64,000 bases of DNA from Thauera sp. 28 (lineage in GTDB: Bacteria; Pseudomonadota; Gammaproteobacteria; Burkholderiales; Rhodocyclaceae). Positions 1-64,000 of the stretch are shown piece after piece. The position numbers were made by a program, and so were the translations under genes. Within the stretch, counting starts at the first letter, position 1; the number at the start of each line of letters is the position of its first letter. Under the pieces are notes generated by a model. It did not search any database. It worked only from the letters and a program-made list of their open reading frames with translations, and was not told the origin of the DNA. The DNA lies in the NCBI RefSeq assembly GCF_000310145.2, contig NZ_AMXA01000001.1:186001-250000 (forward strand), read 5' to 3'.

Positions 1-1272
1 ACCAATCCCGAGTTCATCAAGACCGCGCTTGAGACGAAGGGCGAGAGCATCACGCGTGGCGTGCAGAACCTGCTCGGCGACCTCGAGAAGGGGCGCATCT
101 CGATGACCGATGACTCGGCCTTCGAGATCGGCCGTAACCTGGCACTGACGCCGGGCTCGGTGATCTTCGAGAACGAGCTCATGCAGCTCATCCAGTACGC
201 CCCGCTGACCGAGAAGGTGGCGCAGGCGCCGCTGCTGATCGTGCCGCCCTGCATCAACAAGTTCTACATCATGGATCTGCAGCCGGAGAACTCCCTGGTT
301 CGATTCGCGGTAGAGCAGGGCTTCACCGTATTCCTGGTGTCTTGGCGGAACCCCCGTCCGGAGTCGGGCGGGCATTTCACTTGGGACGATTACCTGGAGA
401 AGGGGCCGCTGGCTGCGCTGGATGTCGTGCGCGCGGTGACCCGCGTAAAGAAACCCAACGTGCTCGGTTTTTGCGTCGGCGGCACCATCCTGACCTCGGC
501 GCTCGCGGTGGCGCGGGCGCGTGGTGAGGACCCGGTGGCGAGCCTCACTCTGATGACGACGCTGCTCGATTTTTCGGATGCGGGTGAGCTGGGCTGCCTG
601 GTCGATGAGGCCGGCGTGGCCGCGCGCGAGGCAGCGATCGGCAAGGGCGGCGTGCTCAAGGGGCAGGAGTTGGCGAACGTGTTCTCCTTCCTGCGTGCCA
701 ACGATCTGGTCTGGCAGTACGTCGTCGGCAACTACCTCAAGGGCAACAAGCCTGCGGCCTTCGACCTGCTGTACTGGAATTCTGATTCGACCAACTTGCC
801 CGGGCCTTTCCTGACCTGGTACTTGCGCAACATGTACCTCGAGAACAACCTGCGAGTGCCGGGCAAGCTCCGGATGCTGGGGCAGAAGGTCGATCTTGCC
901 AAGGTGGATATGCCCGCCTACCTGCTTGCGGCACGCGAAGATCACATCGTGCCATGGAAGAGCGCCTACCTGGCGCGCAACCTGCTGGGCGGCGACACCA
1001 CGTTCGTGCTCGGCGCGAGCGGGCATATCGCTGGTGCGATCAACCCGGCATCCAAGAACAAGCGCAGCTACTGGACCGCTGAAGGGCGGCCGACCGACCC
1101 TGATGAGTGGTTCGAAGGTGCGACAGAGCACAAGGGCAGTTGGTGGCTGAACTGGATCGAATGGTTGCGTCCGCATGGCGGCAAGCAGGTTGCGGCGCGA
1201 GGGCGTCTCGGCAGCACGCGCTATGAGCCGATCGAGCCGGCTCCGGGACGCTACGTGAAGGAGCGTGCCTGA
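1..1272 (+). CDS. phaC: class I PHA synthase, C-terminal part (5' end outside window)
   Basis: Polymerises (R)-3-hydroxyacyl-CoA into polyhydroxyalkanoate on the granule surface. The reading frame is open from base 1, so the true start lies upstream; 423 codons are visible against about 590 for the family. The lipase-box-like motif GFCVGG carries the nucleophile Cys (codon 472-474). The expected catalytic Asp lies in REDHIVPW (codon 940-942) and the His in GASGHIAG (codon 1024-1026). The PHA locus continues with two reductase genes and phaR, which supports the call. An in-frame GTG at 61 is only an internal codon. Confidence 0.97.
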   Translation, partial: TNPEFIKTALETKGESITRGVQNLLGDLEKGRISMTDDSAFEIGRNLALTPGSVIFENELMQLIQYAPLTEKVAQAPLLIVPPCINKFYIMDLQPENSLVRFAVEQGFTVFLVSWRNPRPESGGHFTWDDYLEKGPLAALDVVRAVTRVKKPNVLGFCVGGTILTSALAVARARGEDPVASLTLMTTLLDFSDAGELGCLVDEAGVAAREAAIGKGGVLKGQELANVFSFLRANDLVWQYVVGNYLKGNKPAAFDLLYWNSDSTNLPGPFLTWYLRNMYLENNLRVPGKLRMLGQKVDLAKVDMPAYLLAAREDHIVPWKSAYLARNLLGGDTTFVLGASGHIAGAINPASKNKRSYWTAEGRPTDPDEWFEGATEHKGSWWLNWIEWLRPHGGKQVAARGRLGSTRYEPIEPAPGRYVKERA

Positions 1273-1380
1273 TCCGTCTGTCTCGACCAGATTTGCGGCG
1301 ACAGCGTTGGGGCGGGCGCTGTCGTCACGATTGAAGCCCGTCCGGCACACAAGAACCCCGTCTAGGGAGAGGAGAGAACA

Positions 1381-2121
1381 ATGTCTAGAGTTGCACTGGT
1401 AACCGGTGGTATGGGTGGTCTGGGCGAGGCGATCTGTATCAAGCTCGCGGCGCTGGGCTACAAGGTTGTGACGACGCATTCGCCGGGTAACAGCAAGGCG
1501 GCAGAGTGGCTGCAGACCATGAACAACATGGGCTACGGCTTCAAGGCCTATCCCTGCGACGTTGCCGATTTCGATTCGGCCAAGGCTTGCGTGGAGCAGG
1601 TGACTCGGGAAGTGGGACCGGTCGATGTGCTGGTGAACAATGCCGGTATCACCCGCGACATGACGTTCAAGAAGATGACCAAGGCGGACTGGGATGCGGT
1701 GATCAGCACCAACCTCGACTCGGTTTTCAACATGACCAAGCAGGTCATGGACGGCATGGTCGAGCGCAAGTGGGGGCGCGTCATCAACGTCTCCTCGGTC
1801 AACGGTCAGAAGGGGGCGTTCGGTCAAACCAACTATTCAGCTGCCAAGGCCGGCATGCACGGCTTCACGAAGGCGCTTGCGCTCGAGGTCGCACGTAACG
1901 GCGTGACCGTGAATACCATCTCGCCGGGCTACATCGGCACCAAGATGGTGATGGCCATCCCGCAGGAGATCCTCGACTCGAAGATCCTGCCGCAGATTCC
2001 CGTGTCGCGCCTTGGCAAGCCGGAAGAGATCGCCGGTCTGGTGGCCTACCTGTCGTCGGAAGAGGCGGCGTTCGTCACCGGCGCGAACATCTCGATCAAC
2101 GGCGGTCAGCACATGTTCTGA
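1381..2121 (+). CDS. phaB: acetoacetyl-CoA reductase, copy 1
   Basis: NADPH-dependent short-chain dehydrogenase that reduces acetoacetyl-CoA to (R)-3-hydroxybutyryl-CoA, the monomer for PhaC. 246 aa, the usual PhaB length. The N-terminal nucleotide-binding glycine motif TGGMGGLG, the NNAG motif, the Ser of NVSSVNG and the YSAAK Tyr/Lys pair are all present. A strong purine-rich ribosome site (GGGAGAGGAG) precedes the ATG. It lies 108 bp after phaC and is followed by a terminator at 2155-2182, so it probably shares the phaC transcript. A second, closely related copy follows. Confidence 0.95.
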   Translation: MSRVALVTGGMGGLGEAICIKLAALGYKVVTTHSPGNSKAAEWLQTMNNMGYGFKAYPCDVADFDSAKACVEQVTREVGPVDVLVNNAGITRDMTFKKMTKADWDAVISTNLDSVFNMTKQVMDGMVERKWGRVINVSSVNGQKGAFGQTNYSAAKAGMHGFTKALALEVARNGVTVNTISPGYIGTKMVMAIPQEILDSKILPQIPVSRLGKPEEIAGLVAYLSSEEAAFVTGANISINGGQHMF

Positions 2122-2154
2122 TTCCTGCCTGCAGGCTTGCCGAGCCGGCAGTGG

Positions 2155-2182
2155 AGCGCTCCTGAGGGGGCGCTTTTTTTTC
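2155..2182 (+). terminator. Rho-independent terminator after phaB copy 1
   Basis: An 8-bp stem (AGCGCTCC with GGGGCGCT, one T-G pair) with a TGAG loop is followed by a run of about nine T. It separates the phaC-phaB unit from the second phaB, which therefore needs its own promoter. Confidence 0.85.
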
Positions 2183-2206
2183 GCCTCGATGCCACGTTCT
2201 ATTGCG

Positions 2207-2238
2207 TTGCAACAAGATTTGTCAACAGTGTTTATAAT
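2207..2238 (+). promoter_or_regulatory. likely promoter of phaB copy 2
   Basis: A perfect TATAAT at 2233-2238 lies between the terminator of copy 1 and the start of copy 2. The best -35-like hexamer, TTGCAA at 2207-2212, is 20 bp away, which is too far for an ideal sigma-70 site, so an activator or another -35 may be used. The AT-rich stretch contrasts with the GC-rich surroundings. Confidence 0.45.
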
Positions 2239-2346
2239 GCGAACGCAAGGCAGTTGATGCGCTGCCGCAAGAAGCGCCGAATGTGATCCAGGATCCGGTC
2301 TAGCCTGGAGTGTCGGCATCTAAAATTGCTCCTGAAGGATCTCAAG

Positions 2347-3087
2347 ATGTCCCAGAAAATCGCTCTCGTCACTGGCGCCATGGGTGGTCTTGGCACCGCG
2401 ATCTGTCAATCGCTGGCCAAGGATGGCATGAAGGTTGTCGCCAACTGCCTGCCTGGCTTCGACCAGAAGGAAGGCTGGCTGGCTGCCCAACGCGACCTGG
2501 GTTTCGACTTCGTCGCGGCTGAGGGCGATGTCTCGGACTACGAGTCCTGCGCCGCCATGGTTGCCCGCATCGAGGCCGAGGTCGGCCCGATCGACGTGCT
2601 GGTCAACAACGCCGGTATCACCCGCGACAAGTTCTTCCCGAAGATGGAGAAGGGCCAGTGGGACGCGGTGATCAGCACCAACCTCAACAGCCTGTTCAAC
2701 GTCACGCACCATGTGTCGGCCAAGATGGCTGAGCGTGGCTGGGGGCGCATCGTCAACATCTCCTCGGTGAACGGGGTCAAGGGCCAGGCTGGCCAGACCA
2801 ACTATTCGGCAGCCAAGGCGGGTGTGCTCGGCTTCACCAAGGCGCTTGCCGCCGAGCTGGCGACCAAGGGCGTCACCGTGAATGCCGTCGCACCGGGCTA
2901 CATCGGCACCGACATGGTCATGGCCATTCGCGACGACATCCGCCAAGGCATCATCGACACCGTGCCGATGAAGCGCCTCGGTCGTCCGGACGAGATTGGC
3001 GATCTGTGCGCCTACCTCGCGTCGGACAAGGCAGCCTACATCACCGGCGCCACCATCAACATCAACGGCGGCTTGCACATGTGCTGA
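2347..3087 (+). CDS. phaB: acetoacetyl-CoA reductase, copy 2
   Basis: Second PhaB-type short-chain dehydrogenase, 246 aa from the ATG at 2347 (MSQKIALVTG). An upstream in-frame start at 2326 would add seven residues not seen in the family. The glycine motif TGAMGGLG, NNAGITRDK, NISSVNG and YSAAK are intact. It is very similar to the preceding copy along its whole length, implying tandem duplication, but it has its own promoter region and terminator, so the two copies are likely expressed differently. The role is probably supply of (R)-3-hydroxybutyryl-CoA; a different chain-length preference cannot be excluded. Confidence 0.94.
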   Translation: MSQKIALVTGAMGGLGTAICQSLAKDGMKVVANCLPGFDQKEGWLAAQRDLGFDFVAAEGDVSDYESCAAMVARIEAEVGPIDVLVNNAGITRDKFFPKMEKGQWDAVISTNLNSLFNVTHHVSAKMAERGWGRIVNISSVNGVKGQAGQTNYSAAKAGVLGFTKALAAELATKGVTVNAVAPGYIGTDMVMAIRDDIRQGIIDTVPMKRLGRPDEIGDLCAYLASDKAAYITGATININGGLHMC

Positions 3088-3115
3088 TGGCTGCATTGCA
3101 GCATGCGTGAAATCA

Positions 3116-3147
3116 CGAAACCCCGTCGAATGGCGGGGTTTCGTTTT
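3116..3147 (+). terminator. Rho-independent terminator after phaB copy 2
   Basis: A 12-bp stem starting CGAAACCCCG (3116-3127 with 3132-3143, one T-G pair) with a GAAT loop is followed by TTTTC. It ends the second phaB unit. A TATAAT at 3158-3163 just downstream may serve phaR, but no good -35 is visible. Confidence 0.85.
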
Positions 3148-3212
3148 CGCACCGCGATATAATCGATCCCGCAACCCAGAGCGGGACGGACCGCCGTCGA
3201 GGAGATGGAGAA

Positions 3213-3809
3213 ATGCAGGAACAGCAGCGCCTGATCAAGAAGTACCCCAATCGTCGCCTGTACGACACGCGTACGAGTTCGTACATCACGCTTTCGGACG
3301 TCAAGGAGCTCGTGCTCAACAACGAGGAGTTCCAGGTCGTCGATGCGAAGACCGGCGAGGAGCTCACGCGCAGCATCCTGCTCCAGATCATTCTCGAGGA
3401 AGAGGCGGGCGGTGCGCCCATGTTCACCAGCGACCTGCTGGCGCACATGATCCGTTTCTACGGCAACGCCATGCAAGGCATGATGGGGAAGTACCTTGAA
3501 AGCAACATCAAGGCGTTCACCGAGATGCAGGGAAAGCTTCAGGACCAGGCGCGCGCGATCTATGGCGAGAACAGCCCGGTCGGTCAGGACCTGTGGGCGC
3601 AGTTCCTCAATTTCCAGGGGCCCGCGCTGCAGAGCATGATGGGCGCCTACGTCGACCAGTCGAAGAAGATGTTCGAGCAGATGCAGAGCCAGCTCGAGAG
3701 CCAGACGCGCAACATGTTCACCGGCTTCCAGTTCCCCAATTACGTCAAACCCGGCGACGAGCGCGCCGATGCGCCCGCCGCGACCGGCAAGGGCGACGCC
3801 CACAAGTGA
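3213..3809 (+). CDS. phaR: PHA synthesis repressor / granule regulator PhaR
   Basis: DNA-binding regulator that also binds PHA and couples phasin and reductase expression to granule state. 198 aa. The N-terminal PHA-accumulation regulator domain is clear (IKKYPNRRLYDTRTSSYITL, about residues 7-26). The middle is rich in Met, Gln and amphipathic helices (for example MMGKYLESNIKAF), the usual PHA-contact region. It is the last gene of the PHA locus. GGAGATGGAG before the ATG gives a good ribosome site. Confidence 0.95.
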   Translation: MQEQQRLIKKYPNRRLYDTRTSSYITLSDVKELVLNNEEFQVVDAKTGEELTRSILLQIILEEEAGGAPMFTSDLLAHMIRFYGNAMQGMMGKYLESNIKAFTEMQGKLQDQARAIYGENSPVGQDLWAQFLNFQGPALQSMMGAYVDQSKKMFEQMQSQLESQTRNMFTGFQFPNYVKPGDERADAPAATGKGDAHK

Positions 3810-3884
3810 TGCCCTGACGCGAGCGGGGCGGCTGAACCTTTCTGCCACCCCCTCGTGCCGACCCCCGGACAGGTTTCCCCACGC

Positions 3885-5216
3885 ATGACCACTTTCAAGA
3901 CCCCGAACCTGCCGCGCGTCGGCTTCGTTTCCCTCGGCTGTCCGAAGGCGACCGTCGACTCCGAGCACATCCTCACCCGATTGCGCGCCGAGGGCTACAG
4001 CATCTCCGGCACCTATGACGACGCCGACCTGGTGGTGGTCAACACCTGTGGCTTCATCGATGCCGCGGTCGAGGAGTCGCTCGATGCCATCGGTGAGGCG
4101 CTGGCCGAGAACGGCAAGGTCATCGTCACCGGCTGCCTTGGCGCCAAAGACGATGTCGTGCTGGCGGCGCATCCCCAGGTACTCGCGGTCACCGGGCCGC
4201 ATGCTACCGAAGAGGTCATGCATGCGGTGCATAAGCACCTGCCCAAGCCTCATGACCCCTTCACAGATCTGGTGCCGCCGCAGGGCATTCGCCTGACGCC
4301 GCAGCATTACGCCTACCTCAAGATCTCCGAGGGCTGTAATCACCGCTGCACCTTCTGCATCATTCCGTCCATGCGTGGCGACCTGGTCAGCAGACCTATC
4401 CACGAGGTCATGCGCGAGGCCGAGGCGCTTGCCGATGCTGGCGTGAAGGAAATCCTCGTCATCTCCCAGGACACCTCCGCCTACGGCGTCGACGTCAAGT
4501 ATCGGACCGGCTTCTGGGGTGGGCGGCCACTCAAGACCCGCCTTGTGGACCTGGCGCGTGCGCTGGGCGAGCTCGGCATCTGGATCCGCATGCACTACGT
4601 GTATCCGTACCCGAGCGTCGACGAGCTGATCCCGCTGATGGCCGAGGGCAAGATCCTGCCCTACCTCGACGTACCCTTCCAGCACGCCAGCCCGCGCATC
4701 CTGAAGGCGATGAAACGGCCCGCCAATGCCGAGAACGTGCTCGAGCGCGTGCGCAAGTGGCGCAGCATCTGTCCCGAACTCACTATTCGTTCGACCTTCA
4801 TCACCGGTTTCCCCGGCGAGACCGAGGAAGATTTCGAGATGCTGCTCAACTTCCTTGAGGAGGCGCAGCTTGACCGCGTGGGGGCATTTGCCTATTCGCC
4901 GGTCGAGGGGGCCGCGGCAAACGAGCTGCCGGATGCCGTCCCGCACGAGGTACGCGAGGAGCGACGGGCGCGGCTGATGGACTTCCAGGAAGATATCTCC
5001 ACGCAGCGCCTTGAGGCAAAGATCGACCGCGAGATGACCGTCCTTGTGGATGAGATCGAAGAGGATGGCGCGCTGGCGCGCTCGCCAGGTGACGCACCCG
5101 AGATCGACGGCCTGGTGATCATCCCCGATGCCGAAGGGCTGGAGCCGGGCGACTTCGTGCGAGTCCGCATCACGGATTGCGATGTCCATGACCTCTATGC
5201 CGAAAGGCTCGACTGA
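3885..5216 (+). CDS. rimO: ribosomal protein S12 (uS12) methylthiotransferase
   Basis: Radical-SAM enzyme that methylthiolates the conserved Asp of ribosomal protein S12. 443 aa from ATG 3885, the family length; an in-frame GTG at 3855 would add ten Pro-rich residues and is less likely. The N-terminal UPF0004 domain starts [15 protein letters not shown]. The radical-SAM cluster motif is CNHRCTFC, and a C-terminal TRAM domain follows. RimO is distinguished from MiaB by the GCPKA/SEGCNH signatures and by length. It follows phaR by 75 bp. Confidence 0.95.
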
Positions 5217-5252
5217 CGGCGCGGCAAACGCGTTCGTCTCAGGAGCAGGGCC

Positions 5253-6221
5253 TTGACTCCTCCGGGGGCGTTCGCCCTGCCGCCGCAGCGTGATGGTGGC
5301 CACGAGCCGGTCATTGGCTTGGCGCTGGGCAGTGGTGCCGCGCGCGGGTGGGCGCATCTGGGGGTGTTGCGGGCGCTGGCAGAGGAGGGTATTGCGCCGC
5401 GTGTGATCAGCGGCTGCTCGATCGGCGCGCTCGTTGGTGCAGCTGCGGCTTCGGGCGACCTCGACAAGCTCACGCGCTGGGCCGAGACACTGAAGTGGCA
5501 GGACGTCGTGTCCCTGCTCGACGTGTCGCTGCGTGGTGGCCTGATCAAGGGCCAGAAGCTGATCAGTTTCTTCGAGCGCAATTTCATCGATCGCGACTTC
5601 TCCGAGCTCGATGCTCGCTTTGCCTGCGTGGCGACCGAGTTGGGTAGTGGCCGTGAAGTCTGGCTGCACGACGGCAGCGTGTCCGCAGCCGTGAGAGCAT
5701 CGATTGCGTTGCCCGGGTTGATGACGCCGGTGATGTACCAGGGTCATCTGCTTGTAGATGGCGGGCTGGTCAACCCCGTGCCGGTGTCCTTGTGCAGGGC
5801 GATGGGTGCCGATGTGGTCATTGCGGTCGATCTGGGGTCGGATATGGTCGGGCGTGCGCTGCGCCGAACGGCTGCGGCGCCCGTGCCGATCGAGGAAACC
5901 GAGGCCGGCTGGACCGAGCGCCTGCTGGCCGGCCTGGGACTCTCGCGTGACGACATTGATGCCTTGTCGGCGGCAATCCCATTCGGTAGCGACAGTTCGC
6001 CTTCACTCGCTTCAGTGATCAGCTCCAGCATCAACATCATGCAGGTCCGGATCGCTCGTAGTCGCCTTGCAGGCGATCCTGCCGACGTGCTCATCTCGCC
6101 GCGCGTCGGCCAGCTCGGCCTGATGGACTACCATCGCGCCGATGAGGCAATTGCCGAAGGCGTCGCTGCCGTCGGCCGCGTGCGTACGGTGTTGCGCGAG
6201 CTCACCGGCAGGTCAGACTGA
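5253..6221 (+). CDS. patatin-like phospholipase (RssA/YchK family)
   Basis: Predicted serine hydrolase of the bacterial patatin family, acting on lipid acyl esters at or near the inner membrane; substrate unknown. 322 aa from a TTG start, chosen because AGGAG at 5241-5245 is correctly spaced and no ATG or GTG fits the conserved N-terminus. The oxyanion-hole loop GSGAARGW and the nucleophile elbow GCSIG (Ser) are present. The DGG motif with the catalytic Asp is seen in LLVDGGLVNPVP. Four patatin blocks are in order, so it should be active. Confidence 0.85.
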   Translation: MTPPGAFALPPQRDGGHEPVIGLALGSGAARGWAHLGVLRALAEEGIAPRVISGCSIGALVGAAAASGDLDKLTRWAETLKWQDVVSLLDVSLRGGLIKGQKLISFFERNFIDRDFSELDARFACVATELGSGREVWLHDGSVSAAVRASIALPGLMTPVMYQGHLLVDGGLVNPVPVSLCRAMGADVVIAVDLGSDMVGRALRRTAAAPVPIEETEAGWTERLLAGLGLSRDDIDALSAAIPFGSDSSPSLASVISSSINIMQVRIARSRLAGDPADVLISPRVGQLGLMDYHRADEAIAEGVAAVGRVRTVLRELTGRSD

Positions 6222-6231
6222 GGAGGCGGGC

Positions 6232-7650
6232 ATGGCATCCCTGATCGAGCTCTTGCAAGGCATTGTGGGGGCGCCGAACGTCCTTACCGCGGCCGGTGAC
6301 ATGGCGCCGAGCCTTGCCGACTGGCGGGGGCGTTATCACGGCACCGCTCAGGCCGTCGTCCGGCCGGCCACCACCGCAGAACTCGCTGCCGTGGTGGCCG
6401 CCTGCGCGCACGCGGGCGTGCCGATGGTGCCTCAGGGCGGCAACACCGGCCTGTGTGGCGGTGCCACGCCGCTCGCCGACGGGCGTGCGGTGGTGATCGG
6501 CATGGGACGAATGAACCGTGTGCGCGCGCTCGATGTCGATAACGGCACGATCTGCGTCGAGGCCGGATGCACGCTTGCAAGCGTGCAGGCCGCTGCTGCC
6601 GCCGAAGATCTGCTGTTTCCGCTGTCACTGGCCTCTGAGGGTAGCTGCCAGATCGGCGGCAACCTGTCGACCAACGCTGGCGGCGTGCAGGTGTTGCGCT
6701 ACGGCAATATGCGCGAGCTGGTGCTGGGGCTCGAGGTAGTGCTGCCTGACGGACGGATCTGGGACGGACTGCGTGGCCTGCGCAAGGACAACACTGGCTA
6801 CGATCTCAAGCACCTGTTCGTGGGGGCGGAGGGTACGCTAGGCATCATCACCGCAGCAGTGCTCAAGCTGTTTCCGCTGCCGCGGGCTCGTGCCACCGCC
6901 TGGGTCGGTGTGCCCGATCCGCGCGCGGCCGTGCACCTGCTGAGGCTGATGCGCGACGCCTGCGGTGAGCGCGTGAGCGCGTTTGAGATCGTCGGTCGCA
7001 GCGCGCTTGAACTCGTACTCGCTCACATTCCCAGGGCACGTGCCCCATTGGCTCGGGGCCACGACTGGGGCGTGCTGCTGGAGTTGACCGACCCACAGCT
7101 CGATTCAGGGTTGGCGACCAAACTTGAGCAGGCGTTGGCGGTGGCGATGGCTCGTGGCCTGGTACTCGACGCCGTGCTTGCGACCTCCGAGGCGCAGGCG
7201 GCTGAGTTGTGGGTCTTGCGCGAGCAGATCTCCGAGGCACAGCGTCTGGAGGGAGTCAGCATCAAGCACGACATATCGGTGCCGGTCAGTCGCATACCGG
7301 AGTTTCTTGAGCGCACGAAGGCAGTGCTCGAGGCGCGCTACGCCGGTGTTCGTATCGTCGCCTTCGGCCATATCGGCGATGGCAACCTCCATTACAATCT
7401 ATCGCAACCCCTGGTCGAGGCCAACGCGGCCTTCATAGCGCGCACGGCTGAGATCAATCGCATCGTGCATGACGAGGTTGCAGCCCTTGGCGGGTCGATC
7501 TCCGCCGAGCATGGGCTTGGCCAACTCAAGCGCGATGAGATCCTGCGCTACAAGTCTGAGGTCGAGCTCGACATGATGCGGGCGGTGAAGCGCGCGCTCG
7601 ACCCACTGGGTTTGATGAATCCTGGCAAGGTCCTGTCGCTGCGTGCCTGA
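6232..7650 (+). CDS. FAD-linked 2-hydroxyacid dehydrogenase (GlcD/D2HGDH-like)
   Basis: Flavoprotein of the FAD_binding_4/FAD-oxidase_C class that oxidises a D-2-hydroxyacid such as D-lactate, glycolate or D-2-hydroxyglutarate. 472 aa from ATG 6232, which has an AGGAGG-type site just before it; an upstream ATG at 6142 lies inside the preceding gene. The PCMH-type FAD domain shows VPQGGNTGLCGGATP and NLSTNAGG; the C-terminal domain shows GHIGDGNLHYN and SAEHGLGQLK. The latter two carry the His and Glu expected for metal and substrate binding in D2HGDH/GlcD enzymes. No glcE/glcF partners are adjacent, so a stand-alone D2HGDH-type enzyme is more likely than glycolate oxidase. Confidence 0.85.
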   Translation: MASLIELLQGIVGAPNVLTAAGDMAPSLADWRGRYHGTAQAVVRPATTAELAAVVAACAHAGVPMVPQGGNTGLCGGATPLADGRAVVIGMGRMNRVRALDVDNGTICVEAGCTLASVQAAAAAEDLLFPLSLASEGSCQIGGNLSTNAGGVQVLRYGNMRELVLGLEVVLPDGRIWDGLRGLRKDNTGYDLKHLFVGAEGTLGIITAAVLKLFPLPRARATAWVGVPDPRAAVHLLRLMRDACGERVSAFEIVGRSALELVLAHIPRARAPLARGHDWGVLLELTDPQLDSGLATKLEQALAVAMARGLVLDAVLATSEAQAAELWVLREQISEAQRLEGVSIKHDISVPVSRIPEFLERTKAVLEARYAGVRIVAFGHIGDGNLHYNLSQPLVEANAAFIARTAEINRIVHDEVAALGGSISAEHGLGQLKRDEILRYKSEVELDMMRAVKRALDPLGLMNPGKVLSLRA

Positions 7651-7699
7651 GCGAGAAGGGCGAGATGGGGGCAGGAATTGAAATTGTGTGACAAGGGGG

Positions 7700-7728
7700 T
7701 TTACAAGGTGGGGGTTAGTTCCTATAAT
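7700..7728 (+). promoter_or_regulatory. promoter of first tRNA array
   Basis: TTTACA (7700-7705), a 17-bp spacer and a perfect TATAAT (7723-7728) form a near-consensus sigma-70 promoter. The following GCGCGC is a GC-rich discriminator, as in stringently controlled stable-RNA promoters; stringent control itself is inference. Confidence 0.85.
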
Positions 7729-7745
7729 GCGCGCTCTTCGGTGAC

Positions 7746-7821
<76 letters not shown>

Positions 7822-7844
7822 CAAAGAAGAATTGGTAGTACGCA

Positions 7845-7920
7845 GTCCCCATCGTCTAGAGGCCTAGGACACCGCCCTTTCACGGCGATAACCGGGGTTC
7901 GAATCCCCGTGGGGACGCCA
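7845..7920 (+). tRNA. tRNA-Glu (TTC), copy 1
   Basis: 76 nt with encoded CCA. GTCCCCA pairs with TGGGGAC; anticodon loop CTTTCAC gives TTC for GAA/GAG. The T arm CGGGG-TTCGAAT-CCCCG is intact. The outermost anticodon-stem position is C27 opposite A43, a mismatch shared with copy 2. Confidence 0.97.
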
Positions 7921-7979
7921 GACAAGGCGCCCAGCATTGAGCTGGGGGCAAAGCCGGCAAGGCCGGTGCAGGTTAGTGC

Positions 7980-8056
7980 GGAGTGGTAGTTCAGTCGGTT
8001 AGAATACCGGCCTGTCACGCCGGGGGTCGCGGGTTCGAGTCCCGTCCACTCCGCCA
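7980..8056 (+). tRNA. tRNA-Asp (GTC), copy 1
   Basis: 77 nt with encoded CCA. GGAGTGG pairs with CCACTCC; anticodon stem CCGGC/GCCGG with loop CTGTCAC gives GTC for GAC/GAT. The T arm GCGGG-TTCGAGT-CCCGT is typical. Identical to the copy at 8397. Confidence 0.97.
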
Positions 8057-8108
8057 GTTTCAACAGAGCTTTGCTCTGATGTGCAGCGAAGGTGACAATT
8101 CGATGCAC

Positions 8109-8137
8109 TTGCGGTGAGCTTGATCAGAAGCTATAAT
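8109..8137 (+). promoter_or_regulatory. promoter of second tRNA array
   Basis: TTGCGG (8109-8114), a 17-bp spacer and TATAAT (8132-8137) precede the second tRNA-Ala. No terminator is visible between the two arrays, so the second is probably read from both promoters. Confidence 0.8.
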
Positions 8138-8151
8138 CGCCGACTTGTTGT

Positions 8152-8227
<76 letters not shown>

Positions 8228-8254
8228 AATGGTTTTTGCAGTAGTAGGCTTGCA

Positions 8255-8330
8255 GTCCCCATCGTCTAGAGGCCTAGGACACCGCCCTTTCACGGCGATA
8301 ACCGGGGTTCGAATCCCCGTGGGGACGCCA
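8255..8330 (+). tRNA. tRNA-Glu (TTC), copy 2
   Basis: Same 76-nt sequence as the gene at 7845, with anticodon TTC and the same C27/A43 mismatch at the end of the anticodon stem. Confidence 0.97.
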
Positions 8331-8396
8331 ACATTGCAGCTTGGTCGTCATAAAGATCAATCTGCAGCTTCGTGGAAACGCGAAGTCGATCAGCGC

Positions 8397-8473
8397 GGAG
8401 TGGTAGTTCAGTCGGTTAGAATACCGGCCTGTCACGCCGGGGGTCGCGGGTTCGAGTCCCGTCCACTCCGCCA
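8397..8473 (+). tRNA. tRNA-Asp (GTC), copy 2
   Basis: Same 77-nt sequence as the gene at 7980. It is the last tRNA of the cluster; a strong terminator begins two bases after its CCA. Confidence 0.97.
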
Positions 8474-8475
8474 CC

Positions 8476-8513
8476 AAAAAGCCCCGAGTCAGGTTTCTGA
8501 CTCGGGGCTTTTT
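8476..8513 (+). terminator. strong Rho-independent terminator of the tRNA cluster
   Basis: A perfect 17-bp inverted repeat (core GCCCCGAGTCAG / CTGACTCGGGGC) with a GTTT loop is flanked by A5 and T5, so it can work in both directions. It closes the tRNA operon. Confidence 0.95.
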
Positions 8514-8670
8514 CCATTGCCCCATCCGTGCCCATCTCGCCTTTGCTTTCCCGGCTGGTGCTGGTGAGCAGAATCAGCTAAAGTTCATAACATACGCTAC
8601 GGTATGGAAAAAGGGCGTGCCTGTGCGTCTGTCCGTGCGTGTCTTATAACCAGTCGGGAGAGCAAGTACG

Positions 8671-9528
8671 ATGAGTATCACCAAGGTTGGCGTCGTTGGC
8701 GCAGGGACGATGGGCAATGGTATTGCCCAGGCCTTCGCGGTTGCAGGGATGGATGTGGTGATGATGGACGTGGCCGAGGCGCAGGTTAAGCGTGGCCTCG
8801 ATACCATTGGCGCCAGTCTCGATCGCCTGGTGAAGAAGGAAAAGATGAGTGCCGAGCAGAAGGCTGCGGCAATGGCGCACATCGGCACGGCGACGGCGCT
8901 TTCCGCGTTGGCTGATTGCGACCTCGTCATCGAGGCTGCGACCGAGAACGTCAATCTCAAGCTCAAGATCTTCGCAGAGCTGGATGCGCTGACCAAACCT
9001 GAGGCCATTCTCGCCAGCAACACTTCGTCGATCTCGATCACCCGCCTTGCTGCCAGCACGCAGCGGCCGGCCCAGGTCATCGGCATGCACTTCTTCAATC
9101 CGGTGCCGATGATGGCGCTGGTAGAGCTTATCAAGGGGCTGCAGACCTCCGATGCGACTTATGAAGCCGTCGAGGCGCTTGCACAGTCGATCGGCAAGTC
9201 CCCGATCAAGGTGAAGAACAGCCCGGGTTTCGTTGTCAATCGCCTGTTGTGCCCGATGATCAACGAGGCAGTATTCGCGCTCGGCGAGGGGCTGGCGACT
9301 GCGGCAGAGATCGACGAGGCGATGAAGCTGGGCTGCAACCATCCGATCGGACCGCTCGCCCTGTGTGATCTCATCGGTCTCGATGTGGAACTGGCTGTGA
9401 TGCAGGTGCTGTACGAGGGCACCAAGGATCCGAAGTATCGCCCGGCGCCGTTGTTGGTCGAGATGCTCGAGGCGGGCTATCTCGGGCGCAAGAGTGGAAA
9501 GGGCTTCTTCGACTACCCCGCGAAGTGA
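8671..9528 (+). CDS. hbd: 3-hydroxybutyryl-CoA dehydrogenase
   Basis: NAD(P)-dependent oxidation of (S)-3-hydroxyacyl-CoA to 3-oxoacyl-CoA in beta-oxidation or butyrate/aromatic-acid catabolism. 285 aa, the size of stand-alone Hbd/PaaH enzymes. The N-terminal Rossmann motif is GVVGAGTMGNGIAQ. The catalytic His lies in GMHFFNPVP, and the C-terminal 3HCDH domain contains NRLLCPMINEA. It is a single gene, convergent with rho, with a shared terminator. The enzyme acts on the (S) isomer, unlike the PhaB reductases at the start of the window. Confidence 0.93.
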   Translation: MSITKVGVVGAGTMGNGIAQAFAVAGMDVVMMDVAEAQVKRGLDTIGASLDRLVKKEKMSAEQKAAAMAHIGTATALSALADCDLVIEAATENVNLKLKIFAELDALTKPEAILASNTSSISITRLAASTQRPAQVIGMHFFNPVPMMALVELIKGLQTSDATYEAVEALAQSIGKSPIKVKNSPGFVVNRLLCPMINEAVFALGEGLATAAEIDEAMKLGCNHPIGPLALCDLIGLDVELAVMQVLYEGTKDPKYRPAPLLVEMLEAGYLGRKSGKGFFDYPAK

Positions 9529-9581
9529 TGCGCTCGGCGCTCCGGGGCGCAAGCCCTGGAGGAGCCGGCGGCGCCCAAATG

Positions 9582-9607
9582 CAAACGCCACCGTGAGGTG
9601 GCGTTTG
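9582..9607. terminator. bidirectional terminator between hbd and rho
   Basis: An 11-bp perfect stem CAAACGCCACC / GGTGGCGTTTG with a GTGA loop lies between the convergent hbd and rho genes. T-rich sequence lies on the distal side in each direction, so it can serve both. Confidence 0.8.
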
Positions 9608-9630
9608 TGTTGATGCAGAGGGCAAGTGAA

Positions 9631-11085
9631 TCAGCCTCGGCCTGAGCGCATTGCGTCGAAGAACTCGGCGTTGCCCTTGGTGGCCTTGATCTTGTCGAGC
9701 AGGAATTCCATCGCGTCGATGTCATCCATGCCGTACAGGAGCTTGCGCAGGATCCAAACCTTCTGCAGCACGTCGGCCTTGAGCAGAAGCTCCTCGCGAC
9801 GGGTGCCGGAACGGTTGACGTTGATCGCTGGATAGACCCGCTTCTCCGCCATGCGGCGGTCGAGGTGGAGCTCCATGTTGCCGGTGCCCTTGAACTCCTC
9901 GTAGATCACGTCGTCCATGCGGCTGCCGGTGTCGACCAGCGTGGTGGCGATGATGGTGAGCGAGCCGCCTTCCTCGATGTTGCGCGCGGCGCCAAAGAAG
10001 CGTTTGGGCTTCTGCAGTGCGTTGGCGTCCACGCCGCCGGTCAGTACCTTGCCCGAGGCCGGTTGCACCGTGTTGTACGCGCGTGCGAGGCGGGTGAGCG
10101 AGTCGAGCAGGATCACCACGTCGTACTTGTGCTCGGTCAGGCGCTTGGCCTTCTCGATCACCATCTCGGCGACCTGGACGTGACGGGTGGCGGGCTCGTC
10201 GAAGGTGGAGGCTACGACCTCGCCCTTCACCGAGCGCAGCATCTCGGTCACTTCCTCCGGGCGCTCGTCGATCAACAGCACGATCAGCTTTACGTCCGGG
10301 TGGTTGGCCGTGATCGCATGCGCGATGTGCTGCAGCATCACCGTCTTGCCGCTCTTGGGTGGGGCCACGAGCAGGCCGCGCTGGCCCTTGCCGATCGGCG
10401 CGATCATGTCGATCACCCGGCTGGTGATGTTCTCCTCGCCACGGACCTCACGCTCGAGCTTCAGGCACTCCTGCGGGTGCAGGGGCGTGAGATTCTCGAA
10501 CAGGATCTTGCTCTTGCACTCTTCCGGCGGGCGGCCGTTGATCTTGTCGAGCTTGGTGAGCGCGAAATAGCGCTCGCCGTCCTTGGGCGTGCGGATCTCA
10601 CCCTCGATCGTGTCGCCGGTGCGCAGGTTGAAGCGCCGGATCTGCGATGGCGACACATAGATGTCGTCGGTCGCAGCGAGATACGAGGTGTCCGGGGAGC
10701 GCAGGAAGCCGAAGCCGTCAGGCAGCACTTCGAGTGCGCCATCGCCACAGATCGGTTCGCCCCTGCGGGCACGGTTGCGCAGCAGCGCGAATACGAGTTC
10801 CTGCTTGCGCAGTCTGTTCGCGCCCTCGACACCGGCGTCCGTTGCCATCTGCAGCAGTTCGCTGACATGCAGGGCCTTGAGTTCGGACAGGTGCAGAGCA
10901 GGCACGTCGGGATCGCGGGGCGTGGAGTTGCCTTCCTCGCCACCGTTGTCGACGTCGAACAGATCGTTGTCGTTCTGCTGATTCTGGGGGGGATTACCGT
11001 CTCGGTTACGCGAGCCACGGCGACGGGCACGCGAGGAGCCGCGAGAGCGGGCCGGAGCCTGGTCCGGCTTAGATGTTGCTGTCAA
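9631..11085 (-). CDS. rho: transcription termination factor Rho, N-terminally extended
   Basis: Hexameric RNA-dependent ATPase that ends transcription. 484 aa from a TTG start at 11085, against about 419 for typical Rho. Residues from about 66 ([15 protein letters not shown]) are canonical: N-terminal and cold-shock RNA-binding domains, Walker A PPKSGKT, Walker [10 protein letters not shown], and the Q/R loops. Residues 1-65 form a low-complexity extension: basic ([16 protein letters not shown]), then Asn/Gln-rich, then acidic. The TTG overlaps the last codons of trxA; a GTG at 10905 would give a 424-aa protein but lacks a clear ribosome site. Which start is used is uncertain. Confidence 0.93.
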
Positions 11086-11395
11086 TGAAGGCGGTCAGTT
11101 GAGATTTGGAAAGGGCGCCCACTTTGGTCGCCTCGACGTTGCCGCCCTTGAACAGCATCAGCGTCGGGATACCCCGGATGCCGTACTTGGCCGGCGTTTC
11201 CTGGTTCTCGTCGATGTTGAGCTTGGCGATCTTGAGCTTGCCGGCGTAGTCCTTGGCGACGTCGTCGAGGATGGGCGCGATCATCTTGCAGGGGCCGCAC
11301 CATTCGGCCCAGTAATCGACCAGCACCGGGGTCTGGGACTGCAGCACTTCGGACTCGAAGTTGCCGTCAGTCACATAGTGGATATGCTCGCTCAT
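11069..11395 (-). CDS. trxA: thioredoxin 1
   Basis: Cytoplasmic disulfide reductase of 108 aa. The active site is [10 protein letters not shown], and the cis-Pro loop [11 protein letters not shown] is present. The ribosome site GAGGA lies just before the ATG. It is followed directly by rho, whose proposed start overlaps its last 17 bases, suggesting translational coupling; trxA-rho adjacency is common in proteobacteria. Confidence 0.97.
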
Positions 11396-11742
11396 GATTC
11401 CTCACTTAAGGGCTAGCGGGTGTTGACGAAAGCCGATGACTTCGTTGTGTTGTGATGCTTGTATGGGGCTTGCTGCTGGACGCCGCGCTCGACGATTGCC
11501 TCCCGAGCCGTTGTGCGGTAGGGGTGGGCTGGACTACGGGGCGCGGTTGGCGGAAGGGGAAGCCTTCCGGAAAGGAAGCTTGGCGAAACTTATGCGAAGG
11601 TTCGGCGGCCGTCAAGCGTGATTGATGGCTGACCAATAAACTGAGCGCCGAGGCGTGGCAAAAAAACAATGGGCTGGACTATATTCACGTCCTGCGCCTC
11701 GTCGATGGGTGGTCTGGGCGCCTGACAAACGGAGATCCTGCG
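11396..11742. other. 347-bp intergenic region between trxA and fdxA
   Basis: Divergent promoter region. The trxA side contains its ribosome site. On the fdxA side a TATATT at 11680-11685 is the only good -10-like hexamer, without a convincing -35. A 61-codon open frame at 11436-11621 has no recognisable product and no good ribosome site, so I do not call a gene. No RNA structure stands out. Confidence 0.6.
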
Positions 11743-12066
11743 ATGACCTACGTCGTCACCGAAAGCTGCATTCGCTGTAAATATACCGACTGTGTGGACG
11801 TGTGTCCGGTCGATTGCTTCCGCGAGGGGCCCAACTTCCTCGTCATTGATCCCGAGGAGTGCATCGACTGTACGCTCTGCGTGGCCGAGTGCCCGGTGGA
11901 AGCGATCTATGCAGAGGACGATGTGCCTGCGGATCAGCAGCACTTCATTGCGCTGAATGCGGAGCTGTCCAGGCAGTGGAAGCCGATCGTCGAGCGCAAG
12001 GATCCCTTGCCCGATGCTGAGGACTGGGCGAAGGTCAAGGGTAAGCTCGACGAGCTTGTGCGCTGA
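11743..12066 (+). CDS. fdxA: seven-iron ferredoxin, FdxA type (3Fe-4S + 4Fe-4S)
   Basis: Small electron carrier of 107 aa. The Cys pattern [17 protein letters not shown] followed by [12 protein letters not shown] matches the Azotobacter ferredoxin I type, with one [3Fe-4S] and one [4Fe-4S] cluster. The C-terminal tail ([10 protein letters not shown]) is also as in that family. It is monocistronic, between trxA (divergent) and a CBS-domain gene. The redox partner cannot be deduced from the context. Confidence 0.95.
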
Positions 12067-12164
12067 TTGCACCCATCGGCGTGCATGGCGGCTATGCGCT
12101 GCCGCATCGATGCACTAATATGGCGCAGACTTGACACTGAAACCGACGAGGTTCGGAGAACGAC

Positions 12165-12617
12165 ATGCTGGTGAGCGAGATCCTGGCGATCAAGGGCAAG
12201 GTGCTTTTCACCATTTCCCCGAAGAAGAGCATTGCAGAAGCCGTAGAGATCATGAACGAGCAGGACGTGGGCTCGCTCGTCGTGTTCTCGCGTGGCGAAA
12301 TGGTGGGCATGCTGACCTTCCGTCAGGTCCTCCAGGCCGTGCAGAAGGGCGGCGCTGACTGGCAGGCTCTGTGCGTCGAGGACGTGATGTTGAGAGATCC
12401 GCTCGCTGCTTCGCCAAACATGGAGATGGACGAGCTCAGGCGCCTCATGGTTGAGCATCACCAGCGTTATCTGCCGGTCATGGAAGATCATACGCTGCTG
12501 GGTGTCGTCAGTTTTCATGATGTGGCCAAGGCGGTGCTCGAAGAGCAGAGCTTCGAGAACCGAATGCTCAAGAACTACATCAGGAATTGGCCTGAGGCCG
12601 AACAGGAGGAGCGCTGA
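12165..12617 (+). CDS. CBS-domain protein
   Basis: 150 aa with two CBS motifs in tandem, about residues 8-60 and 75-130, and no other domain. CBS pairs bind adenine nucleotides and regulate partner proteins. The second repeat reads RRLMVEHHQRYLPVMEDHTLLGVVSFHDVAK. Stand-alone CBS pairs of this size are common in betaproteobacteria, but the target is unknown. It lies alone between fdxA and the acyl-CoA ligase; a small inverted repeat (GTGGCGAC/GTCGCCAC, 12646-12664) follows without a T run. Confidence 0.8.
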   Translation: MLVSEILAIKGKVLFTISPKKSIAEAVEIMNEQDVGSLVVFSRGEMVGMLTFRQVLQAVQKGGADWQALCVEDVMLRDPLAASPNMEMDELRRLMVEHHQRYLPVMEDHTLLGVVSFHDVAKAVLEEQSFENRMLKNYIRNWPEAEQEER

Positions 12618-12834
12618 ACAGACGCTGGAGTAGCGACTCCGGCTTGTGGCGACCGTGTCGCCACGCCTCCGTGACGAATCTGTTTTCGTCCGATTGACGC
12701 CCAACCCAAAATAATCGGGCGCGATCAAGTTGGAATTGCGGGGCTGCCCTCACGGGTTGACCCGACGCCTCGGGAGGGCGGGGCCGAACGGCAATCATGC
12801 GGTTCGGCAGTTTCCAGCAACAGGAGGAGGTAGC

Positions 12835-14499
12835 GTGGAAAAAATCTGGCTGAAGAGCTATCCCGCGGGCGTACCGGCCGAAATTGACGTCGACCAGTTC
12901 CGCTCGCTCGGTGATCTGTTCGAGAAGAGCGTCGCGCAGTTTTCGCAGCGTGATGCCTTCTACTGCATGGGGAAGACGATCACCTATGCCGAACTCGACG
13001 CCCTGAGTGCGCGCTTCGGCGCTTTTCTTCAGGGGGAGTTGGGGCTCGCAAAGGGAGCTCGTGTCGCCCTGATGATGCCGAATGTGCTGCAGTACCCGGT
13101 AGCGCTCTATGGTGCGCTGAGAGCCGGCTACACAGTCGTCAATGTCAATCCTCTTTATACGGCGCGCGAGCTCGAGCACCAACTCAAGGATGCGGGCGTC
13201 GAGGCGATCGTGATCCTCGAGAACTTTGCCCATACGCTGCAAAGCGTCATCGGCAAGCTCTCCCTCCGTCATGTGGTCGTCACCAGTCTTGGCGAGCTGC
13301 TCGGCTTCCCGAAAGGGGCGATCGTCGACTTCGTCGTGCGCCGGATACGCAAGATGGTGCCTGCGTGGTCCTTGCCCGGCAGCGTACGCTTCTCGGACGC
13401 GTTGCAGCGCGGTGCCCGCCATGCCTTGAAGCCGGTCGATGTGGGACATGAAGACATTGCCTTCTTGCAGTACACCGGCGGTACGACCGGCATGGCCAAG
13501 GGGGCGGTGCTGACGCATCGCAACATCATTGCCAACATGCAGCAGGCGCATGCGTGGATCAGGCCGGTGGTGCGCGAGGGCCAGGAGATCATCATCACCG
13601 CGCTGCCGCTGTATCACATCTTCTCGCTTACCGCGAACTGCCTGACCTTTTTCAAGGTGGGCGCGACGAACATCCTGATCACCAATCCACGTGACATTCC
13701 GGGCTTCGTCAAGGAGCTTGCGAAGCATCGCTTCACGGCGATCACCGGCGTGAACACCTTGTTCAATGCCTTGCTGAACAACCCCGATTTTGCCAAGCTC
13801 GATTTCTCTTCGCTTCATGTGTCCCTGGGCGGAGGAATGGCGGTGCAGCAAGCGGTTGCCGAGCGCTGGAAGAAGGTGACCGGCGTGGCTTTGGTCGAGG
13901 CGTATGGGCTGACCGAGACGTCTCCGGCGGTTACTCTCAATCCGCTTGATCTCAAGGAGTTCAACCACGCGATCGGCTTGCCGATCTCATCGACCGACAT
14001 CAGTATCCGTGATGACGATGGGGTCGAGCAGCCAGTCGGGCAGCGTGGAGAGCTTTGCGTGCGTGGGCCTCAGGTCATGCGAGGTTACTGGAATCGCCCT
14101 GAAGAGACGGCGAGAGTATTCACGTCTGACGGCTATCTGCGCACGGGTGACATTGCGGTCATCGATGCAGCGGGTTTCATCACGCTGGTCGACCGCAAGA
14201 AGGACATGATCCTGGTCTCGGGCTTCAATGTGTATCCGAACGAGGTCGAGGATGTCGTTGCCAGTCATCCGGGCGTGCTCGAGGTGGCCGCTGTTGGTGT
14301 TCCCGACGAGCGCAGCGGCGAAGCAGTGAAGGTGTTCGTGGTGCGCAAGGACCCCGCGCTCACCGCCGAGGCGCTGATTGCGCATTGTCGCAAGGAGTTG
14401 ACCGGCTACAAGGTGCCGCACCATGTCGAGTTCCGCGACGAACTGCCCAAGAGCAACGTGGGCAAGATCTTGCGCCGGGAGCTGCGTGGGGCTGCCTGA
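12835..14499 (+). CDS. fadD: long-chain fatty acid-CoA ligase
   Basis: ATP-dependent activation of fatty acids to acyl-CoA at the inner membrane. 554 aa from GTG 12835, chosen for the AGGAGGAGG site six bases upstream and because [10 protein letters not shown] matches FadD N-termini; a longer frame begins at 12730. The AMP-binding P-loop [11 protein letters not shown], the YGLTETSP motif, the GDIA Asp and the C-terminal FACS motif ([19 protein letters not shown]) are present. It could feed beta-oxidation together with the hydroxyacyl-CoA dehydrogenase upstream, although the two are not in one operon. Confidence 0.92.
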
Positions 14500-14593
14500 T
14501 GGTTGCGTGCGCGTCGGGGCTGGTTGGGCTGGTTGGGCCGGCTTGATCAGTCCTCCCGCCAGGGCGCAGAGGGCTGCCAATCGAAAAAGTCTC

Positions 14594-14623
14594 TTGTGCA
14601 ATGCGGCGATTAGTCATTAGAAT
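14594..14623 (+). promoter_or_regulatory. likely promoter of the ilvBN leader
   Basis: TTGTGC (14594-14599), an 18-bp spacer and TAGAAT (14618-14623) give a plausible sigma-70 promoter. The predicted start, near 14630, places the leader peptide about 40 bases into the transcript. Confidence 0.6.
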
Positions 14624-14672
14624 CGGCCGCAGTCTGCAAAGAGACGTTCCGAGTTCAAGTCGATAATCCGTA

Positions 14673-14744
14673 ATGACCCTGTCCGCCCGTTTCCTCGCTG
14701 TCGTCGTAGTACGCGTAGTAAGCGTAGGACAACGCGCGTCGTAA
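14673..14744 (+). CDS. ivbL: ilvBN operon leader peptide (IvbL-like)
   Basis: A 23-codon reading frame (MTLSARFLAVVVVRVVSVGQ, then RAS and stop) with seven Val and two Leu codons; four Val are consecutive. The core AVVVVRVV is the same as I recall for the E. coli IvbL leader, which attenuates ilvBN in response to Val/Leu. It is followed after 30 bp by a strong terminator and then by ilvB, the arrangement of a transcription attenuator. No clear Shine-Dalgarno is visible before the ATG. The frame is too short for routine gene calling and would be missed. Confidence 0.88.
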   Translation: MTLSARFLAVVVVRVVSVGQRAS

Positions 14745-14792
14745 CGGGACAGAACACTCCAGCAGCAAGATTCCAAACCCCCGTCGGCGCGC
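14733..14792 (+). promoter_or_regulatory. possible antiterminator pairing in the ilvBN leader
   Basis: CGCGCG (14733-14738) can pair with CGCGC (14788-14792), and ACGGG (14744-14748) with CCCGT (14780-14784), nested around a loop of about 31 nt. This would sequester the 5' arm of the terminator when the ribosome stalls on the upstream Val codons. Found by eye; not energy-tested. Confidence 0.45.
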
Positions 14793-14818
14793 AAGGCCGG
14801 CGGGGGTTTTGTTTTTTT
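14775..14818 (+). terminator. attenuator terminator before ilvB
   Basis: A 14-bp stem (AAACCCCCGTCGGC with GCCGGCGGGGGTTT, one T-G pair) and a 7-nt loop are followed by a T-rich tract (TTTTGTTTTTTT). It lies between the Val-rich leader peptide and the ilvB start, the expected place for an attenuator. Confidence 0.9.
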
Positions 14819-14862
14819 GGCTCGTCGGTCTGGCTGTCGAATCCGCAACGAAGGAGAGCAAC

Positions 14863-16530
14863 ATGATTCAACTTACCGGCGCGCAACTTATCGTGCGTCT
14901 TCTCGAGCGTCAGGGCGTGCGTACCGTCGCTGGCGTGCCAGGCGGCGCGATCCTGCCGTTCTACGACGCCTTGTCGTCCAGTGAGCTGATCCGTCACGTG
15001 CTTGCCCGCCACGAGCAGGGTGCGGGCTTCATGGCCCAGGGCATGGCACGCGTGAGCGGCGTGCCCCAGGTGTGCATCGCCTCCAGTGGCCCGGGTGCGA
15101 CCAATCTGGTCACCGCCATCGCCGACGCTTGCCTGGACTCCATCCCGATGGTGGTCATCACCGGCCAGGTGCCGCAGGCCATGATCGGCACGGATGCGTT
15201 CCAGGAAGTGGATATCTATGGCATCACGGTGCCGATCACCAAGCACAACTTCCTTGTGCGTTCGGCACAAGAGTTGCTGGAGGTCGTCCCTGATGCCTTC
15301 CGCATCGCCATGTCCGGCCGTCCCGGTCCGGTGCTGATTGATGTGCCCAAGGACGTGCAGAACCAGCTCATCAGCATCGAGGAGCTGCCTCCGCCAGCGG
15401 TGCCCGACCCCACGCCCGCGCTCGACGTCGCTGCCATCGAAGAGGCAGCGCGCATGATCAACGGTGCGCAGCGGCCGGTGCTCTATCTCGGTGGCGGCGT
15501 GGTGCACTCGGGTGCGGCGCCGCTTGCGGTCCAGCTGGCCGAGCGCGCCGGGCTGCCGACCACGATGACCTTGATGGCTCTTGGCGCAATGCCGATGGAT
15601 CACCACCTGTCGATCGGCATGCTCGGCATGCATGGCGCGCGCTACACCAATTTCGTGCTCGAGGAAGCCGATGTGCTGATCTGCGTCGGCGCCCGCTTCG
15701 ACGATCGCGCGATTGGCAAGGCGGCGCAGTTCTGCCCGAGGGCCAGCATCGTTCATATCGATGTCGACCGCTCCGAGCTGCACAAGATCAAGAATGCCCA
15801 TGTCGCCATCCATGCCGATGTGAATGTGGCCCTGGCGGCGCTTCTGCCGCGCATCGATCCGATCATCCGGGAGGCCTGGCTGTCGAAGGTCGCGGACCTG
15901 AAGACGCGCTTCCCGATGCAACTCCCCGGCATCGAGGATCCGCGCAGCCACTACGGGCTTATCCAGGCCGTGGCCGATGCGCTCGATGACGAGGCGGTGA
16001 TCGCCACCGACGTCGGCCAGCACCAGATGTGGGTTGCGCAGGCCTATCCCTTCCGTCGTCCGCGCCAGTGGCTCACCTCCGGTGGCCTGGGCACGATGGG
16101 CTTCGGCATGCCGACGGCGATCGGTGCGGCGCTTGCCGAGCCGGAGCGCACCGTGGTGTGCTTCTCGGGCGATGGCAGCTTCAAGATGAACATCCAGGAG
16201 CTCGCGACGCTGGCCGAGGAAGGCCTGAACGTCAAGATCGTGCTCATGAACAACAATGCGCTCGGCCTGGTGTACCAGCAGCAGACGCTGTTCTACGGCA
16301 AGCGCCTGTTCGCCTCGAAGTACCGCACCGAGCCCGATTTCGTGAAGATCGCTGAAGGCTTCGGCGTGCCTGCGGTGGATCTGGACAAGGCCGAAGATCC
16401 GCGTATGGCGCTTGCCGAAGCCCTGCGTGCTCCGGGTCCGTGCCTGATCCATGCGACGATCGACCGCGAACAATTTGTCTATCCCATGGTGCCGCCCGGT
16501 GCGGCCAACACCGAGATGATCGGAGGCTGA
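14863..16530 (+). CDS. ilvB: acetolactate synthase I large subunit
   Basis: ThDP-dependent acetohydroxyacid synthase catalytic subunit, first common step of Val/Leu/Ile synthesis. 555 aa from ATG 14863, preceded by AAGGAGAG. The catalytic Glu is in RHEQGAGFMAQG; the ThDP motif runs from GDGSFKMN to NNNALG. The C-terminus YPMVPPGAANTEM and much of the body resemble E. coli IlvB rather than IlvI/IlvG. The Val leader and the short partner subunit also fit isozyme I. It overlaps ilvN by one base. Confidence 0.95.
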   Translation: MIQLTGAQLIVRLLERQGVRTVAGVPGGAILPFYDALSSSELIRHVLARHEQGAGFMAQGMARVSGVPQVCIASSGPGATNLVTAIADACLDSIPMVVITGQVPQAMIGTDAFQEVDIYGITVPITKHNFLVRSAQELLEVVPDAFRIAMSGRPGPVLIDVPKDVQNQLISIEELPPPAVPDPTPALDVAAIEEAARMINGAQRPVLYLGGGVVHSGAAPLAVQLAERAGLPTTMTLMALGAMPMDHHLSIGMLGMHGARYTNFVLEEADVLICVGARFDDRAIGKAAQFCPRASIVHIDVDRSELHKIKNAHVAIHADVNVALAALLPRIDPIIREAWLSKVADLKTRFPMQLPGIEDPRSHYGLIQAVADALDDEAVIATDVGQHQMWVAQAYPFRRPRQWLTSGGLGTMGFGMPTAIGAALAEPERTVVCFSGDGSFKMNIQELATLAEEGLNVKIVLMNNNALGLVYQQQTLFYGKRLFASKYRTEPDFVKIAEGFGVPAVDLDKAEDPRMALAEALRAPGPCLIHATIDREQFVYPMVPPGAANTEMIGG

Positions 16531-16847
16531 TGATGATCGAACAGGTTGCCGACCCGCTGCCGCAGACGAGCTGCGCCAAGGTCGTTCTCGAAATTGATGT
16601 GAACAACCACCCCGGGGTGATGAGCCACATCTGCAATCTATTTGCGCGCAGGGCGTTCAACGTCGAGGGCATCCTGTGCATGCCGGTATCGGACGGCAAG
16701 CGCTCGCGTATCTGGCTGCTGGTGTTCGACGACCAGCGCCTGGAGCAGATGGTGCGCCAGGTCGAGAAGCTCGAAGACGTGCTGGCGGTACGCCGGCACG
16801 GCGCCGAGCACGAGGTCTTCGAGCGTCTGGAGAGCTTCTTCCACTGA
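16530..16847 (+). CDS. ilvN: acetolactate synthase I small (regulatory) subunit
   Basis: ACT-domain regulatory subunit of 105 aa that activates IlvB and confers valine feedback inhibition. The ACT core NHPGVMSHICNLFARRAFNV and the following IWLLVFDDQRLEQM match E. coli IlvN closely. It is much shorter than IlvH (about 163 aa), the subunit I would expect in most betaproteobacteria. The start at 16530 overlaps the ilvB stop (TGATG); an ATG at 16533 is also possible. Translational coupling is likely. Confidence 0.93.
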   Translation: MMIEQVADPLPQTSCAKVVLEIDVNNHPGVMSHICNLFARRAFNVEGILCMPVSDGKRSRIWLLVFDDQRLEQMVRQVEKLEDVLAVRRHGAEHEVFERLESFFH

Positions 16848-17018
16848 TCGCCCGAGCGCCGGTGCGTGGCACCGCTGCGGTCATCGGCCCGGCGGCGCAG
16901 AGGGGATGGGCTTGCGTGCTAGACTCACGCCCCATCCCCTTTTCCATGATGCAACCAGTCGCGCTGCAGCCGTGGCCTCTGCGGTCAGGTGCGGCGCTTA
17001 CGAGAGGCGAATCCTTCC

Positions 17019-18149
17019 ATGTCCGGCAACACCTTCGGCACGCTCTTCACCGTCACGTCCTTTGGCGAATCGCATGGCCCGGCCATCGGCTGCGTGGTTG
17101 ACGGGTGTCCGCCGGGGCTCGCGCTCAGCGAGGCCGATATCCAGGCCGAACTCGATCGCCGCAAGCCGGGTACTTCGCGCCACGTTACCCAGCGCCGCGA
17201 GCCCGACACCGTGGAGATCCTGTCGGGTGTGTTCGAGGGCGTGACCACCGGCACGCCGATCGCGTTACTCATCCGCAACCAGGACCAGCGCAGCAAGGAC
17301 TACGGCAACATCGCCGATACCTTCCGCCCCGGGCATGCGGACTATGCCTATCTGCAGAAATACGGCCTGCGCGATCACCGCGGCGGCGGACGTTCGTCGG
17401 CGCGTGAGACTGCGGTGCGCGTCGCGGCGGGCGCGATCGCGCGCAAGTGGCTGCAGGAACGCTACGGTATCGTCATCCGTGCCTGCATGACCGCGCTCGG
17501 GCCTATCGAGATTCCCTTCGTGTCCTGGGACGAGGTCGATGGCAATCCCTTCTTCGCTCCCAATGCCGCCATCGTGCCGCAACTCGAGGCCTACATGGAC
17601 GAGCTGCGCAAGTCGGGCGATTCAATTGGTGCGCGCATCGATGTGGTCGCCAGCGGCGTGCCCGTGGGGTGGGGCGAGCCGGTCTACGGCCGCCTGGACG
17701 CCGACATCGCCTATGCGATGATGGGCATCAATGCCGTCAAGGGCGTCGAGATTGGTGCTGGCTTTGCCTCAGTCGCCCAGCGTGGCACCGAGCACGGTGA
17801 CGAGATGACGCCCGAGGGCTTCCTGTCCAACCACGCCGGCGGCGTGCTGGGGGGCATCTCCACCGGCCAGGACGTCATTGCCAGCATCGCGATCAAGCCG
17901 ACCTCGAGCATCCGCCTCGACCGCCGCTCCATCGACCGCGCCGGCAACCCGGTCATCGTCAATACGCACGGGCGCCACGATCCCTGTGTCGGTATCCGCG
18001 CCACGCCGATCGCCGAGTCGATGCTCGCGCTGGTTCTGATCGACCACGCGCTGCGCCACCGCGCGCAGTGCGGCGACGTCAGTACCGACACGCCGCGGAT
18101 TGCCGCACTCGCGCCCCAGGGGCACCAGCGCCTGCCTTCGCCGCGCTGA
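17019..18149 (+). CDS. aroC: chorismate synthase
   Basis: FMN-dependent elimination of phosphate from EPSP to give chorismate, the last common aromatic step. 376 aa from ATG 17019 ([10 protein letters not shown]), where the family begins; a longer frame starts at 16989. Signatures [24 protein letters not shown] and the [14 protein letters not shown] block are all present. It lies 171 bp after ilvN and 27 bp before an MFS gene. The later aroA, pheA and tyrA genes of the window use its pathway. Confidence 0.97.
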
Positions 18150-18176
18150 CGCGCGGCTGTTGCGGACTTCGTCGGC

Positions 18177-19337
18177 ATGGTCCCTTACTGGCGCCTGTCC
18201 GCCTACTATTTCTTCTACTTCGCCTTCGTCGGCGCGTTCTCGCCTTACTTCACGCTCTACCTGCAGTCGGTCAGCCTGTCGGCCACGGACATCGCCATCC
18301 TGATGTCGCTGACGCAGCTGATGCGGGTGCTGGCGCCGAACCTGTGGGGCTGGCTCGCCGAAAAGCTTGGCGCACGCGTTGCCATCGTGCGCCTGTCGGC
18401 GATCGCGGCACTGGCGGGGTTCGCTGGCTTCTTCCTCACCACCGAGTTCACCGGCCTGTTCGCGGCCATGGCGCTGATGGCCTTCTTCTGGAGCGCGGCG
18501 CTGCCGCTGGTGGAGGGCCTGACCTTCTCCCACCTCGGCACGGCTGCGCACCGCTATGGCAGCATCCGTGTGTGGGGATCGGTCGGCTTCATCGCAGCCG
18601 TGCTCGGGCTCGGCTACCTGCTCGACCATCTGCCGATCGATGCCGTGCTGTGGGTGACCGCAGCCATCCTCGCCGGCATCCTCGTGTGCGCTTTGGTGGT
18701 GCCGGAGGCTGCGCGCGCTCCCGAGCCGCGCGCGGCGGCCAGCATGGGCGAGACCCTGCGCCGGCCCGAGGTGCGTGCGCTGCTCGGCGCCTGTTTCCTG
18801 ATGTCCGCTGCGCACGGCGCGCTCTACGTGTTCTACTCGATCTTCCTGGTCGAGCATGGCTATGACACATCCCTGGTGGGCTGGATGTGGACGCTGGGTG
18901 TGCTTGCCGAGATTGTCGTCTTCATGCTGATGCCGCGTCTGGTGCGCTACGTCCGGCTGCGAACGATCCTGCTCTTTGCCTTTGCCTGTGCGGTGCTGCG
19001 CTTTGCGATGATCGGCTGGGGGGCGGACAGCCTCGCTCTGCTGGTACTCGCCCAGCTGTTGCACGGTGCCACCTTCGGCGCCTACCACGCGGCAGCGATC
19101 GCCGTGGTGAACCTCTGGTTCCCGGGACGGCTCCAATCGCGTGGGCAGGCCTTGTACGGCAGCATCTCCTTCGGTGCCGGCGGCATGCTCGGTGGCCTGC
19201 TGAGCGGTTACACCTGGGAAACGCTGGGTGCGGCCTGGACCTATACGATGGGCTCGGTGTTCGCGTTGGCTGGCCTGGTCTGGCTGCTGGCTGGCTGGCG
19301 GGTAGCTGCCGATGCGGACGAAGGACGAGCGGGTTGA
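18177..19337 (+). CDS. MFS permease, PPP/HcaT-like family
   Basis: Inner-membrane transporter of 386 aa with about 12 predicted membrane helices. The N-terminus (YWRLSAYYFFYFAFVGAFSPY) and the loop QLMRVLAPNLWGWLAEK resemble the phenylpropionate-permease (PPP) branch of the MFS, which includes HcaT. The substrate is unknown; the position just after aroC is not informative. It overlaps the upstream end of the M48 protease region, so the two may be co-transcribed. Confidence 0.8.
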   Translation: MVPYWRLSAYYFFYFAFVGAFSPYFTLYLQSVSLSATDIAILMSLTQLMRVLAPNLWGWLAEKLGARVAIVRLSAIAALAGFAGFFLTTEFTGLFAAMALMAFFWSAALPLVEGLTFSHLGTAAHRYGSIRVWGSVGFIAAVLGLGYLLDHLPIDAVLWVTAAILAGILVCALVVPEAARAPEPRAAASMGETLRRPEVRALLGACFLMSAAHGALYVFYSIFLVEHGYDTSLVGWMWTLGVLAEIVVFMLMPRLVRYVRLRTILLFAFACAVLRFAMIGWGADSLALLVLAQLLHGATFGAYHAAAIAVVNLWFPGRLQSRGQALYGSISFGAGGMLGGLLSGYTWETLGAAWTYTMGSVFALAGLVWLLAGWRVAADADEGRAG

Positions 19338-19350
19338 GGAGCTTGGAACG

Positions 19351-20166
19351 ATGAAGGGACTTGTGAGGGGCGTTTTGCCCGTGGTCATCGTGGCGACGAT
19401 GACGGTTGCGTGTCAGACGGTGCAAACCACGGGCGGCGGCGCCGTGGGTGTGCAACGCTCGCAAATGATGATGGTGTCCGCCAAGGAGGTCGAGCAGGCT
19501 TCGCGGCAGCAGTACCAGCAGATGCTTGCCGAGGCGAGGCAGAAGAATGCGCTCAATCGTGATCCGGCCATGGTCCAGCGCGTGCGCACCATCGTCGCAC
19601 GACTGACTGCGCAGACGGGCGTATTCCGCGCCGATGCGCCGGCGTGGCAGTGGGAGGTGAATGTGTTCTCCTCCAACGAGCTCAACGCCTGGTGCATGGC
19701 GGGCGGCAAGATGGCCATCTACACCGGTTTGATCGAGCGCTTGAGGCTGACTGATGACGAGATCGCCGCCGTGATGGGGCACGAGATCGCGCATGCGCTG
19801 CGCGAGCATTCCCGCGAGCAGGTGTCGAAATCGATGGCCACCGGGCTGGGGGTCTCAGTGGCTGGTGCCCTGCTTGGCGTCGGCCAGGTTGGGCAGGATC
19901 TGATGAGCACGGTGGCAAAAGTGACCTTCGAGCTCCCCAACTCGCGCGAGCATGAGATCGAGGCCGACCGAATCGGCGTCGAGCTTGCCGCGCGCGCGGG
20001 CTACGACCCGCGTGCCGCGGTGAGCTTGTGGAACAAGATGTCGACCCAGTCGGCTGGGGCACCGCCGCAGTGGTTGTCGACCCACCCCTCGCACGCCAGT
20101 CGCCAGCGCGACCTGGCTGAGTACGCCGCCCGCGTCATGCCGCTGTACCAGGCTGCGCGGCGCTGA
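19351..20166 (+). CDS. M48 family lipoprotein metalloprotease
   Basis: Zn-dependent peptidase of 271 aa. The N-terminus is a lipoprotein signal with Cys in MTVACQ, so it is probably anchored to a membrane facing the periplasm. The zinc motif HEIAHALREH and the downstream Glu in SREHEIEADRIGVELAA are present. It resembles the LoiP/YcaL outer-membrane quality-control proteases. The start at 19351 is chosen for GAGGAG upstream and a standard signal peptide; a longer in-frame start at 19312 overlaps the MFS gene. Confidence 0.87.
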   Translation: MKGLVRGVLPVVIVATMTVACQTVQTTGGGAVGVQRSQMMMVSAKEVEQASRQQYQQMLAEARQKNALNRDPAMVQRVRTIVARLTAQTGVFRADAPAWQWEVNVFSSNELNAWCMAGGKMAIYTGLIERLRLTDDEIAAVMGHEIAHALREHSREQVSKSMATGLGVSVAGALLGVGQVGQDLMSTVAKVTFELPNSREHEIEADRIGVELAARAGYDPRAAVSLWNKMSTQSAGAPPQWLSTHPSHASRQRDLAEYAARVMPLYQAARR

Positions 20167-20251
20167 GCCCGATGGCGCTGAGTCGGGCGGCTGTTCAGTT
20201 TCGCAGCCTTTGTGAAATAATCGATATTTTTCTTGACGCGGAATCCCCGGG

Positions 20252-21661
20252 ATGCAAGCTCAAACCTTGTACGAAAAGCTCTGGTCCAGTCACGTCGTCC
20301 ATCAGGAGGCTGACGGTACGGCGCTGATCTACATCGATCGCCACCTTGTCCATGAGGTGACTAGCCCGCAGGCTTTCGAAGGCCTCAAGCTGGCCGGGCG
20401 CACGCCATGGCGGATCAGCTCGATCGTGGCCACGGCGGACCACAACACGCCGACCGACCATTGGGATCTGGGCATCCAGGATCCGGTGTCGCGCCAGCAG
20501 GTCGAGACGCTCGATGCCAACATTCGCGAGGTGGGCTCGCTTGCCTACTTCCCATTCAAGGACGAGCGCCAGGGCATCGTGCACGTGATCGGGCCCGAGA
20601 ACGGCGCTACGCTGCCTGGCATGACCGTGGTGTGCGGCGACTCGCACACCTCCACGCATGGCGCTTTCGGCTGTCTGGCGCACGGCATCGGCACCTCCGA
20701 GGTCGAGCATGTCATGGCCACCCAATGCCTGCTGCAGAAGAAGTCGAAGACCATGCTGGTCAGGGTCGACGGCCAACTTGGCGCCGGTGTCACGGCCAAG
20801 GACGTGGTGCTCGCCATCATCGGCAAGATCGGCACGGCCGGTGGCACCGGCTACGCGATGGAGTTCGGCGGCAGTGCGATTCGTGCTTTGTCGATGGAAG
20901 GCCGCATGACGATCTGCAACATGGCGATCGAGGCGGGCGCGCGCGCCGGCATGGTCGGCGTGGACGAAACCACCATCGACTACCTCAAGGACCGTCCGTT
21001 CTCGCCCAAGGGCGAGGCCTGGGACAAGGCGGTCGATTACTGGCGCAGTCTGCACAGCGACGAGGGCGCGGAGTTCGACAAGGTCGTCGAGCTCAAGGCC
21101 GAGGACATCCTGCCGCAGGTGACCTGGGGTACCTCGCCCGAGATGGTCACCACAGTCGATGGCTGCGTGCCGGATCCCGCTGCGGTTGCAGACCCCGTAC
21201 GCCGCGAGGGTGTCGAGCGCGCGCTCAAGTACATGGGGCTGGAGGCCAACACCCCGATCACCGAGATCAAGGTCGACCAGGTCTTCATCGGCTCTTGCAC
21301 CAATTCGCGCATCGAGGATCTGCGCGAGGCCGCTGCGGTTGCCAAGGGGCGCACGAAGGCCGCCAACGTCAAGCGCGTGCTGGTGGTGCCGGGCTCCGGT
21401 CTGGTCAAGCGTCAGGCCGAAGCCGAGGGTTTGCACGAGGTCTTCCTCGCCGCTGGTTTCGAGTGGCGCGAGCCGGGCTGTTCGATGTGCCTGGCGATGA
21501 ACGCCGACCGCCTCGAGCCGGGCGAGCGTTGTGCCTCGACCTCGAACCGTAACTTCGAGGGCCGCCAGGGCGCAGGCGGGCGCACCCATCTCGTGAGCCC
21601 GGCCATGGCCGCTGCCGCCGCGGTGACCGGCCACTTCACCGACGTGCGCACGCTCGCCTGA
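20252..21661 (+). CDS. leuC: isopropylmalate isomerase, large subunit
   Basis: [4Fe-4S] aconitase-family subunit that, with LeuD, isomerises 2- to 3-isopropylmalate in leucine synthesis. 469 aa. The cluster Cys are in [10 protein letters not shown] and [10 protein letters not shown]; the active-site [15 protein letters not shown] motif is present. It starts the leuC-(small lipoprotein)-leuD-leuB-asd run. No leader peptide rich in Leu codons was seen upstream. Confidence 0.97.
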
Positions 21662-21688
21662 GCGCGCGCTTCCCGAGGAGCGTTTCCG

Positions 21689-21820
21689 ATGAAGAGAACC
21701 ATCGCAAGCCTCTGCGCCGCCGTGTTCGCCGTGCTTGCGCTCGGCGCCTGCAACACCGTGCAGGGCATCGGCAAGGACATCGAAAAGGGTGGCGAGGCCA
21801 TCCAGAGGGCAGTCAAATAA
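21689..21820 (+). CDS. small entericidin A/B-like lipoprotein
   Basis: A 43-aa lipoprotein beginning [20 protein letters not shown] and then [19 protein letters not shown]. The lipobox LGAC and the CNTVxGxGxDIxxGGxAIxxA pattern are those of the entericidin EcnA/EcnB family. It lies between leuC and leuD; its stop TAA overlaps the ATG of leuD by one base, so it is translationally coupled to the leucine operon. CGAGGAG gives a ribosome site. Its role there is unknown; E. coli entericidins are stress-induced bacteriolytic/antidote lipoproteins. Confidence 0.88.
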
Positions 21821-22458
21821 TGAAGCCGTTTACCACGCTCGACGGTCTGGTTGCGCCGCTCGACCGCGCCAACGTCGACACCGACGCGATCATCCCCAAG
21901 CAGTTCCTGAAGTCGATCAAGCGCAGCGGCTTCGGCCCCAACGCTTTCGACGAGTGGCGCTATCTCGATGTCGGCCAGCCCGGCCAGGACAACAGCAAGC
22001 GCCCGCTCAACCCCGACTTCGTGCTCAACCAGGCGCGTTACACGGGCGCGCAGATCCTGCTCACGCGCGACAATTTCGGTTGCGGCAGTTCGCGCGAGCA
22101 CGCCCCCTGGGCGCTCGAGGACTATGGCTTCCGCGTCCTGATCGGGCCGAGCTTCGCGGACATCTTCTTCAACAACAGCTTCAAGAACGGCCTGCTGCCG
22201 ATCAAACTCGACGCCGCCGAGGTCGACGAGCTGTTCCGCCAGTGCGAGGCCGCTGAAGGGTATCGTCTTCGTGTCGATCTGGCCGCCCAGACGATCACCC
22301 GCCCGGATGGCAAGTCGATCGCCTTCGACATCGACCCCTTCCGCAAGGAATGCCTGCTCAACGGCTGGGACGACATCGGTCTGACCCTGCGTCATGCCGA
22401 CAAGATCCGCGCCTTCGAAGACAAGCGCCGTACCGAACATCCCTATTACTTTGCCTGA
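21820..22458 (+). CDS. leuD: isopropylmalate isomerase, small subunit
   Basis: Swivelling-domain subunit of isopropylmalate isomerase, 212 aa, partner of LeuC. The [16 protein letters not shown] motif is diagnostic. The ATG shares a base with the stop of the preceding small lipoprotein gene, so the three genes are tightly packed. Confidence 0.97.
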
Positions 22459-22509
22459 GCGTGCGGCTTCGAAGCTGCAGCGCTTAGTGAAACCAAGGAA
22501 AACACTTCG

Positions 22510-23574
22510 ATGAAGATTTGCGTGCTGCCGGGTGACGGCATCGGTCCCGAAATCATGGCGCAGGCCGTGCGCGTGCTGAAGGCGCTCGACCTCAAGATGG
22601 AGATGGAAGAGGCGCTGATCGGCGGTTGCGCGGTCGATGCCACCGCAAACCCCTATCCGGAAGCCACGCAAAAGCTCGCGCGCGCGGCCGATGCGCTGCT
22701 GCTCGGCGCAGTCGGTGGTCCGAAGTGGGATACGCTGCCGCGCGACCAGCGCCCGGAGCGCGGCCTGCTGGGCATCCGCAAGGACCTCGGGCTGTTCGCC
22801 AACCTGCGCCCGGCGATTCTGTACCCCGAACTCGCCAATGCCTCCTCGCTCAAGCCCGAGATCGTTGCTGGCTTGGACATCCTGATCGTACGCGAGCTGA
22901 CGGGCGACATCTACTTCGGCCAGCCGCGCGGCATCGAGGTGCGCGAGGTCGAGGGCACGCAGCAGCGCGTGGGCTGGAACACCATGATCTATGCCGAGTA
23001 CGAGATCCGCCGCATCCTCAAGGTGGCCTTCGAGGCGGCGCAGAAGCGTGGCAAGCGCCTGTGCTCTGTCGACAAGATGAATGTGCTCGAGACGACACAG
23101 CTGTGGCGCGATATCGCCGAGGAGCTCGCCAAGGACTACCCGGACGTCGAGCTCAGCCACATGCTGGTCGACAACGCTGCCATGCAGCTCGTGCGTGCGC
23201 CCAAGCAATTCGACGTGATGGTCACCGGCAACATGTTCGGCGACATCCTGTCGGATGAAGCCTCGATGCTCACCGGCTCGATCGGCATGCTGCCCTCCGC
23301 CTCGCTCGACGCCAACAACAAGGGCCTGTACGAACCCTCGCACGGTTCCGCGCCGGATATCGCCGGCAAGGACCTTGCCAACCCGCTCGCCACCATCCTG
23401 TCGGCGGCGATGATGCTGCGCTATACCTTCAATCAGGAGGAGTCTGCCCGGCGAGTCGAGAGTGCGGTCAAGAAGGTGCTCGCCCAAGGTTATCGTACCG
23501 GCGACATCCATGAACCGGGTACGAAGCGGGTCGGCACGCGCGAGATGGGCGACGCGGTGCTCGCTGCGCTGTAA
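22510..23574 (+). CDS. leuB: 3-isopropylmalate dehydrogenase
   Basis: NAD-dependent oxidative decarboxylation of 3-isopropylmalate to 2-oxoisocaproate. 354 aa. The N-terminus [14 protein letters not shown], the substrate-binding [11 protein letters not shown] and the metal-site motif [14 protein letters not shown] are present. It follows leuD by 51 bp in the same operon. Confidence 0.97.
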
Positions 23575-23627
23575 GCTGTTGCTTCGCGGTTGGATTTCAG
23601 AAAACGTCTTAGCTGAGAGTGATGAAC

Positions 23628-24761
23628 ATGAATCGAGTTGGTCTGGTTGGCTGGCGCGGCATGGTGGGTTCCGTGCTGATGCAGCGCATGGTGGAAGAGG
23701 GCGACTTCGCCTTCATCGAGCCGGTTTATTTCTCCACCTCCAACGCTGGCGGCAAGGCGCCGTCCTTCGGCGGCAAGGAGGCGGCTGCGCCGCTGCAGGA
23801 CGCGACCGACATCGACGCGCTCAAGGCCTGCGACATCGTGATCACCTGCCAGGGCGGCGATTACACCAAGGACGTTTTCCCCAGGCTGCGCGCCACGGGC
23901 TGGAATGGCCACTGGATCGATGCGGCCTCCGCGCTGCGCATGAATGACGACGCGGTGATCATTCTCGACCCGGTCAACCGCAACGTCATCGATGCTGCAC
24001 TTGCCAAGGGCGGGCGCAACTGGATCGGCGGCAACTGCACCGTATCGTTGATGCTGATGGGCCTGGGCGGCCTGTTCAAGCATGGTCTGGTGGAGTGGAT
24101 CTCGGCGATGACCTACCAGGCGGCCTCGGGTGCCGGCGCGCAGAACATGCGCGAACTCATCAGCCAGATGGGCACCATTCATGACTCGGTCAAGGATCTG
24201 CTCGCCGATCCGGCCTCGGCCATCCTCGAGATCGACCGCAAGGTCGCCGAGACCATGCGCTCGGACGCTTTCCCCAAGAAGAACTTCCGCAATACCCCGC
24301 TCGCCGGTAGCCTGATCCCCTGGATCGATGTACCGGTCGAGCATGGCCAGAGCAAGGAAGAGTGGAAGGGCGGCGCCGAGTGCAACAAGATCCTGGGCAA
24401 TCCGGCCTTCCGCAGCCCGGGCTCGATCCCGATCGACGGCCTGTGCGTGCGCATCGGCGCGATGCGCTGCCATTCGCAGGCACTGACCATCAAGCTCAAG
24501 AAGGACGTGCCGCTCGACGAGATTACCGACATCATCGCGGGTGCCAACCCGTGGGTGAAGGTGGTGCCCAACGATCGCGAGACCACCGAGCGCGAGCTCA
24601 CCCCGACCGCCGTCACCGGTACGCTGGGCATTCCGGTCGGCCGCCTGCACAAGATGGCGATGGGGCCCGAGTACCTTGGCGCCTTCACTGTTGGCGACCA
24701 GTTGCTGTGGGGCGCGGCAGAGCCGCTGCGCCGCATGCTGCGCATCCTGCTCGAGCGTTAA
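23628..24761 (+). CDS. asd: aspartate-semialdehyde dehydrogenase
   Basis: NADPH-dependent reduction of aspartyl phosphate to aspartate semialdehyde, feeding Lys, Thr, Met and diaminopimelate. 377 aa from ATG 23628 ([20 protein letters not shown]); in-frame starts at 23619 and 23622 are also possible. The catalytic Cys is in [10 protein letters not shown] and the substrate His in [11 protein letters not shown]. This is the Gram-negative type with the long central insert. The leuB-asd neighbourhood is typical of beta- and gammaproteobacteria. A terminator follows. Confidence 0.96.
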
Positions 24762-24785
24762 GATTTGCTCGTCAGTGACGTTAAG

Positions 24786-24809
24786 AAAGGGGGCGCTTGC
24801 CCCCTTTTT
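24786..24809 (+). terminator. Rho-independent terminator after asd
   Basis: A perfect 9-bp stem AAAGGGGGC / GCCCCCTTT with a GCTT loop runs into five T. It ends the leu-asd unit before fimV. Confidence 0.93.
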
Positions 24810-24960
24810 GTTTGTGAGGGGGCGCGGGAATGAGGTATTCGGTCACGTCTGTTTCGTCGAAGTGCGGCCCCGGCATGCGGGAAGTCGCGGAAAATGCTAA
24901 ATTCCTAGGCAATTCCATGGCGCTATTGACCGTCGACTTCAGCTTCGGGGGAAACGCGGT

Positions 24961-27900
24961 TTGAAACACACTATGACAAAGTCGCTCAGGGCGTCCCTGA
25001 TTGCCCTCTCGATCGCAGCCATGCCGTTTGCCGCCCAGGCTGCGGGGCTTGGGCAAATCAACGTGTACAGCGGCCTAGGGCAGCCGCTACGGGCTGAGAT
25101 CCAGGTCAGCGCGACTGCAGAGGAGTTGCAGACCCTCAATGCACGTATCGCTTCAGCCGATGCGTTCCGCCAGGCCAATCTGACCTATGGCAGTGCGGTG
25201 AGCGCGATTCGTGTCAGTGTCGATACGCGGGGCGGGCGGCCGGTGCTGCGACTGACCAGTGATCGGCCGGTCAACGACCCATTCGTGGATCTGCTGGTCG
25301 AGCTCGACTGGGGGGGGCGGGCGGCTCGTACGCGAGTACACCTTCCTGCTCGATCCGGTCGATATCGCTGCGCCGCGCCCGTTGGCGGCGAGCGTGGACA
25401 CGCCGGCAGCAGCGCCGGTGCCGCGCCCGCAAGCAGCCCCAGCACCTGCTCAAAGGGCGGCTGCGGTACGCGCGCCTTCCGGTACCTATACCGTGCGCCG
25501 CGGCGACACGATGCACCGTATCGCGACCGCTCACGCCCAGCCGGGATCGACGCTGGACCAGATGCTCGTTGCCTTGCTGCGTGCCAATCCCCAGGCCTTC
25601 GATGACGGTAACATCAACCGCCTGCGCAGCGGTGCCGTGCTGACCCTGCCGGGGGCGGATGCGGTGCGTGCGATCGACGCTGCCGAGGCAAGGCGCGAGA
25701 TCCGTGCCCAGTCCGCCGATTTCGAGGCCTACCGGCGCGGACTTGCGCGCTCGGCCGCCCAGCAGGCGCCCGTGACGGCTCGTACCGAACAAGAGAGCGT
25801 GGGCCGGATCACGCCGCGCGTGGAGGAGGCCGCCCGGGTCGAGCAGGCTGGCGACCAGGTGCGTGTGTCGCGGACGCAGACCGGTGGTGGAGACAGTGAC
25901 GCCCAGGCCCGCCTGTCTGCGCTCGAGGAAGAGCTCGGGTCTCGCGAGCGTGCGCTGGAAGAGGCAAATCAGCGGCTGGCGCAACTGGAGAAGAGTATTC
26001 GCGATCTGCAGCAGCTGCTCGAACTGCAGAGCGGTACGATGGGGCAGCTGCAGCAGCAGGCCGAGGCTGCGCCCGCGGCCGAGTCGGCGACTGCGCCGGG
26101 TGCCGTCACCGAGACCTTGCCGGCAACCGTCCAGGACGAAGCCGAGGCGAAGGGCGAGACTGCGCCTGTGAGCGACGAGGAAGGGGCTGCGCCCGCCGAG
26201 CCGGTGGCGCAGGAGGCGGCACCCGCACCCGCGCCTGCACCCGCAGCCGCACCCGCAGCCGTCTCGGACCAGCCCGACCAGGCGCCGGTCTCCGCGCCGG
26301 CCGCAGCCGAACGCCCCGCACCCGCCGTCGCGCCGGCAGCGCCTGCGCCGCAGCCTAGTCTTGTCGACAGCCTGATGGCTGATCCCGCGGTGCTCGCAGG
26401 GGGTGGTGGCGTACTCGCACTGTTGCTGGCGCTGCTCGGCTTGAAGCTTCGTCAGCGACGCAAGGAGGCGGAAATCCAGGCTGCTTCCTCGGCGCTCGAC
26501 GCCGATGCCCTGGGTGGCAACAGCCAGGCCGTCTTCGGTAGCGGCGGGCAGAGCGTGGATACGGGTGCCACGAGCATCATGCACACGGATTTCAGCCAAT
26601 CCGGACTATCCGCGATCGACGCCGACGAGGGGGTCGATCCAGTGGCGGAGGCTGACGTCTACATGGCCTACGGTCGCGATGCTCAGGCGGAGGAGATTCT
26701 GCTTGACGCGCTCAAGGCCGATCCGGCTCGCACGGCGATTCATCTCAAGCTGTTGGAGATCTACGCGCAGCGACGCAGCGCGCGCCAGTTCGAGACCGTG
26801 GCGACCGAGCTGTACGCGCAGAGCGCTGGCAACGGCCGCGATTGGGAGAAGGCCGCGGCGATGGGGCGCAAGCTCGATCCCGATAATCCGCTTTACGCTG
26901 CCGCAGCGGCACCGGCAGCAGCGTCGGCACCTGCACCTGCGACGGCGCTGGATGATGCGCCTACTCAGCAGGGCGGTGCGCGCGTCCCGGTCGATCAGGG
27001 TGTCGCGCTGGCAGCAGCCGGAGCGGCTCTGGCGACGGCTGCGGTCAAGGCAGAAGAGGTACCGTCTGCCGCTGCTGGCGATCAGCAGGAGCAGGCCGCG
27101 CAGGAGTTGTCCGCGCTCGATTTCACCATCTCGTCTCCAGTTGAGCCCAGTCAGTCCCAGCTGCGCGACACCTGGACGGTTCCGGGCGACTTGAGTCGTC
27201 TCACCAACGCCGAAGGTGAGCTGCCCGACACCCTGCCGCCGCAAGCCTCCGTCGAGGAGGATCAGGCCGCGCTCCAGATCGACGATGAGGTGATCGATTT
27301 CGAACTCGATCTTGACGAGGTGCAGGACGTCGCTTCGCTCGATCTGGCGGTGTCCGGTGAGCCTGCGGCGGAGGCTGCGGCGGTCGAGGCTCGCCAGGAG
27401 GAGGACGGTGGGCTGGTGTTCGACTTGGACATCGGCGATTTTGAAGTGCCTGCAGCGGCAGCCGAGCCGCCCGCTGGTGCTGCTGAGGCGCTTGAGGTGG
27501 AGGAGGCGCCCGAGCTTGGCGATCTCCCCGAGCCGACTGCCAGCGATGCCACTGCGACCCAGTTCGAGAGCACCGATGGCTTGGTCAGCGGGCTCGAGTT
27601 CGAGTTGCCTGACATGGAGTCCGAGCCGCCCGCATCCGGCTTGCTTGACCTGAACGCCACCGTCGTCGCTTCTAGCCTCCCGGCATCCGGTGACGGCGAT
27701 GAGGCGTTCCCGGCCGATGCCGAGGGTGTCTCGAGTGTCGAGGGGCGCGAGGTGCAGGGCGACGAGCGCATCGTCGATCTCGAGAAGACGAGTTTCGACA
27801 GCAGCCTGCTCGAGTTCGACTTCGATATCGATACGCCTTCTGCAACCGATATCCCGGCAACCATGGGGCCAGCTGGGCTGGACCTGACCTCGATCGACCT

Positions 27901-28204
27901 CGATCTGGAGAATTTCGACGATCAGGGTGTGCCGGAGATGACAGCGGTACCTTTCGAGGCAGAATCCACCGACATCGGCCAACCGCGCCCGCAGGCGGTC
28001 GATGACGAACCGCTGCCCGAGGTCGTCGAGGCGGCGGCTGATGAAGCCGACAACGAGGAGGCCGAGACCAAGCTTGAGCTCGCGCGTGCCTACGAAGAGA
28101 TGGGCGACAACGAAGGCGCGCTCGAACTGCTCCAGGAGGTGCTCGGCGAGGGGTCGTCCAGGCAACAGCGGACGGCGCAGGAGATGATCGCCCGCCTCGG
28201 CTGA
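24961..28204 (+). CDS. fimV: FimV-like peptidoglycan-binding polarity protein, frameshifted
   Basis: Large inner-membrane protein that organises polar type IV pilus/secretion machinery. Order: signal peptide (ending PFAAQAA), N-terminal FimV domain (GLGQINVYSGLGQPLRAEI), LysM domain (about 25481-25650), coiled coil (25914-26030), Pro/Ala-rich linker, one membrane helix (about 26390-26450), acidic cytoplasmic region and the C-terminal FimV domain (LARAYEEMGDNEGALELL). The N-terminal frame breaks at a run of eight G (25310-25317) and would stop at 25603-25605; the rest continues in the +2 frame. Seven G would restore WGGGRLVREY. Start is TTG 24961 or ATG 24973. Sequencing error, phase variation or inactivation cannot be separated here. 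Confidence 0.88.
25310..25317 (+). repeat. G8 homopolymer at the fimV frameshift
   Basis: Eight consecutive G inside codons for the conserved WGGG stretch of the N-terminal FimV domain. One G fewer joins the two reading frames exactly at the point where the protein family continues. Confidence 0.9.
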
Positions 28205-28264
28205 GGCTGGCCATGTCACGGGCCGCTGCGGGCCAGCCTGCAGCGGCCCGGTTCGTTCACGAAG

Positions 28265-28909
28265 ATGCATTCAGGCCTGATCCTTCTTCTCTGGCTGGCC
28301 GCGGTTGCTTCGGTGCAGTTGTTGCCGATATCCGCGCTCGGCGTTGCCGTCCTTGCCTGTGCGTGCGCCGCACTGCTGTGGGCGCGCGTGCGTGCATGGA
28401 GGCTGGTGCGGCGTGTCCGCATCCTGCTCCTCGCCATCGTGGTCCTGTTTGCCTGGTTCACCCCAGGGGAGGCCTTGTGGGTCGACTGGCCGAGACTGGG
28501 GCCCAGCCGTGAAGGGACGATGCTCGCCTTGCTTCATGCGGGGCGCCTGCTCGCAGTCGTGTGTGCGGTCGCGTTGCTGCTCGAGCGGTTGCCGATCGAG
28601 CGCCTGGTCAGTGGCCTGCATGCGCTTGCCTCGCCCCTGCGTGTGCTCGGCGTGCCGCCTGAGCGGCTCGCCTTGCGGCTGCTGCTCGTCCTGCGCCTGG
28701 TCGAGGCGAGTCCGCGCGGCACTCAGCACGGTGACTGGAGGCACTGGCTGGAAGACGAGTGCGAGCGTGGGCGAGCGGATACGACTGGGCGTGACGAGGG
28801 CGGAGGCGACGGCGAATCGGTGCGTATCCTCCGAGAACGCCTGGGGTTGGTCGATGGCTTGGTTGCGATCGCTGTGTTCGCGGCGCTGATCTGGTGGAGT
28901 GTGGCATGA
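28265..28909 (+). CDS. membrane protein, weakly CbiQ/EcfT-like
   Basis: 214 aa. The N-terminal 70 residues contain two to three hydrophobic helices (GLILLLWLAAVASVQLLPIS; ILLLAIVVLFAWF), and another helix lies at the C-terminus. The central part (GRLLAVVCAVALLLERLP, then RLALRLLLVLRLVEA) resembles the transmembrane T component of ECF transporters, but no ATPase or S-component gene is nearby. It lies between fimV and truA, overlapping truA by four bases (ATGA), so it is translationally coupled to it. Function unknown; the ECF assignment is tentative. Confidence 0.6.
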   Translation: MHSGLILLLWLAAVASVQLLPISALGVAVLACACAALLWARVRAWRLVRRVRILLLAIVVLFAWFTPGEALWVDWPRLGPSREGTMLALLHAGRLLAVVCAVALLLERLPIERLVSGLHALASPLRVLGVPPERLALRLLLVLRLVEASPRGTQHGDWRHWLEDECERGRADTTGRDEGGGDGESVRILRERLGLVDGLVAIAVFAALIWWSVA

Positions 28910-29703
28910 AGCGAATTGCGCTCGGCGTGGAGTACGCCGGCGATGCCTTCTGTGGTTGGCAGAGTCAGGCGCACGGGCGTACCGTGCAGGACGTGCTGGA
29001 GTCTGCGCTTGGCCAGATTGCGGCGCAGCGGGTGCGGCTGCACTGTGCCGGCCGTACCGATACCGGGGTGCACGCCAGCGTGCAGGTTGCGCATTTCGAC
29101 ACCGATGCGCATCGTCCGGCGAGCGCTTGGGTCCGCGGCGTCAATGCCTTGCTGCCAGCGGCGGTGGTGGTGCGCTGGGCAGTGGAGGTCGACGACACCT
29201 TTCATGCGCGCTTTCTCGCCACCGACCGGCGCTATCGTTACATCCTGCACAACACGCCAACGCGCCCGGCGCTGCTTGCGGGCAGGGTAGGCTGGTTCCA
29301 CCTGCCGCTTGATGAGGCTCGTATGGCCGCCGCCGCGGAGTGCTTGGTGGGCGTGCATGATTTCAGCGCTTTCCGCGCCGCCGGCTGCCAGGCGAAGACG
29401 CCCGTGCGGCTGATGCATGAGGCGGCGGTTTCCCGGCAAGGCGATTACCTGCTGTTCGATTTTCGTGCCAATGGCTTCCTGCACCATATGATCCGCAATC
29501 TTGTCGGTGCGCTTGTGTACGTTGGCAAGGGGCGCTATCCCGTGCCCTGGATGCGTGAGTTGCTCGAGTCCTGCGATCGTTGCGGGGCTGCGCCCACCTT
29601 TGCGCCTGACGGGCTTTACCTGTGCGGCGTGAGCTACCCGTCGCGCTGGCCGCTGCCGGACGATGGGCGTATCATCGCGCTGCCCCAGCTACCCCTCGCC
29701 TGA
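28906..29703 (+). CDS. truA: tRNA pseudouridine(38-40) synthase
   Basis: Converts uridines 38-40 of the anticodon arm to pseudouridine. 265 aa from ATG 28906, which overlaps the stop of the previous gene. The catalytic Asp is residue 52 in CAGRTDTGVHA. The second-domain motif FLHHMIRNLVGALV is also present. The stop is directly followed by the trpF ATG. Confidence 0.96.
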   Translation: MKRIALGVEYAGDAFCGWQSQAHGRTVQDVLESALGQIAAQRVRLHCAGRTDTGVHASVQVAHFDTDAHRPASAWVRGVNALLPAAVVVRWAVEVDDTFHARFLATDRRYRYILHNTPTRPALLAGRVGWFHLPLDEARMAAAAECLVGVHDFSAFRAAGCQAKTPVRLMHEAAVSRQGDYLLFDFRANGFLHHMIRNLVGALVYVGKGRYPVPWMRELLESCDRCGAAPTFAPDGLYLCGVSYPSRWPLPDDGRIIALPQLPLA

Positions 29704-30327
29704 ATGCCCCGTACCCGAATCAAGATCTGCGGCCTGACAAGGCCGGAAGACGTGCGCGCCGCCGTCGACGCGGGGGCTGACGCCATCGGCTTCGTGTTCT
29801 ATCCGCCCAGTCCGCGTGCAGTCGGCATCGAACAGGCGGCCGAACTGGTTGCCCTGTTGCCGCCCTTCGTGAGTTCCGTCGGTCTGTTCGTCAATGCAGC
29901 GGCGGCGGACATCGAAGCCGTGCTGGCGCGCGTGCCTTTGCAGTTGCTGCAGTTCCATGGCGATGAGGCGCAGGCCGAGTGCGCGCGTTTCGGGCGGGCC
30001 TGGATCAAGGCCGCGCGGATGCGCCCCGGGGTCGATCTGGTAGAATTCTCAGCTTCGTATCCCGGCGCCAGCGGTATTCTGGTCGACGCGTTCGTCGATG
30101 GCTATGGTGGCGGCGGGAAGACTTTCGACTGGTCGCTGATCCCTCCCGGGTTCGGCGGCCGGCTTGTGCTGTCCGGCGGTCTGGATGCGGACAACGTCGG
30201 CGACGCGGTGCGCAGACTGCGCCCGTGGGCGGTCGATGTGTCGAGCGGGGTCGAGAGTGAAAAGGGAATCAAGGATGCGGCGAAGATCGCTGCCTTCATA
30301 GCCGGAGTTCGACATGCAGATGGCTGA
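29704..30327 (+). CDS. trpF: phosphoribosylanthranilate isomerase
   Basis: Amadori isomerase of tryptophan synthesis, a 207-aa TIM barrel. The catalytic Cys is in [10 protein letters not shown] and the Asp in [16 protein letters not shown]; the phosphate loop is [10 protein letters not shown]. It abuts truA without a gap and overlaps trpB by 14 bases. The other trp genes (trpE, trpD, trpC) are not in the window, so the pathway is split as in other betaproteobacteria. Confidence 0.96.
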
Positions 30328-31525
30328 CACGCCTTACCAGTTTCCCGACGCGAGCGGGCATTTCGGCCCGTACGGGGGCGTCTTCGTTTCCGAAACGCTG
30401 ATGCCCGCACTGGCCGAGCTGCGCGAAGCCTACGCAGCCTGCCAGGCCGATCCGGAATTCATCGCCGAGTTCGAATACGAACTCAAGCACTACGTCGGTC
30501 GTCCGAGTCCGATCTACCACGCCAAGCGCTGGTCGGGTCTGCTCGGTGGCGCACAGATCTACCTCAAGCGCGAGGACCTCAACCATACCGGCGCGCACAA
30601 GGTGAACAACTGCATCGGCCAGGCCCTGGTGGCCCGCCGCATGGGCAAGCCGCGCGTGATCGCCGAGACCGGCGCCGGCCAGCACGGCGTCGCCACCGCC
30701 ACCGTGGCCGCGCGCTACGGCATGGAGTGTGTGGTGTACATGGGCGCCGAGGACGTCAAGCGCCAGGCGGCCAACGTCTATCGCATGAAGCTGCTCGGTG
30801 CCACCGTGGTGCCGGTCGAGTCCGGCTCGAAGACCCTCAAGGATGCGCTCAACGAGGCCATGCGCGACTGGGTCACCAACGTCGCCGACACGTTCTACAT
30901 CATCGGCACGGTTGCGGGGCCGCATCCGTATCCGATGATGGTGCGCGACTTCCAGTCGGTGATCGGCAAGGAGTGTATCGAGCAGATGCCGGAGATGGCG
31001 GGGCGCCAGCCCGACTACGTCATCGCCTGCGTCGGTGGCGGCTCGAACGCGATGGGCATCTTCCATCCTTACCTCGACGTCCCCGGCGTCAAGCTCGTGG
31101 GTGTCGAGGCGGCGGGCGACGGTCTCGACAGTGGTCGCCACTCGGCCTCGCTCACGGCTGGTCGGCCGGGTGTGCTGCACGGCAATCGTACCTACCTGCT
31201 GCAGGACGAGGACGGACAGATCATCGAGACGCACTCGGTGTCGGCAGGGCTCGACTATCCTGGTGTCGGTCCTGAGCATGCCTGGCTCAAGGATAGTGCC
31301 CGTGCCGCCTATGTCGGCATCACCGACAACGAGGCACTCAAGGCCTTTCACGATCTTTGCCGGCTCGAGGGCATCATTCCCGCGCTCGAGTCCTCGCATG
31401 CGCTGGCTTATGCCGCGAAGCTGGCGCCGACCCTGCCCAAGGACCGGGTCCTGCTCGTCAATCTGTCCGGCCGTGGCGACAAGGACATGCACACCGTCGC
31501 CGAGCGTTCCGGTATCGAGTTCTGA
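30314..31525 (+). CDS. trpB: tryptophan synthase beta chain
   Basis: PLP-dependent condensation of indole with serine. 403 aa from ATG 30314, or 401 from ATG 30320. The PLP Lys is residue 96 in HTGAHKVNN, and the glycine-rich phosphate loop is [10 protein letters not shown]. The N-terminus ([10 protein letters not shown]) is the normal TrpB1 form. It overlaps the end of trpF, indicating coupled translation. Confidence 0.97.
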
Positions 31526-31567
31526 ACCAACGCGGGCCGCCATGGTGGCCCGCTGTGTGATCGAGAC

Positions 31568-32389
31568 ATGTCAAGAATCCAGACCGTATTCCAGCGCCTG
31601 CAGGCCGAAGGCCGCAAGGCGCTGATCCCCTTCGTCACTGCCGGCTTCCCGAGTCCTGAGTTGAGCCTGCCGCTGATGCAGGCCCTCGTCGACGGGGGCG
31701 CCGACATCATCGAGCTGGGCGTTCCGTTCTCCGACCCCATGGCCGATGGCCCGACCATCCAGCGCGCATCCGAGCGTGCCTTGGCTCAGGGCATGAGCCT
31801 GCGCAAGGTGCTCGAGATCGTACGGGCGTTCCGCGCAACCGATGCCGCTACGCCGGTGGTGCTCATGGGTTATGCAAATCCGATCGAGGCCATGGGGGCC
31901 GAGCGCTTCGTCAGTGCCGCGGCCGAAGCCGGGGTCGATGGCGTGCTGGTGGTCGACTACCCGCCAGAAGAGTGCGTCGGTTTTGCCGCCACGGCCAAGG
32001 CCGGTGGCCTCGATCCGATCTTCCTGCTCGCGCCGACCTCGTCCGAGCAGCGCTATGCGGACGTCGCGTCTGCCGGCAGCGGCTACATCTACTACGTTTC
32101 GCTCAAGGGCGTCACCGGTAGCGCAAAGCTGGACGTCGAGGAGGTTGCGCGCCGCATTCCGGACATCCGCGCGGCCGTCGGCATGCCGGTGGGCGTCGGT
32201 TTCGGCATCCGCGATGCGGAGAGTGCGCGCGCGGTTGGTGCAGTGGCCGACGCGGTGGTGATCGGCAGCCGCATCATCGAAGAGATCGAGAACAACCCTG
32301 GCGAGGAGGTTGCACGCGTTGCCGCCTTCATGCGCGACATCCGCTGCGCGCTTGACGACCTCGCCACCGGTAAAGGAGTGACTCAATGA
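31568..32389 (+). CDS. trpA: tryptophan synthase alpha chain
   Basis: Cleaves indole-3-glycerol phosphate to indole, which is channelled to TrpB. 273-aa TIM barrel. The catalytic Glu49 and Asp60 are seen in [16 protein letters not shown]. It follows trpB by 42 bp and overlaps accD by four bases (ATGA). Confidence 0.97.
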
Positions 32390-33264
32390 GTTGGTTGCAA
32401 AAGCTGCTGCCGCCCAAGATCAAGCGCGGCGAGGTGTCCGCGCGCAGCAAGTCGATTCCCGAGGGTTTGTGGAGCAAGTGCGAAGGCTGCGAGTCGGTGC
32501 TTTACCGTTCGGACCTCGACAGCAGCCTGGGCGTTTGCCCCAAGTGCGGGCATCACCATCGCCTGCGCGCGCGCAGGCGCCTCGACGTGCTGCTCGACGC
32601 CGAGGGGCGGGTCGAGATCGGTGCCGAGGTGACGCCGGTCGATGCGCTCAAGTTCAAGGATTCGCGCAAGTATCCGGAGCGCTTGTCGACCGCGACCGCC
32701 GACACAGGCGAAGCAGACGCGATGGTGGTGATGCAGGGCGCAATCAAGAGCCTGCCGGTGGTCGTGGCCTGCTTCGAATTCGAGTTCCTGGGCGGCTCGA
32801 TGGGTTCGGTCGTGGGTGAGCGCTTCGTGCGCGGCGCCAAGCGTGCCTACGAGCAGCGCATCCCCTTCATCTGCATTACCGCCTCGGGCGGTGCTCGCAT
32901 GCAGGAGGGGTTGCTGTCGCTGATGCAGATGGCCAAGACCACGGCTGCGATCACGCGTCTTGCCGAGCGCAGGCTGCCCTTCGTCACCGTGCTGACGGAC
33001 CCCACCATGGGGGGCGTGTCCGCCAGTTTTGCCTTCATGGGCGACGTGGTGATCGCAGAGCCGAACGCGCTCATCGGTTTTGCCGGCCCGCGCGTCATCG
33101 AGCAGACGGTGCGCGAGAAGCTGCCAGAAGGCTTCCAGCGCGCCGAGTTCCTGCTCGACAAAGGGGCGATCGACCTGATCGTGGATCGACGCGAGATGCG
33201 CGACGAGATCGCAGGCGTGCTTGCCATGCTGACGCGCCAGCCTGCGGACGCGGTTTCGGCGTGA
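32386..33264 (+). CDS. accD: acetyl-CoA carboxylase carboxyltransferase beta subunit
   Basis: Transfers carboxyl from biotin to acetyl-CoA to make malonyl-CoA, together with AccA (not in this window). 292 aa. The N-terminal C4 zinc ribbon ([20 protein letters not shown]) and the carboxyltransferase motif [12 protein letters not shown] are present. It overlaps both trpA (ATGA) and folC (GTGA), in the conserved trpBA-accD-folC order. Confidence 0.97.
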
Positions 33265-34586
33265 GGCCTGCGGTGGTTGCGGATCCGGGGCTGCCAGCCA
33301 GCCTCGAGGGCTGGCTGGCCTTGCTCGAGCAGCGCCATGGGCAACGCATCGAGCTCGGTCTCGAGCGTGTGCGCAAGGTCCAGCAGGCGATGGCTGCAGG
33401 CAGCGAGGCCTTGGTCATCACCGTCGGCGGTACCAACGGCAAGGGCTCGTGCTGTGCGATGCTCGAGGGCATTCTGCTGGCGGCAGGTTATCGCGTCGGT
33501 TGCTACACATCGCCCCACCTGTTGCGCTACAACGAGCGTGTTCGCATCGACGGCAGGGATGTCGACGACGAGCGCCTGGTGCAAGGCTTTGCCGCCGTCG
33601 AGGCGGTGCGCGGCGACACGCCGCTGACCTATTTCGAGCATGGCACGCTTGCGGCGTGGTCGGTGCTGGCGGGCGAAGGGCTCGATGTAATCGTCCTGGA
33701 GGTCGGTCTGGGTGGCCGGCTCGATGCGGTCAACCTTTTCGATTCCGACTGCGCGATCGTGACCAGCGTGGCAATGGACCACATGGAGTTCCTCGGCGAT
33801 TCGCGCGAGGCGATTGGCTACGAGAAGGCGGGTATCTTTCGCACGGGTTGTCCGGCCGTGTGCGGAGACCCCCAGCCACCTGCGACCTTGGTGGACCATG
33901 CTGCGGCCATTGGGGCAGAGCTGTGGATCAGCGGCCGGGATTTCGGTTTTGGTGGTGACCGCCAGCAGTGGGGCTACTGGCGGTACGAGCGGCCGCGTGC
34001 CCAGGGCGGTCTCGTAAAGCGTGGCGGGCTGGCATATCCGGCCTTGCGCGGTGCCAACCAGTTGCTCAACGCCTCTGCGGTCATCACCGCGCTCGAGTTG
34101 TTGCGTGCGCGGCTGCCCGTGTCCATGCAGCATGTGCGTCAGGGACTGATGCTGGTCGAGGTGCCCGGGCGCTTTCAGGTGCTGCCGGGGCGCCCGGCGG
34201 TGGTGCTCGACGTCGCGCACAATCCGCAGGCAGCGGGTGTGCTGGCCGAGAACCTCGGCAGCATGGGTTTCTTTCCGGAAACATGGGCCGTGCTCGGCAT
34301 GTTGGCAGACAAGGACGTCGAGGGGGTGGTCGAGCGTCTGGCTGGGCGCGTCGACCACTGGCTGCTCGCCGACCTGCCCGGCGCGCGCGGCCTTTCGGCA
34401 CAAGACCTTGCCGCACGTGTGCGCGCGGCTGGCGGTGCGGGCGATATCCGTTGCTACGAACAGCCGGCTGCTGCGTTTGCTGCAGCGCAAGATGCTGCAG
34501 CCGAGGGTGATAGAATCGTCGTCTTTGGCTCGTTCCTGACAGTGGCCGATGTGCTTGCGGCGATCAAGGCCGCACGCCAGCGATGA
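33261..34586 (+). CDS. folC: bifunctional folylpolyglutamate/dihydrofolate synthase
   Basis: Adds glutamate to dihydropteroate and folates. 441 aa from a GTG overlapping the accD stop by four bases. The ATP P-loop [12 protein letters not shown], the [13 protein letters not shown] motif and the C-terminal Mur-ligase-like LDVAHNPQA block are present. Its position after accD is conserved in proteobacteria. Confidence 0.96.
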
Positions 34587-34596
34587 GGTTCTCCCG

Positions 34597-35307
34597 GTGA
34601 GTGACGCTGACAACCTGGATATCAAGAAGCGCGCGCGCCGACGTCTGGTCGGCGCGGTTGCGCTCGCCTTGCTGGCTGCCATCGTGTTGCCCATGATGAT
34701 GGACCCGGAGCCGCACCCTTCGGTGCAGGACATCCAGATCACGATCCCCGATCGGGCTGCAGCCCCTGCGCTGAAGCGGCCGGCTGCTCCCGCGGAGTCT
34801 GTGGCGGCCGTGCCACCTGCCGTATCCGAGGATGACGATGTGGCCGCCGATGGCCCGCAGTTGGTTGCGGTCGATCCGGTCGAGCCGCCCCCTGTAGAGA
34901 AAACGCCTGCGGCTCCGCCGCCTGCGCCTGCCACGACAGCGCGGCCGCCTGCGGTGGCGCCTCAGGCGCCGCCGGTGCGCCAGGAGGCATCGCCGGCGGC
35001 AAAGCCGGCGCCAAGCCGAGCGGCAACCGATGCCGACGAGGAGGCGAGGGTGCGTGCGATCCTTTCGGGCCAGCCCGTGCCGCCACGTGGCGAGGCCTTC
35101 GTGATCCAGGTCGGCGCCTTCAGCGATGCCGCCAAGGCTGCCCGCCTTGCCGATGAGCTCAAGGCGCAGGGCTTCCAGGCCTTCACCGAGCGCTCGGGCA
35201 GCGTGACACGAGTACGCGTCGGCCCGATCACGGGCCGGCAGGCAGCCGACTCGGTGGCCGCGCGCCTGAAGGCGTCGGGCCATCAGGCCGTCCTGCAGCC
35301 GCGTTGA
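34597..35307 (+). CDS. SPOR-domain cell-division protein (DedD/FtsN-like)
   Basis: 236 aa from GTG 34597, preceded by GAGG. A short cytoplasmic basic stretch (KKRARRR) is followed by one membrane helix (VGAVALALLAAIVLPMMM), a long Pro/Ala-rich periplasmic linker (about residues 50-155) and a C-terminal SPOR domain beginning GEAFVIQVGAFSD. SPOR domains bind denuded glycan at the septum. DedD is the usual partner of folC-cvpA-purF in this gene order, so DedD is the best guess. Confidence 0.85.
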   Translation: MSDADNLDIKKRARRRLVGAVALALLAAIVLPMMMDPEPHPSVQDIQITIPDRAAAPALKRPAAPAESVAAVPPAVSEDDDVAADGPQLVAVDPVEPPPVEKTPAAPPPAPATTARPPAVAPQAPPVRQEASPAAKPAPSRAATDADEEARVRAILSGQPVPPRGEAFVIQVGAFSDAAKAARLADELKAQGFQAFTERSGSVTRVRVGPITGRQAADSVAARLKASGHQAVLQPR

Positions 35308-35316
35308 GACGCAGCC

Positions 35317-35808
35317 ATGACAGTGTTCGACTACGTCTTCCTGGGTGTGCTCGGCTTTTCGGCTGCGATCGGCATGTGGCGAGGGCTGGTGAGCGAGGTT
35401 GTCGCCCTGCTGGCCTGGGTGGCAGCACTTTTTGCGGCCTGGCGCTATAACGAACAGGCAGCGGCGTTCTTCACCGGCATGATCGTGGAGCCGGTGTGGA
35501 GGCAGGTTGCGGGCGGCGCGCTGGTGGTGGTTGCAGTGCTGCTGATCGCGGCCTTGCTGCGCTACCTGCTGCGGGAGCTGTTGCGCGCTGCCGGCCTGGG
35601 GGCGACGGACCGCTTCTTCGGTGCATTGTTCGGCGTTGCACGCGGGCTTGCGGTCGCGTTCGTCGTCGTCCTGGTCGGCGGTATCGCGGGCGTGGCGCGC
35701 GAGCCCTGGTGGTCGCAGGCGCTGTTTTCGGCGCCGATGGAATCGGCCGTGATTGCTGCAAAACCCTGGCTGCCCGACGAGGTGGCCGACAAGATTCGAT
35801 TCAGATAG
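35317..35808 (+). CDS. cvpA: CvpA family inner-membrane protein
   Basis: 163 aa with four predicted membrane helices. CvpA in E. coli is needed for colicin V production and envelope stress tolerance. The pattern FDYVFLGVLGFSAAIGMWRG and the later RFFGALFGVARGL match the family. It stands directly before purF, as in many proteobacteria. Confidence 0.92.
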   Translation: MTVFDYVFLGVLGFSAAIGMWRGLVSEVVALLAWVAALFAAWRYNEQAAAFFTGMIVEPVWRQVAGGALVVVAVLLIAALLRYLLRELLRAAGLGATDRFFGALFGVARGLAVAFVVVLVGGIAGVAREPWWSQALFSAPMESAVIAAKPWLPDEVADKIRFR

Positions 35809-35818
35809 GCATGCCTCC

Positions 35819-37375
35819 ATGTGTGGAATTCTCGGTGTCGTCGCGACTTCTCCGGTCAACCAGCTTCTTTATGATGGACTGCAGGTCCTGCAGCACCGCG
35901 GCCAGGATGCGGCGGGCATTGCTACCTCGGAGGGCGGGCGCTTTCACATGCACAAGGGCTCGGGCCTCGTGCGCGACGTCTTTCGTACGCGCAACATGCG
36001 CAACTTGACCGGTAACTGGGGAATCGGCCATGTGCGTTATCCGACCGCGGGCTCGGCCTACAACGCGGCCGAGGCACAGCCTTTCTACGTCAACTCGCCG
36101 TTCGGGCTGCTGCTCGCGCACAACGGCAACCTGACCAATGCGGACGAACTCAAGCGCGAGATGTACCTCTCGGACCTGCGCCACATCAACACCAGCAGCG
36201 ATTCCGAAGTGCTGCTGAATGTGCTGGCACATGAACTGCAGGCAGCCAGCAAGGGGCTCAAGCTCGACGAGGACGCGATCTTCACCGCAGTGGCCGGCGT
36301 GCATCGGCGCTGCCGTGGTGCCTATGCGGTCGTTGCCATGATCGCCGGCTACGGGCTGCTGGCGTTCCGCGATCCGTACGGGATCCGACCGCTGGTCATC
36401 GGCCGCAACGACACGGCTGCGGGCAGCGAGTGGCTGGTCGCCTCCGAGTCGGTCGCCCTCGATGTGCTGGGCTTCCGCTTGTTGCGTGACGTCGCGCCGG
36501 GCGAGGCCGTGCTGGTCGATATCGAGGGGCGCTTCCACAGCCGCCAGTGCGCAGCCAAGACGGTGCACGCACCATGCATGTTCGAGTTCGTCTACCTGGC
36601 GCGACCCGATTCGATCATCGACGGCGTGTCGGTCTATGAGTCGCGCATGAAGATGGGCGAGTTCCTGGCCGACAAGATGAAGCGGACCATGCCCAAGGTG
36701 CACATCGACGTGGTGATCCCGATCCCGGACTCGAGCCGGCCGTCGGCCATGCAGATGGCGCATCGCCTGGGCTTGCCCTTCCGCGAGGGTTTCGTCAAGA
36801 ACCGCTACATCGGGCGCACCTTCATCATGCCGGGCCAGGCGACGCGCAAGAAGTCTGTGCGCCAGAAGCTCAACACGATTCACCAGGAGTTCAAGGGCAA
36901 GAGCGTGTTGCTGGTCGACGACTCGATCGTCCGTGGCACCACGAGCAAGGAGATCGTGAATATGGCGCGCGAAGCTGGCGCGACCCAGGTCTACCTCGCG
37001 TCTGCGGCGCCTCCCGTGCGCTATGCCAATGTGTATGGGATCGACATGCCCACGCGCGGTGAGCTGATCGCCTCGGATCGCAACGATGAGGAGATTTGCC
37101 GCGAGATCGGGGCTGACGGCCTCATCTACCAGGATCTCGACGATCTGAAGGCTTCCGTGCGGGCGCTCAATCCCGCCCTTAGCTTCTTCGAGACGTCCTG
37201 TTTCGATGGCAGCTACATTACCGGCGACATCACGGCCGAGTATCTGAACGGCGTGGAGAATCAGCGTAGCGAGCCCGCGGCGGGCAAGGGTGATGCCGGT
37301 GACCATGGCGACGACGGCGAGGGCGGCGAGGGCGGCCAGCTCGACCTCAATCTCGCCTCCGCTGGCGACCACTGA
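35819..37375 (+). CDS. purF: amidophosphoribosyltransferase
   Basis: First committed step of purine synthesis, making phosphoribosylamine from PRPP and glutamine. 518 aa from ATG 35819, so that the processed nucleophile Cys2 is exposed (MCGILGVV). The PRPP loop VLLVDDSIVRGTTS is present. The last 30 or so residues are an unusual Gly/Asp/Glu-rich tail (GDAGDHGDDGEGGEGG) beyond the normal C-terminus. It lies 10 bp after cvpA. Confidence 0.97.
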   Translation: MCGILGVVATSPVNQLLYDGLQVLQHRGQDAAGIATSEGGRFHMHKGSGLVRDVFRTRNMRNLTGNWGIGHVRYPTAGSAYNAAEAQPFYVNSPFGLLLAHNGNLTNADELKREMYLSDLRHINTSSDSEVLLNVLAHELQAASKGLKLDEDAIFTAVAGVHRRCRGAYAVVAMIAGYGLLAFRDPYGIRPLVIGRNDTAAGSEWLVASESVALDVLGFRLLRDVAPGEAVLVDIEGRFHSRQCAAKTVHAPCMFEFVYLARPDSIIDGVSVYESRMKMGEFLADKMKRTMPKVHIDVVIPIPDSSRPSAMQMAHRLGLPFREGFVKNRYIGRTFIMPGQATRKKSVRQKLNTIHQEFKGKSVLLVDDSIVRGTTSKEIVNMAREAGATQVYLASAAPPVRYANVYGIDMPTRGELIASDRNDEEICREIGADGLIYQDLDDLKASVRALNPALSFFETSCFDGSYITGDITAEYLNGVENQRSEPAAGKGDAGDHGDDGEGGEGGQLDLNLASAGDH

Positions 37376-37426
37376 ACCTGCTGACGTCCTGCACGCAAGC
37401 CTCCTGAACATCCGATTGCAGCGAAC

Positions 37427-38611
37427 ATGAGCCTTCCAGATCCGCATTCTCTTCACCCCGACACGCTCGCCGTGCGTTCGGGCATCGAGCGCAGCCAGTT
37501 CGGAGAACATGGGGAGGCGATGTACCTGACCTCCAGCTTCGTGTTCGAGAACGCAGCACAGGCGGCGGCGCGCTTCTCGGGTGAGGAGGAGGGCTATGTC
37601 TATGCCCGTTTCTCGAACCCGACAGTCAGTGCGCTGCAGACCCGGCTTGCTGCGCTTGAAGGCGCAGAGGGCTGTGTAGCGACTGCCTCCGGAATGTCGG
37701 CGATTCTTGCACTCGCAATGGCGACGCTGCAGGCGGGCGACCATGTGGTCGCGTCCAATGGTTTGTTCGGGGCCACGCAGCAGTTGTTCGGCGGCATCCT
37801 TTCCAGGTTCGGCATTCAAACGACCTTCGTCCCGACCACCGACCTCGATGCCTGGCGCGATGCCACGCAGCCGAGGACACGGCTGTTCTTTACCGAGACG
37901 CCCTCGAATCCGCTGACCGAAGTGATCGATATTGCGGCCGTGGCAGACATCGCACACGAGGCCGGAGCGCTGCTGGCCGTCGATAACTGCTTCTGCTCAC
38001 CGGCCTTGCAGCGTCCGCTCGACTTGGGTGCGGATGTCGTCGTGCATTCGGCGACGAAGTATCTGGACGGCCAGGGCAGGGTACTGGGCGGGGCCGTGGC
38101 GGGCCGCAAGCTCGTTACCGACGAGGTGTTCAAGTTCCTGCGCACAGCCGGGCCGACGCTGTCGCCCTTCAATGCCTGGGTGATCTTCAAGGGTCTTGAA
38201 ACCTTGCGCGTACGCATGGAGGCGCAGTCGGCGAGCGCGCTGGAGCTGGCGAAATGGCTCGAAGCCCAGCCTGGTGTGGCGCGGGTGTACTACCCTGGTT
38301 TGCGCTCTCACCCCCAGCACGAACTGGCAATGCGCCAACAGAAGACGGGTGGAGCAATCGTCAGTTTCGACGTCGAGGGCGGTCGCGATGCCGCCTGGAA
38401 GGTGGTCGACTCGACCCGGCTGATCTCGATCACGGCCAATCTGGGCGACACCAAGACCACGATCACGCATCCTGCGACCACTACTCACGGCCGCATCAGC
38501 GCCGAGGCGCGAGCCAGCGCGGGGATCGGCGACGGCCTGCTGCGCGTGGCGGTCGGTCTCGAGCACGTCGACGACATCAAGGAAGACCTGGCGCGCGGCC
38601 TGGCGCGCTGA
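37427..38611 (+). CDS. metZ: O-succinylhomoserine sulfhydrylase
   Basis: PLP enzyme of the Cys/Met-metabolism family that makes homocysteine from O-succinylhomoserine and sulfide. 394 aa. The PLP Lys is in VHSATKYLDGQG; SGMSAILA and the YARFSNPT substrate motif are present. The position after purF is conserved in Pseudomonas and betaproteobacteria, where the gene is metZ; metB or metY specificity cannot be excluded by sequence alone. It converges on lpxH with only 17 bp between. Confidence 0.9.
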   Translation: MSLPDPHSLHPDTLAVRSGIERSQFGEHGEAMYLTSSFVFENAAQAAARFSGEEEGYVYARFSNPTVSALQTRLAALEGAEGCVATASGMSAILALAMATLQAGDHVVASNGLFGATQQLFGGILSRFGIQTTFVPTTDLDAWRDATQPRTRLFFTETPSNPLTEVIDIAAVADIAHEAGALLAVDNCFCSPALQRPLDLGADVVVHSATKYLDGQGRVLGGAVAGRKLVTDEVFKFLRTAGPTLSPFNAWVIFKGLETLRVRMEAQSASALELAKWLEAQPGVARVYYPGLRSHPQHELAMRQQKTGGAIVSFDVEGGRDAAWKVVDSTRLISITANLGDTKTTITHPATTTHGRISAEARASAGIGDGLLRVAVGLEHVDDIKEDLARGLAR

Positions 38612-38628
38612 GCGCACAGCCGGATTGC

Positions 38629-39462
38629 TCAGCCGGCGCTTGTGTCGGTGTGGGCGCTGAACCGGCTGCCGTCGAAGGCTAGCCAACAGGCGGCGCCCCG
38701 CCAGTCGGAGAGCACGTGGCGCGCGCACTCGCGGCCATCGACCTTGAGCGCGTGGAGGTCCGGGCGGTGGGTGTGGCCGTGAACAAGGATTGGGTAGTCG
38801 TGGCTGCGGAGCAGGGCTGCGACCGCCTCCGCGTTGACGTCCATGATCTCCATCGATTTTCCGGCCTTGGCGGTTTCGCTCTTCTGGCGCAGGCTGGCGA
38901 TGAATGCCTTGCGTGCAGCCAGGGGTTGAGCGAGGAAGCCGGCTTGCCAGGCAGGGTCCCGTACCTGGCGGCGGTAGGCCTGGTAGGCGAGGTCGTCTGT
39001 GCACAGGGCGTCGCCGTGTGAGAGCAGGAGCACGGGGGCGTTTGCCGCGTCACCGAAGCGCACGCATGCGGGGTCATCGAGCAGGGTCGCGCCGATCGCG
39101 GTCGCAAAGGCCGGGCCAGCAAGCAGGTCGCGGTTGCCGGTCATGAAGTGCACTGCGGTGCCACTGCACGAGAGCGTGCGGATTGCTTCTGCAATGCGCG
39201 CATTGAAGGGCGTGGCAAGATCGTCGTCACCCGCCCAGTATTCGAACAGGTCGCCGAGGATGAACAGGCTCGCCGCCTCGCGTGCCGGGCCCTCCAGGAA
39301 GGCGAGGAAGGCCTCGACGTTGGCTGGTTCGTCTTCGCTCAGGTGCAGGTCGGAGATGAACAATGCCGGAAGGGCCGCGCGTGCGGCCTCCGGCATCGGC
39401 GCGCCAGACCCGTCCGGAACCGCCGGCTGCGGGCTGGCTTGCGAGGCGCTGCGCGTGGTCAC
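38629..39462 (-). CDS. lpxH: UDP-2,3-diacylglucosamine hydrolase
   Basis: Calcineurin-like phosphoesterase of lipid A synthesis, making lipid X. 277 aa from GTG 39462, just after the ppiB stop; ATG 39396 would give 255 aa, nearer the family's 240. Metal motifs FISDLHL, GDLFEYWAGDD, GNRD (MTGNRDLLAG) and HGHTHRPDLH are all present. The ppiB-lpxH neighbourhood is conserved in proteobacteria. Confidence 0.94.
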   Translation of the reverse strand: MTTRSASQASPQPAVPDGSGAPMPEAARAALPALFISDLHLSEDEPANVEAFLAFLEGPAREAASLFILGDLFEYWAGDDDLATPFNARIAEAIRTLSCSGTAVHFMTGNRDLLAGPAFATAIGATLLDDPACVRFGDAANAPVLLLSHGDALCTDDLAYQAYRRQVRDPAWQAGFLAQPLAARKAFIASLRQKSETAKAGKSMEIMDVNAEAVAALLRSHDYPILVHGHTHRPDLHALKVDGRECARHVLSDWRGAACWLAFDGSRFSAHTDTSAG

Positions 39463-39464
39463 GA

Positions 39465-39959
39465 TCAGGCGACTTCGGCGCGCTCGATGACCACGTCCTC
39501 CTTGGGCACGTCCTGGTGGAAGCCGCTGGAGCCGGTCTTGACCTTGCGGATCGAGTCGACCACATCCAGGCCCTCGGTGACACGGCCGAACACGCAGTAG
39601 CCCCAGCCCTGGGTGTCGGGCGAGCGGTGGTTGAGGAAGTCGTTATCGGCAACGTTGATGAAGAACTGCGCGGTGGCGGAGTGGGGCGCCTGGGTACGCG
39701 CCATGGCGATGGTGCCGCGTTCGTTCTTCAGGCCGTTGTCGGCTTCGTTCTTGATCTGTTCGCCGGTGGGCTTCTGGTTCATGCCGGGCTCGAAACCGCC
39801 GCCCTGGATCATGAAGCCGTCAATGACCCGGTGGAAGATGGTGTTGTCGTAGTGGCCGGCTTCCACATAGGCGAGGAAGTTGGCGACCGTGACCGGTGCC
39901 TTGTCGGCGTCGAGTTCGAGGGTGATGACGCCGTGGTTGGTGTGCAACTTGACTGCCAT
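39465..39959 (-). CDS. ppiB: cytoplasmic cyclophilin-type peptidyl-prolyl isomerase
   Basis: 164 aa, no signal peptide. Cyclophilin motifs [19 protein letters not shown] and [18 protein letters not shown] contain the catalytic Arg and the Phe/Gln pocket. It is transcribed after ppiA and before lpxH. The lack of a leader assigns it to the cytoplasm. Confidence 0.95.
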
Positions 39960-40031
39960 GTGGTGCTCTCCTGGGGAGGTTGTTGTCGTCCGGGCAGTGC
40001 GTGCGCTCGCCCGTCCATTGAAGGGCCCTTC

Positions 40032-40613
40032 TTACTTGCCGGCCTTGCCTGCCGGGGCGTCGAGCAGGCGGGCGCTTTCCACGATCACGGGCTCGACCGG
40101 CACGTTCTGGTGGAAACCGCGGTTCGCGGTCGGGACCTTGGCGATCCTGTCGACCACGTCCATGCCCTTCACCACCTTGCCGAACACGGCGTAGCCCCAG
40201 CCGTCGCGCGAAGGGTAGTCGAGGAAGGTGTTGGGGACGAGGTTGATGAAGAACTGTGCCGAGGCCGAGTGCGGGTCGGCGGTGCGCGCCATGGCCAGGG
40301 TGCCGGGTTCGTTCCTGAGGCCGTTCTTCGCTTCGTTCTCGATCGGGGCGCGGGTGCTCTTTTGCTTCATGTCGGCGTCGAAGCCACCGCCCTGGACCAT
40401 GAAGCCATCGATCACACGGTGAAAGATGGTGCCGTTGTAGTGACCGTCCTTGACGTACTGGACGAAGTTCTCTGCCGACTTCGGCGCCTTGTCGGCGAAC
40501 AGTTCGACCACGATCTCGCCTTGGTTGGTCTTGAGTTCGACCATCGGGTTGGCGGCCAGCGTGCTCAAGGCACTCGCTGCGAGCACTGCAAAGGCGATCA
40601 ATTGCTTTTTCAT
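40032..40613 (-). CDS. ppiA: periplasmic cyclophilin-type peptidyl-prolyl isomerase
   Basis: 193 aa from ATG 40613 ([20 protein letters not shown]), chosen for the GGAG site and a clean Sec signal peptide; the upstream frame to 40643 is noise. Motifs [19 protein letters not shown] and [14 protein letters not shown] match the ppiB product next door, so the two look like a tandem duplication with one copy exported. Confidence 0.94.
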
Positions 40614-40863
40614 GGGGTCTCCGGTGCTTGGCCGCATGGCCACGGGCGTGAAGGCATCTCAGGACTGGCGCAGGCTCTCGCACAGATGTCGCGAACCTTC
40701 CTTGCAGGCAGGGATGACGAAAGGGCGAGGTCCGCTGCCGTGGTATATTTGCGCCCTGCCGATGCGGGCCTGGAGCCCGCTGGACGCAAGATTCTAGCAA
40801 CAAGCCCCACCCCTCACAATCGCGCTCACAGCGTGCTTCATCTTCGGTATTTCCGTCATCCCG

Positions 40864-42249
40864 ATGCTCAACATCTACAACACCCTGTCGCGCAACAAGG
40901 AAGTCTTCACGCCCATCGAACCTGGCAAGGTCCGCATGTACGTTTGCGGCATGACGGTGTACGACTTCTGTCACCTCGGGCATGCACGCGTGATGGTGGT
41001 GTTCGACATGGTGGCGCGCTGGCTGCGTGCGAGCGGGCTGGACGTCACCTACGTGCGCAACATTACCGACATCGATGACAAGATCATCCGTCGCGCGCAG
41101 GAGAATGGCGAGACCATCCGCGCGCTCACCGACCGCTTCATTGCGGCGATGCACGAGGACGCCGATGCGCTGGGCGTGCTGCGCCCCGACCACGAGCCGC
41201 GCGCCACCGACTACGTTGCCCAGATGCAGTCGCTGATCTCGCGCCTCGAGCACAAAGGCCTCGCCTACGTCGCAGCCAACCGCGACGTATGCTACGCGGT
41301 GCGCAAGTTCGAGGGCTACGGCAAGCTGTCGGGCAAGTCGCTCGACGAGCTGCGCGCCGGCGAGCGCGTCGACGTGGCGCAGGACAAGAACGACCCGCTC
41401 GACTTCGTGCTGTGGAAGCACGCCAAGACCGAAGAGCCTGGCGAGGTGAAGTGGGCGTCGCCGTGGGGCGAGGGCCGGCCCGGCTGGCACATCGAGTGCT
41501 CGGCAATGAGCTCGGACCTGCTTGGCGACCACTTCGACATCCACGGTGGCGGCATGGATCTGCAGTTCCCGCACCACGAGAACGAGATCGCCCAGTCCGA
41601 GGGCGCGCACGGCCACGCCTTCGTCAATTACTGGATGCACAACGGCTTCGTGCGCGTCGATGACGAGAAGATGTCGAAGTCGCTCGGTAACTTCTTCACC
41701 ATCCGCGAGGTGCTGCAGAAATACGACCCCGAGGTGGTGCGCTTCTTCATCCTGCGTGCGCACTACCGTAGCGCGCTCAACTACTCCGACACCCACCTCG
41801 AGGACGCCCGCAACGCGCTCACGCGCCTCTATACCGCGCTGAAGAACGTGCCGGTGCAGGGCGATGCCGAGGTGGATTGGGAAGAGGCTCACGCCCGGCG
41901 TTTCCGCGCGGCGATGGACGACGACTTCAACACCGCGGAGGCGGTCGCGGCGCTGTTCGAGATGGCGAACGAGGTCAACCGCAGTGTGTCGCCCGCTCTG
42001 GCGCGGCAACTCAAGGCCCTGGCAGGCGTGCTGGGCCTGCTTCAGCGCGATCCGCTGGCCTTCCTGCAGGCCGGCGCTGCGGATGCGGCAGGCCTTGACG
42101 CCGGGGAGATCGAAGCCCGCATTGCCGCGCGCGCCGCAGCCAAGAAGGCAAAGGATTACGCCGAGGCTGATCGGATCCGGACCGAGCTGACTGCGGCCGG
42201 CATCGTCCTCGAGGACGGGCCTGGCGGCACGACCTGGCGCCGCGCCTGA
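40864..42249 (+). CDS. cysS: cysteinyl-tRNA synthetase
   Basis: Class I synthetase of 461 aa. The HIGH signature appears as HLGHAR, the KMSKS loop as KMSKSLGNF, and zinc ligands as the first Cys (YVCGMTVYD) plus CSAM and the [10 protein letters not shown] His/Glu. It is transcribed divergently from ppiA; the 250-bp gap upstream has no confident promoter apart from a TATATT at 40744-40749. The gene ends in a bidirectional terminator. Confidence 0.97.
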
Positions 42250-42309
42250 CGCCTGAGGTAGTGCGCACCGGCGCACGAGGCCCAGGCCACGGACTGCAAG
42301 AGATATAAA

Positions 42310-42341
42310 AACGCCCGCTCCTGCATTGCAGGGCGGGCGTT
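42310..42341. terminator. bidirectional terminator between cysS and dnaJ
   Basis: Hairpin AACGCCCGC-T-CCTGCA / TGCAGG-GCGGGCGTT with one bulged T lies between the convergent cysS and dnaJ genes. A-rich and T-rich flanks allow use in both directions. Confidence 0.85.
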
Positions 42342-42362
42342 CTTCCGATGGGTAGCCCGGGC

Positions 42363-43484
<1,122 letters not shown>

Positions 43485-43514
43485 GGTGCGTCGCTCAGTC
43501 TGGTCTCAAGCAAA

Positions 43515-43556
43515 GGCCGAGCCGACGCCAGAGCAGGGCTCCGGCGGGGCTCGGCC
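43515..43556 (-). promoter_or_regulatory. stem-loop in the dnaK-dnaJ gap
   Basis: A long, nearly perfect hairpin: GGCCGAGCC / GGCTCGGCC outside, CGCC / GGCG and GAGC / GCTC inside, with a 3-nt loop. On the minus strand only TTT follows, so it is at best a weak terminator; an RNA-stability or processing element that sets the DnaK:DnaJ ratio is an alternative. Confidence 0.6.
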
Positions 43557-43580
43557 GCGAAGGGGTCGCCAGAGTGACGA

Positions 43581-45509
<1,929 letters not shown>

Positions 45510-45578
45510 GAGTGTTCCTTCTCAGTCAGTTCAGTCTTTATTTGGAGGCGCGGCTCGTAGCGCGCCGGTCTGGATCGA

Positions 45579-45606
45579 ATATGGGGGGGCGCGCAACGGT
45601 TTCAAG
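45579..45606 (-). promoter_or_regulatory. sigma-32-type promoter of dnaK
   Basis: On the minus strand CTTGAAA (45606-45600) is followed after 13 bp by CCCCATAT (45586-45579). This matches the E. coli sigma-32 consensus CTTGAAA-N(11-16)-CCCCATNT exactly. It lies in the grpE-dnaK gap, 70 bp before the dnaK ATG. Confidence 0.88.
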
Positions 45607-45624
45607 CCGCCGCGCGCAGATTCC

Positions 45625-46191
45625 TTACTGGCCCTTGGCCTTTGCCACCATGACCAGTGCCGGGCGGAGGACGCGCTCGTTGAGCAGATAGCCCTTCTGC
45701 AGCACCGTGACCACGGTGTTGGGTTCGGCGTCCGACTCGACCGCGCTGATCGCCTGATGCTTGTTCGGGTCGAACTTCTGGCCAACGGGGTTCTCTTCGG
45801 CCAGGCTCGCGCCTTCGAAAGCGGCGACAAGTTGCTTGAGCGTCAACTCGACGCCTTCGCGCAGCTTCTCAACGGTCTGGTTGTCCACCGCGAGGGCTGC
45901 CTCTAGGCTGTCCTTGACCGGCAGCATCGCGCTGGCGAACTTCTCGGCGGCAAACTTGGCGGCCTTGCCGATGTCTTCCTGCGCGCGGCGACGCACATTC
46001 TCGGTCTCGGCCTTGGCGCGCAGCCAGGCGTCGTGATGCTCGGCGGCCTTCAGTTCGGCCTGTCGCAGGCTCTCCTCGAGGCTGGGCATGCTGTCGATCG
46101 CGTTGGACGCATCGCTGGCGGCGTGTTCGGCGGTGGTAGCCTGGACTTCCAGTTCATCGGCGGGCGTCGTCGAAGGGTTCTGTTCCTGCAT
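45625..46191 (-). CDS. grpE: nucleotide exchange factor GrpE
   Basis: 188 aa from ATG 46191 ([10 protein letters not shown]). The frame is open further upstream but that part has no similarity to GrpE. A disordered acidic N-terminus, a long dimerisation helix (about residues 35-95) and the C-terminal beta domain ([34 protein letters not shown]) are typical. It releases ADP from DnaK. It is the first gene of grpE-dnaK-dnaJ, with a sigma-32-type promoter upstream. Confidence 0.96.
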
Positions 46192-46223
46192 GGATAAGGC
46201 TCCCGTAAATTCCTGACGCTGGT

Positions 46224-46251
46224 AAATTGGGGTCGGTCTGGTCATTTCAAG
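46224..46251 (-). promoter_or_regulatory. sigma-32-type promoter of grpE
   Basis: On the minus strand CTTGAAA (46251-46245) is followed after 12 bp by CCCCAATTT (46232-46224). The -35 is perfect and the -10 differs from CCCCATNT at one position. It lies 33 bp before the grpE ATG. Confidence 0.78.
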
Positions 46252-46288
46252 GGCTGGAGCCGCATTTTTTCGGCCGAGGAACTGAAGC

Positions 46289-46513
46289 ATGCGAACGAGC
46301 GATCTGGTTGCGCTGCCGATGCGCAATCTTGCCGAGGCGCAAGCGCTGGTGAGTCTGGTGCAGCTGGCGCTGCAGGCGCGCGGCCTTGCCCTGCGCGCGC
46401 CACCGCCAGTGCCCGACAGCTGCTGCGGGCGCGGTTGCAACGGCTGCGTGTGGGAGGGGTATTACGCAGCGCTACGTTTCTGGCGCGAGGATGCCATCGC
46501 CGCGCTGGAGTGA
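46289..46513 (+). CDS. small Cys-rich protein, oxidoreductase-like N-terminal domain
   Basis: 74 aa from ATG 46289, with GAGGAA upstream. The C-terminal half has the motif [20 protein letters not shown], the four-Cys signature of the short 'oxidoreductase-like' family (as I recall, PF09791). The N-terminal half is an Ala/Leu-rich helix. Four Cys in CCxxxCxxC suggest metal or Fe-S binding, but no biochemistry is implied. It is divergent from grpE and precedes gyrA by 99 bp. Confidence 0.72.
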
Positions 46514-46612
46514 TCGTGTCTTGAGCATGCGCCGATGCCCAAGGCGGGGCGGGCGGAGGGCGCGCGTGTTAATATTTCGCGTTTTGGTAAACGCGGTACG
46601 CCCGCTCCCAGC

Positions 46613-49275
<2,663 letters not shown>

Positions 49276-49276
<1 letters not shown>

Positions 49277-50373
49277 TGAGTCGCGTATGGAACTTCAGCG
49301 CGGGTCCAGCGGCGCTGCCCGAAGAGGTGCTGCGCCAGGCCGCCGACGAGATGCTCGACTGGCAAGGCAGCGGTATGGGCGTGATGGAAATGAGCCATCG
49401 CGGCAAGGAGTTCACCGCCATTGCTGCCCAGGCTGAGGCGGACCTGCGCGAGCTGCTGGCGGTGCCGGCGAACTACCGCATCCTCTTCATGCAGGGCGGC
49501 GCGATCGCCGAGAACGCGATCATCCCGATGAACCTGATGGGCGACAAGCGCGTGGCCGACTATGTGGTCACCGGCGCGTGGTCGCATAAGTCGCAGAAGG
49601 AGGCGCGCAAGTACGCCGAGGTGAACATCGCGGCCACCTCCGAGGCGAGCGGCTTCGCGACCGTGCCGCCGATGACGGACTGGAGGCTGTCTGCCGATCC
49701 GGCGTATGTGTTCACCTGCACCAACGAGACCATCGGCGGCGTCGAGTACCCCTTCGAGCCCGATCTGGCGCAGATCGGCCGCGGCGAGGTGCCGGTGGTG
49801 GCCGACATGTCCTCGCACATCCTGTCGCGCGCGATCGACGTGGCCAAGTACGGCTTGATCTTCGGCGGCGCACAGAAGAACATCGGCCCGGCGGGCCTGA
49901 CCATCGTGATCGTGCGCGAGGACCTGCTCGGGCGCGCGATGCCGCACTGCCCGAGCGCCTTCGACTACAAGACCGTGGCCGACAACGGCTCGATGTACAA
50001 CACGCCGCCCACCTACGCGATCTACATCGCCGGCCTGGTCTTCCAGTGGCTCAAGCGCGAGGGCGGTTTGGCGGCGGTCGAGGCGCACAACATCGCCAAG
50101 GCGAAGCTGCTGTACGACTTCCTCGATGCCAGCGACTTCTACGAGAATCGCATCGACCCGGCTTGCCGTTCGCGCATGAACGTGCCCTTCTTCCTGAAGG
50201 ATGAGTCCTTGAACGAGGCCTTCCTGGCAGAGTCGAGAGCGGCCGGCCTGGTGCAGCTGAAGGGGCACAAGTCGGTCGGCGGCATGCGGGCGTCGATCTA
50301 CAACGCGATGCCGATCGCAGGCGTGCAGGCGCTGGTCGATTTCATGCGCGACTTCGCTGCTCGCCGCGGCTGA
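49276..50373 (+). CDS. serC: phosphoserine aminotransferase
   Basis: PLP enzyme of 365 aa that makes phosphoserine (and the PLP precursor 4-phosphohydroxythreonine). The N-terminus [15 protein letters not shown] and the PLP Lys in [13 protein letters not shown] are diagnostic. The ATG overlaps the gyrA stop by one base. The serC-pheA order is conserved. Confidence 0.97.
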
Positions 50374-50436
50374 GCGCGCCGGGCAGCACACGAACGAGAA
50401 CCACACGCGGAACTTGAAGGGGGCCATGGGCCGAGC

Positions 50437-51504
50437 ATGAGCGACGAACTGCTGAAACTGCGCAACGAGATCGACCGCCTCGATGAGGAAATCCTCGCCC
50501 GCCTGTCCGAGCGCGCGCGCTGCGCGCAACGGGTCGGGGAGATCAAACGCGGCGTCATGTACTACCGCCCCGAGCGCGAGGCCCAGGTGCTGCGCCGCTT
50601 GGCCGAGCTCAACCCCGGGCCCTTGTCACCCGATGCGGTGAAGACCATCTTCCGCGAGGTCATGTCGGCCTGCCTGGGCTTGGAGCAGCCGCTGCGCGTG
50701 GCCTATCTCGGCCCGGCCGGGACCTTCTCCGAAAGTGCCAGCCGCAAGCATTTCGGCTCCGCGCCCAATTTCATGGCGATGGCGGCGATCGACGACGTCT
50801 TTCGAGCGGTCGAGGCAGGCAATGCCGACTACGGCGTGGTGCCGGTGGAGAACTCTACCGAGGGGGCGGTGGGCGGCACGCTTGACTTGCTCCTCGCCAA
50901 TCCGCTCAAGGTGTGCGGCGAGGTGCGCTTGCGCATCCACCAGCAGTTGATGTCGCGCGCCGACGGCATCGGCGCGGCCCGCCGTGTCTACTCGCATGCC
51001 CAGTCGCTGGCGCAGTGCCACGAGTGGCTGAACCGCAACCTGCCGCATCTGCCGCGCATCCCGGTGGCGAGCAATGCCGAGGCCGCGCGCATGGCCTCGG
51101 AGGATCCGGAGTCCTGCGCCATTGCCGGTGAGGCGGCCGCGCAACTCTACGGCCTCAACATTCTCGCCCCCAACATCGAGGATGATCCCAACAACACGAC
51201 GCGCTTCCTGGTCATCGCCGACCACGACGCGGGCCCCTCCGGCCAGGATCGCACCTCGTTGGTGTTCTCGGCACCGAACCGTCCGGGCGCCATCCATGGC
51301 CTGCTCGAACCCATGGCCCGCCATGGGGTCGACATGACCAAGCTGCAGTCGCGGCCGGCGCGCTCGGGGCTATGGGAGTATGTGTTCTACGCGGACATCA
51401 ATGGACACCGCGACGATCCCGAGGTGGCGGCTGCGCTTGCCGAACTCAACGATCGCGCAGCGTTCGTCAAGGTCATCGGCTCGTATCCGGTGGCGGCAAT
51501 CTGA
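50437..51504 (+). CDS. pheA: bifunctional chorismate mutase / prephenate dehydratase
   Basis: P-protein of 355 aa for phenylalanine synthesis. An AroQ mutase domain (about residues 1-85, LRNEIDRLDEEILARLSERA), a prephenate dehydratase domain (VAYLGPAGTFSESA to NNTTRFLVI, with the catalytic Thr before RFLV) and a C-terminal ACT domain (TSLVFSAPNRPGAIHGLL) for Phe feedback are present in order. Confidence 0.96.
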   Translation: MSDELLKLRNEIDRLDEEILARLSERARCAQRVGEIKRGVMYYRPEREAQVLRRLAELNPGPLSPDAVKTIFREVMSACLGLEQPLRVAYLGPAGTFSESASRKHFGSAPNFMAMAAIDDVFRAVEAGNADYGVVPVENSTEGAVGGTLDLLLANPLKVCGEVRLRIHQQLMSRADGIGAARRVYSHAQSLAQCHEWLNRNLPHLPRIPVASNAEAARMASEDPESCAIAGEAAAQLYGLNILAPNIEDDPNNTTRFLVIADHDAGPSGQDRTSLVFSAPNRPGAIHGLLEPMARHGVDMTKLQSRPARSGLWEYVFYADINGHRDDPEVAAALAELNDRAAFVKVIGSYPVAAI

Positions 51505-51590
51505 CACAGCGCGAGCGCGCGCGGCTGGCGCCGGTGCGCGACGCTTGATGCTGCAGCCCGACCGGCATGCAGAACAAACAGGAGAAGACG

Positions 51591-52688
51591 ATGAGCATCG
51601 CCTCGCTGGCACCCGACTACATCCGCTCGATCATGGCCTACCAGCCGGGCAAGCCCATCTCGGAGCTCGCTCGCGAGATGGGGCTGGCCGAATCGAGCAT
51701 CGTCAAGCTCGCATCGAACGAGAATCCGCTCGGCATGAGCCCTGCGGCGCGCGACGCCGCACGCGATGCGATAGGCGATGTGGCGCGCTACCCGGACGGT
51801 GGCGCTTTCGCGCTCAAGAGCGCGTTGTGCAACAAGTTTGGCGTGGCCCCTGAGCAGATCGTGGTCGGCAACGGCTCCAACGACATCCTGGAACTGGTGT
51901 CGCAGGCTTTTCTGGCGCCGGGCTTGTCGGCGGTCTATTCGCAGCACGCGTTCGCGGTCTATCCGCTGGCGACGCATGCGCGCGGCGCGCGTGGAATCGA
52001 GGTGCCTGCGCGCAACTTCGGTCATGATCTGGCAGCGATGCTGGCTGCGATCCGGCCGCAGACGCGCGTGGTTTTCGTCGCCAATCCCAATAATCCCACC
52101 GGCACCTTCGTTCCGGGGGGCGAGTTGGAGGCGTTCATCAGCGCGGTGCCCAAACATGTGCTGGTGGTGCTCGACGAGGCTTATACCGAATACCTTGCGC
52201 CCGAGCAGCGCTACGATGCGATGGCCTGGGTAGGGCGCTATCCGAACCTGCTCGTTTCGCGCACCTTCTCCAAGGCTTATGGCCTGGCCGGGCTGCGCGT
52301 CGGCTACGCAGTGACGCATCCCGAGGTGGCCGATCTGATGAACCGGGTTCGCCAGCCGTTCAACGTGACCAGCGTCGGTCTGGCGGCGGCCGAGGCGGCG
52401 CTGGGCGACGAAGAGTTCATCGCCCGCAGTGCCGAGATCAACCGACGCGGCATGGTCCAACTCACCCAGGCCTTTGCCGAACTGGGGCTGGAGTGGATTC
52501 CGTCGTTTGGAAACTTCGTCACCTTCAAGGTCGGTGATGCGATCGGTATCAACCAGGCACTGCTCAAGCAGGGCGTCATCGTGCGTCCGATTGCAGCCTA
52601 TGGCATGCCGCACTGGCTGCGTGTCTCGATCGGCCTGCCCGAAGAGAACGCCCGTTTCATCGCTGCGCTTCGCCGCGCCCTGTCCTGA
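51591..52688 (+). CDS. hisC: histidinol-phosphate / aromatic aminotransferase
   Basis: Class I/II PLP aminotransferase of 365 aa from ATG 51591, after AGGAGAAG. The PLP Lys motif is SRTFSKAYGLAGLRVGY; ASNENPLGMSP and NPNNPTG are typical of HisC. Its position between pheA and tyrA is that of the second HisC, which can also transaminate prephenate or Phe/Tyr precursors. True histidine function cannot be told from sequence; the main his operon is not in the window. Confidence 0.9.
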   Translation: MSIASLAPDYIRSIMAYQPGKPISELAREMGLAESSIVKLASNENPLGMSPAARDAARDAIGDVARYPDGGAFALKSALCNKFGVAPEQIVVGNGSNDILELVSQAFLAPGLSAVYSQHAFAVYPLATHARGARGIEVPARNFGHDLAAMLAAIRPQTRVVFVANPNNPTGTFVPGGELEAFISAVPKHVLVVLDEAYTEYLAPEQRYDAMAWVGRYPNLLVSRTFSKAYGLAGLRVGYAVTHPEVADLMNRVRQPFNVTSVGLAAAEAALGDEEFIARSAEINRRGMVQLTQAFAELGLEWIPSFGNFVTFKVGDAIGINQALLKQGVIVRPIAAYGMPHWLRVSIGLPEENARFIAALRRALS

Positions 52689-52702
52689 GTGGAGGGTGCA
52701 GG

Positions 52703-53590
52703 ATGGCCCTGATCGGCAAGCTCGTCATCTGCGGCGTCGGCCTCATCGGCGGCTCCTTTGCCCTTGCCTTGCGCCGTGCCGGGCAGGTGGGGCGGGTTGT
52801 CGGCGTGGGGCGGCGCCCCGAGCCCCTGCAGCGGGCGCTCGCGCTGGGTGTGATCGACGAGGTCGCGGCCGGCTGGGCGGATGCGCTCGACGGCGCCGAC
52901 CTGGTCCTGCTTGCAGCGCCCGTTGGCCAGATGGACGCGATCATGGCGGCGATGGCGCCTCACCTGCGGCCAGGTACGGTAGTCACGGATGCGGGCAGCA
53001 CCAAGCGTGACGTGATCGAGGCGGTGCACCGCCACCTCTCCGGCGCACTTGCCGATGTCGTGCCTGCGCACCCGATTGCAGGTGCGGAAAAGAGCGGCGT
53101 CGAAGCCGCGTTTGCCGAGCTCTACATCGGACGCAAGGCAGTGTTGACCCCGCTGCCCGAGAGTCGCGCAGCGGCGGTCGAGCTCGTGCGTGCCGCCTGG
53201 GAAGCCTGTGGTGCACGCGTGGTGGACATGAGCCCCGGCGAGCACGACCGGGTCTTTGCGGCGGTCAGCCATCTGCCGCACCTGTTGGCGTTCGGCCTGG
53301 TCGATGACTTCGCACGCAGACCCAACGCGCCCTTGCTGTTTTCCCATGCGGCGGGCGGCTTTCGCGACTTCACCCGCATCGCGGGCAGTCATCCCGAGAT
53401 GTGGCGCGATATCTGCATCGCCAACCGGGTCGCCTTGCTCGACGAGCTTGACGCTTATCTCGGTGAGCTCGCGCACCTGCGTGGGCTGCTCGAGGCCGGT
53501 GATGGCGCCGGTCTCGAGGCGGTGTTCGAGCGTGCACGCCGGGCGCGCAATGCATGGGCAGAGGGCTTGCCGGTACAGGCCGCAGAATAG
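52703..53590 (+). CDS. tyrA: prephenate dehydrogenase
   Basis: NAD(P)-dependent dehydrogenase of 295 aa for tyrosine synthesis. The Rossmann motif is CGVGLIGGSFALAL. The catalytic His lies in HPIAGAEKSG, with a second conserved His in VSHLPHLLAF. There is no fused mutase or ACT domain. GGAGG precedes the ATG; it lies 14 bp after hisC. Confidence 0.95.
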   Translation: MALIGKLVICGVGLIGGSFALALRRAGQVGRVVGVGRRPEPLQRALALGVIDEVAAGWADALDGADLVLLAAPVGQMDAIMAAMAPHLRPGTVVTDAGSTKRDVIEAVHRHLSGALADVVPAHPIAGAEKSGVEAAFAELYIGRKAVLTPLPESRAAAVELVRAAWEACGARVVDMSPGEHDRVFAAVSHLPHLLAFGLVDDFARRPNAPLLFSHAAGGFRDFTRIAGSHPEMWRDICIANRVALLDELDAYLGELAHLRGLLEAGDGAGLEAVFERARRARNAWAEGLPVQAAE

Positions 53591-53722
53591 CGCGGCGGTG
53601 CCGCCGCATCGGCTGTAGTCCTGGCCGGCCCGAGAGTGTGGCGCTGTGACCGCTGTGCTTGCCGCTGGAGCCGCCCCCGTTCTTCCCGCCCCGCATCGTG
53701 GGGCGATCCCTGAGAGGTGATG

Positions 53723-55663
53723 ATGGAATTTCTCGATTTGCCGCCAATGCTCGGTGCAGCCGGTACGGTTCGCCTGCCGGGCTCGAAGAGCATTTCCAAC
53801 CGGGTCCTGCTGCTTGCTGCGCTTGCCGAGGGCGAGACCGAGATTCGCGATCTGCTGCTGTCGGACGATGTCGAGCGCATGCTCGACGCCCTGCAGACGC
53901 TTGGCGTGTGCTGGGAGCGCAATGGCGACTCGCTTGACTACCGCGTGCGGGGCGTTGGCGGACCGTTTCCGGTCAAGCATGCCGAGCTCTTCCTTGGTAA
54001 TGCCGGTACCGCCTTCCGGCCGTTGACCGCAGCCCTGGCCTTGTCGGGGGGCGAGTACCGCCTCTCGGGTGTGCCGCGCATGCATGAGCGCCCGATCGGC
54101 GACCTCGTCGACGCGCTGCGTGCACTCGGTGCCGACATCAGGTGCACGGCCAACGAGGGCTATCCGCCGCTGCACCTGCGACCGGCAAGCATCCGCCCGG
54201 GCGGTGTGGTCAGGGTGCGGGGCGACGTGTCTAGCCAGTTCCTTACCGCCCTGCTGATGGCGCTGCCGCTGACAGGGGTGGAAACTACGGTCGAGGTCGT
54301 CGGCGAACTCATCTCCAAACCCTACATCCGCATCACGCTCGAATTGATGGCGCGCTTCGGCGTGCAGGTCGAGCAGCATGGCTGGGAGCGCTTCGTCGTG
54401 CCCGGCGGCGCCCGCTATCGAAGCCCGGGAACGGTGTTCGTCGAAGGCGACGCGTCGTCGGCCTCTTACTTTCTGGCGGCGGGGGCGATCGGCGGTGGCC
54501 CGCTGCGGGTCGAAGGGGTGGGGCGGGCGAGCATCCAGGGCGATGTACGCTTTGCCGAAGCGCTCGAGCAACTCGGCGCCCGCATCACCATGGGAGACAA
54601 CTGGATCGAGGCCGCGGCGCCGGTCGAGGGAGGCCTCAAGGCCTTCGATCTGGACCTCAACCACATCCCGGACGCGGCGATGACGCTGGCGGTGGCAGCG
54701 TTGTTTGCCGACGGTCCCTGCCGGCTGCGCAATATCGCCAGCTGGCGCGTCAAGGAGACCGACCGCATCGCGGCGATGGCGATCGAACTGCGCAAGGTCG
54801 GGGCGCAGATCGAGGAGGGCGAGGACTACCTCGTGGTGACGCCGCCGGCGCGCCTGCAGCCGGCAGCGATCGATACCTACGACGATCATCGCATGGCCAT
54901 GTGCTTCTCGCTCGTCACGCTGGGCGGATGCCGGCTCCGCATCAACGATCCGCGCTGCGTCAACAAGACCTTCCCGGGCTATTTCGACGTGTTCGGGCAG
55001 GTGGCGCGAGCCGTGCCGGTCGTCGCCATCGATGGGCCGTCGGCTTCGGGCAAGGGGACGGTGGCGGCGCGCGTGGCGGAGGCGCTGGGCTGGCATTGTC
55101 TGGACAGCGGCTCGCTGTACCGACTGGTTGCGCTTGCGGCCATGCGTGCAGGCATTGCGCTGGATGACGAGGTGGGCGTCGCAGCGATTGCCGCGGACCT
55201 CCCGGCACGTTTCGAGAACGGCCTTATCCTGCTCGCAGGCGAGGATGTCAGCGATGCGATCCGCACCGAGGCCTGCTCGGTCGGGGCGTCGAAGGTGGCG
55301 GTGTTGGGGCAGGTGCGCGAGGCCCTGCTCGACCGCCAGCGCGACTATCGCATCGGCCCCGGCCTGGTGGCCGAGGGGCGCGATATCGGCTCAGTGGTGT
55401 TCCCCGACGCCGGGGTGAAGGTGTTCCTGACCGCCAGCGCTGAGTCGCGTGCCGAGCGCCGCTATAAGCAGTTGATGGAAAAGGGAATGCCTGCTAATAT
55501 CCAAAGTCTTCTGAAGGACCTTCAGGAACGGGATGCGCGCGATGCCGCCCGGCCTGTCGCGCCCCTCGTGAAACTGCCGGATGCGGTGCTGCTCGATACC
55601 ACCGAGAGGTCCGTCGACGAGGCCGTGGCCTTCGTGCTCGACCTCGTTCGGGCGGGTGGCTAG
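53723..55663 (+). CDS. aroA-cmk: fusion of EPSP synthase (AroA) and cytidylate kinase (Cmk)
   Basis: 646 aa from ATG 53723, just after GAGAGG. Residues 1 to about 425 are EPSP synthase: [27 protein letters not shown] and the DDHRMAM block. Residues from about 430 are a complete cytidylate kinase with P-loop [11 protein letters not shown] (DNA 55034-55060), [11 protein letters not shown] and the later [12 protein letters not shown]. There is no stop or start between them, so one polypeptide links the sixth shikimate step to CMP phosphorylation. aroA and cmk are neighbours in many proteobacteria; the fused form is known in some betaproteobacteria. Confidence 0.95.
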
Positions 55664-55682
55664 GCGTCCGGCCTGAAACCGT

Positions 55683-55714
55683 CGCGCAGAAGCGTGGGCT
55701 TCGGCGCGTTTTTT
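55683..55714 (+). terminator. terminator between aroA-cmk and rpsA
   Basis: Stem CGCGC-A-GAAGC / GCTTC-G-GCGCG (one A/G mismatch) with a GTGG loop is followed by six T. It lies 52 bp before the rpsA ATG, so rpsA likely has some separate control. Confidence 0.8.
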
Positions 55715-55765
55715 CTTGAACCAACCATGTTTGCCGTCCCACGACGGTGCCGGATCCTTATCCCT

Positions 55766-57469
55766 ATGTCCAACGCCACCCCCTCCTTCGAAGAAAGCTT
55801 TGCCGCCCTCTTCGAGGAAAGCCTCGCCCTCCAGGAAATGCGCGCCGGTGAAGTCATCACCGCCGAAGTCGTGCGCATCGACCAGAACTTCGTCGTCGTC
55901 AACGCCGGCCTGAAGTCCGAAAGCTACGTGCCCATCGAGGAGTTCCGCAACGATCGCGGCGAACTCGAGGTCAACGTCGGTGACTTCGTCCATGTGGCCA
56001 TCGACGCGCTCGAAGATGGCTACGGCGAAACCCGCCTGTCGCGCGAGAAGGCCAAGCGCATCGCCGCCTGGAACGACCTCGAGAAGGCGCTCAACGAAGG
56101 CTCCCTGGTCAAGGGCGTCATCACTGGCCGCGTCAAGGGTGGCCTGACCGTCATGACCAACAGCATCCGCGCCTTCCTGCCGGGTTCGCTGGTCGACATG
56201 CGTCCGGTCAAGGACACCACGCCGTACGAAGGCAAGGAATACGAATTCAAGGTCATCAAGCTCGACCGCAAGCGCAATAACGTCGTGGTGTCGCGTCGTG
56301 CCGTGCTGGAAGAGTCGATGGGCGAAGAGCGCGAGAAGCTGCTCTCGAACCTCAAGGAAGGCACCGTCATCAAGGGTATCGTCAAGAACATCACCGACTA
56401 CGGTGCGTTCGTCGACCTGGGTGGCATCGATGGCCTGCTGCACATTACCGATCTGGCCTGGCGCCGCGTCCGTCACCCGAGCGAAGTGCTCAACGTCGGT
56501 GACGAGATCGAAGCCAAGGTGCTCAAGTTCGACCAGGAAAAGAACCGCGTCTCGCTCGGCCTCAAGCAGCTCGGCGAAGATCCGTGGGTCGGCATCTCGC
56601 GTCGTTACCCGCAGGGTACCCGTCTGTTCGGCAAGGTCACCAACATCACCGACTACGGCGCGTTCGTCGAAGTCGAGCAGGGCATCGAGGGCCTGGTGCA
56701 CGTGTCCGAAATGGACTGGACCAACAAGAACATCCACCCGACCAAGGTCGTCCAGCTGGGCGACGAGGTCGAAGTGATGATCCTCGAGATCGACGAAGAC
56801 CGTCGCCGCATCTCTCTGGGCATGAAGCAGTGCATGTCGAACCCGTGGGACGATTTCGCCATCAACCACAAGAAGGGTGACAAGGTCCGTGGCCAGATCA
56901 AGTCGATCACCGACTTCGGCGTGTTCATCGGCCTGGAAGGCGGCATCGATGGTCTGGTGCACCTGTCCGATCTGTCCTGGAGCGAGTCCGGCGAAGACGC
57001 CGTGCGCAAGTTCAAGAAGGGCGACGAGGTCGAGGCCGTGGTGCTGGCGATCGACGTCGAGCGCGAGCGTATCTCGCTCGGCATCAAGCAGCTCGAAGGC
57101 GACCCTTACACCAACTTCATTGCCACCCACGAGAAGAACAGCCTCGTGCGCGGCACCGTGAAGTCGGTCGAGGCTCGCGGTGCGGTGATCTCGCTGGGTG
57201 ACGACGTCGAAGGCTACCTGCGCGCTTCCGAAGCGGCTGCCCATCGCGTGGATGACCTGACCACCGTCCTCAAGGAAGGTGACGAGGTCGAGGCGCTGGT
57301 GATCAACGTCGATCGCAAGACCCGCTCGATCAGCCTGTCGATCCGCGCCAAGGATCAGGCCGAGCAGTCCGAAGCCATGAACAAGCTCGCCTCGGAAGGT
57401 TCGGGCTCGGCTGGCACGACCAACCTGGGTGCCCTGCTCAAGGCCAAGCTGAACGAGCAGAAGCAGTAA
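55766..57469 (+). CDS. rpsA: 30S ribosomal protein S1
   Basis: mRNA-binding S1 protein of 567 aa with six S1/OB repeats (for example [20 protein letters not shown] and [20 protein letters not shown]). The start at ATG 55766 ([13 protein letters not shown]) is the family start; the frame extends upstream through the terminator and is not conserved. It is followed by ihfB 11 bp downstream, the usual order. S1 usually represses its own translation; no leader structure was verified here. Confidence 0.97.
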
Positions 57470-57480
57470 GCTGACCGATC

Positions 57481-57768
57481 ATGACCAAATCGGAGCTGAT
57501 CGCCCAGCTGGCGGAGCGTTTTCCCCAGCTGGTCGCAAAGGACGCCGATTACGCGGTCAAGATGATCCTCGATGCGATGACTGACGCGCTGGCGCGCGGT
57601 GATCGCATCGAGATCCGCGGGTTTGGCAGCTTTGCGCTGAACTACCGTCCCCCCCGTACCGGGCGCAACCCGAAATCCGGCGAGAAGGTGCATGTGCCGG
57701 AAAAATACGTCCCGCATTTCAAGGCGGGCAAGGAGTTGCGCGAGCGGGTGGACCTCAGCGGCACGTGA
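57481..57768 (+). CDS. ihfB: integration host factor beta subunit
   Basis: DNA-bending HU/IHF-family protein of 95 aa. The signature [20 protein letters not shown] and the arm Pro (RNPKSGEKV) are intact. It begins [16 protein letters not shown], as in IhfB. It follows rpsA closely and is closed by a terminator. Confidence 0.96.
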
Positions 57769-57800
57769 CCGCGCGGCGATCGGATTTACAGGCAATAATG

Positions 57801-57828
57801 GAAGGCGGCTGCGGCCGCCTTCTTTTTT
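57801..57828 (+). terminator. Rho-independent terminator after ihfB
   Basis: A perfect 9-bp stem GAAGGCGGC / GCCGCCTTC with a TGCG loop is followed by six T. It separates rpsA-ihfB from lapAB; read-through or an unseen promoter must serve lapAB. Confidence 0.9.
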
Positions 57829-57855
57829 GTTCATTGCTCGGGGATAATGCCGGCC

Positions 57856-58164
57856 ATGCGCGCAATCATCTGGTTCATCCGCCTGGTGCTGTTCTTTCTG
57901 CTGTTCGGGTTCGCGATCAAGAACGATCATCTTGTGACCCTGAGCTTCTTCTTCGGCAGTCAGTGGCAGCTTCCCCTGGTATTCGTCATTCTCCTGACTT
58001 TCGCGGCAGGGGCCCTGCTGGGCGTGACGGCGACCCTTGCGTCGCTCATGCGTCAGCGTCGGGAGATCTCCCGCCTGCGCCGTCAGCTCGAGCAAGCCGA
58101 GCGCGACAGGGCGCAACCTCAGGTCGGCCCGGCAGCGGGCGAAGCCCAGTTGCCCATGCCTTGA
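57856..58164 (+). CDS. lapA: LapA-domain inner-membrane protein (DUF1049)
   Basis: 102 aa from ATG 57856 (an in-frame ATG at 57847 is also possible). Two membrane helices (IIWFIRLVLFFLLFGFAI and LPLVFVILLTFAAGALLGV) are followed by a basic coiled-coil tail (RQRREISRLRRQLEQ). In E. coli LapA partners with LapB in lipopolysaccharide assembly and LpxC turnover. It precedes lapB by 6 bp. Confidence 0.9.
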   Translation: MRAIIWFIRLVLFFLLFGFAIKNDHLVTLSFFFGSQWQLPLVFVILLTFAAGALLGVTATLASLMRQRREISRLRRQLEQAERDRAQPQVGPAAGEAQLPMP

Positions 58165-58170
58165 GGCCTC

Positions 58171-59346
58171 ATGGAAATCGAGTTCTGGTGGCTTCTGGCC
58201 CTGCCGCTGTTCTTCGCGCTCGGCTGGTTGGCTGCGCGCATTGATATTCGCCAGGTCGTCAAGGAGTCGCGCTCCCTGCCGCGCTCCTATCTGAGCGGAC
58301 TCAACTTCCTGCTCAACGAGCAGCCCGACAAGGCGATCGACGCCTTCGTCGAGGCCGTACGCATCGACCCGCACACGGTTGAGCTCCATTTTGCGCTCGG
58401 CAGCCTGTTCCGGCGGCGTGGAGAGACCGACCGCGCGATCCGTATCCACCAGCTGCTCGTCGATCGCGAAGACCTCAGCGAGGAGCAGCGCCTGCAGGCC
58501 CTGGGCGAGCTTGGCCAGGATTTCCTCAAGGCGGGACTGCTCGATCGCGCCGAGGCCGTCTTCGTGCGGCTGCGCGGCACGCCGGCGAACGACGTCGCGC
58601 TGCGTTACCTGCTGGAGATTTACCAGCAGGAGAAGGACTGGGCCAAGGCGATCGATGTCGCGCAGGCCCTGCCTCAACACGAGAGTCACCTGTGGCGCAC
58701 TGAGGTCGCCAACTTTCACTGCGAGCTTGCTGCGGCTGCGATGGCCAACTCCCGCCCCGATGAGGCTGGCGGGCACCTGGAGCGGGCGTTTGTGGTCAAT
58801 CCACGTAGTGTGCGGGCCAGTCTGCTGCTTGGTGATCTGCACGCCGCGAACGGCGACGATGAGGCAGCACTCGAAGCCTGGAAGCGGGTGGAGAACCAGA
58901 ACCCGATCTACCTTTCGCTGGTCGCCGAGCGTGTCATGGAGGCCTATGGCAGGCGCGGCCTGGTGGAGCAGGGGCACCAGCTGCTGAGCGCCTGGCTGTC
59001 GTCCCATGCTTCGCTGGATTTGCTCGACGAGCTCTTTCAGTGGGAGATGGAGCGCGAAGGGCCGAAGGCGGCGTACGAGCTGGTGCGTGAGGAGTTGCGG
59101 CGCAATCCGACCCTGCTCGGTCTGGACAAACTGCTCGAGGCAGCCCTGCTTGCGGCTCCCGTCGAGCAGCGTGGCGATATCGAACTGGTCAAGCAGTTGA
59201 TCCATGGCCACACCCGGCGCGTGGCCCGTTATCGGTGCGACGCGTGTGGTTTCAAGGCACGCCAGTTCCACTGGCGTTGCCCTGCCTGCGGTGGCTGGGA
59301 AACCTATCCGCCGCGACGAACGGAAGAGTTCGATCTCGTGCCCTGA
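58171..59346 (+). CDS. lapB: lipopolysaccharide assembly protein LapB (YciM)
   Basis: 391 aa. One N-terminal membrane helix (EFWWLLALPLFFALGWLAA), then TPR repeats (about residues 35-330) and a C-terminal rubredoxin-like metal site with CDACGFKARQFHWRCPACGG. In E. coli LapB promotes FtsH-dependent degradation of LpxC to balance LPS synthesis. With lpxH on the other strand it adds to the envelope theme of the window. Confidence 0.94.
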   Translation: MEIEFWWLLALPLFFALGWLAARIDIRQVVKESRSLPRSYLSGLNFLLNEQPDKAIDAFVEAVRIDPHTVELHFALGSLFRRRGETDRAIRIHQLLVDREDLSEEQRLQALGELGQDFLKAGLLDRAEAVFVRLRGTPANDVALRYLLEIYQQEKDWAKAIDVAQALPQHESHLWRTEVANFHCELAAAAMANSRPDEAGGHLERAFVVNPRSVRASLLLGDLHAANGDDEAALEAWKRVENQNPIYLSLVAERVMEAYGRRGLVEQGHQLLSAWLSSHASLDLLDELFQWEMEREGPKAAYELVREELRRNPTLLGLDKLLEAALLAAPVEQRGDIELVKQLIHGHTRRVARYRCDACGFKARQFHWRCPACGGWETYPPRRTEEFDLVP

Positions 59347-59407
59347 GCATCGTCTCCGCGTTCGATCGCGGTAACCATCCAGTGTCTCCCCTTTCCAACG
59401 AGCGCGA

Positions 59408-60307
59408 ATGAACACAATGGACTTCAGGACCCTAGAAGACTACGTCGGCCACACTCCGCTGGTGCGCCTCAAGCGCATCAACGCCGGCCGCAACAATGTG
59501 ATCCTCGCCAAGCTCGAGGGCAACAACCCGGCGGGCTCGGTCAAGGACCGTCCGGCGCTGTCGATGGTGATGCGGGCGGAGGCTCGCGGAGACATCAAGC
59601 CCGGCGATACGCTGATCGAAGCCACCAGCGGCAATACCGGGATCGCGCTGGCGATGGCTGCCGCGATGCGCGGTTACCACATGATCCTGGTGATGCCCGA
59701 GAACCAGAGCGTGGAAAGGCGCCAGACCATGCGCGCGTTCGGCGCAGAGCTCGTGCTCACGCCGACCTCGGGCGGGATGGAGATGGCGCGCGATATCGCC
59801 GAGCGTATGCGCGACGAGGGCAAGGGCATCATCCTTGATCAGTTTGCCAATCCGGACAACCCGCTCGCCCATTACGAGGGCACGGGACCCGAGATCTGGG
59901 AGCAGACCGCTGGTACGGTGACGCACTTCGTCAGCTCGATGGGCACGACGGGCACCATCATGGGTACCTCCCGGTTCCTCAAGGAGAAGAACCCGGCGGT
60001 TTGCATCATCGGTTGCGAGCCCGAGGAGGGTTCGCAGATTCCCGGTATCCGCAAGTGGCCGGAGGCCTATCTGCCGCGGATCTTCGAGCGTCCACGCGTC
60101 GATCGGGTCGAGCGTGTGAGTCAGGCCGAGGCCGAGGAGATGACGCGCCGGCTGGCGCGCGAGGAGGGCATCTTCGCAGGCATCTCGTCGGGCGGGTCGC
60201 TGCATGTCGCGCTGCGCGTAGCAGCGCAGGTCGAGAACGCGGTGATCGTCTCGATTGTCTGCGACCGTGGCGACCGTTACCTGTCGACGGGTGTCTTCCC
60301 CGCCTGA
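59408..60307 (+). CDS. cysM: cysteine synthase B
   Basis: PLP O-acetylserine sulfhydrylase of 299 aa. The PLP Lys lies in NPAGSVKDRPA, and the phosphate-binding TSGNTG loop follows (EATSGNTGIALAM). It is shorter than CysK and has the GSVKDRPAL form seen in CysM. Cysteine from CysM and homocysteine from MetZ use the same sulfide pool. The following ydbH-like gene starts inside its last codons. Confidence 0.93.
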   Translation: MNTMDFRTLEDYVGHTPLVRLKRINAGRNNVILAKLEGNNPAGSVKDRPALSMVMRAEARGDIKPGDTLIEATSGNTGIALAMAAAMRGYHMILVMPENQSVERRQTMRAFGAELVLTPTSGGMEMARDIAERMRDEGKGIILDQFANPDNPLAHYEGTGPEIWEQTAGTVTHFVSSMGTTGTIMGTSRFLKEKNPAVCIIGCEPEEGSQIPGIRKWPEAYLPRIFERPRVDRVERVSQAEAEEMTRRLAREEGIFAGISSGGSLHVALRVAAQVENAVIVSIVCDRGDRYLSTGVFPA

Positions 60308-62354
60308 GCTCTCGCGGCGCGGCACGGTCTGCCGGGGCCGGCAGCTCATTCTGTTCCTGCTGTCGGCGGCTGTGCTGTGGTCACTTGCGCCCGCGGCTGC
60401 CGTCGACCGCCTGGCGCTGCGCCTGGGCGACCTCGCCAGCCCGATGCTGGCCCTGCAGCGGCTAAGCCTGGAATACGAGTCTGGCGCGGCGGTGTTGCGC
60501 GTGGACCGGCTGCGCCTGGGGCAGCGACAGTGGCGCGACCTGGCGTTGCGCTGCAGCCATGCCACCCTGACGTTCGATGCGGTGCACTGCGGTGCTGCGC
60601 GCCTGAGCGTCGCCGGCAGGGTCTTGCCGCTGGTGGCCGAGCTTGAGCTGGCTGGCGATGGTCGAGGCGAGCTCGGTCTGACCTTCGCCGATGGCGGGCG
60701 ACTCGGACTCACCTTCGAGGGTGGCGCCCTGCGGGCGAGGGCGGATCGGCTTGCTCTGGACAAGCTGCACGCGGTGCTGGCGGGTCTGGACGCCGACATC
60801 GACACACTCTTCGAGCGTTTCCGCCCTGTTGCTACCCTGGATGGGGAATTGCGCTGGGGTGCAGACGGCAATTCGCCTGCGCGCGTCAGCATCGATGTGC
60901 GCCTGTTCGATGCCGGCTTCGGTAGCGCGGACGGTTTGCAGGCGGGCGAGTCGCTCGAGCTCGCAATCTCAGGCACGGCACGGGCGCTTGACGACGGTTG
61001 GGCGTGGCAGGGCGAGGTCGAGTGGCGACATGGGGCCGCCTATCTGCACCCGCTGTACCTCGAGGCTGGCCCGAGCGTGCGTGCGCAGGGGCGCCTGCAG
61101 GGTGGGGTCGTCGTCGTGGAGCGCAGCGAGGTGGCGCTGGAGGGGGTGGGCAGGCTGGATGCGAGTGCGCGTGTCGAGCTCGACACGGCAGCCGTACTCG
61201 AGCTTGAACTCGAACTGACCAACGCTGACCTCGGTGTGCTTGGGCCGCGCTGGATCGCGCCCTTGATTGCGCCGGCGAGTGCCGACCGCATGTACTTCGG
61301 CGGACAACTGGACGGGTTGTTACGGCTGCAGGACGGGGTATTGGCCCAAATCGATGCCCGGCTGGAAGGTGCTGGGTTCGGTTTCGTCGGCGCTGCGGGC
61401 GGGGGCGGCTTCGCGCTTGGGCCGGTCGGTGGCACCCTCGCGTGGCACGCAGGTGCGAGCACTTCAAGCCGGCTGCGGATTGGTGGTGGGCAATGGGAGC
61501 GGATCGCGCTGGGCAGTTTCGAGCTCGAGGCCAGCCTCGACGGGCGCTCGCTGAGCCTGGCGCCCGCCCGTTTGCCTGTGCTCGACGGCGCCCTCGTCAT
61601 CGAGCACCTCACGCTCGCGCACACGGATGCCGGTTGGCAGGGCGTGGGGGGCGTGGTGATCGAGCCGGTGTCGATGCCGCTTCTGACCGAGGCCCTCGAG
61701 ATGCCACGGATGGGGGGCGTGCTCGCGGCTTCCCTGCCCGACGTACGGGTCAGTCCGGGTGAAATTACGTTGAATGGTGCGCTCGTCGTATCGGTGTTCG
61801 ATGGCTATCTTCAGGCCACCGGCCTGCGTCTTGTCGAGCCCTTCGGGGTTGCTTCGCATTTGAGCGCGGACATCGAGGGGCGCCGTCTCGACCTTTCCCA
61901 ATTGACCGATACCTTCAGTTTCGGCAGCGTCACGGGCTTCGTGGACCTGAGCCTCGCAGGCCTGGAGTTGTTGCGTTGGCGTCCGGTGGCTTTCGATGCC
62001 CGTATCAGCAGCAGCCCGGGGCGCTATCCGCGTCGCATCAGCCAGCGTGCAGTGCAGAACATCAGCGCCCTGGGCGGTGGCGGGGCGATGGCGGCCGTTC
62101 AGCGCAGCCTGCTGGGCATCTTCGATACTTTCGGCTATCGCGAGCTCGGGCTGACATGCCGGTTGCGCGCCGGTGTATGCATGATGGATGGTGTGGAGGG
62201 CGGGGCGCGCGCGGATGGCGGCTTCGTGATCGTGCGTGGCGGGGGCGTCCCGGCGCTGGATGTCATCGGCTACAATCGACGCGTCAATTGGAACGAGTTG
62301 GTTGAACGCCTGCAGCGCGTCATGGCCGACAACGTCTCTCCCGAACTGCGCTGA
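60291..62354 (+). CDS. YdbH-like AsmA-type intermembrane lipid-transport protein
   Basis: 687 aa from GTG 60291, which overlaps cysM by 17 bases; TTG 60255 is an alternative. A signal-anchor (LILFLLSAAVLWSLAPAAA) is followed by about 650 residues of beta-rich, low-Cys sequence with repeated 'L.I....' strands, as in AsmA-like bridging proteins. The C-terminal part (SSPGRYPRRISQRAVQNIS, then GFVIVRGGGVPALDVIGYNR) matches the YdbH C-terminal domain as I know it. Two small genes after it resemble YnbE and YdbL. In E. coli YdbH is one of three partly redundant AsmA-like proteins for outer-membrane phospholipid supply. It is shorter than E. coli YdbH (about 880 aa). Confidence 0.78.
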   Translation: MSSPPELSRRGTVCRGRQLILFLLSAAVLWSLAPAAAVDRLALRLGDLASPMLALQRLSLEYESGAAVLRVDRLRLGQRQWRDLALRCSHATLTFDAVHCGAARLSVAGRVLPLVAELELAGDGRGELGLTFADGGRLGLTFEGGALRARADRLALDKLHAVLAGLDADIDTLFERFRPVATLDGELRWGADGNSPARVSIDVRLFDAGFGSADGLQAGESLELAISGTARALDDGWAWQGEVEWRHGAAYLHPLYLEAGPSVRAQGRLQGGVVVVERSEVALEGVGRLDASARVELDTAAVLELELELTNADLGVLGPRWIAPLIAPASADRMYFGGQLDGLLRLQDGVLAQIDARLEGAGFGFVGAAGGGGFALGPVGGTLAWHAGASTSSRLRIGGGQWERIALGSFELEASLDGRSLSLAPARLPVLDGALVIEHLTLAHTDAGWQGVGGVVIEPVSMPLLTEALEMPRMGGVLAASLPDVRVSPGEITLNGALVVSVFDGYLQATGLRLVEPFGVASHLSADIEGRRLDLSQLTDTFSFGSVTGFVDLSLAGLELLRWRPVAFDARISSSPGRYPRRISQRAVQNISALGGGGAMAAVQRSLLGIFDTFGYRELGLTCRLRAGVCMMDGVEGGARADGGFVIVRGGGVPALDVIGYNRRVNWNELVERLQRVMADNVSPELR

Positions 62355-62387
62355 GCGCCGGCTTCCGAACCCATGCAGGAGGATCCC

Positions 62388-62621
62388 GTGGCATCCAATT
62401 CCGTTTCGTCCACCGTGCCCATGCCGTCCCAGGCTGCGCCGTGGCTGCGTCGCCTAGCCGTCACGGTGCTCGCCGTCGTGGCCTCGGCCTGTGTCACCAT
62501 CAACATCTACTTTCCTGCCGCAGCGGCAGAGAAGGCGGCCGATCGCATCATCGACGAGGTGTGGCAACTGCGCGAGGGTGCTGCAGCCGAGACGCCCGCC
62601 GCACAAGGAGATTCCAAATGA
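62388..62621 (+). CDS. YnbE-like small outer-membrane lipoprotein
   Basis: 77 aa from GTG 62388, placed 5 bases after AGGAGGA. A short cytoplasmic stretch and helix end in the lipobox VASACV; after the Cys comes TINIYFPAAAAEKAADRIID. The TINxx stretch and the position between ydbH- and ydbL-like genes fit YnbE, but the similarity is short, so the name is tentative. In E. coli YnbE forms the outer-membrane end of the YdbH bridge. It overlaps the next gene by four bases (ATGA). Confidence 0.65.
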   Translation: MASNSVSSTVPMPSQAAPWLRRLAVTVLAVVASACVTINIYFPAAAAEKAADRIIDEVWQLREGAAAETPAAQGDSK

Positions 62622-63046
62622 ACCTGTCGATGGTACTCACACGCTGGTGCGTGCTGCTGTGTCTGGCGCTCGGAGGCATGAGCGCCGTTCATGCCCAGGG
62701 TAACCTCGAGATCGATACGCCTGCAGTCTCGGCACTACGGCAGTCGATGCAGCAGCGTCACGCCCAGCTTGCGCCGCTTTACGCGGCGGGGGCAATCGGT
62801 CTTGCCGCCGATGGCAGTGTCGCGCTGCGCGACGCCAGCGCGATCCCGCTGGCGCAGCGCGCGCAAGCGAATAGCCTGCTCGCCGCAGAGAACGCCGATC
62901 GTGCGGCGCTGTATCGCGAGATCGCGCGCGCCAATGGCCGTCCCGAGTGGGAGGCCGATGTCCGGCGCACTTTTGCGCAACGCTGGATCGACCGCGCGCA
63001 GCCCGGCTGGTACGTGCAGCAGGGCGGCAACTGGGTCCGCAAGTGA
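62618..63046 (+). CDS. YdbL-like periplasmic protein (DUF1318)
   Basis: 142 aa with a Sec signal peptide ending in VHAQG. The C-terminus QRWIDRAQPGWYVQQGGNWV resembles the YdbL/DUF1318 ending (arAaPGeyvQ...W). The mid part is helical (NSLLAAENADRAALYREIARAN). AAGGAG precedes the ATG, and the gene is coupled to the previous one. In E. coli YdbL is a periplasmic helper for YdbH-YnbE. Confidence 0.8.
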   Translation: MNLSMVLTRWCVLLCLALGGMSAVHAQGNLEIDTPAVSALRQSMQQRHAQLAPLYAAGAIGLAADGSVALRDASAIPLAQRAQANSLLAAENADRAALYREIARANGRPEWEADVRRTFAQRWIDRAQPGWYVQQGGNWVRK

Positions 63047-63834
63047 TGCCCGTCCTCGTTTTTGACATCGAGACCATTCCGGATGTCGACGGCATTCGCG
63101 CGCTCGGTGAGCTGCCTGCCGCACTGTCGGATTTCGAGGTCGCGGAGTGGGCCTTCCAGCAGCGCCGGGCGAGCCATGGCACGGATTTCCTGCCTCACCA
63201 CCTGCAGCGCGTGGTGACGATTTCCTGTGTGCTGCGCGACGCACAGCACTTCCGCGTGTTCTCGCTGTCCGAGCCGGATGTGGGCGAGGGCGAGATCATC
63301 CAGCGTTTTTTCGATGGGATCGAGCGCTACACGCCGCAGATCGTGTCGTGGAACGGCGGCGGCTTCGACCTCCCGGTGCTGCATTACCGTGGCATGCTCC
63401 ATGGTGTCTGTGCGCCGCGCTACTGGGATCAGGGTGAGGGTGACTACCACGACTCGCGCGATTTCAAGTGGAACAACTACATCGGGCGCTACCACAGCCG
63501 CCATCTCGATCTCATGGACCTGCTCGCCATGTATCAGCCGCGCGCCAATGCGCCGCTGGATGACCTGGCCAAGCTGATGGGGTATCCGGGCAAGCTCGGC
63601 ATGGACGGTTCAGCAGTCTGGCAGGCCTTCCAGGACGGACGGGTTGCCGAGATCCGCGACTATTGCGAGACGGATGTGGTCAATACTTATCTGGTATACC
63701 TGCGGTTCGAACGCATGCGTGGCCACCTCGACGCCAAGGCGTGGGCCGACGAGGTCGAGGTCGTGCGCAGCGCGTTGGCGCGGCTGGATGCACCGCACTG
63801 GCGGCAGTTTTTGGAGGCCTGGCCGACGGCGTGA
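63046..63834 (+). CDS. PolB-type 3'-5' exonuclease (DEDDy family)
   Basis: 262 aa from ATG 63046, sharing one base with the previous stop. Exo motif I is FDIETIPD, motif II lies in SWNGGGFDLPVL, and motif III is YCETDVVNTYLVY, with the YxxxD spacing of DEDDy enzymes. The single domain matches the 'predicted PolB-like exonuclease' family, which stands alone without a polymerase. Its substrate is unknown; coupling to the ydbHL-like genes may only reflect local packing. Confidence 0.87.
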   Translation: MPVLVFDIETIPDVDGIRALGELPAALSDFEVAEWAFQQRRASHGTDFLPHHLQRVVTISCVLRDAQHFRVFSLSEPDVGEGEIIQRFFDGIERYTPQIVSWNGGGFDLPVLHYRGMLHGVCAPRYWDQGEGDYHDSRDFKWNNYIGRYHSRHLDLMDLLAMYQPRANAPLDDLAKLMGYPGKLGMDGSAVWQAFQDGRVAEIRDYCETDVVNTYLVYLRFERMRGHLDAKAWADEVEVVRSALARLDAPHWRQFLEAWPTA

Positions 63835-63873
63835 GCGCCTGGGCCAGCCAAGGGTACTTCGGAGGGGCGCTTC

Positions 63874-64000
63874 ATGGACATCCTCGGCACCATTCTCATC
63901 GGCCTCATTGTGGGCCTCATCGCACGCCTGCTGCATCCCGGAAAGGACGGGCTGGGGCTCATCATGACGGCCTTGTTGGGCATCGGAGGCTCGATGCTTG
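63874..64000 (+). CDS. GlsB/YeaQ/YmgE-type membrane protein, N-terminal part
   Basis: Partial; runs off the window. The 42 visible residues begin MDILGTILIGLIVGLIARLL and continue HPGKDGLGLIMTALLGIGG, the small Gly-rich membrane protein pattern of the transglycosylase-associated/stress-response family (usually about 80-90 aa). GGAGGGG gives a good ribosome site. Confidence 0.85.
   Translation, partial: MDILGTILIGLIVGLIARLLHPGKDGLGLIMTALLGIGGSML

Follow-up and report, generated by a model that had tools for sequence, protein, structure and literature searches.

FimV of Pseudomonas aeruginosa and Pseudomonas putida and HubP of Vibrio and Shewanella share an N-terminal Ig-like domain, a LysM-type core, a hydrophobic stretch and a C-terminal FimV domain. 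The same landmarks are found in the fimV gene studied here, although in this case they lie in two reading frames. In P. putida, the LysM domain and an Ig-like domain are both required for polar positioning, and the protein serves swimming and the placement of chemotaxis clusters, not pilus-dependent motility (PMC12918733, in the part of the text available). The break described below separates just these two domains, the LysM from the Ig-like domain. FimV of P. aeruginosa is tied to twitching and cAMP, and frameshifts in its gene are in print (available passages of PMC8552725 and PMC12054119); one nonsense case was found among 88 isolates (PMC9241816), and mutants resistant to some phages include those in fimV (PMC9603268, as excerpted). 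In the available passages of PMC8552725, correcting fimV left the studied trait unrestored, which is a warning against reading function into a fimV break. Our literature search found no paper naming both FimV and Thauera and, on fimV and phase variation, no work apparently treating fimV switching.

We analyzed a window of 64,000 nucleotides from the draft genome of a wastewater-type Thauera. As assembled, its fimV gene is divided by one surplus G within a run of eight (25310-25317, plus strand), and both the sequence and the list of open reading frames place the change of frame there. The upstream frame (24973-25605, plus strand) contains a signal peptide, identified by eye, and the FimV N-terminal Ig-like domain (Pfam FimV_N, PF25800; 1.1e-28), crosses the tract and continues as an out-of-frame tail to a stop codon at 25603-25605; its start was placed at the ATG at 24973, by eye the likelier one, in preference to the TTG at 24961 given in the list. 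The downstream frame, on the same strand, is open from 25259 to 28204 (981 codons, about 2.9 kb), and the remainder of fimV at 25318-28204 is read in it. It holds the FimV core or LysM-type region at 25505-25720 (NCBIfam FimV_core, TIGR03505; 3.7e-22; residues 83-154 of the 981-aa frame), a presumed membrane-spanning stretch at 26390-26449, seen by eye as a hydrophobic run in the translation, and the C-terminal TPR-type domain at 28067-28198 (NCBIfam FimV_Cterm, TIGR03504; 5.7e-17; residues 937-980). All matches were above their cut-offs, and the gene thus has all three of the domains expected of a FimV/HubP protein, divided between two frames. The first-pass annotation had named the gene fimV, assigned its N-terminal part and the rest to different frames and counted no stops for about 2.9 kb downstream, and the domain matches and the reading-frame list bear it out on each point.

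An asd-type gene lies upstream (23619-24761, plus strand) and a truA-type gene downstream (28894-29703, plus strand), both recognized from their translations; we take the genes before fimV to be leuD, leuB and asd and those after it truA, trpF and trpB, and the asd-fimV-truA neighborhood is also that of Pseudomonas. The gene order is much alike in a related Thauera genome (G005). Runs of eight G or C are not rare in the genome, and the unusual feature is the frame break and not the tract.

The segment around the tract was examined in two collections, at 109 other loci in all, some genomes being present twice. The motif W-x-x-G-x-x-x-R-E-Y was matched in 70 of them (56 distinct segments), the unmatched 39 being two loci of the same genus (L034 and L035) and others from more distant genomes. 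In each of the 70 readable loci a single frame spans the motif with no stop codon, and the longest stretch of G numbers two, three or four. As the motif of the relatives spans the tract point in a single frame, the change of frame must be at or beside the G8, where it had first been placed. The residues following the W vary among the relatives (ATG, AGG, SGG, ANG and so on), indicating that constraint is loose at the spot where the G run arose. A comparison with related strains had been proposed as a check on the tract itself, and there the tract proved to be absent: not one of the 70 readable loci, among the 109 examined, has a G run longer than four. The repeat is thus not kept in the readable relatives as that of a contingency locus would be, and the tract is not a conserved switch or frameshift signal.

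Four causes had been offered for the break, and two of them, phase variation and programmed frameshifting, lose ground because the tract is absent in the readable relatives and the mismatch-repair genes mutS and mutL are whole. Both are unlikely, and nothing was found that points to a regulated switch. Phase variation would mean that the tract slips both ways and that part of the population switches FimV on and off accordingly. The pure G tract, within the coding sequence and close to the 5' end of a surface- or pilus-related gene, and the undecayed downstream frame would suit such a mechanism, but eight bases are short for a contingency tract, no interior G/C run in the genome is longer than ten and the tract is missing from the relatives; we consider it improbable. 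The same low standing is given to a young contingency switch, in which a slippable run gained in the Ig-like domain would give a population of FimV-on and FimV-off cells and so vary polar organization, pili or chemotaxis between an attached and a free life in sludge. In Vibrio, C tracts of seven and nine in pilus-related genes are mutagenic, chiefly in mutS-deficient lines (PMC5854121, available part), whereas the repair genes of the present genome speak against phase variation. The mutS gene appears in two pieces on two contigs (the ends of C18 and C40; L192/L193), and a mutator hypothesis, with an insertion in mutS and a slip-prone strain, was considered and rejected: the two ends share an exact overlap of 85 bases, translated identically, so that the gene is whole and divided only by the assembly. 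The exact overlap suggests that the assembly was k-mer-based.

Programmed or tolerated frameshifting, in which slippage of the ribosome or the RNA polymerase on the G run would yield some full-length FimV, is in our estimate the least probable of the readings. All-G codons permit re-pairing after a slip, and the tract lies in a hairpin of the predicted fold. Against this, the slippery site is not conserved in the readable relatives, and the segment folds little better than its shuffles (z -1.36; equaled or bettered by 17 of 200), so that neither the conserved site nor the stimulatory structure of a programmed frameshift is in evidence. A low basal rescue of the reading frame at the G8 may nevertheless occur.

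The two ordinary causes, recent inactivation and an error of assembly or sequencing, stand. The pairwise dN and dS of the downstream part of fimV gave no sign of old decay: dN between this genome and G017 was 0.35, in comparison with 0.34 and 0.38 for the intact pairs G008-G017 and G008-G012, all comparisons being pairwise only. With the amino acid change within the range of intact pairs, any loss would be recent. The open downstream frame had been taken to argue against old inactivation, an argument that does not extend to a recent one. The undecayed frame would equally be left by an assembly error, the main rival reading, according to which fimV is intact in the cells and the consensus carries a surplus G. 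We regard such an error as a possibility to be taken seriously, if a less probable one, and recent inactivation as somewhat likelier.

The assembly consists of 4,312,555 bases in 117 contigs, and its 4.3 Mb contain 49 runs of at least eight G or C. Such a run stands 20 bases or less from five of the 234 contig ends, in comparison with about 0.05 expected under random placement. This excess shows that the assembly handles poly-G badly and that a wrong tract length is possible, and it counts in favor of an error. The runs concerned, at the starts of C8, C25, C36 and C55 and the end of C10, are 8 to 18 long, with one of 18. The evidence from within the contigs leans the other way. Apart from the run in fimV, 43 lie in contig interiors; of these, 12 are read straight through inside a Pfam domain (L122, an aroB-type DHQ synthase; L149, an M23 peptidase; and L130, L131, L132, L133, L136, L139, L140, L141, L150 and L158), one separates two pieces of a UvrD domain within a single open frame (L147), and eight are in open frames (L119, whose run may precede the start codon, L124, L126, L127, L128, L137, L146 and L151). 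In just one case does a run coincide with a change of frame inside a gene (L153:3015-3023), and that gene also has an in-frame stop. The remaining 21 runs, at gene junctions, intergenic or not scorable, fall outside the test, though some of them were viewed by eye; about twenty runs were testable, and one of them may well be in error. The sequencing platform, presumably Illumina HiSeq2000, makes few homopolymer errors, which also speaks against an error at the tract. The published description of the Thauera sp. 28 genome gives 4,319,739 bp in 119 contigs above 200 bp, sequenced on the Illumina HiSeq2000 and assembled with Velvet/CLC (PMC3569365, in the part available).

An automatic codon count, using a model seeded with six genes of the window, gave a less favorable figure. 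Frame differences were found at 5 of the 17 scorable runs of at least eight, in comparison with 296 of 3,561 control positions, and somewhat above these controls also at shorter G/C runs, again tallied automatically (24 of 177 for five, 3 of 30 for six and 2 of 9 for seven). Reading the five flagged runs by eye reduced them to one broken gene (L153:3015), three gene junctions (L142, L149:4860 and L153:6820) and one ambiguous case (L134). The table of codon counts left out fimV itself, the downstream flank of which scored just below zero. A scan for frame changes over 314 kb gave 12 places: four lie opposite an unbroken frame on the other strand, L145 was read by eye as a junction of two genes, and seven are others.

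The broken gene at L153:2700-3857 (G000:C43) is isoprenylcysteine-methyltransferase-like, with its in-frame stop just upstream of the frame change at nine G. The strongest of the seven other places is L156:4999 (G000:C49), where the coding potential of the plus strand changes frame without a long homopolymer. At L130 and L133, correctly read G8 runs coincide with the paired glycines of a GGEEF or GGDEF motif, so that in this genome slip mutations would naturally fall in diguanylate cyclases. The FimV_N domain recurs in a second protein, encoded at L137:1895-4363 on the minus strand (G000:C12) in a frame of 823 aa, which reads through eight consecutive C on the coding strand in frame.

Two other genes, met by chance in the stretches examined, are broken in ways not explicable by homopolymer error. 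One, with a DUF748 domain, is split by an IS1380-family element (L136:3-4301, G000:C11; transposase frame 1215-2666), with positions 448-614 of the profile on one side of the element and 612-1037 on the other. The second encodes a TonB-dependent receptor, the plug domain of which is interrupted by an in-frame TAG (L150:2352-2354, G000:C38). The pilus genes looked at are in order, with pilQ whole (an open frame of 796 aa) and three pilT-family members above cut-off and likewise whole, indicating, as far as examined, no general decay of the pilus system.

We surveyed fimV in other genomes, taking a frame of at least 800 aa as intact. The main fimV was found in 27 of 29 Thauera genomes and runs off contig ends in three (G016, G020 and G024). 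Among the 24 assessable genomes it is open in 22, a proportion that favors the error reading, and broken in the present genome (G000) and in G005. The latter, a single-contig genome, has an in-frame TAA in a coiled-coil-like region of fimV (L159:4267-4269), at a position with Lys or Arg in the relatives and with the frame open on either side. In the family as a whole, 199 genomes were searched and 191 gave a match; the counts were made by hand from the matches listed (150 rows, 149 genomes). Among these, 13 rows had frames below 800 aa, 10 of them running off a contig end and three closed by a stop: the present genome, G098 and a second copy in G169, the other copy of which has 934 aa. In G098, an assembly of 8 contigs, the frame changes near runs of C6 and C5 before the C-terminal domain (L176; G098:C8:511000-514500), and this break may itself be an error. 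Broken fimV was thus counted in 2 of 139 assessable genomes among the matches listed.

As a control we surveyed the essential gene gyrA, for which 196 of 199 genomes searched gave a match and the counts were again taken from the matches listed (150 rows, 149 genomes). Nine short frames were found among them. Six are at contig ends, five by reading and that of G236 by coordinates only; the other three are an in-frame stop in G066, two N with a frame change in G198 and an additional copy in G141. With gyrA broken in 1 of 142 genomes, there is among the matches listed no difference from fimV worth claiming, and we dropped the idea of recurrent fimV loss. The gene is kept in nearly all genomes and, as far as shown, its loss is no commoner than sequence errors alone would suggest.

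At the present locus, the frame changes at the tract, homologues are intact elsewhere, the tract is absent in the readable relatives and no further decay is seen. On balance, and with moderate confidence, we favor a recent one-base slip that inactivated fimV in the sequenced culture. The gene would have been intact until recently, the G run would have arisen by chance at Gly codons, and slipped-strand replication would have added one G in the sequenced lineage or culture, leaving fimV broken. The extra base would then be present in the cells, and the 5' product would be a secreted fragment of about 210 residues, including the signal peptide, with the Ig-like domain only and without any peptidoglycan-binding, LysM, membrane or TPR part; the cell would probably be without a functional FimV hub at its pole.

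No particular cause is required for a slip of one base in a G run, and in Vibrio lines lacking mutS, single-base indels become more frequent as homopolymers lengthen (PMC5854121, available part). For a recent slip count the break at a tract with domains on both sides, the restriction of the tract to this lineage, the reading through of nearly all other long runs in genes and the downstream amino acid change within the range of intact pairs, together with the DUF748 and TonB receptor breaks, the broken fimV of G005 and G098 and the published frameshifts of P. aeruginosa. Against it count the poly-G at five of 234 contig ends and the automatic frame differences at five of 17 runs, even with only one within a gene after reading by eye; the near-equal counts for fimV and gyrA among the matches listed leave repeated loss unsupported and weigh on the same side. 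With pilQ and the pilT family whole, the slip would be a single-gene loss of a kind known from chronic-infection and phage-selected bacteria.

If the break is real, another polar organizer has been lost through a single slip, which matters for work on polarity and pili in this strain; should it prove an error, the annotation ought not to be taken for a loss. A more general interest is limited to the switch reading, which is itself unlikely. The tract is like the poly-G and poly-C contingency loci in being a mononucleotide G tract in the coding region of a surface-related gene, and it is unlike them in being short, not seen in relatives and known at one length from one assembly. A closer likeness is to the fimV mutants of P. 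aeruginosa obtained from chronic infections or under phage selection (PMC8552725, PMC9241816 and PMC12054119, in the parts available). Whereas those mutants were compared with a reference or parent and the Thauera case comes from one assembly, the lesion is alike, a frameshift or nonsense change in fimV, and what we describe is a confirmed but ordinary, lineage-specific one-base break in a known gene.
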